This document shows, in pieces, positions 1-43,813 of a DNA stretch of 43,813 nt. Location of the stretch: contig JAAYST010000072.1 in the NCBI GenBank assembly GCA_012518265.1, positions 1 to 43,813 on the forward strand, in the 5' to 3' direction. Position numbers and translations under genes: made by a program. This stretch comes from Candidatus Methanofrustulum fimipullorum. GTDB taxonomy: Archaea > Halobacteriota > Methanosarcinia > Methanosarcinales > Methanosarcinaceae. Under the pieces are notes generated by a model. That model made no database searches. It worked only from the letters and a program-made list of their open reading frames with translations, and was not told where the DNA came from. The first letter of the stretch is position 1, and the number at the start of each line of letters is the position of its first letter.

Positions 1-48
1 AAAATTAAAAAAGTGAAAAAATAAAGTTAAAATAAAAAAGTGAAAAGT

Positions 49-234
49 TCACCAGTCGTCATCTTCTTCTGCTTTCTTTGATTTTGACGATTTTTCTTTA
101 AGTTTTTCCGATTCTTTTTTTACTTTATCGACATCTCTTTTTGCTTTATTTATCTTATATTCGGCTTCGTTCTTTTTATGGGTTGCGCTGTTTATTTTCC
201 ATTTAAGGTCTCGTATCGTATCTTTTAAGCCCAT
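49..234 (-). CDS. small highly charged coiled-coil protein
   Basis: Hypothetical protein of 61 aa. The start is taken at the ATG at 234 because a GGTG Shine-Dalgarno sits six bases before it; the in-frame GTG at 243 overlaps that site and is less likely. Almost the whole chain is Lys/Glu-rich helix with few hydrophobic residues, and it ends in an acidic EEDDDW tail. There is no signal peptide or membrane segment. I do not recognise a family; a small coiled-coil or nucleic-acid-associated protein is possible. It is divergent from nadA across an AT-rich spacer. It is a real gene only if expressed; the RBS and strand context are the support. Confidence 0.55.
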   Translation of the reverse strand: MGLKDTIRDLKWKINSATHKKNEAEYKINKAKRDVDKVKKESEKLKEKSSKSKKAEEDDDW

Positions 235-250
235 TTTAAACACCTTTAAA

Positions 251-310
251 ATGTAAATGTAAATATAAATGTAAATATAAATGTAAATATAAATGTAAAT
301 AAATGTAAAT
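251..310. repeat. 12-bp tandem repeat in nadA upstream spacer
   Basis: ATGTAAAT recurs at 251, 257, 269, 281, 293 and 303, giving a 12-bp period in the middle of the run. It lies between the small coiled-coil gene and nadA. No function is evident; it looks like slipped-strand expansion. Confidence 0.7.
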
Positions 311-460
311 TTAAATTATAATCAATTTATTATAAATTGTTAAATGTATATAAACAAATTCTTATATAAATAACTAATTATTTTATATTATTACATGATT
401 CAAATTACATAATTTAATATAGAGTAATATAAGTATAATAACGGCTTATATGAAAAACAA

Positions 461-469
461 TTTATATAA
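461..469 (+). promoter_or_regulatory. putative TATA box of nadA
   Basis: TTTATATAA lies about 50 bases before the nadA ATG, a normal distance for an archaeal promoter with a short leader. Inferred from sequence only; the region is AT-rich, so chance matches are common. Confidence 0.4.
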
Positions 470-518
470 AAATGTATGAAACTGATACAAAAAATATAAA
501 ATTTAAAAGTGTGAAGAA

Positions 519-1418
519 ATGAAAATTTTAAAACGTATTGAAAAACTCAAAGCGGAAAAGAATGCAGTTATTTTGGCACACAGTTACACAACAGGTGATG
601 TGCAGGATGCTGCCGATTTTATTGGGGATTCGTTAGGATTGAGCAGAGCTGCAATTGATTTGGATTCGGAAATAATCGTATTTGCAGGAGTACATTTTAT
701 GGCGGAAAGTGCCGCTTTGTTGTCGCCTGAGAAAAAAGTTTTGTTGCCGGTGGCCGATGCCGGATGCCCGATGGCAGATATGATTACGGCAGAAGCGCTA
801 AAGAAAGAAAAAAAGAAATACCTGGATGCAGCGGTCGTTTGTTACGTAAATAGTTCGGCCGCCGTTAAAGCGGAATCAGATATTTGCTGCACGTCGGCAA
901 ATGCAACAAATGTTGTAAACTCGTTGGAAAACGATACCATATTGTTCGTTCCCGACAAAAATTTGGCCGCGTATGTCGCGTCTCACACAAAAAAGAAAAT
1001 TATTCCTTGGGAAGGCTATTGCCCGATACATAATAATTTTAATGCGGAACATATAAATACTGCAAAGAAAATTGCACCCGGTGCAAAACTTTTGGCACAT
1101 CCCGAATGTAACGAAGAAGTTTTGAAAAGTGCCGATAAAATATTAAGCACAACAGGAATTATAAATTATGTAAAAGCAACAGATGATAATACGTATATCA
1201 TAGGAACTGAAAACGGAATTATGCACAAATTGAAATCGGAAAATCCGAACAAAGTATTCATTCCGCTTTCAAACGAAGCAATATGCCACGATATGAAAAA
1301 AATAACTCTCGAAAGTATAGAAAGGGCTTTGATTGAAGAAAAACACCATATAACGGTTCCCGAAGATATAAGAAAAAAGGCAAAACTGTCTTTGGATAAA
1401 ATGTTGGAAATAAAATAA
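519..1418 (+). CDS. nadA: quinolinate synthase NadA
   Basis: Condenses iminoaspartate with dihydroxyacetone phosphate to quinolinate in de novo NAD synthesis; a cytoplasmic [4Fe-4S] enzyme. The 299-aa length is typical of the family. The three cluster cysteines are in the expected places: C83 (AGCPMAD), C168 (EGYCPIH) and C256 (AICHDMK). The family signatures VCYVNSSAAVKAESD and LAHPECNEEV are also present. The start is an ATG after a purine-rich GTGAAG. NadB or aspartate dehydrogenase, and NadC, are not in the window. It is followed on the same strand by the lipid gene at 1546 after an A-rich 127-base gap, so co-transcription is possible but not shown. Confidence 0.95.
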   Translation: MKILKRIEKLKAEKNAVILAHSYTTGDVQDAADFIGDSLGLSRAAIDLDSEIIVFAGVHFMAESAALLSPEKKVLLPVADAGCPMADMITAEALKKEKKKYLDAAVVCYVNSSAAVKAESDICCTSANATNVVNSLENDTILFVPDKNLAAYVASHTKKKIIPWEGYCPIHNNFNAEHINTAKKIAPGAKLLAHPECNEEVLKSADKILSTTGIINYVKATDDNTYIIGTENGIMHKLKSENPNKVFIPLSNEAICHDMKKITLESIERALIEEKHHITVPEDIRKKAKLSLDKMLEIK

Positions 1419-1545
1419 AAAAAATATATAAAAAATAAATAATAAAAATAAAGAACAAAGAATAAAAACAAAAATTATATAAAAACAAAGAATAAAAAAT
1501 AAAAAATATATAAAAAACAAATAATAAAATCCGGAATATTAGAAT

Positions 1546-2445
1546 ATGAATTTTTTTCAAAAAATTGTCAACTATGCGGAATTGATGAGATTTAAAAACG
1601 CCGCTATGGCGGGATTTGCAACACTTATTGCAACAATTATTGCAAACGCTTGCATAAACCCCGGTATTGAAGGCTTTATAGAGCTCATAAGCGGTTCATA
1701 TGTTTTACCGAATAAAACACAATTGAAACTGATGAGTGTTTTTTTAATGGTTTTTTTGGCAACCGGTGGCGGAAATGCATTAAACGACTTTTATGATATT
1801 GAAATAGACAAAATAAACAGGCCGAAAAGAGTTTTGCCTTCAGGTCGTATAAAACCGAAAAACGCATACATATTTGCTTACTCTTGTTTTACAATTGCTC
1901 TGATTTTAGGATTTGCAATAAATCCGTTTTCGGGAGTAATAGGTGTAATAAATGTAATTGTTATGATTTTTTATGCTCTAGTTCTTAAGAAAACACCTCT
2001 TTTAGGGAATTTGAGCGTATCGTTTCTTGTAGGAACGATATTTTTATTCGGAGGATCGTTTTTCGGATTTGAAGGAATAAAAATAATGATTCCGTTATTT
2101 CTTGTGGCTTTTTTTGTCACGGCCTCGCGCGAAATCGTTAAAGACATTGAAGATATCGAAGGAGATAAAGCAAAAGGAGCAAATACATTTCCTATAATAT
2201 ACGGTGAAAAAAAATCGGCATACTTGGCCGCATTTTTCATAATTCCGGCCGCAATATGTACACCGCTTCCCTACACAATGGGGTATTTAAGCATTTACTA
2301 TTTAATCGCCGTAATACCGGCAGCAATCGGAATGATATATGCAATATATCAACTTTTGATAAAAAAAGATTATACGAAATCGTCAAATATTTTAAAAATT
2401 TCCATGTTTTTAGCACTTTTTTCATTCATAGCAGGATTATTTTAA
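1546..2445 (+). CDS. digeranylgeranylglyceryl phosphate synthase-type UbiA prenyltransferase
   Basis: Membrane prenyltransferase of the UbiA superfamily, 299 aa. Probable role: transfer of the second geranylgeranyl group to geranylgeranylglyceryl phosphate in archaeal ether-lipid synthesis. Two Asp-rich motifs are visible: N80-D-x-x-D-x-x-x-D (NDFYDIEID, followed by NRPKR) and a second near residue 200 (REIVKDIEDIEGD). Several hydrophobic helices surround them, as expected for this fold. Other UbiA enzymes such as quinone prenyltransferases share the motifs; the archaeal context favours DGGGP synthase. A geranylgeranyl-reductase-like gene of the same general pathway lies at 37339. Confidence 0.85.
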   Translation: MNFFQKIVNYAELMRFKNAAMAGFATLIATIIANACINPGIEGFIELISGSYVLPNKTQLKLMSVFLMVFLATGGGNALNDFYDIEIDKINRPKRVLPSGRIKPKNAYIFAYSCFTIALILGFAINPFSGVIGVINVIVMIFYALVLKKTPLLGNLSVSFLVGTIFLFGGSFFGFEGIKIMIPLFLVAFFVTASREIVKDIEDIEGDKAKGANTFPIIYGEKKSAYLAAFFIIPAAICTPLPYTMGYLSIYYLIAVIPAAIGMIYAIYQLLIKKDYTKSSNILKISMFLALFSFIAGLF

Positions 2446-2563
2446 AGTAAAAAAACAAAAAATAAAAACAAAAAAATAAAAACGAGAAATATAAAAATAT
2501 ATAAAACTTTTGATTTGAAAAAAATATTACAGTATTTAATGTTTATAACGATATTTCAGTCAT

Positions 2564-3334
2564 ATGACAAATATAACAGATATTACAGAAAAAGAAAAGT
2601 GTGATAACAAAAACAAATACATAAGCGGCAACAGCAGTAACCACATTAACGGAAACAATTCTATTAAAATACGAGAAATTGCCGTACACGATCGTCCTCA
2701 AGAGCGCCTTAAAGCAAGAGGGGCTGAGTCGTTGTCAGATGCGGAACTTTTAGCCGTCATAATAAGAACTGGAACCAGAAAAGAAAATGTAATAGATATG
2801 TGCAGGCGAATTTTAGCGGAATATTCACTCTCACAGTTAAGTTCAGCCGATTATTCGGAATTGATGAAAATTCACGGAATCGGAGAAGTAAAAGCGGCCC
2901 AAATTATTGCAGTATTTGAAATTTCAAGAAGGCTTGAGACGTTTTCAAGTGCGCCTAAGAGAAGAATAGTAACTCCTAATGATGTTTTTCAGTATATTTA
3001 TCCGGATTTGCGTGAGAAAAAACGAGAAAAGTTTATTGCAATTTATTTAGATACGAAAAACGGAATATTAAAAAAACGAATCATATCTATAGGAAGTTTA
3101 AATACAAGCATAGTCCACCCAAGAGAAGTTTTCAAATCCGCTTTTTTGGAATCAGCCGCATCTATTATTCTTGTGCATAATCATCCGTCAGGCGACCCGA
3201 CACCAAGTCCGGAAGATATTGAAATTACTATAAAATTAAATGAAGTGGGGAAAATTATGGGTTTTTCAATATTGGACCATATAATTGTTGGAGATAAAAA
3301 ATTCGTAAGCTTAAAACAACTCGGCTATTTTTAA
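2564..3334 (+). CDS. radC: RadC-family JAB/MPN protein
   Basis: RadC (UPF0758) family protein, 256 aa. After a roughly 35-residue Asn/Lys-rich N-terminal extension not typical of the family, it carries a helix-hairpin-helix-like segment (MKIHGIGEVKAAQI) and a C-terminal JAMM metalloprotease-like core with HNHPSGDPTPSPEDI supplying the metal ligands. The cellular role of RadC is unsettled; links to DNA repair or mobile elements have been proposed. The start is an ATG with a weak RBS; an internal start nearer the conserved part (KIREIAVHDRP) cannot be excluded. It lies between the lipid gene and mmp11 on the same strand. Confidence 0.9.
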   Translation: MTNITDITEKEKCDNKNKYISGNSSNHINGNNSIKIREIAVHDRPQERLKARGAESLSDAELLAVIIRTGTRKENVIDMCRRILAEYSLSQLSSADYSELMKIHGIGEVKAAQIIAVFEISRRLETFSSAPKRRIVTPNDVFQYIYPDLREKKREKFIAIYLDTKNGILKKRIISIGSLNTSIVHPREVFKSAFLESAASIILVHNHPSGDPTPSPEDIEITIKLNEVGKIMGFSILDHIIVGDKKFVSLKQLGYF

Positions 3335-3524
3335 AAAAAAATAAATTGCCTTATAAGAGTAACGCTTTTATATAATAAACGACCTCAAGAATCTTTTATA
3401 CGAAAATTACAAATGTACAAAATATATAAAATGTATAAAAACATATATAATTGTAAAATGTATAAAATATATAGAATAAAGATAATTCCCCATTCGTATG
3501 GAATAAATGTTGGAGAAGTGTTAA

Positions 3525-4508
3525 GTGCAAAAAAGTGGCATTATAAATAAATCCGCAAAAAAAACGGAACCGGAATCAAGTTATGCAGATCTTGAAGCGG
3601 TTATTTTAAATGACCCATATGTAGTTCCGTACAACGGTGTTTACGTTGTTTGTGATGAGAAAAACGAAAAAGCGGAGTTGATTGAACAATCCGATTGTTT
3701 TGCAAGTACCTGTTGGTCGTATTACCATTACAGTAAATCGCCGATAATTACAGGAAGTAGAATTTTAGGTCAATCTGTTAGATATAAAATTGACGTGGGA
3801 CAAAAAGAACTGATACTAAAATCGTCAACGTCCGCAGCCGGGATAAGTTCTCTTTTAGTCGATTCCGAAAGAAATGAAGTTGAAATTACATTCTCGGGCT
3901 TGGGCGGCGGCGGAATCGGAGCTACAAAGTGCAGAGCGCTTGGTAAAGGCGTTTTAAGATATGAAATATCGGAATCGGGCGGAGAAAAAGCGGCTTCCGG
4001 AAAAATTTACGTTCCGAGACGAAACAGAGTTTTAATCGCAATAGACGACACCGATTCTTGCGAAGTCGGCGCTACCTGGACACTTACACACAACATTGCA
4101 CAAAAAGTCTCTTGTAACGATTCCGTTATTTTATCGCAGTCCCTTGTACAGCTGTACCCGGTTCCTGAAAGAACTCAAAATTGCATGTCAACCGTTCTTG
4201 AATTTGGCTGTGTTTCAGATGCTGCAAAAGAAGAGTTGGTATATAAAATAAAGGCTTTTTTGCAAAAATACAGTGTAAGCAAAAACACAGGCATGGTTGT
4301 TTTTACCGGATTTGATGTTACGGAAAAACTGAAAGAATTTTCAATTAAAGCGGGAACTATGAGACTTACAAAAGAAGATGCAATAAACGCCGCAATAGAA
4401 AACAATGTGGAAATAATATTGGACGGAAACGGAATAATCGGAGCTATGGGCGCAATTGCAGGATTTGCAAAACCCGAAGAAACGGTTGTTCCTAAATTTG
4501 AGTTTTAA
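3525..4508 (+). CDS. methanogenesis marker protein 11
   Basis: 327 aa, resembling methanogenesis marker protein 11, a conserved methanogen protein of unsettled function. The core contains AIDDTDSCEVGATW, the motif shared with the TiaS/DUF1743-type fold, and a Gly-rich stretch SGLGGGGIGATKCRALGKG. The start is a GTG at 3525 with GGAG nine bases upstream, in agreement with the family N-terminus. It is convergent with ccsA (59-base gap). Its presence marks the host as a methanogen and makes the adjacent bacterial-looking cytochrome island stand out. The biochemical role is not assigned here. Confidence 0.85.
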   Translation: MQKSGIINKSAKKTEPESSYADLEAVILNDPYVVPYNGVYVVCDEKNEKAELIEQSDCFASTCWSYYHYSKSPIITGSRILGQSVRYKIDVGQKELILKSSTSAAGISSLLVDSERNEVEITFSGLGGGGIGATKCRALGKGVLRYEISESGGEKAASGKIYVPRRNRVLIAIDDTDSCEVGATWTLTHNIAQKVSCNDSVILSQSLVQLYPVPERTQNCMSTVLEFGCVSDAAKEELVYKIKAFLQKYSVSKNTGMVVFTGFDVTEKLKEFSIKAGTMRLTKEDAINAAIENNVEIILDGNGIIGAMGAIAGFAKPEETVVPKFEF

Positions 4509-4566
4509 AATCATTAAAAAAATAAAGTGAAATTAGAATAAAAATGTTTAATAAAAAATATATAAA

Positions 4567-5367
4567 TTAATAACTGTGCAAACCATACATTAAATATGAT
4601 ACACCAAAGAGTGTGAACAGTACAACTAAAAAACCAAAAACAGATAAAATTACAGAGCTTTTTTCATGCTTTTTACCTTTGGATTGCAAGTGCAAATATG
4701 CAGCATATAAAAACCATGTTGCAAGTGCCCAAGTTTCTTTTGGGTCCCAGCTCCACCAAGAACCCCAAACTTCTTCTGCCCAAATTGAACCTGTAATTAA
4801 TACAAGAGTTAGAGCAAAAAAGCCTACTTGTATTAAACGATGGATTGTTTTTGTAAGTATATTTTGGCTCGGACTGTTTTCAGATAAAATTGTATTGGAA
4901 AAACGATTATTTATCAAATACAAAATACCTGCACAAAATGATATAGTAAAAAGGCCGTAAGCTACAATTGCTGTTGCTACGTGAGCTTCAAGCCATTTAC
5001 TTTGAAGCGCAGGCATTAAACCTGTGGGCTCATGAGGAAGCAAACTTACAAATGTAAAAAGTATCAAAGTAGTTGAAGAGATTAATAATAAAATCGACGG
5101 ATTCCGTATCTTTAATCCTAATAAAATGGAAAATAATATGATGCTCCAAACAAAAAGAAGAGAAAATTCATATAATGTAGCAAGAGGAAGTCTGCCCAGT
5201 TTAAAAGAAAACAAAATAAGAAAAGTAGTAAATGCTAAAAAATGAAATAATAAAAAAATGTCCAAAATTAAACTTGCTTCTTTTCGTTTACTTAAAAAAA
5301 GTGAAAATGATGAAACAATCACACAAATGTTTAAAATAAAAATTATATACAAAAATAAATTATCCAT
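4567..5367 (-). CDS. ccsA: System II cytochrome c maturation protein CcsA
   Basis: Integral membrane haem-handling protein, 266 aa, about eight hydrophobic segments. Near the C-terminus it has the Trp-rich WWD signature of haem exporters (WGSWWSWDPKETWA), which presents haem to apocytochromes on the outer face of the membrane. It lies directly downstream of resB (29-base gap), and CcsA and ResB together form the System II synthetase. The natural client here is the neighbouring pair nrfA/nrfH. System II is common in epsilon-proteobacteria, Firmicutes and chloroplasts, whereas Methanosarcina uses Ccm proteins (System I), which supports acquisition from bacteria. Codon use looks plainer (few CGG/CCG) than in the flanking archaeal genes, a visual impression only. 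Confidence 0.9.
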   Translation of the reverse strand: MDNLFLYIIFILNICVIVSSFSLFLSKRKEASLILDIFLLFHFLAFTTFLILFSFKLGRLPLATLYEFSLLFVWSIILFSILLGLKIRNPSILLLISSTTLILFTFVSLLPHEPTGLMPALQSKWLEAHVATAIVAYGLFTISFCAGILYLINNRFSNTILSENSPSQNILTKTIHRLIQVGFFALTLVLITGSIWAEEVWGSWWSWDPKETWALATWFLYAAYLHLQSKGKKHEKSSVILSVFGFLVVLFTLFGVSYLMYGLHSY

Positions 5368-5396
5368 GATTTGAAAATTCCTGTGTTAATTCAATC

Positions 5397-6413
5397 TTAT
5401 TGTATCTCATCAAAATAAGAATGTGTGTTAAAATTATTATATGTTATTTTGCGTTTTTTTATAAAATTCAGCAAAGAAATAAAATAAAAATATAAAAGAC
5501 CAAAAATTAAAACAAAAAAACCGAAATAGATTACCGGAACACCTAAATCTCTTTTATATTCAAGACCGCTGTAATGTCCCGACTCAAGGGTATTTAAATC
5601 AAAAGAGCCAAGAGTAAAGGATTCATTTGCAGATACACGTTTCATATCAATAATTGATTCGTTTTGTCTTAAAACAAGTATCCAGTTTTCAATAGACTGA
5701 ATATCTTTTTTATAAAAAGCACTTAATGTATAAATTAAGCCGGAATCATCTTTTACAAAAACATAAGTTCCGTCAAAAATTTTCAAAATGTCCCCGGAAG
5801 AAAGTTTTGTATTTAAATAATTACCATAACTGTTTTGATAAATCTTAACAAAATGTTTACGTAGCGGATGATTTACTTTTATAGAATAATTATTTACAGA
5901 TCCAGATTCTGTATAAGACACATCCGAAATATATTGTTTTACCTGAGAACTGTTTTCATAATAAATTAAATTGAAACTATTTAATTTCAAAATTGAATCA
6001 TCTGAAAAAGTAAAAGACTCGCCCGGTATTAGTTCGACATATTCGCGAACACATGTCGCACCTGAAATAAATGCTCCGGAAAATATAATAATTAGACTTA
6101 TATGAATTAATAAAAAACCTAAATTAAACTTGGATCTTTTTTTATAAAAATGATAAAAACCGCATAATAAAGAAAGTATGCATAAAGATGAAAAAAGTAC
6201 ATATATTAAAATACTTGAATAAATTTTATTGAGACCAAAAAATAAAATTATTGATGCTACAATGTTTCCGTATGCATTAGCATAACCGGACTCTGAAAGT
6301 CCTTGAGGAATTAAAGTACCTAATGAAATAATAACCCCTAACATTATTAAAAGAATTGAAACAAATTTCATTGATCTTAATAATCTGAAAATAGATGAAA
6401 ATATAGGATTCAT
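5397..6413 (-). CDS. resB: System II cytochrome c maturation protein ResB/CcsB
   Basis: 338 aa with the ResB layout: three N-terminal membrane helices (about residues 15-35, 60-85 and 95-120), a large extracytoplasmic domain (about 125-285) and a final helix (about 290-315) followed by a short basic tail. ResB partners CcsA in delivering reduced haem to CxxCH motifs. Conservation across ResB is low, so the call rests on topology, size and the ccsA neighbour. It is separated from nrfA by a terminator hairpin and AT-rich repeats, so resB-ccsA probably has its own transcript. Confidence 0.85.
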   Translation of the reverse strand: MNPIFSSIFRLLRSMKFVSILLIMLGVIISLGTLIPQGLSESGYANAYGNIVASIILFFGLNKIYSSILIYVLFSSLCILSLLCGFYHFYKKRSKFNLGFLLIHISLIIIFSGAFISGATCVREYVELIPGESFTFSDDSILKLNSFNLIYYENSSQVKQYISDVSYTESGSVNNYSIKVNHPLRKHFVKIYQNSYGNYLNTKLSSGDILKIFDGTYVFVKDDSGLIYTLSAFYKKDIQSIENWILVLRQNESIIDMKRVSANESFTLGSFDLNTLESGHYSGLEYKRDLGVPVIYFGFFVLIFGLLYFYFISLLNFIKKRKITYNNFNTHSYFDEIQ

Positions 6414-6473
6414 TATAAATACCAGAAAATTATAAATACATAAAAATTAGAAATACATGAAATAAAGTAATAT

Positions 6474-6550
6474 AATTTAATTAGATAATATTTTAAAAAT
6501 TATTTAATTAAATAATATTTTAAAAATAATTTAATTAAATAATATTAAAA
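6474..6550. repeat. AT-only ~27-bp direct repeats between nrfA and resB
   Basis: About three imperfect copies of a 27-base unit containing TTAATTAAATAATATTTTAA. This spacer should also hold the resB promoter (minus strand), but no single TATA box stands out. Confidence 0.55.
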
Positions 6551-6572
6551 AAACCGAGTGATATAATCACTC
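6547..6572 (-). terminator. intrinsic-type terminator of nrfA
   Basis: On the minus strand GAGTGAT-TAT-ATCACTC forms a 7-bp stem (6556-6572), followed by GG and a run of seven T. The nrfA stop codon (6567-6569) lies inside the stem. Confidence 0.7.
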
Positions 6573-7826
6573 TGTATCAGCATTTAAAATCGCTTTATTT
6601 GCAAGTATTGTTGCTTTATGAGAATAATCTATTGCTTTATTTAAGTTTGACATTGTTTCGCCGGGGTTATGAAAACCATATCCGTTTGTCACAAATACAA
6701 AGTCCAGGTACCATTGACCTTTTCTGTGCATTTCCCGTGCTTCATTTAAAATACTTTCATTTACACCGGTTGTATTTTGTGCTTTAGAAATTGCATTTAT
6801 CGCTTCAACTACAGCTTCGCCTGCTCTGTTTTGAGATTCTTTTGTATTATTTTGAATAACAGATACACGATTCAATACCCAATCTTCCCCTTGTGTATGG
6901 CAAACAAGACAGCTTTGATTTATATGTTGCAAAGGACTTGACCAATAATGAGAATGATATTTTGTATCGCCGTCTCTCATATAAGGCATATGGCAATCTG
7001 CACATGATAAACCTGCAGACTGGTGAGTACTTCCCATAAACATTTCATATTCAGCATGTCTTGGTTTTACAAGAGGTGTTTTTGTATCGGGATGATACAT
7101 TTCAGCAAAATTAGATTCATCATAATATTTAAGAATTTTTTCAGCTGTTAAACCGTTATCCCATGGAAATTTTACCTGATTTTCATCTGTAAAGTAATAG
7201 CTTACATGACATTGAGCGCAAACAAGAGATTTCATATCTTGTTTAGTTGCGTTATTTATATCAACTCCCATTCGATCTAGCGCTTCAAGGAGTGGTTTTT
7301 GTTTAACTTTTAAATCGAGTGTTTTAGTGTCATGGCAATTATAGCATCCGATAGTTTGATTAATTTCCGATTTTGCATCTTCAAAACTCAGTTTGCTAAA
7401 ATCGTATTTATCCATCAAATCAGGAATTTGTGGAGATTTACAAACAAAACAATTTGCCTGTCTTGATTCCCATCTTTTTGAATTTACATTCAAAATATCA
7501 TCAAGAGCGTACAAATGACCGCGTGGTTCGTTAAATTCAGCGCCATAGCCTGTTCCTTTGTACATCTCTGTTAAATATGGAAAACTGTCTACATGTGGTT
7601 TTGAGTCTTTATTTTCTGAATTCTTTAAATAAGATTCATATTGTAAAGGATAAAAATTTCCCCAAACTGAAGAATCTGTTTCATTATCAGGAATAGAAAA
7701 ACGAGTAGGTGTAGTATCTAGGGGCTGATTGTTCACTAAAAACAAACTAAGTGTGCAAATCAACACAACTAATAAAACCGCACCGCCGATTAAAAGAATG
7801 TTTTTATGTTCTTTTTTAATTTCCAT
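6567..7826 (-). CDS. nrfA: ammonia-forming cytochrome c nitrite reductase NrfA
   Basis: Pentahaem enzyme reducing nitrite to ammonium with six electrons on the outer face of the membrane. 419 aa with an N-terminal membrane anchor or signal (residues 10-31). Haem motifs in order: CFVCK 126-130 (the catalytic Lys-ligated haem diagnostic of NrfA), CYNCH 161-165, CAQCH 203-207, CADCH 275-279, CLVCH 306-310. Catalytic candidates are R102, Y210/Y211 and H257. The calcium-site Glu of E. coli NrfA is Ser here (HVSYYF, S209), and Arg256 replaces the Gln before the active-site His (KPRHAEYE), as in the calcium-independent class described for Geobacter lovleyi. Upstream nrfH is the likely electron donor. 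Possible roles: nitrite, NO or hydroxylamine detoxification, or an electron sink. Confidence 0.95.
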   Translation of the reverse strand: MEIKKEHKNILLIGGAVLLVVLICTLSLFLVNNQPLDTTPTRFSIPDNETDSSVWGNFYPLQYESYLKNSENKDSKPHVDSFPYLTEMYKGTGYGAEFNEPRGHLYALDDILNVNSKRWESRQANCFVCKSPQIPDLMDKYDFSKLSFEDAKSEINQTIGCYNCHDTKTLDLKVKQKPLLEALDRMGVDINNATKQDMKSLVCAQCHVSYYFTDENQVKFPWDNGLTAEKILKYYDESNFAEMYHPDTKTPLVKPRHAEYEMFMGSTHQSAGLSCADCHMPYMRDGDTKYHSHYWSSPLQHINQSCLVCHTQGEDWVLNRVSVIQNNTKESQNRAGEAVVEAINAISKAQNTTGVNESILNEAREMHRKGQWYLDFVFVTNGYGFHNPGETMSNLNKAIDYSHKATILANKAILNADTE

Positions 7827-7914
7827 AAATATTCAACCATTAAACTATAAATTTAAATCAATTAACTTAAATTGCATTAAATTTCAATTAAATTGCAATA
7901 TTACTAAATAAATT

Positions 7915-8334
7915 TTAAACTGACGATTTCATTGGTTTTGCAAAAATCACAAGATCAACTTCATCATCTGTCGGGTATTTTTTATGGGGAACATTTCTGT
8001 GGCAGTCAAAACATTGCATACCGTTGTGTAAATTAGAATCGCCAACATGGGACATTACATCAGCATGGCAACGCATACAATTATCATGTATAATACCTTT
8101 TGATTGAGCACCTGCATGTATTTCATAATGATCAACATTTTTAATTACACCAATAAAATCACGAATACCTGTGTATGCACCCATTACTTTACCATAAATC
8201 GGATCGTGGGGCGTATGGCAATCACCGCATGTTGCATGACTTTTATGCGATGAATTTAAATAAGAATTAACTTGTGGATCCATTGCGTGACAAGCACCGC
8301 AAAAAATTTCATTTTCAATGCTTGACATAGGCAT
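7915..8334 (-). CDS. nrfH: tetrahaem quinol dehydrogenase-type NrfH (N-terminus out of frame with any usual start)
   Basis: NapC/NirT-type tetrahaem protein that passes electrons from the membrane carrier pool to NrfA. Four haem motifs are visible: CGACHAM (with the Met ligand typical of NrfH haem 1), CGDCH, CMRCH and CFDCH. The first ATG in this frame (8334) gives 139 aa without the membrane anchor the family needs. Reading upstream in the same frame encodes a perfect anchor (see 8335-8423), but with no ATG, GTG or TTG. A complete NrfH would be about 168 aa. It lies 88 bases before nrfA in the same direction. In a methanogen the electron donor could be methanophenazine; this is inference. 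Confidence 0.88.
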   Translation of the reverse strand: MPMSSIENEIFCGACHAMDPQVNSYLNSSHKSHATCGDCHTPHDPIYGKVMGAYTGIRDFIGVIKNVDHYEIHAGAQSKGIIHDNCMRCHADVMSHVGDSNLHNGMQCFDCHRNVPHKKYPTDDEVDLVIFAKPMKSSV

Positions 8335-8423
8335 AGTGATTATAAAAAAAAGGAATACAACCGATATTATAGATATTAAAACGAGTACTTTTTTATTATT
8401 AAAAGATATAATATCAACCCCAT
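8335..8423 (-). other. missing NrfH membrane anchor with slippery A6G heptamer
   Basis: In the nrfH frame this segment translates to KKVLVLISIISVVFLFFIIT, an ideal NrfH anchor joining straight onto MPMSSIENEIFCGACHAM. The only ATG nearby (8423) is in another frame and reads MGLILYLLIIKK up to A-AAA-AAG (8394-8388); a -1 shift there enters the anchor frame exactly. So either nrfH uses -1 frameshifting, or a base was gained or lost in the A6 run, or the sequence has a homopolymer error. No clear Shine-Dalgarno precedes 8423. Confidence 0.6.
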
Positions 8424-8531
8424 ATGCAATAATATAAATATTTAAATTTAATTTATTAATGTGTAAAATATATTAATGTTTTATTTCATATATTTACTTT
8501 TTGAAAAAACAATATTTTTTTATATATAAAA

Positions 8532-8550
8532 ATTAAAACATTGTTTTAAT
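8532..8550 (-). terminator. inverted repeat over the top6B stop, possible terminator
   Basis: ATTAAAACA and TGTTTTAAT flank a single base; on the minus strand this is followed by T4 and an AT run. The top6B stop codon lies in the inverted repeat. It is weak (AT-only stem with a tight loop), but repeats the arrangement seen at nrfA, carB and gatE. Confidence 0.4.
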
Positions 8551-10422
8551 AGATTTTGAGCCGGTTACCTCCTCTTCGTCTAAACCTTCAACAATAAACG
8601 GGTCTAAAGATAATAATTCATCTACTAAAGAGTTTTCGACAAAGAAGCGATAAACTTTGGAAGTGTTGGGAGAAAGTGTAATGTCCCATATATAATCGAA
8701 ATCAGAACCAACTGTAACTGTTTGAATAGGGGGAGGACTGGGATCCGAAATATTAAAAGGAAATATTACGTGGAGTAAAAATTTTCGACGACTTGGTCCA
8801 TAATTTCTTACAATTATTGCAAAATCAATTTTATTAGGATCTATTGGATTTTGTTTCACCTGTTTGGAAACAAGAAGATTACCCATTACATTTGCTACTA
8901 CCGGATTTATATCCGGGACTTTTTGTTCTGTAATTTCAGACACTTTTTCGGCCATAAGTGGCAACAGCTTTGTAATGATTACTTCTTTTTCTTTCCTTTT
9001 TTGGAGTTCATTTTGCCTGCCCAAATAAGATTTTAATTTGCGTCCGAGTTCTTTTACGGCAAGCTCGGCTTCTTCTTTTATAATATCAATGCCGGCAACG
9101 GCATCTTTAGATTCCGAAGTAAAAGGAACGTTTGTCGATGCGATATGGATTAATAAAACAAACGGCCCGAACGGAATTCCGCCACCGGGCTGACTTATCC
9201 CGTACTGTTTCCACTTTACATTTTCAACTGCCTGAGTTAAAGCGCAGGCGCCTTGCTGATACAAAAGCGGAACGCGGTTTGCAAAACGTAATACGGATGC
9301 CTTTTCATCTTTTGCGAAATTGCCGCCGTATGCAATTCCCGCCTCTATAATAAACGGATTTCCGGAATGTATTGCCGGTTTTCTTGTAGTAGTTACTATA
9401 AAGTCGGCGCTGTATTCTTTTTGAAGACCTTTATAAATCAGATCTTCACCGATGGGTGATAAACAATCGGTCGACGGCGACATGATTTTTACTTTGTTGA
9501 AAGCTTTTATAAGTTTTTCAAAATCGCTGTGCTTTAATTCCTTTACCGGATATTCGGGATCTAGCCCCGCCGCTTTACAGATTTCGTCTGCTGTTTGTAA
9601 ACCGACTTTTGAAAAAGAATAGCGTAAAAAAGGAGAAAGTTTTTGCCTTTCTGTTCGGTTTATCATTTTCATTAAAGTTCCGAGTTCAATTCCGTGCGGA
9701 TGCGGAAGTATTTCTTCAGCTTTTTTAGGAAGTATGTCTGTTGCGCGCTCGAATAAATACTCGTTTCCGTCAGGCTCAATTAAGCGAATCCTGGCGTGAG
9801 GATTAACAATGGCTGTAGATTTCAAGTACTCGTAAACTGACTGTTTTCTTCCCTTTACGTAAGACGCGTTCATTTCCATTTCAATTCTGGTACCTTGAGG
9901 CCTCTCCCAGCTTTGCGTTTTTTCGTCTATGATTTCCGGTTCGTTTAATTGAGTGTTTATCATTAATTCGTAATAGTGTGCAGGCTCTTCGGGTCCGATT
10001 TTTGAAATTACTTTAGTAGATTTCCCTGACGTTATTTGAGAATATAAAACTGCTGCAGAAATACCGATTCCTTGTTGCCCCCGGCTTTGCTTTAATGCAT
10101 GAAAACGAGAACCGTAAAGCAATTTAGCAAAAATTTTGGGAAGCTGCTCACGAACAATTCCGGGTCCGTTATCTTCAACAATTATGTACACGTAATCGCT
10201 GTCGTTTTTCTCGATTTGGACTAAAATATCCGGAAGAATTCCCGCTTCTTCACATGCGTCAAGAGCATTATCTACCGCTTCTTTTACAGTTGTTATAAGC
10301 GCACGAGGGCCGGAATCAAAACCCAAAATCTGTCTGTTTTTTTCAAAAAATTCCGCAACACTAATAGACTTTTGTTGCTTTGCAAGTTCTTGTGCAATCG
10401 GTTTATCTGTTTTTTCACTCAT
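8533..10422 (-). CDS. top6B: type IIB DNA topoisomerase VI subunit B
   Basis: ATPase subunit of topoisomerase VI, which relaxes and decatenates DNA with the Top6A cleavage subunit. 629 aa, a normal length. GHKL-ATPase motifs are clear: N box [11 protein letters not shown] (49-59), DNGPGI (84-89), and GQQGIG (115-120) in the ATP lid; GTRIEMEM follows. The middle H2TH and transducer regions read as family-typical (TEIR-like stretch, [14 protein letters not shown]). Top6A is not in the window; the next gene downstream on this strand is nrfH. The upstream 161-aa gene is 64 bases away, so they may be co-transcribed. Confidence 0.97.
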
Positions 10423-10486
10423 TATTTAATCACGAACATAAAAATAAAATAAATAAAATTAAAAAATAAAAAGTAAAAAATCAAAA

Positions 10487-10972
10487 TTAAATCGGTTTTT
10501 CACTTTTTTTAATTTGGAGAACGCTTGTTTCTATCTCTTCCGGTATTTTAGAAATAAAAGCCATCGTCTGGATATTTTGTTTTTGAGCATTTAATATTGC
10601 ATCGATTTGTTCTTGAGGAAGGTCTTTTGAAGAACTTATAACAAAAAACGCTTTAAACTTTTCATTTAAATCATCTTTTTCGTTTACGACATAAAAATCA
10701 ATATGCTTTTTATTTTCTTTTAAAAAGTCAACTATTTTTTTTAATTCGTCCCAAGTATCGCAGAGATGAGTCGATTTTCCTCCCGCATTTTGAACATACC
10801 AGTCGCGAGATATGCTTGGGTAAGAGAGATATTGTCGATTTATATCCTCGCTTAACTTTACAACTTTATCAAAATCGCGCTCAACGCTGAAAAATTTCCA
10901 ACCGTTATCAGTAAAATATTGCTCAGAGCAAACCTTTAAAATTTTTTTCGCATTTTCCGAATTAATTTTCAT
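10487..10972 (-). CDS. hypothetical protein upstream of top6B
   Basis: 161 aa, soluble, mixed helix and strand, with no signal or membrane segment. A Trp/Tyr-containing middle (RDWYVQNAGGKSTHLCDTWDEL) and a later FYVVNEKDDLNEKFKAFFVISSS strand pattern suggest a compact alpha/beta domain. I do not recognise the family. The start is the ATG at 10972. Position immediately upstream of top6B on the same strand suggests co-expression, but gives no clear functional clue. Confidence 0.75.
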   Translation of the reverse strand: MKINSENAKKILKVCSEQYFTDNGWKFFSVERDFDKVVKLSEDINRQYLSYPSISRDWYVQNAGGKSTHLCDTWDELKKIVDFLKENKKHIDFYVVNEKDDLNEKFKAFFVISSSKDLPQEQIDAILNAQKQNIQTMAFISKIPEEIETSVLQIKKSEKPI

Positions 10973-11068
10973 ATTATGCCACCTTAAAAAAATAGTAAAT
11001 TAAACGATATTAAATTGTTCATTTATTTATAAAAAGTTTTAGAACAAATCCAATTAAAAAACAGATTC

Positions 11069-11104
11069 AAGACATAATTTGTGCAAATGCACAAATTATG
11101 TCTT
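11069..11104. terminator. strong 17-bp hairpin, possible terminator
   Basis: AGACATAATTTGTGCA and its perfect complement flank AA (11070-11085 and 11088-11103), extended by one A-T pair. It lies 42 bases after the stop of the membrane protein gene at 11147 (minus strand). On that strand a T6 run follows seven bases after the stem, so it may terminate that transcript. Its near-perfect symmetry could equally make it a protein-binding operator for the downstream 10972 gene. Confidence 0.6.
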
Positions 11105-11146
11105 ATTATAAATCGTTTATCGTTTTATTCTTATCATTTTATCGTC

Positions 11147-11713
11147 TTATCGTTTTCTCTTAGCCAAATCTATTTTATTCTTAACTTTTCTCTTTTTACT
11201 TGTATCGCTTTCATCTATTTTATCATAAATATCTTGGTCTACTTCATCGTAGTCGTATTTAGATAAGTCAAGCTCCTCAAGTCCCAATTCGTCGTACGAT
11301 TCTGTAATTTCTTCGTCATCAAAATCGTAATCATCTGAAGCTGTTTCCGATTCGGCCTTTACTTTATCGACTTTTTCTACGTCCGTTTTTTCTTTTGACG
11401 CTTTTTCTTTTAATTCATTTTCTTTTGACGTTTTTTCTTTGGATTCATTTTCTTTATTGAATTTATCTGTTTTTGTACTTTCCTTTGTGCCGTCTTCTAC
11501 TGATATTACTTTTCTTATTGAATAAATTGCATACAAAATCGCTACAAGCGCAATAATCATTATAATAATACCGAGTATTGTAGCAAAAAAGATAGGGAAA
11601 AATGTAAGACTTAAAAATGAGATAATAAAACCTGTAAAACCGATTATTACGGAATACAAAACAACCCGGTCGTATTTGCCTGTGTCGTTTGTATTATTCT
11701 TTTTTGAATTCAT
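11147..11713 (-). CDS. two-helix membrane protein with charged cytoplasmic tail
   Basis: 188 aa. A polar N-terminus is followed by two close hydrophobic segments (about residues 20-40 and 44-68). A long tail comes next, first Lys/Glu/Ser/Thr low complexity with repeated KEKASKEK-like units, then strongly acidic (DDYDFDDEEITESYDELGLEELDLSKYDYDEVDQD in parts), and a basic end (KKRKVKNKIDLAKRKR). Such tails are disordered or coiled. The family is not recognised. The start is supported by a strong AAGGAG nine bases before ATG 11713. A palindromic operator-like element lies about 45-60 bases upstream. Confidence 0.75.
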   Translation of the reverse strand: MNSKKNNTNDTGKYDRVVLYSVIIGFTGFIISFLSLTFFPIFFATILGIIIMIIALVAILYAIYSIRKVISVEDGTKESTKTDKFNKENESKEKTSKENELKEKASKEKTDVEKVDKVKAESETASDDYDFDDEEITESYDELGLEELDLSKYDYDEVDQDIYDKIDESDTSKKRKVKNKIDLAKRKR

Positions 11714-11758
11714 AGTTGTAAATCTCCTTAAAATTTAATGAAAAATAATATTTTAATA

Positions 11759-11802
11759 TATCAAATGTATTTGATAGTATAACAATAAATGTATTTGATA
11801 TA
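11759..11802 (-). promoter_or_regulatory. palindromic operator-like element in promoter of the membrane protein gene
   Basis: TATCAAAT-GT-ATTTGATA (11759-11776) is a perfect 8-bp inverted repeat, and a second ATGTATTTGATA half-site follows at 11790-11801. It sits where the TATA box of the minus-strand gene starting at 11713 should be, so a bound dimeric repressor would block transcription. Inferred from symmetry and position only. Confidence 0.45.
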
Positions 11803-11867
11803 TATTAAATGGACCGTAAAAATAAAAATTAGAGATGTATGAAAAATTTTACATGAAAAATAAAAAG

Positions 11868-11890
11868 GAAAAGCCGCATCGCGGCTTTTC
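11868..11890 (-). terminator. GC-rich terminator-like hairpin at the edge of the repeat array
   Basis: GAAAAGCCGC and GCGGCTTTTC pair over a 3-base loop. On the minus strand the stem is followed by CTTTTTATTTTT, the form of an intrinsic terminator for a transcript arriving from the repeat array at 11940-12625. Confidence 0.65.
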
Positions 11891-11939
11891 ATAAAAAGAA
11901 TAAAACGAAACAACAAAATTAGGCCACCGACACTAAAAC

Positions 11940-12625
11940 CGAAAAGGAAAAGAATAAAATGAAGCGAACGTTAAAATCCTAAAAGAATAAACGAAACAAC
12001 GGCGTATCATTGACATCAAAAAAAACGAGGCACGGAAAAAATCCTAAAATGCACCGCGCCAAAACAAAAAAAACGGCGCAAGGTCGTATCATTGACACAC
12101 GAAAAAACGGAGCGAACGTTAAAATCCTAAAAGAATAAAACGAAACTACGGCGTATCATTGACACCAACAAAAAACGAGTCACGAAAAATCCTAAAATGC
12201 GCCGCACCAAAACAAAAAAAACGGAGCGAGGTCGTATCATTGACACACGAAAAAACGGAGCGAACGTTAAAATCCTAAAAGAATAAAACGAAACTACGGC
12301 GTATCATTGACATTAACAAAAAACGAGGCACGGAAAAAATCCTAAAATGTACTGCGCCAAAACAAAAAAAACGGAGCGAGGTCGTATCATTGAAACTCAA
12401 AAAAACGAAGCGAACGTTAAAACCCTAAAAAAGAATAAAACGAAGCGAACGTTAAAGTCCTAAAAAGAATAAAACGAAGTAACGGCGTATCGTTGACATC
12501 AACAAAAAAACGGGCAACGGAAAAAATCCTAAAATACGCCGCGCCAAAACAAAAAAAACGGCGCAAGGTCGTATCATTGACACTCAAAAAAAGGAAGCGA
12601 ACGTTAAAATCCTAAAAGAATAAAC
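11940..12625. repeat. non-coding tandem array, period about 148-152 bp
   Basis: The word GCGAACGTTAAA starts at 11964, 12112, 12260, 12410, 12445 and 12597, i.e. a 148-152-bp unit repeated about four times with one 35-bp local duplication. Each unit has two halves that both carry AAATCCTAAAA and then CGTATCATTGACA, so GTATCATTGACA (or a close variant) occurs about eight times at alternating spacings of roughly 67 and 82 bp. It is more GC-rich than its flanks. Stops occur in all frames I tried and no ORF spans a unit. It sits in the divergent spacer between the membrane protein gene and tsr3, with a terminator-like hairpin at its left edge. Function unknown; candidates are a repetitive non-coding RNA locus or a protein-binding array. 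Confidence 0.85.
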
Positions 12626-12672
12626 AAACTGCAAAACAAAACAAACAAACCAAAACAAACAATAAAAGGGAG

Positions 12673-13206
12673 ATGTATCAAATTAAAAGTAAAGAAAGTG
12701 AATCGGATATCCGACTTTATTTGTATTATGCAAATCAATGTAATCCGAAAAAATGTACGGGAAAGAGACTCTCAAAATTCAATTTGGTAAATTTATACGA
12801 GGAAATCAAAAAAACACCGCAATATTCAATATTGCTGGACCCGACAGCGGAAAAAGCGGTATCGAAAGAAGATAATACGGAAAACGGAATTGTTGTTTTG
12901 GATTGCACGTGGACACATGCGGAAGAAACGTTTCCTCTTCTTTATCAAAAGAAACTCCAAAGAAGAGCGTTGCCGTTTCTTGTTGCGGCAAATCCGGTTA
13001 ATTTCGGAAGACCTTTTCAGTTGACTTCGGCCGAAGCTTTTGCCGCGGCATTATATATCTACGGGAAAAAAGAACAGGCTGAAGAAATCATGTCAAAATT
13101 TAATTGGGGATATGTATTTTTAAAAATGAATGAAGAACCGCTTGAAGAATACTCAAACGCAAAAAATAGTAAAGAAATTGTTGAAATTCAAAGTTATTAT
13201 TTGTAA
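12673..13206 (+). CDS. tsr3: Tsr3-type rRNA aminocarboxypropyltransferase (DUF367)
   Basis: Transfers the 3-amino-3-carboxypropyl group of SAM to a hypermodified uridine of small-subunit rRNA; archaeal homologue of yeast Tsr3. 177 aa. Family hallmarks are [17 protein letters not shown] (about 75-92), the [26 protein letters not shown] region (about 99-124) that binds SAM, and [12 protein letters not shown]. The start ATG follows GGGAG by a few bases. The last 30 bases including the stop are duplicated just downstream (13211-13239). Confidence 0.93.
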
Positions 13207-13239
13207 ATTATTGAAATTCAAAGTTATTATTTGTAAATT
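13181..13239. repeat. 30-bp tandem duplication of the tsr3 3' end
   Basis: TTGAAATTCAAAGTTATTAT plus TTGTAAATT occurs at 13181 and again at 13211. The first copy is coding and includes the tsr3 stop; the second is untranslated. Confidence 0.85.
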
Positions 13240-13367
13240 GTTTAATTTTGTAAGTTATTAATAGCTTGTAACTTATTAATAGTATGAACATCTTAGTTAG
13301 TTCGATGATTATAAAATAAATTAAAAATAAATAAATTAACTGGATTAAATAAAACCGTGATGATATA

Positions 13368-14936
13368 GTGTCTGGGAAAGATTTGGGACCGATTAGAAAA
13401 CATATTCAAAGTTTTGATATCAGTTTTCATGGCGGTAAAGTTTTGGAGTATGCCGAAAAACTCGGAATTCCTGAAGAGGAAATATTGGATTTTAGTGCGA
13501 ATTTGAATCCGTTGGGAAGTCCTTTCGATTATCATGAATATAATTTGAGTATTGAAGAAATTGCAAAAAAAGCGCACGAGAAATCTATAAATTATCCTGA
13601 CAACAGATATTTAGATTTTAAATCGGCCGCTGCAAAGTTTACCGGTTTTGAAAACGTAAAACCGGAAAACATAATTCCGGGAAACGGTTCAACTGAAATT
13701 ATAAGATTGATTGCACATTGCGTTTTGGAAAAAGGTGACAAAATAATTGTTCCGTACCCGACGTTTGGCGAATATGAAGCGCAGTGCCGAATTCAAGACG
13801 TGGAAATAATCGATGTCGCTTTGGATGAAGTAATGAGCTTTTCGAAAGAAGAAATAAAAGAAAAAGAAGCGAAAATACTCTTTTTATGCAATCCTAACAA
13901 TCCTGACGGGCGCCTTTGGAAAAGAGAAGAAATATTAAAACTGGCAAAAAAGTGTGAAAATGCAAAAACGCTTTTGTTTGTAGACGAAGCGTTCATTGAG
14001 CTGTCCGACGTAAAACAAAGTGTAGCCGACATCGCTGCAGAAAACGATTATGTATTTGTGATGAGGTCCCTTACAAAAGCGTTCGGGCTTCCCGGAATTC
14101 GATTAGGTTTCGGAATTGCAACAAAACACATTGCAGACATATTAAACGTTGCAAGGCTTACATGGAACTTAAGTCCTTATCAGGAAATGACGGCTGTCGC
14201 TCTTTTGTCAATGGAAGGGGGAGTAAATTCCGATTTTTTGAAAAAGTCGAGAGAATATATTTTTGAAGAAGGAAAGTTTTTACGGGAAAAAATATCCGAA
14301 ATATGGGGATTTATACCGGGTGAAGTAAATACAAATTATATATTGGTAGATATAAGCCAAAGAAAGTTCGGATCTTCTGAGTTAGTTGAAAGAATGGCAA
14401 ACCACGGCGTTTTAGTCAGGGACTGCATATCGTTTAAAGGTCTTAAAGACGGATATGTGAGAGTGGCTGTCAGAACAAGAGAAGAAAATATTGAGCTTAT
14501 AAATACTTTTAAAATTGTAATTCAGGAATGGGCAAGAGATTTTGCCAAAAACGAACTGAAAGAAAATTTAAAAAACAAAAAAGGAAAAACAGGCGAAAAC
14601 GGAAGAAAAACATGCGAATATTACCCGTGCCATTTTGAAGGGCAGGACTGCACTTTCTGTTATTGTCCGTTCTACCCATGCAACGATACAAGAACAGGCG
14701 GTTGTTTTGTAGAAAAAACAAGGACAAAAGAGCTTGTATGGAGTTGTATCGACTGCTACATTGTGCATCTAAGAGAGCCGGTAGACCAAATAATGGAATA
14801 TCTTATGAAAGACGAAGACACGGACAAAATGATCGAATGTGCATGGAACAAAGTAATGATTCCGATTTTGGAACAAAAAGATGAAAAACAAATTCTTGCA
14901 ATTTGTAAAGAAATAAAAAAACAAAATGAAAATTAA
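13368..14936 (+). CDS. cobD: threonine-phosphate decarboxylase CobD fused to a Cys-rich domain
   Basis: PLP enzyme making aminopropanol phosphate from L-threonine phosphate for the cobalamin nucleotide loop. Residues 1-400 form the fold-type I aminotransferase-like domain: NLNPLGSP near the N-terminus, NPNNPDGRLW, VDEAFIEL, and SLTKAFGLPGIRLG with K237 as PLP lysine. Residues about 416-475 form a Cys-rich module (CEYYPCHFEGQDC, CYCPFYPC, CIDCY) like Pfam zf-like PF04071, found fused or linked to cobalamin genes in methanogens. The start is a GTG at 13368 after a GTGAT-type RBS. It heads the run cobD-cbiB-cobZ-cobS-cobY. Confidence 0.93.
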   Translation: MSGKDLGPIRKHIQSFDISFHGGKVLEYAEKLGIPEEEILDFSANLNPLGSPFDYHEYNLSIEEIAKKAHEKSINYPDNRYLDFKSAAAKFTGFENVKPENIIPGNGSTEIIRLIAHCVLEKGDKIIVPYPTFGEYEAQCRIQDVEIIDVALDEVMSFSKEEIKEKEAKILFLCNPNNPDGRLWKREEILKLAKKCENAKTLLFVDEAFIELSDVKQSVADIAAENDYVFVMRSLTKAFGLPGIRLGFGIATKHIADILNVARLTWNLSPYQEMTAVALLSMEGGVNSDFLKKSREYIFEEGKFLREKISEIWGFIPGEVNTNYILVDISQRKFGSSELVERMANHGVLVRDCISFKGLKDGYVRVAVRTREENIELINTFKIVIQEWARDFAKNELKENLKNKKGKTGENGRKTCEYYPCHFEGQDCTFCYCPFYPCNDTRTGGCFVEKTRTKELVWSCIDCYIVHLREPVDQIMEYLMKDEDTDKMIECAWNKVMIPILEQKDEKQILAICKEIKKQNEN

Positions 14937-14986
14937 AACAAAAAAATAAAACAAAAAAAAATAAAACAAAAAACGGCGGAAAACAA

Positions 14987-16084
14987 TTGACTAATCTCGG
15001 TTATTATTTAGAGAATATATTAAATTTTACGGATTTGGCAGGCTTAGATTTAACTTTACAAAACGTATTAAATCCGTTCAACCAACCTTATTACGAGTTT
15101 GCGGCAGTGCTTTTAATTGCGGTTTTGGCAGATTTAATCTTCCAAGAGCCGCCAACGGCAATACATCCGGTAGTTTTAATCGGAAAATGGATTTCTTTTG
15201 TCAAAAAGCATGTTCCGAATTCATATAAGAAATTGTACGGCATATTTATAGGCTTGTCAACAATTTTTATTTCTGGAGCGGGAGCTTTCTTAATACTCTA
15301 TTTGACAAATTTGGATTTTGTGCCCGCAATAATTCGAGTCATAATACAAGCATTCTTTTTAAAAGCAACTTTTGCAATTCGCAGTATGATAACGCCTGCA
15401 AATGCAATATATAAAGAAATGAAAACTACGAGTGAAAGGGAAAATATAAGATTTGAACTTAGAACGTATGTGAGTCGCGATACTAAAAAATTAAGCGACG
15501 AGCATATTGTATCTGCAATAGTTGAGTCAATCTCGGAAAATTATGTCGACTCGATTCTTTCTCCTATATTTTACTATGCGGTTTTCGGACCTTACGGACT
15601 GATTGCAGCATATTGTTTTAAAGCTGCCAGCACCCTTGACTCGATGGTTGGATATAAAGATGAAATACATAAAGAGATCGGTTGGTTTTCCGCAAAAACA
15701 GATGACGTTTTAAACTTTATTCCCGCAAGAATTTCTCCCGTTTTCTTAGCAATCGGAGCAATTTGTTCAAATTTTATTCCCAAAATCAAACCGAAACCTG
15801 AATTCTCCGCAAAAGAATGTATAAAATGCACGATTAAATATCATTCCGTTTCCAAATCTCCAAATTCGGGATGGTCGATGGCGGCAGCAGCCGGCGCATT
15901 GAAAGTGAAACTCGTAAAAGAAGGAGAATATGTAATAGGAGAACTTTACGAAAAAGTGAATATCGAAGATATTAAAAGAATATCGATATTGCTTATTACA
16001 TCGTCTGTAATTCTTGTAACTATATTTTTATTTGTGATGACTGTTATTCCGTATATATTCAGATTCTGTTTTCAAATTTCCTAA
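14987..16084 (+). CDS. cbiB: adenosylcobinamide-phosphate synthase CbiB
   Basis: Integral membrane enzyme that attaches aminopropanol phosphate to adenosylcobyric acid, the step after CobD. 365 aa. The family signature near the N-terminus (DLIFQEPPTAIHPVVLIGKWIS) and later REN-containing RTYVSRDT, SENYVDS and NSGWSMAAAAGAL are present. The start is a TTG at 14987 with GGCGGA upstream. The C-terminus is hydrophobic, and its last codons are part of a 22-bp tandem repeat that continues past the stop. It lies 50 bases after cobD. Confidence 0.93.
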   Translation: MTNLGYYLENILNFTDLAGLDLTLQNVLNPFNQPYYEFAAVLLIAVLADLIFQEPPTAIHPVVLIGKWISFVKKHVPNSYKKLYGIFIGLSTIFISGAGAFLILYLTNLDFVPAIIRVIIQAFFLKATFAIRSMITPANAIYKEMKTTSERENIRFELRTYVSRDTKKLSDEHIVSAIVESISENYVDSILSPIFYYAVFGPYGLIAAYCFKAASTLDSMVGYKDEIHKEIGWFSAKTDDVLNFIPARISPVFLAIGAICSNFIPKIKPKPEFSAKECIKCTIKYHSVSKSPNSGWSMAAAAGALKVKLVKEGEYVIGELYEKVNIEDIKRISILLITSSVILVTIFLFVMTVIPYIFRFCFQIS

Positions 16085-16190
16085 ATTATGTTTTTAGATT
16101 TTCTAAATTATGTTTTCAGATTTCCTAAATTATGTATTCAAATTTCCTAAATTATGTTTATAAATTTCCTAAAATTATGTTTCTAAATCT
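16060..16190. repeat. 22-bp tandem repeat growing out of the cbiB 3' end
   Basis: CTAAATTATG recurs at 16081, 16103, 16125 and 16147, with a variant at 16169, at an exact 22-bp period. The preceding coding bases (CTGTTTTCAAATTTC, the cbiB C-terminus) are the related first unit, so the array looks like repeated duplication of the gene end and stop codon. Confidence 0.85.
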
Positions 16191-16207
16191 TTTCGAGGTT
16201 GTATTCT

Positions 16208-16705
16208 ATGAATAAAATTGCTGAAAAAAAATATGCAATTGAAAAAGTATTGGCAGAAGAAGGAATTTCTTATGATTCCTTGCTAAAGACTGCTCTTGAA
16301 TTTTATGTGCCGCATCCCGGAATTGAAACTGAAGAAAAAGCGGCATATTATTTTAGAAGAGAATATGATTATGCACTAAGCGACCCTAATGTGTCTCTTC
16401 TCATATATTCAGCAGTTTTGCTTGAAAGAGAAGGAAAAAAAGGAAATCTTCCGGATTTAAGTAAAGAGTCATATGAGAAAGATATGACTTTTATAATAGC
16501 TGATGAAGTTTTGGGAGAAAGTTTGGCCGAATATATCGGAGGTCATAAAGGAAAATTTGAGTTTGTAAGATTTGATAAAAACAAACCCGGAATTTTAAAA
16601 GAACTCGGACCCTTTATTGACGATATAATCGGAGGACTGCTTGGAGGAATTTCCGCAAATATGTATTCAAGAGCCGGATTTGAAAAAGAATATGAATGTA
16701 AATAA
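16208..16705 (+). CDS. cobZ: alpha-ribazole phosphatase CobZ
   Basis: PgpA-like archaeal phosphatase that dephosphorylates alpha-ribazole-5'-phosphate (or the cobalamin phosphate) late in B12 synthesis, first described in Methanosarcina mazei. 165 aa from ATG 16208, placed after the GAGGTT RBS (16195-16200); the in-frame TTG at 16199 overlaps the RBS and is rejected. Similarity to PgpA is seen in FYVPHPGIETEEKAAYYF and the C-terminal LGPFIDDIIGGLLGGISANM. Its place between cbiB and cobS strongly supports the assignment. Confidence 0.88.
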   Translation: MNKIAEKKYAIEKVLAEEGISYDSLLKTALEFYVPHPGIETEEKAAYYFRREYDYALSDPNVSLLIYSAVLLEREGKKGNLPDLSKESYEKDMTFIIADEVLGESLAEYIGGHKGKFEFVRFDKNKPGILKELGPFIDDIIGGLLGGISANMYSRAGFEKEYECK

Positions 16706-16998
16706 TTTTTAAATATGAATATAGATATTAAATAATTCTAAGCTTTTAAATAATTAAAGGTATATTAAATAGCTAAAAAGTAATTAAAAATCATAAATTT
16801 CTTATTTAATTATTGTTTAATTATTATTTAGTTTTATTAAATTTTTTATTAAACTTTATAAAATTTATTATTAAACTTTATTAAATTTATTATTAAACTT
16901 TATTAAATTTTATCATTAAAAAAACCGTTTTTATCGTTTGTTGATTAATTGATTAATTTAATTTTATCATTTTAAAATTTTAAATTGACAGGTGAAGT
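16706..16998. other. AT-rich spacer between cobZ and cobS
   Basis: About 290 bases without a gene. It holds three copies of a 22-bp unit beginning TTATTAAACTTTA (16846, 16868, 16890) and otherwise A/T homopolymeric sequence. A promoter for cobS may lie here, but no distinct box stands out. Confidence 0.6.
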
Positions 16999-17958
16999 AT
17001 GACATTTTGGTTGGCGATGAAGGCCGGTTTCGGTTTCCTATCCACAATTCCTGTAGGAATTACAATGGAAGGAATTGACGCTCTTATGAAAAAATTGTAT
17101 ATGTATGCAATCGTCGGATCGATTTTGGGGCTGATTATAGGAATTTTCGGAGCCGTAACTGAAGTAATTTTCCCGACACCGCTTACTGTTATTTTAATTA
17201 TGGGCTTTATTTATTACATCATCTGGTTTAATCATTTGGACGGTGTCGCCGATATGGGAGACGGGATGACGGCACACGGAACGGTTGAAAAGAAAAGAAA
17301 AGCTCTAAAGGATATGGCGGTCGGTGTCGGTGGAGTTGCTTCAGTTGTTCTTGTTATGTTGGCACTTTATGCGGCTCTTATAACTCTTGAAGGAGCGGCA
17401 ATACAAATCGGTAACGATTTTAAAGATTTAAACTTCTATTCAAATTGGTATATGACCGGACCTTTGACCGGTTTTATATTTGAATTCATATACAATTCGG
17501 CCGCGTATGAATCTGTTGCGTATAACTCTGCTGCATATAACTCATTTAGTCCGAAATTGATTGCAGCAGCAATTATAGGATTAGCTCTTCTCGTCTCCGA
17601 AACGAATGCAAAGCAATCTATGATTACGATTGCAACTTTCGGAAAATCCTTCCAAGAAGGATTGGGTGCAATGACGATTCGAGGCGGAACTTTTAAAAAC
17701 ATGGCTGTAGGGACTGTTTATTCTCTATTAACAGCGTTTCTTTTTTTAGGATTTACAGGTGTTGCCGCAACGTTGTTGTCAATTTTAAGCGCACTTGTCA
17801 TACTCAAAATAAGCAACAAACACTTTGAAGGGCTAAACGGAGACGGAATCGGGGTTTCAAACGAAATCGGAAGAATAGTGTCTATTGTCTCGATTGCCGT
17901 TATATATAATATATTATATAAAATTGCTTTAAACGGAGGTTTTTCATGGACGCTGTAA
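16999..17958 (+). CDS. cobS: adenosylcobinamide-GDP ribazoletransferase (cobalamin synthase) CobS
   Basis: Membrane enzyme joining adenosylcobinamide-GDP to alpha-ribazole (phosphate) to complete cobalamin. 319 aa, longer than most archaeal CobS. Conserved loop HLDGVADMGDGM near residue 80 carries the Asp metal ligands; several membrane helices follow, with a second conserved loop at ALVILKISNKHFEGLNGDGIGVSNEIGR. The extra length includes a loop with repeated Tyr-Asn-Ser units (about 164-180, YNSAAYESVAYNSAAYNS) absent from usual homologues. The RBS GGTGA precedes ATG 16999. It overlaps cobY by 13 bases, so the two are translationally coupled. Confidence 0.93.
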   Translation: MTFWLAMKAGFGFLSTIPVGITMEGIDALMKKLYMYAIVGSILGLIIGIFGAVTEVIFPTPLTVILIMGFIYYIIWFNHLDGVADMGDGMTAHGTVEKKRKALKDMAVGVGGVASVVLVMLALYAALITLEGAAIQIGNDFKDLNFYSNWYMTGPLTGFIFEFIYNSAAYESVAYNSAAYNSFSPKLIAAAIIGLALLVSETNAKQSMITIATFGKSFQEGLGAMTIRGGTFKNMAVGTVYSLLTAFLFLGFTGVAATLLSILSALVILKISNKHFEGLNGDGIGVSNEIGRIVSIVSIAVIYNILYKIALNGGFSWTL

Positions 17959-18593
17959 TTATGGCCGGCGGATTGGCTCAAAGATTGGGAATGGGAGAGA
18001 AATCGTGCATAAAAATCAACGGAAAATATTTGATAGCTTATGTAATTGAAGCTCTCGAAAATACGAAAGGAATAGAAAATATTTATATATCCGTAACAGA
18101 TGCAACGCCTCTTACAAAAGAACTTCTCGAATCCGAATTTAAAGAACGTGTAAAAGTAATAGTTGCAAAAGAAGGAAATTACGTACAAGACATGATATAT
18201 ACAATAAAAAAGACGGGAACAAAAGGACCCGTTATGGTTGCGATGTGCGATTTACCTTTGATTGAACCTGATTTGCTTGAAGATATAATGCTTGCTTACG
18301 ACTGTTGCATTGAGCCTGCTCTTTCAACGTATGTGCCGATTAAAATTTGTAAAGAAATCGGAATAAGACCGGATACGGTTTTCCATAAAAACGGAAAACT
18401 GATAATTCCTATAGGAATTAATATTTTGGACTCAAACGATATGGAAAATGAACAGCCAGATTTCAATTATATAATAGAAGACCATCGTGCCGCAATGAAT
18501 ATTAATACTCCGAAAGATTTGAATAATTGTGAAATTGTAATTTCACGCGGTAAAGACAAATCAGGTAAATATAACTTTGAAGGACTGGAGTAA
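17946..18593 (+). CDS. cobY: GTP:adenosylcobinamide-phosphate guanylyltransferase CobY
   Basis: Archaeal non-orthologous replacement of CobU that activates adenosylcobinamide phosphate with GTP, feeding CobS. 215 aa of nucleotidyltransferase fold: MDAVIMAGGLAQRLGMGEK (GTP-binding loop at the N-terminus), VMVAMCDLPLIEP (about 98-110, metal-binding Asp) and late NINTPKDL. The start ATG lies inside cobS after GGAGG (17935-17940). It ends the cobalamin cluster; the 3' end overlaps the small convergent ORF at 18561 by 33 bases. Confidence 0.92.
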   Translation: MDAVIMAGGLAQRLGMGEKSCIKINGKYLIAYVIEALENTKGIENIYISVTDATPLTKELLESEFKERVKVIVAKEGNYVQDMIYTIKKTGTKGPVMVAMCDLPLIEPDLLEDIMLAYDCCIEPALSTYVPIKICKEIGIRPDTVFHKNGKLIIPIGINILDSNDMENEQPDFNYIIEDHRAAMNINTPKDLNNCEIVISRGKDKSGKYNFEGLE

Positions 18594-18755
18594 TTGATCA
18601 TAATTTCCGTAAACAAAACTTTTTACATCTATATAACCGCCCATATCCAAAGCGAATAAAATAAATAAAATCAAAATTATAATTTTAGGGATTATAAAAA
18701 TAATAATATACAGAAGCTCAACTTCTGTTTCGTTTCCCTTTATTTTTATTTTCAT
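18561..18755 (-). CDS. small membrane protein (uncertain)
   Basis: 64 aa with one or two hydrophobic stretches (about residues 14-42), a polar lysine-rich start and a soluble end. It lies 35 bases downstream of the PFL gene on the same strand, so could be the last gene of that unit. Its tail overlaps cobY on the opposite strand by 33 bases, and the RBS is weak (GGGT). Family not recognised; it may not be a gene. Confidence 0.4.
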   Translation of the reverse strand: MKIKIKGNETEVELLYIIIFIIPKIIILILFILFALDMGGYIDVKSFVYGNYDQLLQSFKVIFT

Positions 18756-18790
18756 AATATTTACCCGGATATCAGCAATTAAATTATAAA

Positions 18791-20152
18791 TCAGTTTGTT
18801 AACGAATTGACGGGTGCCGGAATTCTTCCTCCTCTTTTTATGAATTCTTCCGACGAAAAAGAAGAAACGGACATAATCGGACCGCCTCCTAAGAGTCCGC
18901 CAAATTCTACCAAATCGCCCTGTTTTTTCCCTGGAACCGGAATTAAACGAGCGGCTGTGGTCTTGTTATTAATTACTCCTATAGCCATTTCATCGGCTAT
19001 GATTCCTGAAATTGTCGACGCGGGAGTGTCGCCCGGAACTGCTATCATGTCCAAACCGACTGAACAAACAGACGTCATCGCTTCGAGTTTTTCAATGGAA
19101 AGCGCACCGCATTCAACTGCTCTAATCATTCCGGCATCTTCGCTTACGGGAATAAACGCACCGCTTAAACCGCCAACGGAAGATGAAGCCATTAATCCGC
19201 CTTTTTTAACCGCATCGTTTAAAAGAGCAAGAGCGGCCGTAGTTCCGTGAGCTCCGCACTTTTCAAGACCCATTGCTTCCAAAATTTCGGCCACACTGTC
19301 TCCTACAGCAGGGGTCGGCGCCAAAGATATGTCAACTACTCCAAACTCTACACCGAGTCTTTTTGAAACTTCTCGAGCCGCCATTTCACCCATTCTTGTA
19401 ATTTTAAACGAAGTTTTTTTAATTTCTTCCGAGATTTCACCAAGCGTAGGATTAAAAAGACGTCTTAATGCCGAATTTACAACGCCCGGGCCGCTTACAC
19501 CTGCATTTATAACACATTCCGCTTCACCTACTCCGTGAAACGCACCGGCCATAAACGGATTGTCTTCCGGCGCATTTGCAAATATTACAAGTTTTGCGCA
19601 ACCGATTCCGTCTTTATTTTTTGTAAGCTCGGCAGTTTTCTTGATAATTTTACCCATTTCCGATACGGCATCCATATTGATTCCGGATTTTGTTCCCGCA
19701 ACGTTTACGGAAGAACAAACTTTTTCAGTAGAAGCAAGCGATTCCGGAATTGATGAAATGAAACGTTTGTCGCCGTTTGTAAGACCTTTTTGAACCAAAG
19801 CGCTGAAACCACCGATAAAGTCGACATTGATTTCTTTTGCCGCCTCGTCCATCGTTTTTGCAATTTCGACAAAGTCGGGATTTTTACACGATTCCGCAAC
19901 GATTGAAATTGGAGTTACTGAAATTCTTTTATTTATTATCGGAATTCCGTAAAAGTCTTGAACTTCATCGACTACGGGTACAAGTTTTTCCCCGTTTTTA
20001 ACAATTTTTTCAAAAATGTTTTCACAAAAAATTTCATTTTGCGGATTGGAACAATCTCTAAGGCTGATTCCCATAGTAATTGTACGTATGTCTAAATTTT
20101 CCATACGAACCATTTCTATCGTTTGCATTATTTCTTCAGAAGTAAGATACAT
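18791..20152 (-). CDS. PFL/UPF0210 (DUF711) family protein
   Basis: 453 aa, nearly end-to-end match in character to UPF0210: an N-terminal [12 protein letters not shown], Gly/Ala-rich middle ([26 protein letters not shown]), [36 protein letters not shown] and a C-terminal [14 protein letters not shown]. The family is structurally related to pyruvate formate-lyase-like proteins but lacks a proven reaction. It is almost always next to an ACT-domain UPF0237 gene, as here (21-base gap), which suggests amino-acid-responsive control of the pair. Cytoplasmic, no membrane segments. Confidence 0.93.
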
Positions 20153-20173
20153 TGAAAAACATCCCGATTAAAA

Positions 20174-20452
20174 TCAAATTCTGTGCATATGTCTGAATAT
20201 ATCTTCATGCTGTACTCGTATTTCGACATTGTGAATTTTACCGATTTCCGCCATTGCATCTTGAAAATCGGACAACACAAAGCCGCTTGAAGGCACTTCA
20301 CCTATCATAAGCATCGTAAATATATCGCCCATCAAAGTTTGACGAATATCTATAATATTTACCTTAAATTCCGACATCTTCTGTGTAACGCCCGCAACAA
20401 TTCCTACCGCATCAACACCGATTACTGTAATTACAAAGCGATCTGTTTTCAT
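20174..20452 (-). CDS. ACT-domain protein UPF0237
   Basis: 92 aa consisting of a single ACT domain (FVITVIGVDAVGIVAGVTQKMSEF at the start, IRQTLMGDIFTMLMIGEV in the middle). Probably a small-molecule-sensing partner of the PFL protein encoded immediately downstream; the gene pair is conserved across bacteria and archaea. The ligand is unknown. The upstream spacer to 20671 is about 220 bases, AT-rich and divergent with the FmdE-domain gene, so both promoters should lie there. Confidence 0.92.
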   Translation of the reverse strand: MKTDRFVITVIGVDAVGIVAGVTQKMSEFKVNIIDIRQTLMGDIFTMLMIGEVPSSGFVLSDFQDAMAEIGKIHNVEIRVQHEDIFRHMHRI

Positions 20453-20671
20453 AAAAACGACTCTATTAATTAAATTAAATAAAAAAATAAATATAAAAAA
20501 TTAAATAAAAAATTGAATAAACGGAACATTAAAAAGGCGCGGATATATTTAAAATCATGTGTTAAATATTGTAATCACGGATATTAATACAAAAATTAAA
20601 ATAAGTGTTAAATATTATAGTACACGTTGTAACTGTTATTAAATTCACGAAAAAGAAAACAAAAAACAGGT

Positions 20672-21157
20672 GTGGTTACTATTAAATGGCATAAAGATTG
20701 TAAATACATGGGATTAGATTATGAATACACTTTGAAAGATTTGGCCAGATTTCATGGACATTTGGGGCCTTATATTGTTTTAGGATATAAAATGGGCAGA
20801 TTCATATTTGAAAATGTTTGCAAAAACCCTTTTGCTGTTAAAGCTTTAGTATTTTGCAGCGGACAAACACCGAAATCCTGTCTGGCTGACGGAATTCAAT
20901 TGGGAAGTGGATGTACTTTCGGAAAAAGAAATATTGAAATTGAAATATCTGACGACGTTTATGCCGAATTTACGGTTTCCGATAAAGTATACAGATTAAA
21001 ACCTTACCCACTCAAAGAAATAGACAAAGAAAACAAAGATTACGAACTTGAAATTGAAAAAATGTCTGAAGAAATCTATTATATGGAAAATTCGGAACTG
21101 TTCTCTTGTGAAATTGTTGAAAACCGGAAAAAAAGAATTAAAAGAGAATGTATTTAA
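20672..21157 (+). CDS. FmdE-domain protein
   Basis: 161 aa with the FmdE domain: DLARFHGHLGPYIVLGYKMG (about 23-42) and CSGQTPKSCLADGIQLGSGCTFGK-type Cys/His residues (about 70-92) that bind metal in related structures. The domain is named after a gene near formylmethanofuran dehydrogenase, but it is not a catalytic subunit and its role is unproven. The GTG at 20672 follows CAGG directly; ATG 20708 (MGLDYEY) is an alternative start that still covers the domain. Charged C-terminal helix. No other fmd/fwd gene is nearby. Confidence 0.85.
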   Translation: MVTIKWHKDCKYMGLDYEYTLKDLARFHGHLGPYIVLGYKMGRFIFENVCKNPFAVKALVFCSGQTPKSCLADGIQLGSGCTFGKRNIEIEISDDVYAEFTVSDKVYRLKPYPLKEIDKENKDYELEIEKMSEEIYYMENSELFSCEIVENRKKRIKRECI

Positions 21158-21224
21158 ATTATAAATCTGTATAATGTGTAAAAAACAAAAAAACAAAAAA
21201 ACAAAAGATTAAAGGTGTGATAGA

Positions 21225-21869
21225 TTGAAATTTATAAATAAAAAAATGGCTCTCGCCATTTTTTCGGTTTCGGTTTTGATATTGTCCGTGATATGTTTAT
21301 CCGGGTGTATAGGAAACGGGGAAAACGAAACAAACACGACAAATTCAACAAATGTAACAAATTCAACAAATCCAATAAATAATAAAAAACCCGGAGGAAC
21401 TCTTCCGACTGCGCTTCCGGTACATAAAAATACCGATCCGAAATATGTAGGATTCGCAACTGCCGATATGGTTAATCCTAAAATAAGCAATATGGAATTT
21501 GCTGCCGTAATGGAAACTGAATCTGAAAAAGATAACCCGGAAATGGGTATTAATTTGAAAGGATTTGAAGGAATTTATTTAGGAAACGGAAATCTGTATT
21601 TATATGCATATACGGCAAAAAGCTCGTACGAAGCGGATAAAGCAATAGAAAATATTATAAAAACGTTTGAAAATAAAACGGAAAAGTATATAAAAGAAAC
21701 AAAAATAAACGGTCATGATGCACTTGTTTCTGCTGAAAAGAAAATAGGTGTAGACGAAAGAGTTGAATACACTTATTATTGGGCAAAAGGAAATTTGGTA
21801 TTCATAGCCGTTGGAAACGGTGTGGACCAAAATAAAGTTGAGGAAGGAGCAAAAGCAATAAATATATAA
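21225..21869 (+). CDS. secreted lipoprotein with Asn/Thr-rich linker
   Basis: 214 aa. Lipoprotein signal: KFINKKMALAIF, a hydrophobic core and LSGC lipobox with the acceptor Cys near residue 28. Next is a Thr/Asn/Ser linker with many N-x-T/S sites (TNTTNSTNVTNSTN), likely N-glycosylated, and then a soluble domain of about 150 aa (AADM..., KGFEGIYLGNGNLYLYAYTAKSSYEADKAI). The domain is not recognised by me. The start is a TTG with AGGTG eight bases upstream; ATG 21246 would shorten the signal. It is separated from the alcohol dehydrogenase gene by 17 bases, so probably co-transcribed. Confidence 0.8.
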   Translation: MKFINKKMALAIFSVSVLILSVICLSGCIGNGENETNTTNSTNVTNSTNPINNKKPGGTLPTALPVHKNTDPKYVGFATADMVNPKISNMEFAAVMETESEKDNPEMGINLKGFEGIYLGNGNLYLYAYTAKSSYEADKAIENIIKTFENKTEKYIKETKINGHDALVSAEKKIGVDERVEYTYYWAKGNLVFIAVGNGVDQNKVEEGAKAINI

Positions 21870-21886
21870 TTCAGATAGTTGAAAAA

Positions 21887-23005
21887 ATGTATCAAAATAA
21901 AAGATTTTATATTCCGACAAAAATATATTTTGAAACAGGTATCACAGACAGGTTAAAAGATATATTAAAAGATGAAAATTTTAAAAGAGCTCTTTTAATT
22001 TGTGATTCATTCTTTGAAGAAAACGGAACGGCGGAAGAAATAAAGAATAAAAACGATGCTGTTTTAGATATATTTTCGGACTTTACGCCAAATCCTATGC
22101 TTTCCAAAGTTGAAAAAGCAAGCAAACTTTTAAAAGAGCTGGATGCGGATTGCGTAATAGCTTTAGGCGGCGGAAGCTGTTTGGATCTGGCAAAATTTGC
22201 AAGCGCATATAGATATGCCGACGGAAAAATCCAAGATTATTTTTTCGGAAAGAAAAAATTTGAAAAGCATATTCCGTTAATTGCAATTCCCACAACGGCC
22301 GGAACGGGATCGGAAGTCACGTGTGTTTCCGTTTGCAATGACGATATATCAGGAATAAAATCACCGCTAAACGATGAAAAATTTTATCCGTATATATCAA
22401 TAGTGGATCCTCGGCTTACGCTTAGCGTTCCTCCTTTTGTGACGGCAACAACGGGACTTGACGCAATGGCTCATGCACTTGAAGCATATTGGTGCTGCGC
22501 TCATAGAGACATTACCGATACTTTTGCCGTAGCTTCATTAAAATCGATTTTCGGAAGTCTGGAACAAGCATATTCGGACACAAAAAGGCAAAACATTGAA
22601 GCAAGAAGAGAAATGTCGAAAGGCTCTTTGTTTGCAGGTTTAGCATTTTCTCAAACAAAAACGGCAGCTGTTCATGCATGCAGTTATCCTCTCTCTTCAA
22701 ACTTTTATTTGTCACACGGAGAGGCATGCGCATTTACGCTTGATTTATTCCTGCTTGAAAATGCGAAATTCGATAAAAGAATTGAAACGCTTGCAAAGGA
22801 ACTGGGATTTGTAAATGTAGATGAAATGGCGTCGAAAATAAAATATTTCAAAAAGAAATTTAAACTAAAAACAACCCTTGCAGATCTGGGTTGTAAAGAC
22901 AGCAAAAAACTGGCAGAAGAATGTTTAGCTCACCCGCTATACAATAATAATCCCGTAAAACATTCCGTGGAAGAATTGGCAGCTCTGCTCGAAGAATTAA
23001 AATAA
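21887..23005 (+). CDS. iron-containing alcohol dehydrogenase family protein
   Basis: 372 aa group III (Fe-dependent) alcohol dehydrogenase. Nucleotide-binding GGGSCLDLAKFA (about 94-105), TTAGTGSEVT (about 138-147), and metal ligands from GLDAMAHALEAYW, VHACSYPL and LSHGEACAF. These match the Asp-His-His-His set of the family. NAD(P)H-dependent oxidation of an alcohol or reduction of an aldehyde is expected; the substrate cannot be read from sequence. Similar enzymes in methanogens may handle alcohols or aldehyde by-products. It lies directly after the lipoprotein gene. Confidence 0.9.
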   Translation: MYQNKRFYIPTKIYFETGITDRLKDILKDENFKRALLICDSFFEENGTAEEIKNKNDAVLDIFSDFTPNPMLSKVEKASKLLKELDADCVIALGGGSCLDLAKFASAYRYADGKIQDYFFGKKKFEKHIPLIAIPTTAGTGSEVTCVSVCNDDISGIKSPLNDEKFYPYISIVDPRLTLSVPPFVTATTGLDAMAHALEAYWCCAHRDITDTFAVASLKSIFGSLEQAYSDTKRQNIEARREMSKGSLFAGLAFSQTKTAAVHACSYPLSSNFYLSHGEACAFTLDLFLLENAKFDKRIETLAKELGFVNVDEMASKIKYFKKKFKLKTTLADLGCKDSKKLAEECLAHPLYNNNPVKHSVEELAALLEELK

Positions 23006-23030
23006 ATGAAAAAATGTAAAAGAATAAAAA

Positions 23031-23100
23031 ATAAAGAATTAAAAAAATAAAGAATTAAAAAAATAAAGAATTAAAAAAATAAAGAATAAAAAAATAAAGG
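23031..23100. repeat. 16-bp tandem repeat after the alcohol dehydrogenase gene
   Basis: ATAAAGAATT begins at 23031, 23047, 23063 and (shortened) 23079 at an exact 16-bp period, in the convergent spacer before carB. Confidence 0.75.
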
Positions 23101-23120
23101 AAAAATGTAAAAAAAAATAT

Positions 23121-23146
23121 GGAAAAAGTTAATTTTAACTTTTTCC
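23121..23146 (-). terminator. carB terminator overlapping its stop codon
   Basis: GGAAAAAGTTAA and TTAACTTTTTCC form a perfect 12-bp stem with two central bases; on the minus strand it is followed by ATATTTTTTTTTAC. The carB stop (23135-23137) is inside the stem, so the last codons GGA AAA AGT TAA double as one arm. Confidence 0.75.
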
Positions 23147-26100
23147 TATATATTCTTGTATTGATTTTATTGTCATTTCTTTTTCAATAGCAGATTCTAT
23201 TGCTATTGCGGCCGCTTTGGCGCCTTGCAATGTTGTAATATAGGGAACGCCGTTGTCGACTGCAGAGCGTCTGATTTTGGATCCGTCGTGGCGTGCTTTG
23301 GGTTTTAATGTCGGTGTATTTATAACGAGATGCACTTCGTTTTTACGTAATCTGTCAAGAATGCTTGGAGTTCCTTCGTGAATTTTATGAACAACGTTCA
23401 TTGAAACACCGTTGTTTTCCATAAATTCGGCCGTCCCGGTAGTTCCGATAAGTTTTAAACCGCATGCAGACATTCTGCGTGCAACGTCAAGCATTTCTTC
23501 TTTATCGGCATCCCTAATCGACATGAATACCGTTCCTTCGACAGGTAATTTATTTTCAGCGGCCATTTCCGCTTTATAATACGCCAAGCCGAAATCGTAA
23601 TCGATTCCCATAACTTCGCCTGTACTTTTCATTTCGGGGCTTAAAAGCGGGTCACCGCATGAGAGCTTATCGAAAGGCAAAAGTACTTCTTTTACCGCAA
23701 TGTGATCAATTTCAGGCTCTTTTTCAAAGTCGTAGCCCATTTCTTTTAAAGATTCGCCTGCCATGACACGTGCGGCAATTTTTGCAAGAGGAATTCCGGT
23801 TGCTTTTGAAACGAAAGGAACTGTTCTGCTTGAGCGCGGATTTGCTTCCAAAATATACACATCGCCGTTTTTTTCCGCCATCTGAATATTAATAATTCCT
23901 TTAACGTTAAGTGCAAGTGCAACGTCTTTAGTGTATTTTCGGACAGTGTTCAAAACGTCATCTGATAAATTTTGAGGAGGAATTACGCAAGCGGAATCGC
24001 CTGAGTGTACTCCCGCCTGTTCCACGTGTTCCATAATTGCGCCGATTAAAACAGTTTTTCCATCAGATACGGCATCAACATCAATTTCACGGGCACCATC
24101 CAAAAAGTCGTCGATTAAAATCGGATGGTCGGGAGATACGCGAACTGCCGCAATCATATATTGTTCCAGTTCGTCACGGTTTGAAACAATTTCCATCGCA
24201 CGGCCGCCCAAAACATATGAAGGACGAACGAGTACGGGATATCCGATTTTTTCCGCAACTTCCACCGCTTCCGCTTCCGATGTAGCGTAACCTGCATCCG
24301 GTTGCAAAATTCCGAGTTTGTTCATTAAAATGTTAAACTTCTCACGATCTTCCGCCAAATCCATATCTTCCGGAGTAGTTCCGAATATTTCGGTCGGAAG
24401 ATTACGGCGAGTGCATTCTTCTTTTAGCGGAATTGCCAAGTTTACGGAAGTTTGACCCCCAAATTGAACAAGGACACCGTCCGGTTTTTCGTGTTCGATT
24501 ACATTCATTACATCTTCAAGCGTAAGCGGTTCGAAAAACAGTTTGTCCGACGTATCAAAATCGGTCGAAACCGTTTCAGGATTGTTATTTATAATATGAG
24601 TTTCAATTCCGATTTCTTTTAAAGCCGTTACGGCATGAACAGTACAATAATCGAACTCAATCCCCTGACCGATACGAATAGGACCTGAGCCTAAAATTAA
24701 CACTTTTTTCTTTTTTTGCGCCGATTCCTTCGATTTAAATCCTAAATCGCATTCAGCGTTCGGCTTTTCGCCGTAAGTTGAATAGAAATAAGGCGTGTAA
24801 GAATATAAGTCACCGGAACATGAATCAACCGACATGTATTTCGGAACGATGCCCGATTTTCTTCTCATTTCGGCAATTTCAATTTCGGAACAATTTGAAA
24901 TACGTGAAATTTCAGCATCTGTAAATCCTAAAATCTTTGCATCTTTTAAAAGAGAATCTGTAAGTTTTTCGTTTTTGAGACGATTTTGCATATCTGTAAT
25001 ATTTTTAAACTTTTCAATAAAAAACGGTTTCATTCTCGTTAAATCGGCGATTTCGTTTACGGAAAATCCTGCTCTTAAAGCATGGAAAATTGTAAATAAA
25101 CGAAGATCGGTCGGAACTTTTAAAAGTCTTACAGTCTCTTCGTTTGAAAGCACAAATGAATCCCATAAAACGTCTATATCTAAAGAACGAACCGATTTTA
25201 AAACGGACTCCTCTACCGATTGACCGATTGCCATAACTTCGCCTGTACTTTTCATAGCTGTTGTCAATGTTCTGTCGGCCGATTTGAATTTATCGAAAGG
25301 CCAGCGCGGAATTTTTGAAACTATATACCTGATATCAGGCGTATACGAAGACGACCCCGGCTCTATCCCTTTAATCATTTCATCAAGAGTTTTTCCAATT
25401 GCTATTTTTGCCGTATAGCGCGCAATTGGAAATCCTGTTGCCTTTGATGCAAGAGCGGAAGAGCGTGAAACTCTCGGATTTACTTCAACGATTCTGTAAT
25501 CTCCGTCTTTGAACGCATATTGAATATTGCATCCGCCTTCAATATTTAAAGCACGAATAATTTTTACAGACGCTTCATGAAGCATTTTTTTATTTTCTTC
25601 CGAAAGCGTTAAAATCGGTGCGACAACCATTGATTCGCCCGTGTGAACCCCCATCGGATCGATATTTTCCATAGTACATATAACGATACAGGTATCGTTT
25701 TTGTCTCTCATTACTTCATATTCGATTTCCGACCAACCAAGAACACTTTCTTCAATTAAAACCTGGTGAATCCGACTTTTCTTCAATCCGTGGCTTGAAA
25801 TTTCCAAAAGTTCTTCGTACGTATGAGCAATTCCGCCGCCTGCGCCCCCTAAAGTATAAGCGGGTCGAACAATGAGAGGAAATCCGAATTCATCTACAGC
25901 TTTATTAAGCTCGTCAACGGAACTTATAGCAATACTTCTTGGTACTTTTTCGCCAATTTTAAGCATAAATTCTTTAAAAAGTTCTCTGTCTTCCGTATTT
26001 TTAATCGCCTCAACGGACGTTCCTATTATTCGAACATTATTTTTTTCAAGAATTCCCATATCGGCAAGTTCCGTCGTTAAATTTAAAGCGGTTTGCCCGC

Positions 26101-26371
26101 CCATTCCTGCAATAATACTGTCGGGCTTCTCCTTTTCAATGATTTTTTCAATCATACGGGCATTAAGCGGTTCTATGTATACGGCGTCAGCCATATCGGA
26201 ATCCGTCATTATTGTTGCCGGGTTTGAATTTACCAAAACTACTTCAATTCCCTCTTCTTTTAAAGACCTGCAAGCCTGACTTCCCGAAAAATCAAACTCG
26301 GCCGCCTGACCTATAGTTATCGGTCCCGAACCGATCAACAAAACTTTTTTAATCGAATTGTCTTTTGCCAT
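23135..26371 (-). CDS. carB: carbamoyl-phosphate synthase large subunit CarB
   Basis: 1078 aa, full length. Makes carbamoyl phosphate from bicarbonate, ammonia (from the glutaminase CarA) and two ATP, for pyrimidines and arginine. Two homologous ATP-grasp halves: the first starts KKVLLIGSGPITIGQAAEFDFSGSQA, the second at about residue 555 KKVLILGSGPIRIGQGIEFDY. Each carries the RPAYTLGGAGGG or RPSYVLGGRAM loop. A C-terminal MGS-like allosteric domain begins near residue 945. carA, normally adjacent, is not in the window; upstream is the gene-free 26372-27974 region. The start ATG at 26371 has a GCGGGG-type purine stretch upstream. Confidence 0.97.
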   Translation of the reverse strand: MAKDNSIKKVLLIGSGPITIGQAAEFDFSGSQACRSLKEEGIEVVLVNSNPATIMTDSDMADAVYIEPLNARMIEKIIEKEKPDSIIAGMGGQTALNLTTELADMGILEKNNVRIIGTSVEAIKNTEDRELFKEFMLKIGEKVPRSIAISSVDELNKAVDEFGFPLIVRPAYTLGGAGGGIAHTYEELLEISSHGLKKSRIHQVLIEESVLGWSEIEYEVMRDKNDTCIVICTMENIDPMGVHTGESMVVAPILTLSEENKKMLHEASVKIIRALNIEGGCNIQYAFKDGDYRIVEVNPRVSRSSALASKATGFPIARYTAKIAIGKTLDEMIKGIEPGSSSYTPDIRYIVSKIPRWPFDKFKSADRTLTTAMKSTGEVMAIGQSVEESVLKSVRSLDIDVLWDSFVLSNEETVRLLKVPTDLRLFTIFHALRAGFSVNEIADLTRMKPFFIEKFKNITDMQNRLKNEKLTDSLLKDAKILGFTDAEISRISNCSEIEIAEMRRKSGIVPKYMSVDSCSGDLYSYTPYFYSTYGEKPNAECDLGFKSKESAQKKKKVLILGSGPIRIGQGIEFDYCTVHAVTALKEIGIETHIINNNPETVSTDFDTSDKLFFEPLTLEDVMNVIEHEKPDGVLVQFGGQTSVNLAIPLKEECTRRNLPTEIFGTTPEDMDLAEDREKFNILMNKLGILQPDAGYATSEAEAVEVAEKIGYPVLVRPSYVLGGRAMEIVSNRDELEQYMIAAVRVSPDHPILIDDFLDGAREIDVDAVSDGKTVLIGAIMEHVEQAGVHSGDSACVIPPQNLSDDVLNTVRKYTKDVALALNVKGIINIQMAEKNGDVYILEANPRSSRTVPFVSKATGIPLAKIAARVMAGESLKEMGYDFEKEPEIDHIAVKEVLLPFDKLSCGDPLLSPEMKSTGEVMGIDYDFGLAYYKAEMAAENKLPVEGTVFMSIRDADKEEMLDVARRMSACGLKLIGTTGTAEFMENNGVSMNVVHKIHEGTPSILDRLRKNEVHLVINTPTLKPKARHDGSKIRRSAVDNGVPYITTLQGAKAAAIAIESAIEKEMTIKSIQEYIGKS

Positions 26372-26813
26372 ATTAAATAATACCCCGCTTTAAATAAAAT
26401 AAAATCTCCAATTATATGATTATATGATAATTACGATAAAGTATTTAAAATAATAAATTGTTCGGGGATTAATGTATAACAAATAATAAAAAGTTATTGC
26501 AAAAAAGACTATTGATAATATTGATAAAAAAGAAAATCATATTGATAAAAAAAAAAAATCGTATTGATAATAAAGAAAATCAAAATGAAAAAAAAACAAG
26601 TAGAATAAAAATAAAGAAAAAAACATGTAGAAAAAAGATAAAATAAAAAATAAAAAAGGAAACAGGAGAACAAATGAAAACTATAATAAATATTAGGATT
26701 ATAGCGAAAAATATAAGTACTAATAATGTATAATTGTAATAACTTTATAAGCGATAAATTACCAGATACTTAAAGTCTTTTTTAAAAAATAAAAAATATG
26801 AATGAAAAATAAG

Positions 26814-26849
26814 GGAAAAGGACATTTCGCCACAAAAAGTCCTTTTTCC
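26814..26849. other. imperfect hairpin
   Basis: GGAAAAGGAC pairs with GTCCTTTTTCC (one-base bulge) over a 15-base loop. On the minus strand a U-rich stretch follows, so it could be a terminator for antisense transcription or a structured RNA element. A related AAAAAGGAAATATGTCCTAC occurs at about 27256. Confidence 0.4.
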
Positions 26850-27040
26850 AATTCACACATTTTCCAATTCAATTTTTTCCGAGGTCTACAAACGAATCTT
26901 GTAAAAGATACATTTTGAGACAATCTATAAAATGCTATACTAGAATATATACTTATCGTTTGAAATATAGCAAATTATAGTAAAAAACTATCAAAATATA
27001 GCAGAATTTTCAACGAATTTAAAAAAAAAATAGCTTTTTT

Positions 27041-27185
27041 TAGCAAAAAAATAGATCTTGCTACAACTAAATACCGCGCAACACTAAAAAAGCGAATAAA
27101 AACAAAATAAAAAAAGAAGATCGGACCAAAAACAATAGCAGTAAAAGCATATATTAAAAAATAGCAAAAAGATAGATTTTGCTAT
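27041..27185. repeat. two TAGCA...TGCTA inverted elements
   Basis: TAGCAAAAAAATAGATCTTG then CTA (27041-27063) and ATAGCAAAA, seven bases, TTTTGCTAT (27161-27185) are two versions of one inverted-repeat element with a shared ATAGAT centre, about 120 bp apart. Single TAGCA or TGCTA words recur elsewhere in 26930-27910. Confidence 0.55.
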
Positions 27186-27330
27186 AAAATAATATTTAAA
27201 GAAATATTATAAGAAATATGTAATATTTCATCTTCAAATATGTGAGAATAAATTGAAAAAGGAAATATGTCCTACAAAAAGAAACTGTTTTACACAATTG
27301 CCGCAAAATAGCAGGCAACAAACTGCTAAC

Positions 27331-27410
27331 ATATAAGAATTTATAATAAGTTATAAGAATCTATGAAAAGCTATAAAAAAACTGTAAAAATCTATAGAAA
27401 TCTATAAAAA
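27331..27410. repeat. helically phased TATA-word array 1
   Basis: Eight successive decamers each hold (T/C)TATAA-like words followed by A-rich bases; from 27361 the C(T)ATA/CTATG/CTGTA words start at 27361, 27371, 27382, 27392 and 27402, i.e. every 10-11 bp. Confidence 0.65.
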
Positions 27411-27540
27411 AAAGCTGTACAAATAACATAAAAAAAGAGTTTAAAAATAAGAAATTACGTACATTTATCTGCTATAATCTGCTATCAACTCAGATATATT
27501 AGAAAGTAATTTATCCAAAAAATAGATACCAGTAGACAGT

Positions 27541-27620
27541 ATAGCACAATATAGAAAATGCTATTTGAAAATTTTTAAAAAAACAACATATAGAATGATA
27601 TAGAAAGGTATAGAAAACAT
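27541..27620. repeat. helically phased TATAG array 2
   Basis: TAG of the ATAGAAA/TATAG word starts at 27542, 27552, 27591, 27601 and 27611; steps are 10, 39, 10 and 10 bp, all near whole helical turns. Confidence 0.6.
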
Positions 27621-27794
27621 ATAAAAATAATATATCCGGAACTGAAATATTGAATATCTAGAAATAAAATATTGAATAAAAATATAGATATTATAGATGT
27701 GAAAAAAAAATAAAAGTATAAATACATGATTACACCTTATAAAAATACAGAACAGTAAGGAATCTTAGGGATCCGGAATATAAGACGAGATATT

Positions 27795-27905
27795 AATCTA
27801 TAGAAACATAGAAAATTTATAGAAAAAATATAGGAAATTATAGAAAAATAATAGAATGTGATAGAAAATTGATAGACAATTGATAGAATATCTATAGAAT
27901 ATGCT
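27795..27905. repeat. helically phased ATAGAAA array 3, upstream of the RHH gene
   Basis: Ten copies of an (A/T)TAG(A)AAA-like word. The TAG positions are 27801, 27809, 27820, 27831, 27841, 27852, 27862, 27873, 27884 and 27895, so nine steps of 8, 11, 11, 10, 11, 10, 11, 11 and 11 bp, close to the 10.5-bp turn of DNA. It ends 70 bp before the ATG of the RHH/coiled-coil protein. Arrays of this design are bound cooperatively by RHH proteins such as ParR, or make curved DNA. Confidence 0.75.
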
Positions 27906-27974
27906 ATTGCAATCTTAAAAACATTAAAAGAGGCTTATTAAAAACATAAAAGGCTTAAAGCCGAGTGAGAAAGT

Positions 27975-28397
27975 ATGGCAAGCAATATAGAAAACGCAGA
28001 AACTGATGATAAAAGGACTGAAACAAAGCAGCTTAATGTCAGAATATCGCTTGAACTTCATGAAAAGCTTGATGCTGTAAATGAACCTAAAGGAATGGTT
28101 GTAGCAAGAGCTCTTGAAGAATATTTCGCCAAGGCGGAAAAGGAAAAAGAAAGTGAAGCAACCGGATTAAGTCAGGAATATGTAAATGCTCTTTTAAAAC
28201 AGCTGGAAACAAAAGATAAACAAATCCAAGCACTCACCAACCAACTCAATACAAAAGATGAACAAATCACAGAAAGAGACAATACTACAAAAATGCATAT
28301 TGCTCAAGTTCAAACGCTGATTAATCAACTTGAGAAAAAACAGCTTGAGTTGGAAAATGAAAAAACTGAAAAGAAAAAATGGTATCAGTTTTGGTAA
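27975..28397 (+). CDS. ribbon-helix-helix protein with long coiled coil and aromatic C-terminal tail
   Basis: 140 aa. After a polar start, residues about 15-50 (TKQLNVRISLELHEKLDAVNEPKGMVVARALEEYF) fit a CopG/Arc-type ribbon-helix-helix: a short strand, then two helices. Residues about 65-130 are a heptad-rich coiled coil with internal repeats (LETKDKQIQALTNQL, LNTKDEQITERD). The end KKKWYQFW is basic/aromatic, like the tails of plasmid and chromosome-segregation coiled-coil proteins, and may touch the membrane. Likely a dimeric DNA binder; the 10-11-bp phased repeats upstream are its natural candidate site, giving autoregulation or partition. The RBS is GTGAG. No ParM/ParA-like ATPase is adjacent. 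Confidence 0.8.
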   Translation: MASNIENAETDDKRTETKQLNVRISLELHEKLDAVNEPKGMVVARALEEYFAKAEKEKESEATGLSQEYVNALLKQLETKDKQIQALTNQLNTKDEQITERDNTTKMHIAQVQTLINQLEKKQLELENEKTEKKKWYQFW

Positions 28398-28513
28398 ATT
28401 CCGATTTCAATTTTAGGAAATGAAAGCTTTTCCTTTATCGATTTTTACATTTTTCGTGTTGCTTGTTGCTTCATGTTATCATGTTAATTACTTCAATGTA
28501 AATCTTTTTCTTT

Positions 28514-28549
28514 ATTATAAATTAAATATATAAAATATTGGAGGTGGGG
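28514..28549 (+). promoter_or_regulatory. TATA-like box and strong Shine-Dalgarno of the AAA ATPase
   Basis: ATTATAAATTAAATATATAA (from 28514) is followed by GGAGGTGGGG (28540-28549), an extended match to the anti-Shine-Dalgarno, just before ATG 28551. It is the strongest RBS I see in the window, notable for a gene that is now frameshifted. Confidence 0.55.
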
Positions 28550-28550
28550 C

Positions 28551-29857
28551 ATGGAAATAGAGTTAAAAAATATTGGTTTAATAGATCACTGTAAAGTTAA
28601 AATCGACGGAATCACTATTATATCCGGGGAAAACGCAACCGGAAAAAGCACTGTGGGAAAAGCTTTGTATGGTGTGTTTAACGGGTTGAATGACATTTTT
28701 AACCAAGTTGATGAAATAAGGCATGAGAATATCTATGGAATTTTTTTAAGATATAGCAGATCTGCTGAAATGAAGCGGTCAATCGATTACAGAAAAAAAT
28801 ATGATGAATTGATATGTTATATAATAAAAAACAGAAATCAGTTCATCAGTAATAAAAAATCTTTAAACTATTACATAATGAAAAATAAAAACGTAATTAT
28901 CGATGAAGAAAATCAAATTCATGATACACTGTTGGAACGTTCGTCTTATTATTCTTCAAAAAATATAGATGATGAAATCGAATCGATTACGGAAGAAATA
29001 TTTGAATCTTTGAAAATTTCTACGGAACTTATAATAAAAAGAATTGTTCAAAGAAGTTTGGATTCGGAATTTAGAGGGGATATAAAAAACAAATATAAAA
29101 CAGCTGAAGAAACATCTGTTATAAATTTAACAATAAAAGATGAAATTGTAAAGGTCGAAATTTTAAAAGACGAGGTTTCAAAAGTAAAAAATGTAATGTC
29201 TATGACTAAAGAGATAGTCTACATAGACGACCCTTATGTAATAGATGACTTAAATAAGGTGATGAGATCAGGTTTTTTTTGAATTTTGAAGGAAAAAATC
29301 ACAGAGATACATTAAAAGAAAAGTTATTAAGAGACAGCAAAGACTTGTTGGAAACTATAAAAACCGATGAAAAATTAAAAGATATCTACACCAAATTGGA
29401 ATATATAAAACTCGGAGAGTTAAAATACCGAAACAATATCGCCAGATATGAAGCTGACGATTTGTCTATAAATGCCGAAAATATTGCTGCGGGATTAAAA
29501 ACATTTGTTATAATAAAAACATTGCTTGAAAACGGAAGTCTTGAAAACGACGGCACTATGATTTTAGACGAACCCGAAATACACCTGCACCCGAAATGGC
29601 AATTGCTCTTGGCGGAGCTAATAGTTTTAATTCAAAAAGTATTTAATATGCACATTCTTCTCAATACCCACAGCCCCTATTTTCTTCACGCAATAGAAGT
29701 TTATTCGAAACACCACGGAATATCAAAAAAATGTAGATATTATTTGACGGAATTGGACGAAGAAGAAAAAACGGCACATATAAAAGAGGTCACGGGAAAC
29801 ACGGAAGAGATATATAAATTGCTTGCTGAACCGTTCGATACTTTGGAGTTGATATAA
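28551..29857 (+). pseudogene. AAA (AAA_15/AAA_21, OLD-like) ATPase, split by a frameshift in a T8 run
   Basis: Two frames together make one ATPase of about 435 aa. Frame 1 (28551-29282, 243 aa) starts with the SMC/ABC-like MEIELKNIGLIDHCKVKIDG and Walker A GENATGKST (26-34), then a helical insert. It stops in GGTTTTTTTTGA. Frame 2 (from 29279, 192 aa) continues with a signature-like INAENIAAGLKTF, Walker B MILDEPEIHLHP and the H-loop LNTHSP. One more T (T9) would fuse the frames as SGFFLNFEGK. ATPases of this type act in defence modules and partner with a nuclease; the next gene fits. Either decay, -1 slippage on T8, or a sequencing error. Confidence 0.8.
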
Positions 29858-29859
29858 AC

Positions 29860-30383
29860 GTGTTTGAAAATTTCAAATCAACTTTAAAGAAAACTTCGTT
29901 TGACAAAGATAACAATTTCCACTGGTTGAAAACAATATACCTTGTATAGACTTTGACAAGTATATGAAATATTATTGCAAAAACGAAGTCACAGAGGCAA
30001 AATCAATATTAAGATCTGTTGATGCGATTTTAAAAAACGGAAATGATGTTTATTTTATAGAGTTTAAAAATAAAACAGTAGACAACAAGACGGTATACGA
30101 ATTAAAAGAAAAATGTTATGATTCGATTTTTGTATATTTCGACAAGAGTAAACAGAGCATAGAAGAATCAAGACAGAGTTTTCACTTCATACTGATAACT
30201 AATTACAGTAAAAATAAAAATATGTTTAACAGCTTGGATAAAATTAAACAAAATGTAAGAAATAATGCAAACACGGAATTGAAAAAAATTATAGATAAAT
30301 TTGAATGCTTTTATTTAAAGTCTGTAAAAGTATGGGACCCCGGGACGTTTAATCAGTTTTTAGCTGCTAAAAAATCGCTTTAA
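29860..30383 (+). pseudogene. PD-(D/E)XK nuclease-like partner of the ATPase, frameshifted
   Basis: A GTG at 29860, two bases after the ATPase stop, begins VFENFKSTLKKTSFDKDNNFHW and runs into TAG (29947). The other frame then supplies VENNIPCIDFDKYMKYYCKNE and the rest (ATG 29964 gives 139 aa). One extra G in TGG at 29923-29925 would make a single protein of about 174 aa. The core KSILRSVDAILKNGNDVYFIEFKNK reads as D-(x)n-E-x-K, the metal-binding signature of PD-(D/E)XK nucleases, on a strand-strand layout. Family not identified. Overlapping placement with the ATPase implies a two-gene module. Confidence 0.6.
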
Positions 30384-30538
30384 AAAACGTTTAAAAAAAA
30401 AACGTTAAAAAAAACGTTTAAAAAAAAACGTTTAAAAAAAACGTTTAAAAAAAACGTTTAAAAAAAACGTTTAAAAAAACGTTTAAAAAAAACGTTAAAA
30501 AAAACGTTTAAAAATAACGTTAAAAAATAACGTTAAAA
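30384..30538. repeat. AAACGTTT array
   Basis: Twelve AACGTT words separated by A-runs, about 10-15 bp apart. The palindromic AACGTT core makes each unit a potential symmetric site. It sits in the convergent spacer between the nuclease-like gene and gatE, abutting the gatE terminator. Confidence 0.85.
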
Positions 30539-30577
30539 AATATTAAACAGTTGAAGAATTCAACTGTTTAATATTTT
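30539..30577 (-). terminator. gatE terminator overlapping its stop codon
   Basis: AATATTAAACAGTTGAA and TTCAACTGTTTAATATT form a perfect 17-bp stem with a GAA loop. The gatE stop (30560-30562) is in the stem. On the minus strand TTTTTTAACG follows. It could serve both convergent transcripts. Confidence 0.75.
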
Positions 30578-32578
30578 ATCAATTTCTTGTTTAAGAAGTC
30601 GGCTTACGTCTTTTCCGTCGACTCTGCCTCTAAATTCTCCCATTACGGGACCCATTAAAGGACCGAGTGCGGAGTTTTGCTTTTCTTTTATGAAATCTTT
30701 TTTCTCGTTTACGAGTTTTATTATAAATTCTTCCACTTCCGATAAGTCAACAACACTTAAATTCTTTTTTGAAACTATTTCGGACAAGGGGGTGTTCGGG
30801 GTTTTACAATATTCTTCAAAAAGAGGAATTAGAGATTCTTTTGAAATTTTTCCGTAGTCAACGAGATCGAAGGCTTCTTCAAAAATTTCATCTGTTAAAT
30901 AATCAACGTTCGTTCCTCCTCTTTTAAGTTCGGCTTTAGTTCCTGTCATGTTTCTTGCAATAAATGTAGGAGTGACGGCGGAACTGTTTACGAATTTTTT
31001 AGCTATCTTTTCAAAACCGTCCGGGTTGTAAGAATAAGCCAGTTGTTCTGCGAATTCCCGATTCAAATTATATTCTTTCATGAAACGATCGGCTTTTTCA
31101 TTTAAAAGCTCAGGAAGGGGTAAGTTTTTGAAATAAGAGTCTTTTACGCAAACGGGCAATATGTCAGTTTCTGGAAACATTCTTGCTGGGCCGGGAAGCG
31201 GACGCAAGTAAGATGTATTTCCGTCCGCCTGAGCGTAGCGAGTTTCGCCCGGAACGCCTTCAAAAGCATAGCGCGCTCTTTCAATTACGAGATCCATTGC
31301 TTTTCTTATTAAAAACTCGTTTCCTGCCATAAATATAACGGCGTCATCCGAATCCGCATTTACGAAATTTCTAAGAGAATTTACATCGTCTTTGGTGATT
31401 CCGTAATTTGGCAATTCGTCTGTATGAAAGAGGCCTGAAACTCCTACCGCTTTTGCTTTATCGGAAAGTTCCGACCCCAATCTTCTGCCGGGCTGAACTT
31501 CTCGTCCAACGAAGCCGTTAAATCCTTTTAATACCGTTGCTAAAATGCACCCGTTTTTCATTCCCCTTTGCAATACTTTTGATTTCGTGTTTGAGAAAAC
31601 TTCTGTCACATCGAAAATTTCACCCGGAACCGATGCTTTTTTAGATAAAAGGTCGTCACGTAATTTTAATAAAGAAACTTGCCTTAAAACTTCTCTTTTT
31701 ACAATTTCTTCAATCATGTCAAGAGCTTGAACACCTTTTATTTCAACACGCGCGCCGTCCGAAATTGAGACGTTTACGTCTTGCCTTATTGTTCCGATTC
31801 CTCTTTTTACTTTGCCTGTAGATCTAAAAATCATTCCGATTTCCGATGCAACTTCATAAACCTGAGAAGGCGTTTTCATGTCCGGGTAAGTTGCAACTTC
31901 AATTAAAGGAATTCCCAATCGGTCAAGAGAATATTTTAAATGTTCATCGGAGGATCCAAGAGATGTTGCAGAATCTTCTTCTAAAGACATAGTTGCAATT
32001 CTGCAAGTTCCAGACTCTGTTTTTAAACTGCCCGAGCCTGAAATAAACGACGTTCTTTGAAATCCGGTGGGAGACGATCCGTCCACGATTATCTTTCTCA
32101 TGACATAAACTTTGTCTACCGGAACCATGTTAAACATTTTTGAAACGACTAAAGCCGTTTCAAGCGCTTCGGAATTTAGCGGAAGAGGCGCTTCTTCGTC
32201 CATTTCGCCTAAACAGACAGAATCAAATCCTTTATAAACGGAAGGGCGCTTCGCCATAGTCTGCTCAACTGCCGCAGGATCAATAACACCCGATATTCCC
32301 GACTTCGGTCTTAAATATCTGAAAAATTCAAAGTTTGAATCCGACTCATCACGAATCGTATTAGAACAGCTGCAATGCAATTTTTCTTTTGTATCAAGCT
32401 GCTGATGAATTTCAAGACCGACCATTAATCCAAGTTTCTCATAATCAAACTCAAACGAATCAGAAGAATCAGAAGAATCAGAATCAATTTTTCCGTTTGC
32501 AGATGTTGTAAATGTTTTAGATTTTGTAGATGTTACAGATGTTGTAGATGTTGTAGATGTTGTTTTTGTTTCTGTCAT
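30560..32578 (-). CDS. gatE: glutamyl-tRNA(Gln) amidotransferase subunit E
   Basis: Archaeal GatDE converts Glu-tRNA(Gln) to Gln-tRNA(Gln); GatE binds the tRNA and activates the glutamate. 672 aa from ATG 32578. After a roughly 55-residue extension, the GatB/E domain begins YEKLGLMVGLEIHQQLDTKEKLHCSCSN, with RKIIVDGSSPTGFQRTS and LPGPARMFPETD later, and a YqeY-like tail (KQNSALGPLMGPVMGEFRG). The extension is low-complexity Thr/Ser then Ser/Asp (TKTTSTTSTTSVTSTKS, DSDSSDSSDS), coded by a 9-bp-type repeat and not usual for GatE. A longer ORF to 32665 is hydrophobic and lacks an RBS, so it is rejected. gatD is not in the window. Confidence 0.95.
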   Translation of the reverse strand: MTETKTTSTTSTTSVTSTKSKTFTTSANGKIDSDSSDSSDSFEFDYEKLGLMVGLEIHQQLDTKEKLHCSCSNTIRDESDSNFEFFRYLRPKSGISGVIDPAAVEQTMAKRPSVYKGFDSVCLGEMDEEAPLPLNSEALETALVVSKMFNMVPVDKVYVMRKIIVDGSSPTGFQRTSFISGSGSLKTESGTCRIATMSLEEDSATSLGSSDEHLKYSLDRLGIPLIEVATYPDMKTPSQVYEVASEIGMIFRSTGKVKRGIGTIRQDVNVSISDGARVEIKGVQALDMIEEIVKREVLRQVSLLKLRDDLLSKKASVPGEIFDVTEVFSNTKSKVLQRGMKNGCILATVLKGFNGFVGREVQPGRRLGSELSDKAKAVGVSGLFHTDELPNYGITKDDVNSLRNFVNADSDDAVIFMAGNEFLIRKAMDLVIERARYAFEGVPGETRYAQADGNTSYLRPLPGPARMFPETDILPVCVKDSYFKNLPLPELLNEKADRFMKEYNLNREFAEQLAYSYNPDGFEKIAKKFVNSSAVTPTFIARNMTGTKAELKRGGTNVDYLTDEIFEEAFDLVDYGKISKESLIPLFEEYCKTPNTPLSEIVSKKNLSVVDLSEVEEFIIKLVNEKKDFIKEKQNSALGPLMGPVMGEFRGRVDGKDVSRLLKQEIDKILNS

Positions 32579-32934
32579 AAAACTCACATGAAATTTGAAA
32601 ATATTAAAAATAACAATATAATATATAATAGTATAATATAAATAGTATAAACGCAATTTATCCAATTCGTTGATTTGTTACAAGTTATGATTGTAGATTT
32701 AGTTATAAGTTACGATATAATATAAAACAAACGTACAAAAATTTAATATTTTATGAAAAATTCTAAAAAGAAATAAAGGAAATGTTTGTTTAAAACTTGC
32801 AAAACAACATAAAATTTAAATCATTTATTGACATTGTTCATACCCTTATTTACAAAACTATAAATAAAAAACTACATTATAAAAATTACAAAAAAATATA
32901 AAAAAAATTATATAAAACACAGAGGTAAAAAATT
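32579..32934. other. 356-bp divergent promoter region, gatE / zinc ribbon
   Basis: AT-rich and gene-free. AATATAATATATAATAG-like sequence near 32615-32640 may hold the gatE promoter, and ATATAAAAAAAATTATATAAAA (in parts, 32898-32916) that of the zinc-ribbon gene. No conserved RNA element recognised. Confidence 0.4.
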
Positions 32935-33099
32935 ATGGCAAAAACCGACGTATGTACTACATGTAGCGTAAAGCTGGTAAAAGAAGGATTCATAAGAATG
33001 CCGTGTCCGAAATGCGGCGAAGAAATTGGACGCTGCGAAGCTTGCAGAAAGCTCGGAAATTTATATAAATGCCCGAAATGCGAATTTGTAGGACCCTGA
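32935..33099 (+). CDS. small zinc-ribbon protein (HVO_2753-type)
   Basis: 54 aa, too short for routine ORF calling. Four CxxC pairs: CTTC, CPKC, CEAC, CPKC, giving two zinc ribbons. It matches the archaeal DUF1610/HVO_2753-like zinc-finger protein that is regularly encoded just before aEF-1beta, as here (180 bases upstream). A role with translation or RNA is suggested by that link. RBS AGAGGT at 32921-32926 and ATG 32935. Confidence 0.88.
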   Translation: MAKTDVCTTCSVKLVKEGFIRMPCPKCGEEIGRCEACRKLGNLYKCPKCEFVGP

Positions 33100-33121
33100 A
33101 TTAAAAATTCAAATATAATTA

Positions 33122-33205
33122 ATTACGAATTATTAATTACGAATTATTAATTACGAATTATTAATTACGAATTATTAATTACGAATTATTAATTACGAAT
33201 TACAA
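33122..33205. repeat. 14-bp tandem repeat, six copies
   Basis: ATTACGAATTATTA begins at 33122, 33136, 33150, 33164, 33178 and 33192, an exact array between the zinc-ribbon gene and aEF-1beta. Confidence 0.9.
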
Positions 33206-33278
33206 ATATACAAATTTGAAATATACGATTAAAATTATAAAAGAAATCAAAAAGAAATCAAAATCAAGAGGAAAACAC

Positions 33279-33548
33279 ATGAGTTTAGTTGCAGTACAAA
33301 TGAAAGTTATGCCGGAAAGCGCAGATACAGACATGGGAGTTCTTAAAGAAAAAATTATAAACAATATGCCCAAAAGTGCAAAATTAAACGGAGAAATAGA
33401 AGAAGAACCGATTGCATTCGGATTAAAAGCACTTATCGTAACCGTCCTTGTAGAAGACGATGAAGGCGGAGTAGAAAGCGTAGAAGAAGCAATCAACGCA
33501 ATCCCCGAAGCCGAAAGCATCCAAATTATAACAATGACAAGAATATAA
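33279..33548 (+). CDS. ef1b: elongation factor aEF-1beta
   Basis: Nucleotide exchange factor for aEF-1alpha. 89 aa from ATG 33279 (RBS AGAGGA just upstream); this matches the family length, while the ORF back to 33216 adds a lysine-rich extension without family support. Typical pattern: SLVAVQMKVMPESADTDM, FGLKALIVTVLVEDDEGG, VESVEEAINAIPEAESIQI, the ferredoxin-like alpha/beta fold of EF-1B. It follows the zinc-ribbon gene in the conserved archaeal order. Confidence 0.95.
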   Translation: MSLVAVQMKVMPESADTDMGVLKEKIINNMPKSAKLNGEIEEEPIAFGLKALIVTVLVEDDEGGVESVEEAINAIPEAESIQIITMTRI

Positions 33549-33656
33549 GATTAAATATAAAAAAACAAAAACAAGAAGTAAAAAGTAAAAAACAAAAAGA
33601 AAAAAAATAAAATTACTTTTTTAAATTACTCTTTTTTTTAATAACTTTTTTTTAAA

Positions 33657-34541
33657 TTATTCTTCTTTTGTATTATTCTTTTTTCCGATTACGGATTCGA
33701 TATACTCGTTTCTGCATTTTAAAGTAAATCCCACGGGATTTACGGGAGAGGGTCCGGATCCTACGGGAATATATGATTGAATCGAGCGTGTTATAAATTT
33801 CTTGGCGATACTGCATGATTCAACTACGGACAAGCCTAAAGAAAGGCAGGATGTAATAGCGGCCGAATAAGTACAGCCGGTTCCGTGCGTGCCGCCTGAA
33901 ACGAATTTTCCGGGAATTATTGTGAATATGTCGTTTTTGGAATCGTAAATAATATCGGAAGCATCTAAGTGACCGCCTGTTACGATTACATAATCGGGGC
34001 CGAAATTTGAAATTGTTTGTGCCGCTTTTTTGGCTGAATCGACTGACGATATTTTGATTCCGGAAAGTACTTCGGCCTCGTGCACATTGGGTGTTACGAC
34101 TTTTGCAAGAGAAAATAAATATTTAGTCATTACATTAACCGACTCGCTTTTCATAAGAGTTCCCCCGGACTCTGAAACCATCGCTGGATCGACAACTATG
34201 GGAATTTTATACTCATCGATAAGATTTGAAACTTCTTTTGTGATTTCGGGAGATGAAAGCATTCCGGTTTTCGCATGAGATATTTTTATGTCGGAGCAAA
34301 CCGTTTCAAATTGAGAACGAATTACATTTAAAGGAAGATCGTAAACGCCCGCTACTTCTACGGTATTTTGAGATGTCACAGATACAATTACGCTCGTTCC
34401 GTGAACTCCAAACATTGAAAAAGTTTTTATGTCGGCCTGAATTCCCGCTCCGCCGCCCGAGTCGCTTCCGGCAATCGTCATTACACTTGGCGGATTTGAA
34501 CCGACTTTTGGAAATCTGAAAAGAGAAGAAAAATCATCCAT
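33657..34541 (-). CDS. thiD: phosphomethylpyrimidine kinase ThiD
   Basis: Ribokinase-like kinase that phosphorylates HMP and HMP-P for thiamine synthesis. 294 aa. After about 15 residues the start TIAGSDSGGGAGIQADIKTFSMFGVHGTSV is diagnostic. VDPAMVSESG (about 117-126) and GGTHGTGCTYSAAI (about 218-231, catalytic Asp replaced as Gly-Thr-Gly-Cys in the family) follow. The C-terminus (VGFTLKCRNEYIESVIGKKNNTKEE) is a short tail without the ThiN domain that many archaeal ThiDN proteins have. Convergent with aEF-1beta. Confidence 0.95.
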   Translation of the reverse strand: MDDFSSLFRFPKVGSNPPSVMTIAGSDSGGGAGIQADIKTFSMFGVHGTSVIVSVTSQNTVEVAGVYDLPLNVIRSQFETVCSDIKISHAKTGMLSSPEITKEVSNLIDEYKIPIVVDPAMVSESGGTLMKSESVNVMTKYLFSLAKVVTPNVHEAEVLSGIKISSVDSAKKAAQTISNFGPDYVIVTGGHLDASDIIYDSKNDIFTIIPGKFVSGGTHGTGCTYSAAITSCLSLGLSVVESCSIAKKFITRSIQSYIPVGSGPSPVNPVGFTLKCRNEYIESVIGKKNNTKEE

Positions 34542-34615
34542 AATTATTCCACAACTGAAAAATTAATAAATATATCAAAATATTTCTACATATTTAATGC
34601 TTAAAGTATTTAAAA

Positions 34616-34690
34616 CAAGCTAAAACAAAAACAAACTAACACAAACTAAAACAAACTAAAACAAAATAAAACAAACTAAAACAAGCTAAA
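34616..34690. repeat. 10-bp tandem repeat upstream of lsm/thiD
   Basis: ACAAACTAAA-like decamers, about seven copies, in the divergent spacer between thiD and lsm. Confidence 0.7.
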
Positions 34691-34759
34691 AGAAAATTCT
34701 TAAATTTAATCTAAAAATTTAAATAGGTTAAACTACCAATATGCGCATTATTCAATTGT

Positions 34760-34802
34760 TTTATAAATATATAAAATAAGGATTTTAAAATTGTTAAGGA
34801 GT
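34760..34802 (+). promoter_or_regulatory. lsm TATA-like box and Shine-Dalgarno
   Basis: TTTATAAATATATAAAAT (34760-34777) then AAGGAGT (34796-34802), eight bases before ATG 34810. The leader would be short, as usual in methanogens. Confidence 0.5.
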
Positions 34803-34809
34803 ATCATGT

Positions 34810-35031
34810 ATGGCAAATAGACCGCTTGACGCATTAAATGAATGGATTAACTCATCTGTAACAATACGCCAAAAAGGCGGGCGCGAATTTACGGGCATTT
34901 TAAAAGGATATGATGTTCATATGAACGTTGTACTTGAAAATGCGGAAGGAATTAAAGACGAAAAAACACAGAGTTACAAAAGCCTCGTAATTAGAGGAGA
35001 TACGATTGTATACGTTTCTCCAAAAAAATAA
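34810..35031 (+). CDS. archaeal Sm-like protein (Lsm)
   Basis: 73-aa Sm fold, expected to form a ring binding U-rich RNA. Sm1 motif is visible (VTIRQKGGREFTGILKGYDVHMNVVLENA) and Sm2 (SLVIRGDTIVYVSP). It lies 228 bases upstream of rpl37e, the usual archaeal order lsm-rpl37e, with tetranucleotide repeats between. The start is fixed by AAGGAG. Confidence 0.96.
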   Translation: MANRPLDALNEWINSSVTIRQKGGREFTGILKGYDVHMNVVLENAEGIKDEKTQSYKSLVIRGDTIVYVSPKK

Positions 35032-35040
35032 ATGAATAAA

Positions 35041-35081
35041 ATTAATTAATTAATTAATTAATTAAATAAATAAATAAATAA
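35041..35081. repeat. TTAA/AATA tetranucleotide tract
   Basis: ATTA repeated about six times, then AAAT/AATA repeats, directly after lsm. Simple-sequence expansion. Confidence 0.8.
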
Positions 35082-35259
35082 AATAATAAAATTAAACATA
35101 ACGATTAGTGATTATTATCAACTCTTTATTATCAACTCATCGTATTTTGCGAAAAGTTTAATAATAAAGAGAGCCTTTGTGTTAGAATTCTATATTTTAA
35201 AACAATATTTAAAATGAATTCTATATTACAAAAAAGAATGAAGGGACCGGTGATATTTA

Positions 35260-35439
35260 ATGGTAAAAGGAACACCCTCAATGGGTAAGAGACAAAAGAG
35301 AACGCATACAGTTTGCAGAAGATGCGGAAGAGTATCTAAAAACGTACACACTAAACAATGTACTGCGTGCGGATTCGGAAGAATGAAATGCAGAAGAGAC
35401 TATAGATGGAAATTAAAAGCCAAATTGAACAGAAAATAA
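35260..35439 (+). CDS. rpl37e: 50S ribosomal protein L37e
   Basis: 59 aa, below routine ORF size cut-off. Zinc finger [20 protein letters not shown] plus a strongly basic rest ([28 protein letters not shown]). N-terminus [13 protein letters not shown] is family-typical. GGTGAT (35249-35254) precedes ATG 35260. It follows lsm, and a strong terminator follows it. Confidence 0.95.
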
Positions 35440-35510
35440 ATTAAAAACAACATAAAAATAACATTTTAAAAAGTTTAGGTAATAATCCGATAGTTTATTG
35501 GAAATGAAAT

Positions 35511-35549
35511 AAGCCGTACATTTTTAAAAAAATGTACGGCTTTTTTTAT
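35511..35549 (+). terminator. intrinsic terminator of lsm-rpl37e
   Basis: AAGCCGTACATTTTT pairs with AAAAATGTACGGCTT and is followed by a T-run. It lies about 70 bases after the rpl37e stop. A clear bacterial-style hairpin. Confidence 0.8.
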
Positions 35550-35656
35550 CGACTTTTGACAACTAAATACTACTGTTTTTATTCCGCTAAATTTTTTATT
35601 AAGTTTTTATTAAGTTTTTTATACAGAGTTGTCATTAAAAACATAATTAAAAATTC

Positions 35657-35731
35657 TAAACATTTAATATTTTAATTTTAAATGTAAACATTTTAAACAT
35701 TTAATATTTTAATTTTAAATGTAAACATTTT
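35657..35731. repeat. 37-bp direct repeat upstream of purF
   Basis: TAAACATTTAATATTTTAAT and the following 17 bases occur at 35657 and again at 35694. The rest of the 35550-35877 spacer is AT-rich with no gene. Confidence 0.8.
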
Positions 35732-35877
35732 TAATATATTAAATATTTTAGATATAAAAAAATTAAATATTATTAAAAAAAATAAATATTATTAAAAATT
35801 ATTAAAAATAATTAATATTATTTTATTAAAAGTTATTGAAATTATTAAATATTATATCCGACTTTGGGCTGATAAAT

Positions 35878-37284
35878 GTGAGAGAAGAGTGCGGCGTTTC
35901 CGGAATTATATTAAACAATCAAGGACCACAGACAAACATAACTGCTTTTAAATTATATTATTCGTTGTATGCTCTTCAGCATCGGGGTCAGGACTCTACG
36001 GGAATCGTTGTATTTGACGGTCTTAAGTCAAGGCATGTAAAAAGTATGGGTTTGGTCTCGGAAGCGTACAATAAACAAAATATAAAAGATCTTACGGGAT
36101 ATGTTGGAATCGGGCATGTGAGATCGGCAACAGAAGGAACGGCAATTATTGAGAATTGTCAGCCGTTTACTATAAATTTCAGAGGAAGTCCTATTGCAAT
36201 TTCGCATAACGGAAGCCTTGTAAACGCAAAAGAACTTAGAGAAGAAATCGAATCGGAAGGAAGAATACTTATGACCGATCTCGATGCGGAAATAATTGCG
36301 CTTATCCTTGTAAAAGAACTCCTTAAAAGAAATCCGATTGAAGCAATTCAAGCCGTTATGAAAAAACTTGTAGGATCATACGGATTGACTATAATTTTAA
36401 ACGGAGATTTATACGCCGTTAGAGACCCGTTAGGAATTAAACCGCTATGCTACGGAACTATAGACGGAGGTTTTGCGGTAGTATCGGAAAGTGTGGGTCT
36501 GGATACGATTAACGGAAAGTTTGTGCGCGATATTTTGCCGGGAGAAATTGTTGCGTTAACGAAAGACGGAAAAGTCAGAAGCGTTGAAACGGAAAAAGAT
36601 CCAAAAACTGCTCACTGCATTTTTGAATATATATATCTTGCAAGACCGGATTCCGTAATTGACGGAAAACTCGTATACGAAGTAAGAGAAAAAATCGGAA
36701 AACAATTGGCAAAAGAACACGGCGTTCCTGACGGAGACATTGTCTGCCCTGTTCCGGATTCGGGAATTGCATCGGCAATCGGATATGCAAGAGAATCAAA
36801 AATAATGTATCTTGAAGGCCTCATGAAAAACAGATATATAGGAAGGACATTTATTTTGCCTACTCAAGAATCAAGAGATATGGCAATCAGGCTCAAAATG
36901 AATACTATAGATACAAATCTTAAAGATAAAAAAGTAGTATTGGTGGACGACAGCATAGTAAGAGGAACGACGTCAAGAAGAATTATCGATATGATGAGAA
37001 AATCCGGAACCGATGAAATCCACTTAAGAGTGGCAAGTCCGCCGATTATGGGTCCGTGCTATTTCGGAACGAGTATGGCATCAAGAAATGAATTAATTGC
37101 AAGCAAAAAAACAAATGAAGGTATCTGTACTTTGATAGGTGCCGACACTCTTGAATATATAAGTATTGAAGGTCTTGTTTCGGCTATAGGAATTCCGGAA
37201 GAAAAACTTTGTTTGGGTTGTGTGACACAAAAGTATCCGTTAAAAATTGAAGGAGAAAAAACAAGGGAATTAAAAGACGAATAA
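35878..37284 (+). CDS. purF: amidophosphoribosyltransferase PurF
   Basis: First committed step of purine synthesis (PRPP plus glutamine to phosphoribosylamine). The start is taken at GTG 35878 because the class II glutaminase needs its Cys close to the N-terminus: (M)REECGVSGI; the longer ORF from TTG 35836 would need removal of a propeptide. Glutaminase features are YALQHRGQDSTGI, HVRSATEG and HNGSLVN; the phosphoribosyl domain has VVLVDDSIVRGTTSRRI as PRPP loop. 468 aa. Cysteines near the C-terminus (EEKLCLGCVTQKYP) could ligate an Fe-S cluster as in some PurF. The 54-base gap to the next gene suggests co-transcription. Confidence 0.95.
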   Translation: MREECGVSGIILNNQGPQTNITAFKLYYSLYALQHRGQDSTGIVVFDGLKSRHVKSMGLVSEAYNKQNIKDLTGYVGIGHVRSATEGTAIIENCQPFTINFRGSPIAISHNGSLVNAKELREEIESEGRILMTDLDAEIIALILVKELLKRNPIEAIQAVMKKLVGSYGLTIILNGDLYAVRDPLGIKPLCYGTIDGGFAVVSESVGLDTINGKFVRDILPGEIVALTKDGKVRSVETEKDPKTAHCIFEYIYLARPDSVIDGKLVYEVREKIGKQLAKEHGVPDGDIVCPVPDSGIASAIGYARESKIMYLEGLMKNRYIGRTFILPTQESRDMAIRLKMNTIDTNLKDKKVVLVDDSIVRGTTSRRIIDMMRKSGTDEIHLRVASPPIMGPCYFGTSMASRNELIASKKTNEGICTLIGADTLEYISIEGLVSAIGIPEEKLCLGCVTQKYPLKIEGEKTRELKDE

Positions 37285-37338
37285 TTGAATAAAAAATAAA
37301 AATGAATAAAAAATAAAAAGTTGAAAAGTGATTGAAAT

Positions 37339-38526
37339 ATGGTTTACGATACGGAAATTGCTGTTATAGGAGCATCGCCTGCAGGACTTTTGGCTGCAAG
37401 AAATGCGTCAATCGGAGGTGCGGATGTAACTCTTATTGAAAAGAAAAGTGAAATCGGAGTTCCGAGTCACCCTGCAAATTCTATATATAAAGGAATGATG
37501 GGGATTACTTCTGAAAAAATTAACAAATGTTATGTCAGGCGAAAAATAAAAGGTATGAAAATCATATCGCCAAGCGGACATGAAGTAAAAATCGACACTT
37601 AGGGATATGCAATAAATAAAGAAAAGTTTGACAAATACTATGCAAAACAAGCGGAAAAAAAGGACGTAAATATTGAATGCGGAAACGAAGTAATAGATAT
37701 TGTCAAAAAAAGAAATAAATTTTATATTCACAAAATCGATGAAGACGACAAGATTAGTACGATAAGATCCGACCTGGTTATTTTAGCTGACGGAGTTTTT
37801 TCTAAAAATTCAAAAAAACTCGGGCTTAATACGATGAAATATCCGTACGACATTGCGTGGGGAACAGAGCTGGAAATAAAAGTAAAAGATATTGGTAGAA
37901 CCTGCTACGGTGAGTATTATATAGGAAGTCATGCGCCCGGATGGAAGTCGAGCTTTTTGCCTCTTGGGAAAAATAACGCCGCTGTCGGCGTTTATGTAAG
38001 AAGGCACGGTAAAAATTTGAAGCCGTATATAAACAACTGGGTTTCCGAAATACAGAAAATTAAAGGATTTTCCGAAGATGATATGGAAATTGTTTCAAAA
38101 AAGTTTGCAGGTGACCCAATAGTTACGATTCCGAGAGAAATTGTAAAAGACGGAGTTATGGTTTGCGGAGGCGCTGCAGGGCAGTCGGGTATCGGATATG
38201 CAATGCGAGCCGGACAAATTGCGGGACAAGTCGCCGCAAGAGCAATTGCAACTGACGACACATCTCTTAAAACTCTTTTAAATTATAAAAAACAATGGAA
38301 ATCGGAACTTTGGACAGAACACGTTTTCGGAAGATTGGCTTTTGAAGCGATCCGAAAAATGGATGATGAAGAACTTGATGAAATTTTGGAAATTTATGAA
38401 GACGAAGATTTAACCGAAAAGTTAAAAGGAAATACGATGATTCAAGGAATTTCGGTAATTGGAACTCTTATTAGAAAAAAACCAAGCGCAATATTAAAAG
38501 CAAGTGCGTTATTTAGAAACAGATAA
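37339..38526 (+). CDS. geranylgeranyl reductase-like FAD protein with an in-frame TAG (residue 88)
   Basis: 395 codons in one frame, broken only by TAG at 37600-37602. Before it: Rossmann FAD fold EIAVIGASPAGLLAARNA and DVTLIEKK. After it: GYAINKEKFDKYYA, LVILADGVFSKNSKKLG, and GDPIVTIPREIVKDGVMVCGGAAGQSG, the second FAD-binding part of GGR/digeranylgeranylglycerophospholipid-reductase-type proteins. The context KIDT-TAG-GYAINKEKFD is the usual junction into a conserved Arg/Lys-rich helix. No gene in this window ends in TAG, so decoding as pyrrolysine is plausible; a nonsense mutation is the alternative. It may saturate isoprenoid chains or another quinone-like substrate. It neighbours a radical SAM and two DUF116 genes. 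Confidence 0.82.
37600..37602 (+). other. in-frame amber codon, candidate pyrrolysine
   Basis: TAG inside the flavoprotein reading frame with full-length homology-like sequence on both sides. All ordinary stops in the window are TAA or TGA. Single-base neighbours AAG (Lys) and GAG (Glu) would fit the position, so a point mutation is also possible. Confidence 0.55.
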
Positions 38527-38624
38527 TGAAAATATAAAAAATGAAAAAAATATAAATAACAAAATATAAAAATGCAAACAATAAGTTATAAAAATATGAT
38601 CAATTAATTATAAAAATATAAACA

Positions 38625-39821
38625 ATGAATAATAAAAATCTAAAACCGGGGCATGATATGGAAAAAGCTGATGAAAATAAAAAATACTATATTTATAAGA
38701 ATCCGTTTTTTTCCGTATTTATTTCAATAAAAAATAAAAGAAGTGCGGTAAAAACGGAAGGTGTTTTAGCACCTGTTTTAAAGAAGTTTGTTGAAAGAGA
38801 AATGGATTTTTTTAATGACAAAAAAATTGTAAAACAATGTGGAAAACATCTGATATTTTCAACATGGCTTCCGCCGATTCCATCGACTGCGTTTAACAGA
38901 CTTGTAAAATCAAGAATGGCAGGGCTTCTCGGTCAAAATAAACCGGAACAGATGACAATTTCAATTACGGAAGACTGCCCTAACAAATGTTTGCACTGCG
39001 CACTTCCAAACAAAAACAACAATTCAAAACTCAATCTCGATGAGGCAAAAAGTGCAATTGACCAGGCAATTTCAATCGGTGTTTCAAATATCATATTTGA
39101 CGGGGGCGAGCCGTTAGTTTATGAAAATTTGGAAGAATTGATAAATTACGTGGACAAAAGAAAAGCAATCGCCGGAATGTTTACATCGGGTGTCGGATTA
39201 ACTTACGAAAAAGCAAAGTCTTTAAAGGAAGCGGGGTTGTATTCGATTACTTTTAGTTTTGACAGCGCTTTTGAAGAAAACCATGACAAAATGAGAGGAC
39301 GAAAAGGGACATACAGAAATGCTGTAGAAGGAGTCGGATATGCGAAAAATGCGGGCCTTTTAGTAAATATGTATAATGTTTTAGGACCTCACAATATTGG
39401 AGAAATATATGATTTATATTCTCTTGCAAAAGAATTGGGTGCAGACGAGCTTTCATTTTATGAAATAGTTCCGACCGGCCGCTGGTTTGAAAAAACTGAC
39501 TTTATATTGAGCAAAGAAGATCATAAAAAATTTAAAGAATTTTTAAGAGAAAAAGAATATGAAGACGGACCGAGAATATTTGCAGGACCGGAAATAATTG
39601 AAAATTTCGGTTGTATGGCCGGAAAACAATGGATTCATGTGACACCCGAAGGAGACATTCTTCCGTGTTCGTGTATTCCGATTCCTTACGGAAATATAAA
39701 AAACGGAAAAAACTCGATGAAAAGCGCATGGAAAAAAATTGAAAATGAAAAAGAGTATTGCAATCAAAAAAAATGCCTTATGCGCGACAAAGAATTTAGA
39801 GAAAAAAAGGGACTTGTATAA
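38625..39821 (+). CDS. radical SAM/SPASM-like protein
   Basis: 398 aa. After a variable first 100 residues, CPNKCLHC (C118, C122, C125) forms the radical SAM [4Fe-4S] motif, followed by FDGGEPL, SFDSAFEENHDKMRGRKGTY and IHVTPEGDILPCSCIPIPYGN, with more Cys at the end (EYCNQKKCLM) like a SPASM or twitch domain. Substrate unknown. ATG 38658 (MEKADENKKYY) preceded by GGGG is an alternative start. It sits between the GGR-like gene and two DUF116 genes, all same strand; the grouping suggests one pathway, perhaps lipid or cofactor modification (inference). Confidence 0.9.
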   Translation: MNNKNLKPGHDMEKADENKKYYIYKNPFFSVFISIKNKRSAVKTEGVLAPVLKKFVEREMDFFNDKKIVKQCGKHLIFSTWLPPIPSTAFNRLVKSRMAGLLGQNKPEQMTISITEDCPNKCLHCALPNKNNNSKLNLDEAKSAIDQAISIGVSNIIFDGGEPLVYENLEELINYVDKRKAIAGMFTSGVGLTYEKAKSLKEAGLYSITFSFDSAFEENHDKMRGRKGTYRNAVEGVGYAKNAGLLVNMYNVLGPHNIGEIYDLYSLAKELGADELSFYEIVPTGRWFEKTDFILSKEDHKKFKEFLREKEYEDGPRIFAGPEIIENFGCMAGKQWIHVTPEGDILPCSCIPIPYGNIKNGKNSMKSAWKKIENEKEYCNQKKCLMRDKEFREKKGLV

Positions 39822-39936
39822 TTTTAACTTATTTTATAAACGGCTAATTTTATAATCGGTTAAAATTATATAACGGTTAAAACAATATATAACGGTTAAT
39901 ATTTTAAGTTAAATGAATAATAGTTCCGGGTGAATC
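39822..39936. other. short spacer with AACGGTTA repeats
   Basis: TAAACGGCTAATTTTATAAT and later TATAACGGTTAA words recur four times between the radical SAM gene and DUF116. They may be binding sites or slippage products. Confidence 0.4.
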
Positions 39937-40632
39937 ATGGTTACTGAAACAATTTCAAGTATAATTTCAAGTGTAATTTTATTAATTACTTTTGAAAATG
40001 TCGGGAAGTTGGCTGTTTTTTTGCTTGTTTTAGCTATAGTTGTCAACATTTTGGCTTTATTGATAGGGTTTTACAGTCTCCGTAAAAAAAGAATTTTATT
40101 TCCAAAGTTCGTATTGTTTACGCTTTACCTTTTTTATTCCCCGCTCCACTACATATTTAAAACATTTTCGATTAGAGAAAAGCTCGTAGATGAAATACTT
40201 GTTGAAATACAAAATGCGGTACATCTGAATAAATTTAAAAAAGCGGATGAAAGAAAAATCATATTGATACCCCATTGCATGAGAAACAGAAAATGCAAAG
40301 CAAGATGTGACCCTCTCTACGGTTATTATTGTAAAAAATGCGGATTGTGCAACATCGGAGAAATAATCGAAGAAGCAGAAAAAAGAGATTTTAAAGTATT
40401 TATATTGCCGGGTGGAAGTTTCATTAAAAAAATATTTAAAGAATATAAGCCGACTTCATGTATAGAAGTCGCATGCCCAATTGAGTTAAGTGAAGCAATG
40501 ACTATCGGCTCTAAAATACCGGTTCAGGGAGTATATTTGAAAAATGACGGCTGCTTTGAAACAGTTGCAGATATTAATGAAATTATTGAAAAAATGGAAA
40601 TAAAAGAAAGAGAGAAAAAAGAAAAAAAATAA
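39937..40632 (+). CDS. DUF116 membrane protein, copy 1
   Basis: 231 aa with two N-terminal membrane helices (about 8-28 and 25-50) and a cytoplasmic Cys-rich domain: PHCMRNRKCKARCDPLYGYYCKKCGLCNIGEI (about 112-143), then FILPGGSFIKKI, CIEVACPIELSEAM and GVYLKNDGCFETVAD. DUF116 proteins may bind an Fe-S cluster and act with radical SAM or lipid enzymes, but the activity is unproven. The start ATG follows GGGTGA. A diverged second copy follows after 25 bases. Confidence 0.88.
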   Translation: MVTETISSIISSVILLITFENVGKLAVFLLVLAIVVNILALLIGFYSLRKKRILFPKFVLFTLYLFYSPLHYIFKTFSIREKLVDEILVEIQNAVHLNKFKKADERKIILIPHCMRNRKCKARCDPLYGYYCKKCGLCNIGEIIEEAEKRDFKVFILPGGSFIKKIFKEYKPTSCIEVACPIELSEAMTIGSKIPVQGVYLKNDGCFETVADINEIIEKMEIKEREKKEKK

Positions 40633-40657
40633 AATATTACGGCGGGAATAAGAATCC

Positions 40658-41323
40658 ATGTATGATTTTCTTGGAAAATTAATAATTATTTTCATTATAA
40701 TATCAATAATATTGGTCTTTTTATCTATATATATAGGTAGAAAAGAATATGCAGTAACAAGTGTATTCATATACAAAAGAGCGGAAAATATTCTTGACTT
40801 CTTTTTAATGCCTCTTTTAATGGTTTACAGATTTTTCAGAAACGATACTGAAAAGCTTTATAAAAAGATAGTAAATGTAAAAAATAACGCTCATAGAGCC
40901 GATTTCAAAAAAACGAAAAACAGAATAATAATTGCACCTCATTGCATGAGACATATAAATTGCCCCGCTTTTTCAACAACGGAAGGAATAATATGCAAAA
41001 AATGTAATCTTTGCGTATTTACAGAAATGAGCGATTTAGCTGAAGAATACGGATATAAACTCTTCATTATAACAGGTTCTTCTTTTGTAAAACGTATATT
41101 AACTTCGGAAAATTGTAAAGATGTTGACGGTGTTTTGGCGATCGGATGCGATTATGAAATAAATAAAGGAATGAGAGAGTTAAAACCGTATAAAAAAATT
41201 GTAACATACGGAATTCCTCTAATAAACAGCGGTTGCTACAATACTTATATAGATTTTGAAAAGTTCAAAAAAGTTTTAAAAGAACTGGAACCTGAACAAA
41301 AAAAACAGACAACTGAACATTAA
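40658..41323 (+). CDS. DUF116 membrane protein, copy 2
   Basis: 221 aa, paralogue of the preceding gene: PHCMRHINCPAFSTTEGIICKKCNLCVFTEM (about 98-128), IITGSSFVKRI, GVLAIGCDYEINKGM and YGIPLINSGCYNTYIDFEKF. The Cys after the first pair is spaced differently (CPAF instead of CKARC), so one cluster ligand may be changed. Two N-terminal hydrophobic segments. RBS GGCGGGAA. Tandem paralogues may form a heterodimer (inference). Confidence 0.88.
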   Translation: MYDFLGKLIIIFIIISIILVFLSIYIGRKEYAVTSVFIYKRAENILDFFLMPLLMVYRFFRNDTEKLYKKIVNVKNNAHRADFKKTKNRIIIAPHCMRHINCPAFSTTEGIICKKCNLCVFTEMSDLAEEYGYKLFIITGSSFVKRILTSENCKDVDGVLAIGCDYEINKGMRELKPYKKIVTYGIPLINSGCYNTYIDFEKFKKVLKELEPEQKKQTTEH

Positions 41324-41402
41324 GAGAAATATAACAAAAATATAACAAAAATATAACAGAAATTTAACAGAAATACAATGGAAATATAACGGAGAATATA
41401 AT
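41324..41402. repeat. AAATATAACA tandem words
   Basis: About six imperfect 10-11-bp copies of AAATATAACA between DUF116 copy 2 and the HepT-like gene. Confidence 0.6.
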
Positions 41403-41816
41403 TTGTTTAATGAATTGTTACCAATGCTTGAAGAAATAGTAGCTATGGCCGACAATATTTCATATACGAATTTTATAAAAGATACTAATTTACAACAAAG
41501 GTGCCTTGAAAAAATAAAAAGTGTAAAGGATTTCATTGAAGAAAATGAAACATGCTTAAATGTAAAAGAAAAAGAAAAAGAAGAATATGAAAAAGTGGAA
41601 AAAGAAAAATTGGAATCTCAAAAATCAGATGAAACTGAAATTTCGAAAGAAGATATAAAGAATACATATAATTCGATAAAAGAAGAAATAAAAAATATAT
41701 ATAATTCAGTAAATCATGAAAAGTTCGGAATTAATCCGGAAACTCTTTGGGACGTTATAAAACTGGATATGCCGTTTCAAATCAAACGAATGAAAACTAT
41801 AATGGAAACTGCATAA
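41403..41816 (+). CDS. HepT-like (DUF86) protein with a charged insert and degenerate motif
   Basis: 137 aa. The beginning (ELLPMLEEIVAMADNISYTNFIKDTNLQQRCLEKIKSVKDFIEE, in parts) and end (NHEKFGINPETLWDVIKLDMPFQIKRMK) fit the helical HEPN/HepT fold. The ribonuclease motif Rx4-6HxY is altered (NHEKF instead of HEYF) and no clear Arg precedes it. A Lys/Glu-rich coiled-coil segment of about 45 residues is inserted between the halves. No MNT nucleotidyltransferase antitoxin is adjacent. Start TTG with GGAGAAT upstream. A catalytically dead or re-purposed HEPN protein is my inference. Confidence 0.7.
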   Translation: MFNELLPMLEEIVAMADNISYTNFIKDTNLQQRCLEKIKSVKDFIEENETCLNVKEKEKEEYEKVEKEKLESQKSDETEISKEDIKNTYNSIKEEIKNIYNSVNHEKFGINPETLWDVIKLDMPFQIKRMKTIMETA

Positions 41817-41894
41817 AAGAAAATGAATTATTGGAAAATTCATAAAGAGAGAACTGAATAAAAACGAAAGATTTTGAAAACTGCGTGATTATTT

Positions 41895-43127
41895 ATGAAA
41901 CTTCGGCCATGTAAAAAGATATATCAAAAAGAAACGCACAGATCGAAAACTCTTGACGATACTTATGAAAAGATTAAAGATTTGACATCGGTTGCAGGCA
42001 TTACGCGTGTTGCGGATATCACAAAACTCGACAGAGTGGGAATTCCTGTTTTTTCATGTATAAGACCGGATGCTGCAAAAGGTGCCGTTTCGGTTTACAA
42101 CGGAAAAGGAAAAACGAAGCTTGCGGCCAGGGTCTCAGCAATAATGGAAGGAATTGAAAGATATTCAGGAGAGCCGGAAGGAAAAGAATATTTCCATGCT
42201 AAATACTCAGAGTTGAACCCGGAACTTTGTGTATCTCCTGCAGATTTGATTTTGCCGAATATGGTTCGTTTCGACCCGGAAAGAGAAGTCGGATGGCACA
42301 TCGGATACCGTTTTGACCCGAAAACTCATGAATGCGAAGAGTTTTTAATTCCGATTGAAGCCGTATTTCATCCGCTTCCCGAAAATTATGGCGGAATATT
42401 CAGAACGAATACAAACGGACTTGCGTCCGGAAATTCAATCGAAGAAGCGATATATCACGGACTTGCGGAAGTGATTGAAAGAGATGCGTGGTCGATTGCG
42501 GAAGCTTCAGGATATGCAGGCCCCGTAATTCAAAACATTGATGACGAAGACATACTTGAATTAATCGATATGTTTGAATCTGAAGATATAAAAATCGTAT
42601 TAAGAGACATTACAAGCGATATCGGTTTGCCTACAATTGCCGCCGTCTCCGACGATTTGCGTCTAAAAGATCCAACTCTTTTGACAATAGGAATGGGAAC
42701 TCATTCGTCTAAAAAAATCGCGGCAATAAGAGCGTTAACAGAAGTTGCACAAAGCAGAGCAACTCAAATTCACGGCGCAAGAGAAGATGCAACAACTGCC
42801 GATTTCAGAAAGAAAATCGGTTATGAAAGAACAAAAAGACTAAATTCGAAATGGTTTGACGAATCGGAAACGGTAGACTACAGCAGTATAAAAGAATGTG
42901 CAAAAGACGACTTTTTGGACGAAATTTTACAAGTGTCCGAAAAATTGAGCGCTGTAGGCTTAAACGATATATTGTTTGCAAATTTGACTTCTGATGATAC
43001 AAATATTCCGGTCGTAAAAGTAGTTGTTCCCGGAGCCGAATGCTATTCTGTAGACAGAGACAGAAAAGGAAAACGATGCAAATTTTCTGAAAGAAATTTA
43101 AGAAAAAGAAAAAACGAGAATGCCTGA
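41895..43127 (+). CDS. ycaO: YcaO protein for McrA thioglycine (methanogenesis marker protein 1)
   Basis: ATP-dependent cyclodehydratase-like enzyme that activates a McrA backbone amide so that sulfur can be inserted to give thioglycine. 410 aa. ATP-binding features are KLAARVSAIMEGIERYSGE, ASGNSIEEAIYHGLAEVIERDAW and IAAIRALTEVAQSRATQIHGAREDAT. The C-terminal end is basic (KRCKFSERNLRKRKNENA) rather than the PxPxP tail seen in azoline-forming YcaO proteins, as expected for the methanogen group. It is followed after 17 bases by tfuA, the usual partner, so they are co-transcribed. Confidence 0.95.
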   Translation: MKLRPCKKIYQKETHRSKTLDDTYEKIKDLTSVAGITRVADITKLDRVGIPVFSCIRPDAAKGAVSVYNGKGKTKLAARVSAIMEGIERYSGEPEGKEYFHAKYSELNPELCVSPADLILPNMVRFDPEREVGWHIGYRFDPKTHECEEFLIPIEAVFHPLPENYGGIFRTNTNGLASGNSIEEAIYHGLAEVIERDAWSIAEASGYAGPVIQNIDDEDILELIDMFESEDIKIVLRDITSDIGLPTIAAVSDDLRLKDPTLLTIGMGTHSSKKIAAIRALTEVAQSRATQIHGAREDATTADFRKKIGYERTKRLNSKWFDESETVDYSSIKECAKDDFLDEILQVSEKLSAVGLNDILFANLTSDDTNIPVVKVVVPGAECYSVDRDRKGKRCKFSERNLRKRKNENA

Positions 43128-43144
43128 AAAAATATTGAGAAAAT

Positions 43145-43795
43145 ATGAAAATCGTAATATTTCTTGGACCCAGTTTGAATACGGAAATTGCAAAAACGAT
43201 TTTGCCTAATGCCGACTATAAACCGCCTGCAGAAAGGGGCGATATTACAAAAGCCGTTGAATCCGGGTTTAATGTTATCGGATTGGTCGACGGTGTTTTT
43301 TTTGAAAATTGTTCGGTCGGTCACAAGGAAATATTAAACGCTATAAAAAGCGGAGTTGAAGTTATCGGTTCTTCCAGCATGGGCAGTTTAAGAGCATGCG
43401 AGACGGATATTTTTGGAATGGTCGGTATAGGATCCGTTTATGAAATGTATAAATCGGGCGAAATCGAATCGGACGACGAAGTTGCCGTTGTTTGTGACCC
43501 AATTTCAAATGAACCGATGTCGGTTCCTCTCGTAAATATTAGAAAAACATTTGAGCTTGCAAAAATTAAAAATATAATTAGACCGGATGTAGAAAAACAA
43601 TTAATTTCAATTGCAAAAGAAATATATTATCCCGAAAGAACATATGATTACATTTTGGAAATTGCAGAAGATAAAAAAATAATTGATTCGGAAAGTATGA
43701 AAAAATTAGAGAAAATTGTTGAAAACGAACCGGTTGACGTAAAAAAAGACGATGCTGTCGAATTGTTAAAATATATAAAAAGTAAATATACTTAA
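43145..43795 (+). CDS. tfuA: TfuA-like McrA-glycine thioamidation protein
   Basis: 216 aa TfuA core: VIFLGPSLNTEIAKTILPNADYKPPAERGDI, VIGLVDGVFFENCSVGHKEIL, GVEVIGSSSMGSLRACE and DVEVAVVCDP-like region. It partners YcaO in thioglycine formation in the alpha subunit of methyl-coenzyme M reductase, probably by supplying or positioning sulfide. A helical C-terminal extension ends at 43795, just 18 bases before the window edge, and looks complete. Confidence 0.93.
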   Translation: MKIVIFLGPSLNTEIAKTILPNADYKPPAERGDITKAVESGFNVIGLVDGVFFENCSVGHKEILNAIKSGVEVIGSSSMGSLRACETDIFGMVGIGSVYEMYKSGEIESDDEVAVVCDPISNEPMSVPLVNIRKTFELAKIKNIIRPDVEKQLISIAKEIYYPERTYDYILEIAEDKKIIDSESMKKLEKIVENEPVDVKKDDAVELLKYIKSKYT

Positions 43796-43813
43796 AAATA
43801 TATTTAAAAATAT

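Follow-up and report, generated by a model that had tools for sequence, protein, structure and literature searches.

What does a series of helically phased ATAG and CTAT words do in the noncoding DNA ahead of a small gene for an RHH-like protein in a methanogen? The window, by which we mean the whole 43,813-nucleotide stretch analyzed here, is contig C22 of a 1.51-Mb, 81%-complete archaeal genome, and its host is a Methanosarcinaceae methanogen close to the insect-gut genus Methanimicrococcus. About 1.6 kb separate carB from the RHH-like gene; convincing genes are absent from this interval, and its right half is rich in ATAG and CTAT (Table 1). On the far side of the RHH-like gene, a defense-like ATPase pair is inserted before gatE and is missing there in Methanimicrococcus. 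The AAA ATPase is split into two ORFs near a T-run (about 29272-29282), and together with the 139-aa ORF it has weak similarity to the candidate defense pair HEC-02A/HEC-02B (PADLOC). The window also carries tandem arrays of other kinds, with 148-bp units at 11956-12624, about 12 copies of the 13-bp unit AAAAAACGTTTAA at 30382-30540, and six copies of a 14-bp unit at 33118-33202.

Table 1. Features of the carB-gatE interval, in positions of the window
Feature	Position	Strand	Description
carB	23135-26371	minus	left border of the noncoding DNA
Candidate structured ncRNA	26813-26935	minus	points away from the RHH gene; single copy
Small CTAT/ATAG cluster	26925-27001		words at 26925, 26935, 26967, 26977, 26988, 26998
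Small cluster	27161-27185		ATAG at 27161, 27172; CTAT at 27182
Run 1	27331-27406		eight [C/T]TATA-like words; spacing 10, 10, 10, 10, 11, 10, 10
Run 2	27541-27613		ATAG/CTAT words at 27541, 27551, 27561; 27590, 27600, 27610
Run 3, main array	27798-27907		nine ATAG (27808-27897) with flanking CTATAG/CTAT
RHH-like gene, 140-aa protein	27975-28397	plus	RHH-like N-terminus, coiled coil, aromatic tail
RHH region (probable)	28026-28127	plus	residues 18-51: strand KQLNVRI, helix 26-34, loop, start of second helix
Coiled-coil region	28128-28364	plus	residues 52-130; predicted single continuous helix 39-139
C-terminal tail KKKWYQFW	28371-28394	plus	residues 133-140; invariant in 7 orthologs
AAA ATPase (two overlapping ORFs) and 139-aa ORF	28551-29857, 29964-30383	plus	between the RHH gene and gatE

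Three runs of phased words had been described in this gene-free DNA by the initial annotation, and all three are present, with coordinates right to a few bases. The region of run 1 is also returned by Tandem Repeats Finder as period-10 and period-20 tandem rows. In run 3, ATAG starts at 27808, 27819, 27830, 27840, 27851, 27861, 27872, 27883, and 27894, with one more ATAG at 27800 before these and a CTAT at 27904 after them, and since the nine starts follow one another at 11, 11, 10, 11, 10, 11, 11, and 11 bp, a 10.5-bp helical period fits better than a fixed tandem unit. The distance of this best array from the gene, given as 70 bp, is in fact slightly larger: 77 bp separate the end of the last ATAG from the ATG of the RHH gene. 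An excess of roughly 10.5-bp periodicity, also anticipated in that annotation, is borne out by comparison with 500 dinucleotide shuffles of 27300-27974. There, ATAG occurs 20 times (shuffle mean 8.8, maximum 16), 11 pairs of ATAG lie 10 or 11 bp apart (mean 0.25, maximum 3), and the longest phased chain holds nine words (maximum 3), with none of the 500 shuffles matching the count, the pair number, or the chain length. The maximal power at periods of 9.5-11.5 has a permutation P of 0.0004. Elsewhere in the 1.51-Mb genome, just two places hold three phased ATAG words, and no chain comparable to that of run 3 was found.

Judged from sequence and predicted structure, the neighboring protein begins with a predicted DNA-binding domain, continues as a coiled coil, and ends in a short putative anchor, which agrees with its earlier description as an RHH protein with a long coiled coil and an aromatic tail. 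Its N-terminus is disordered, and the coiled coil spans about 100 residues. A HicB profile matches the window protein at E=0.011, below Pfam's cut-off, and the profile of its family weakly matches the CopG-family structure 9kkd (E=0.043). In the predicted monomer (pLDDT 84, pTM 0.42), the RHH helices come in the expected order and the strand segment is unassigned; a fold search with this monomer returned no significant match, with RHH Reg576 and RHH-like TCP domains at the top of its results. As these indications are weak but consistent with one another, the N-terminal domain is probably an RHH domain. We also compared the family with DUF536, for which the best score was 16.2 bits (L146) against Pfam's cut-off of 20.7; a Methanimicrococcus ortholog scored 14.6 and the window protein 10.9, with alignment only at the start of the model.

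Relatives and plasmids had been named as places where the gene and its array might recur, and the gene does recur in both, as well as in viruses. Orthologs were found by tblastn in all six Methanimicrococcus genomes, in the same place and 62-65% identical, and the RHH gene and the noncoding element are common to all six; the order carB, noncoding DNA, RHH gene, gatE holds in the two loci that were fully inspected (L029 and L030). Upstream of the six genes we count 93 ATAG or CTAT words against 37 expected, 15 word pairs at 10 or 11 bp against 0.7 expected, and 14 pairs at 20-22 bp against 1.1 expected, and not one shuffle equals any of these totals. The DNA between the words is largely unalignable to the window. 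A GATAG word is conserved just 5' of the Methanimicrococcus genes, and transcription may start near it. Purifying selection on the protein is strong and tightest in its C-terminal half: among the six Methanimicrococcus genomes, where synonymous sites are close to saturation, dN/dS has a median of 0.087 over the whole gene, against 0.08 in the RHH segment and 0.03 in the C-terminal half. No ortholog was detected in G027, a 65%-complete genome placed in the window's genus, whose gatE has different neighboring genes.

Beyond these orthologs, a profile run over 238 genomes of the class recovers relatives in 60, chiefly in Methanosarcina, often with several copies per genome, many of them broken, and in the f5/g25 group, which we take to be Methanoperedens-like. 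No named curated family of Pfam, NCBIfam, or PHROGs covers these Methanosarcinales proteins. One member lies on plasmid NC_014254.1 of Methanohalobium evestigatum. On IMG/VR viral contigs, a member adjoins a terminase gene (L113, with the same gene pair visible in L115) or lies next to an integrase (L114). Further members adjoin Cdc6/Orc1 (L120 and L146) or have a primase as neighbor, of the D5 type in L048 and CHC2 in L137. Neither plasmids, searched by BLAST with the window protein and two homologs, nor phages, searched with the window protein, returned a match, so that the plasmid and viral members were found only through the profile or with queries from their own sequences; the C-terminal module by itself likewise matched nothing among phages and plasmids. 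A tail of the type W[WY]x[FILV]W closes about 45 of 55 family proteins, ending within the last three residues, and the L147 member (4163-4600) has in its place a hydrophobic stretch of 19 residues (Kyte-Doolittle 1.67) that resembles a membrane helix.

Several observations lie to the side of this distribution. CYTH/CHAD (polyphosphate-related) genes adjoin the paralogs L117, L130, L134, and L149 in Methanosarcina and Methanimicrococcus, an assignment confirmed with Pfam for L117 and judged from sequence similarity for the other three; this makes a second neighborhood that is conserved around the gene. A family member of another subtype lies directly beside a gatE-like gene in an f5/g25 genome (L121, 1-1300), and on the minus strand of L120 a truncated copy of the gene, which has a GGAAG array as well, lies before the gene at 1308-1664 and its GGAAG array. 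The viral-contig protein L182 (3728-4336) has an apparent MerR-type HTH and a coiled coil and ends in KKKWWQFW, which suggests that the tail module is also paired with other DNA-binding domains. Two sets of matches were set aside, the viral contigs L171-L180 with a KKPWWKFW motif as unrelated large phage proteins and the Prevotella matches L035-L037 as unrelated coiled-coil lipoproteins.

Phased words also precede other members of the family, and the word changes with the protein. Using exact 5-mers in the 450 bp upstream, with other upstreams from the same loci as controls and with array words selected from the same loci on which they are tested, phasing at p<=0.01 was found for 14 of 54 family upstreams and 2 of 80 controls (Fisher P = 5e-5); the ratio of observed to expected was 3.2 for the family vs 1.4 for the controls, with no excess at control lags. 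About two-thirds of family upstreams gave no significant phasing in this exact-5-mer test, and several Methanoperedens-like members have just a short operator-like word group. The ATAG/CTAT word goes with the RHH strand QLNVRI, GGAAG with KINVW (three species), TCCCA with KKIQCW, AGATC with KKVQCW (six GATC at 10, 10, 10, 10, and 11 bp), TGTAT with KRINVS and its relatives, and GAACC with TFSIRL in three species, where as many as eight GAAC words stop 7 bp short of the start codon. Within subgroups, shared ancestry accounts for part of this agreement and inflates it. GTGTA is a further array word of the family, and the NC_014254.1 member has a TAAC array of four words at exactly 10 bp. In L048, L124, L125, and L128, no more than 10 bp separate the arrays from the start codon. 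For the QLNVRI group, ATAG/CTAT words in the last 150 bp differ modestly from the comparison (2.9 vs 1.7, P=0.008), with exceptions: two members with a nearly identical QLNVRL strand have none there. That subgroups use different words, with members of similar RHH strands sharing one, is the strongest argument for regarding an array as bound by the protein encoded beside it, and the orthologs, which retain the word while the intervening DNA diverges, point the same way. On this sequence evidence we consider it highly probable that the array is bound by the adjacent RHH-like protein.

The noncoding DNA of the window holds a second candidate element, the ncRNA of Table 1, which is kept at the same locus in all six Methanimicrococcus genomes, with two hairpins and a few compensatory changes, and has a TATA-like box just upstream (about 26945-26958). 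Its model scores E = 2e-16 in the window, whose own sequence is part of the model; among 112 family genomes it was found nowhere beyond the window and the Methanimicrococcus locus, and Rfam gave no family match, permissive thresholds returning chance-level matches only. Covariation of a long outer helix was discounted because this helix overlaps the TATA-like box. The element could be a small RNA in its own right or else a long leader of carB, and the distance to carB, about 440 bp in the window and about 840 bp in L029, favors an independent RNA because it varies. The word cluster at 26925-27001 surrounds the putative promoter of this minus-strand RNA. With array words flanking it in this way, it is possible to speculate that the RHH-like protein controls the candidate RNA.

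Taken together, the idea of a centromere, anchor, or autoregulator fits the locus best, and the locus is best regarded as functional rather than as a relic. Our preferred reading, to which we give a probability of about 0.52, is an autoregulated one-protein DNA-tethering module, similar to RocS, pSK1 Par, or StbA, that was domesticated on the chromosome. RHH dimers bound side by side to the ATAG/CTAT words, all on one helix face, would assemble cooperatively into a nucleoprotein patch, as the 10.5-bp phase and the analogy with ParR suggest (PMC5016525). The same patch would repress the RHH gene, given that arrays lie at or near likely promoters, and autoregulation by the RHH-like protein is, from the sequence, likely. 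Coiled coils would multimerize and project from the patch with many clustered basic-aromatic tails, and these tails would fix the DNA to a surface. The likeliest surface is the membrane, which is favored by the basic-aromatic tail itself, by the membrane-like end of L147, and by the C-terminal segment of RocS (PMC11500499). In viruses and plasmids of the Methanosarcinales, such a single-protein module, working without an NTPase, would serve maintenance or positioning and would keep copies in place; in Methanimicrococcus and the window species, it would have become fixed between carB and gatE and would tether one chromosomal site. Judging from architecture, plasmid and virus context, and analogy, we hold the chances of tethering to be about even and those of a role in segregation to be somewhat lower. 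More tentative still is the wider proposal of an undescribed archaeal one-protein centromere or anchor family, carried by viruses and plasmids of the Methanosarcinales, in which RHH specificity and array co-evolve and whose chromosomal tether, in Methanimicrococcus and its relatives, includes a dedicated small RNA.

Another explanation, in our view less likely, is that the protein is purely an autoregulator or local regulator of its own gene and perhaps of the divergent small RNA, with a coiled coil that serves oligomerization only. The arrays at or near likely promoters, including the four that come within 10 bp of a start codon, would suit such a protein, as would the conserved GATAG at a possible transcription start and the frequent role of RHH proteins as repressors, an archaeal RHH regulator being CdrS, which acts on cell division (PMC8406309). 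At least three runs across several hundred bp are, however, more than a simple operator requires, selection peaks in the C-terminal half and tail rather than in the DNA-binding domain, and the plasmid and virus setting with replication genes recurs.

It is improbable that the protein supplies DNA binding to a two-component partition system, with a ParA- or ParM-like NTPase encoded elsewhere in the genome. Type Ib and type II systems have RHH centromere-binding proteins that act in this way, with the C-terminal tails of ParR contacting ParM (PMC5016525), and the window's own genome has two weak ParA-superfamily matches. But the earlier remark that no ParM or ParA gene is adjacent extends from the window to all family loci inspected, the actin-like model ALP_N was absent in eight genomes (a model also blank above its cut-off in control genomes), and genome G011, 93% complete, has the gene and no AAA_31 match at E<=1e-5.

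Intrinsic curvature or low-complexity drift, with phased A-tracts in AT-rich noncoding DNA and the gene as an unrelated neighbor, is very improbable. The window array does contain A-tracts, with weak phasing (4 pairs vs 0.9, p=0.02), and other tandem repeats are numerous in the genome, but nearly all other arrays of the family lack A-tract phasing while having word phasing, words such as GATC, TCCCA, GAACC, and GGAAG are no A-tracts, and the ATAG chain is unique within a genome of equal composition; A-tract curvature, unsupported across the family, is thus largely refuted. Least credible is a centromere left behind by an integrated plasmid or provirus, with no present function; a relic plasmid centromere had also been offered by the initial annotation. 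The many broken Methanosarcina members would agree with it, but it is contradicted by the purifying selection on a gene that is intact at one locus in seven genomes, with a dN/dS of about 0.09 overall and 0.03 in the C-terminal half.

How plasmids, viruses, and chromosomes of methanogens are inherited and positioned is poorly known, and to our knowledge motor-less single-protein segregation has been described in only a few bacterial cases, with a disputed mechanism. If a one-protein tethering module does operate here, the same design would exist in archaea with another DNA-binding domain, and the many natural pairs of protein and array would lend themselves to specificity swaps, reporters, and tethering tests in tractable Methanosarcina.

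Among known systems, ParR/parC of R1, pB171, and pSK41 combines an RHH protein with upstream iterons of about one helical turn, self-repression, and clustered C-terminal tails (PMC5016525). The archaeal locus shares the phased repeats 5' of an RHH protein gene, insofar as its weak RHH assignment holds, but has no ParM gene, and a long coiled coil with a WWxFW-type tail replaces the ParM-binding domain. An actin-like ParM partner, as in type II partition, is absent from the window and from the inspected loci of relatives, and no ParA-type ATPase, as in the type I systems ParABS and SegAB, lies beside the inspected loci. SegB is the archaeal DNA-binding part of the minimal SegAB segregation machine of Sulfolobales (PMC12284271); it works with its partner SegA, of which the array locus has no counterpart. 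With no ParM or ParA partner and with DUF536 scores below Pfam's cut-off, we do not class the protein as a ParM/ParA-type or a DUF536 member.

Closer parallels come from systems of one protein. StbA of R388 has two sets of five 9-bp repeats with 2-bp spacers (11 bp apart) around its own promoter and stabilizes the plasmid with the ATPase StbB dispensable for that function (PMC3098194). Both systems thus pair a DNA-binding protein with repeats around the promoter of its own operon, but StbA belongs to a conjugative plasmid, we found no family relation between the two, and a WWxFW tail is not among the features described for StbA (PMC3098194). The one-protein plasmid partition protein pSK1 Par has an HTH, a coiled coil/DUF536, and a RocS-like C-terminus, with repeat binding on the plasmid proposed (PMC11500499); it differs from the archaeal family in its DNA-binding fold and in belonging to a staphylococcal plasmid rather than to an archaeal virus, plasmid, and chromosome. 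RocS of Streptococcus pneumoniae, which acts in motor-less chromosome segregation, joins a DNA-binding domain and a coiled coil to a C-terminal segment that binds the membrane only once multimerized (PMC11500499). Like RocS, the archaeal protein is predicted to unite DNA binding, a coiled coil, and a short segment at the C-terminus in one polypeptide, but it has an RHH-like domain in place of a winged HTH, an aromatic WWxFW-type tail in place of a MinD-like amphipathic helix, and a putative phased binding array at its locus. The presence of family members on plasmid NC_014254.1, on viral contigs L113-L115, and near Cdc6/Orc1 in L120 and L146 adds a likeness to single-protein plasmid partition.
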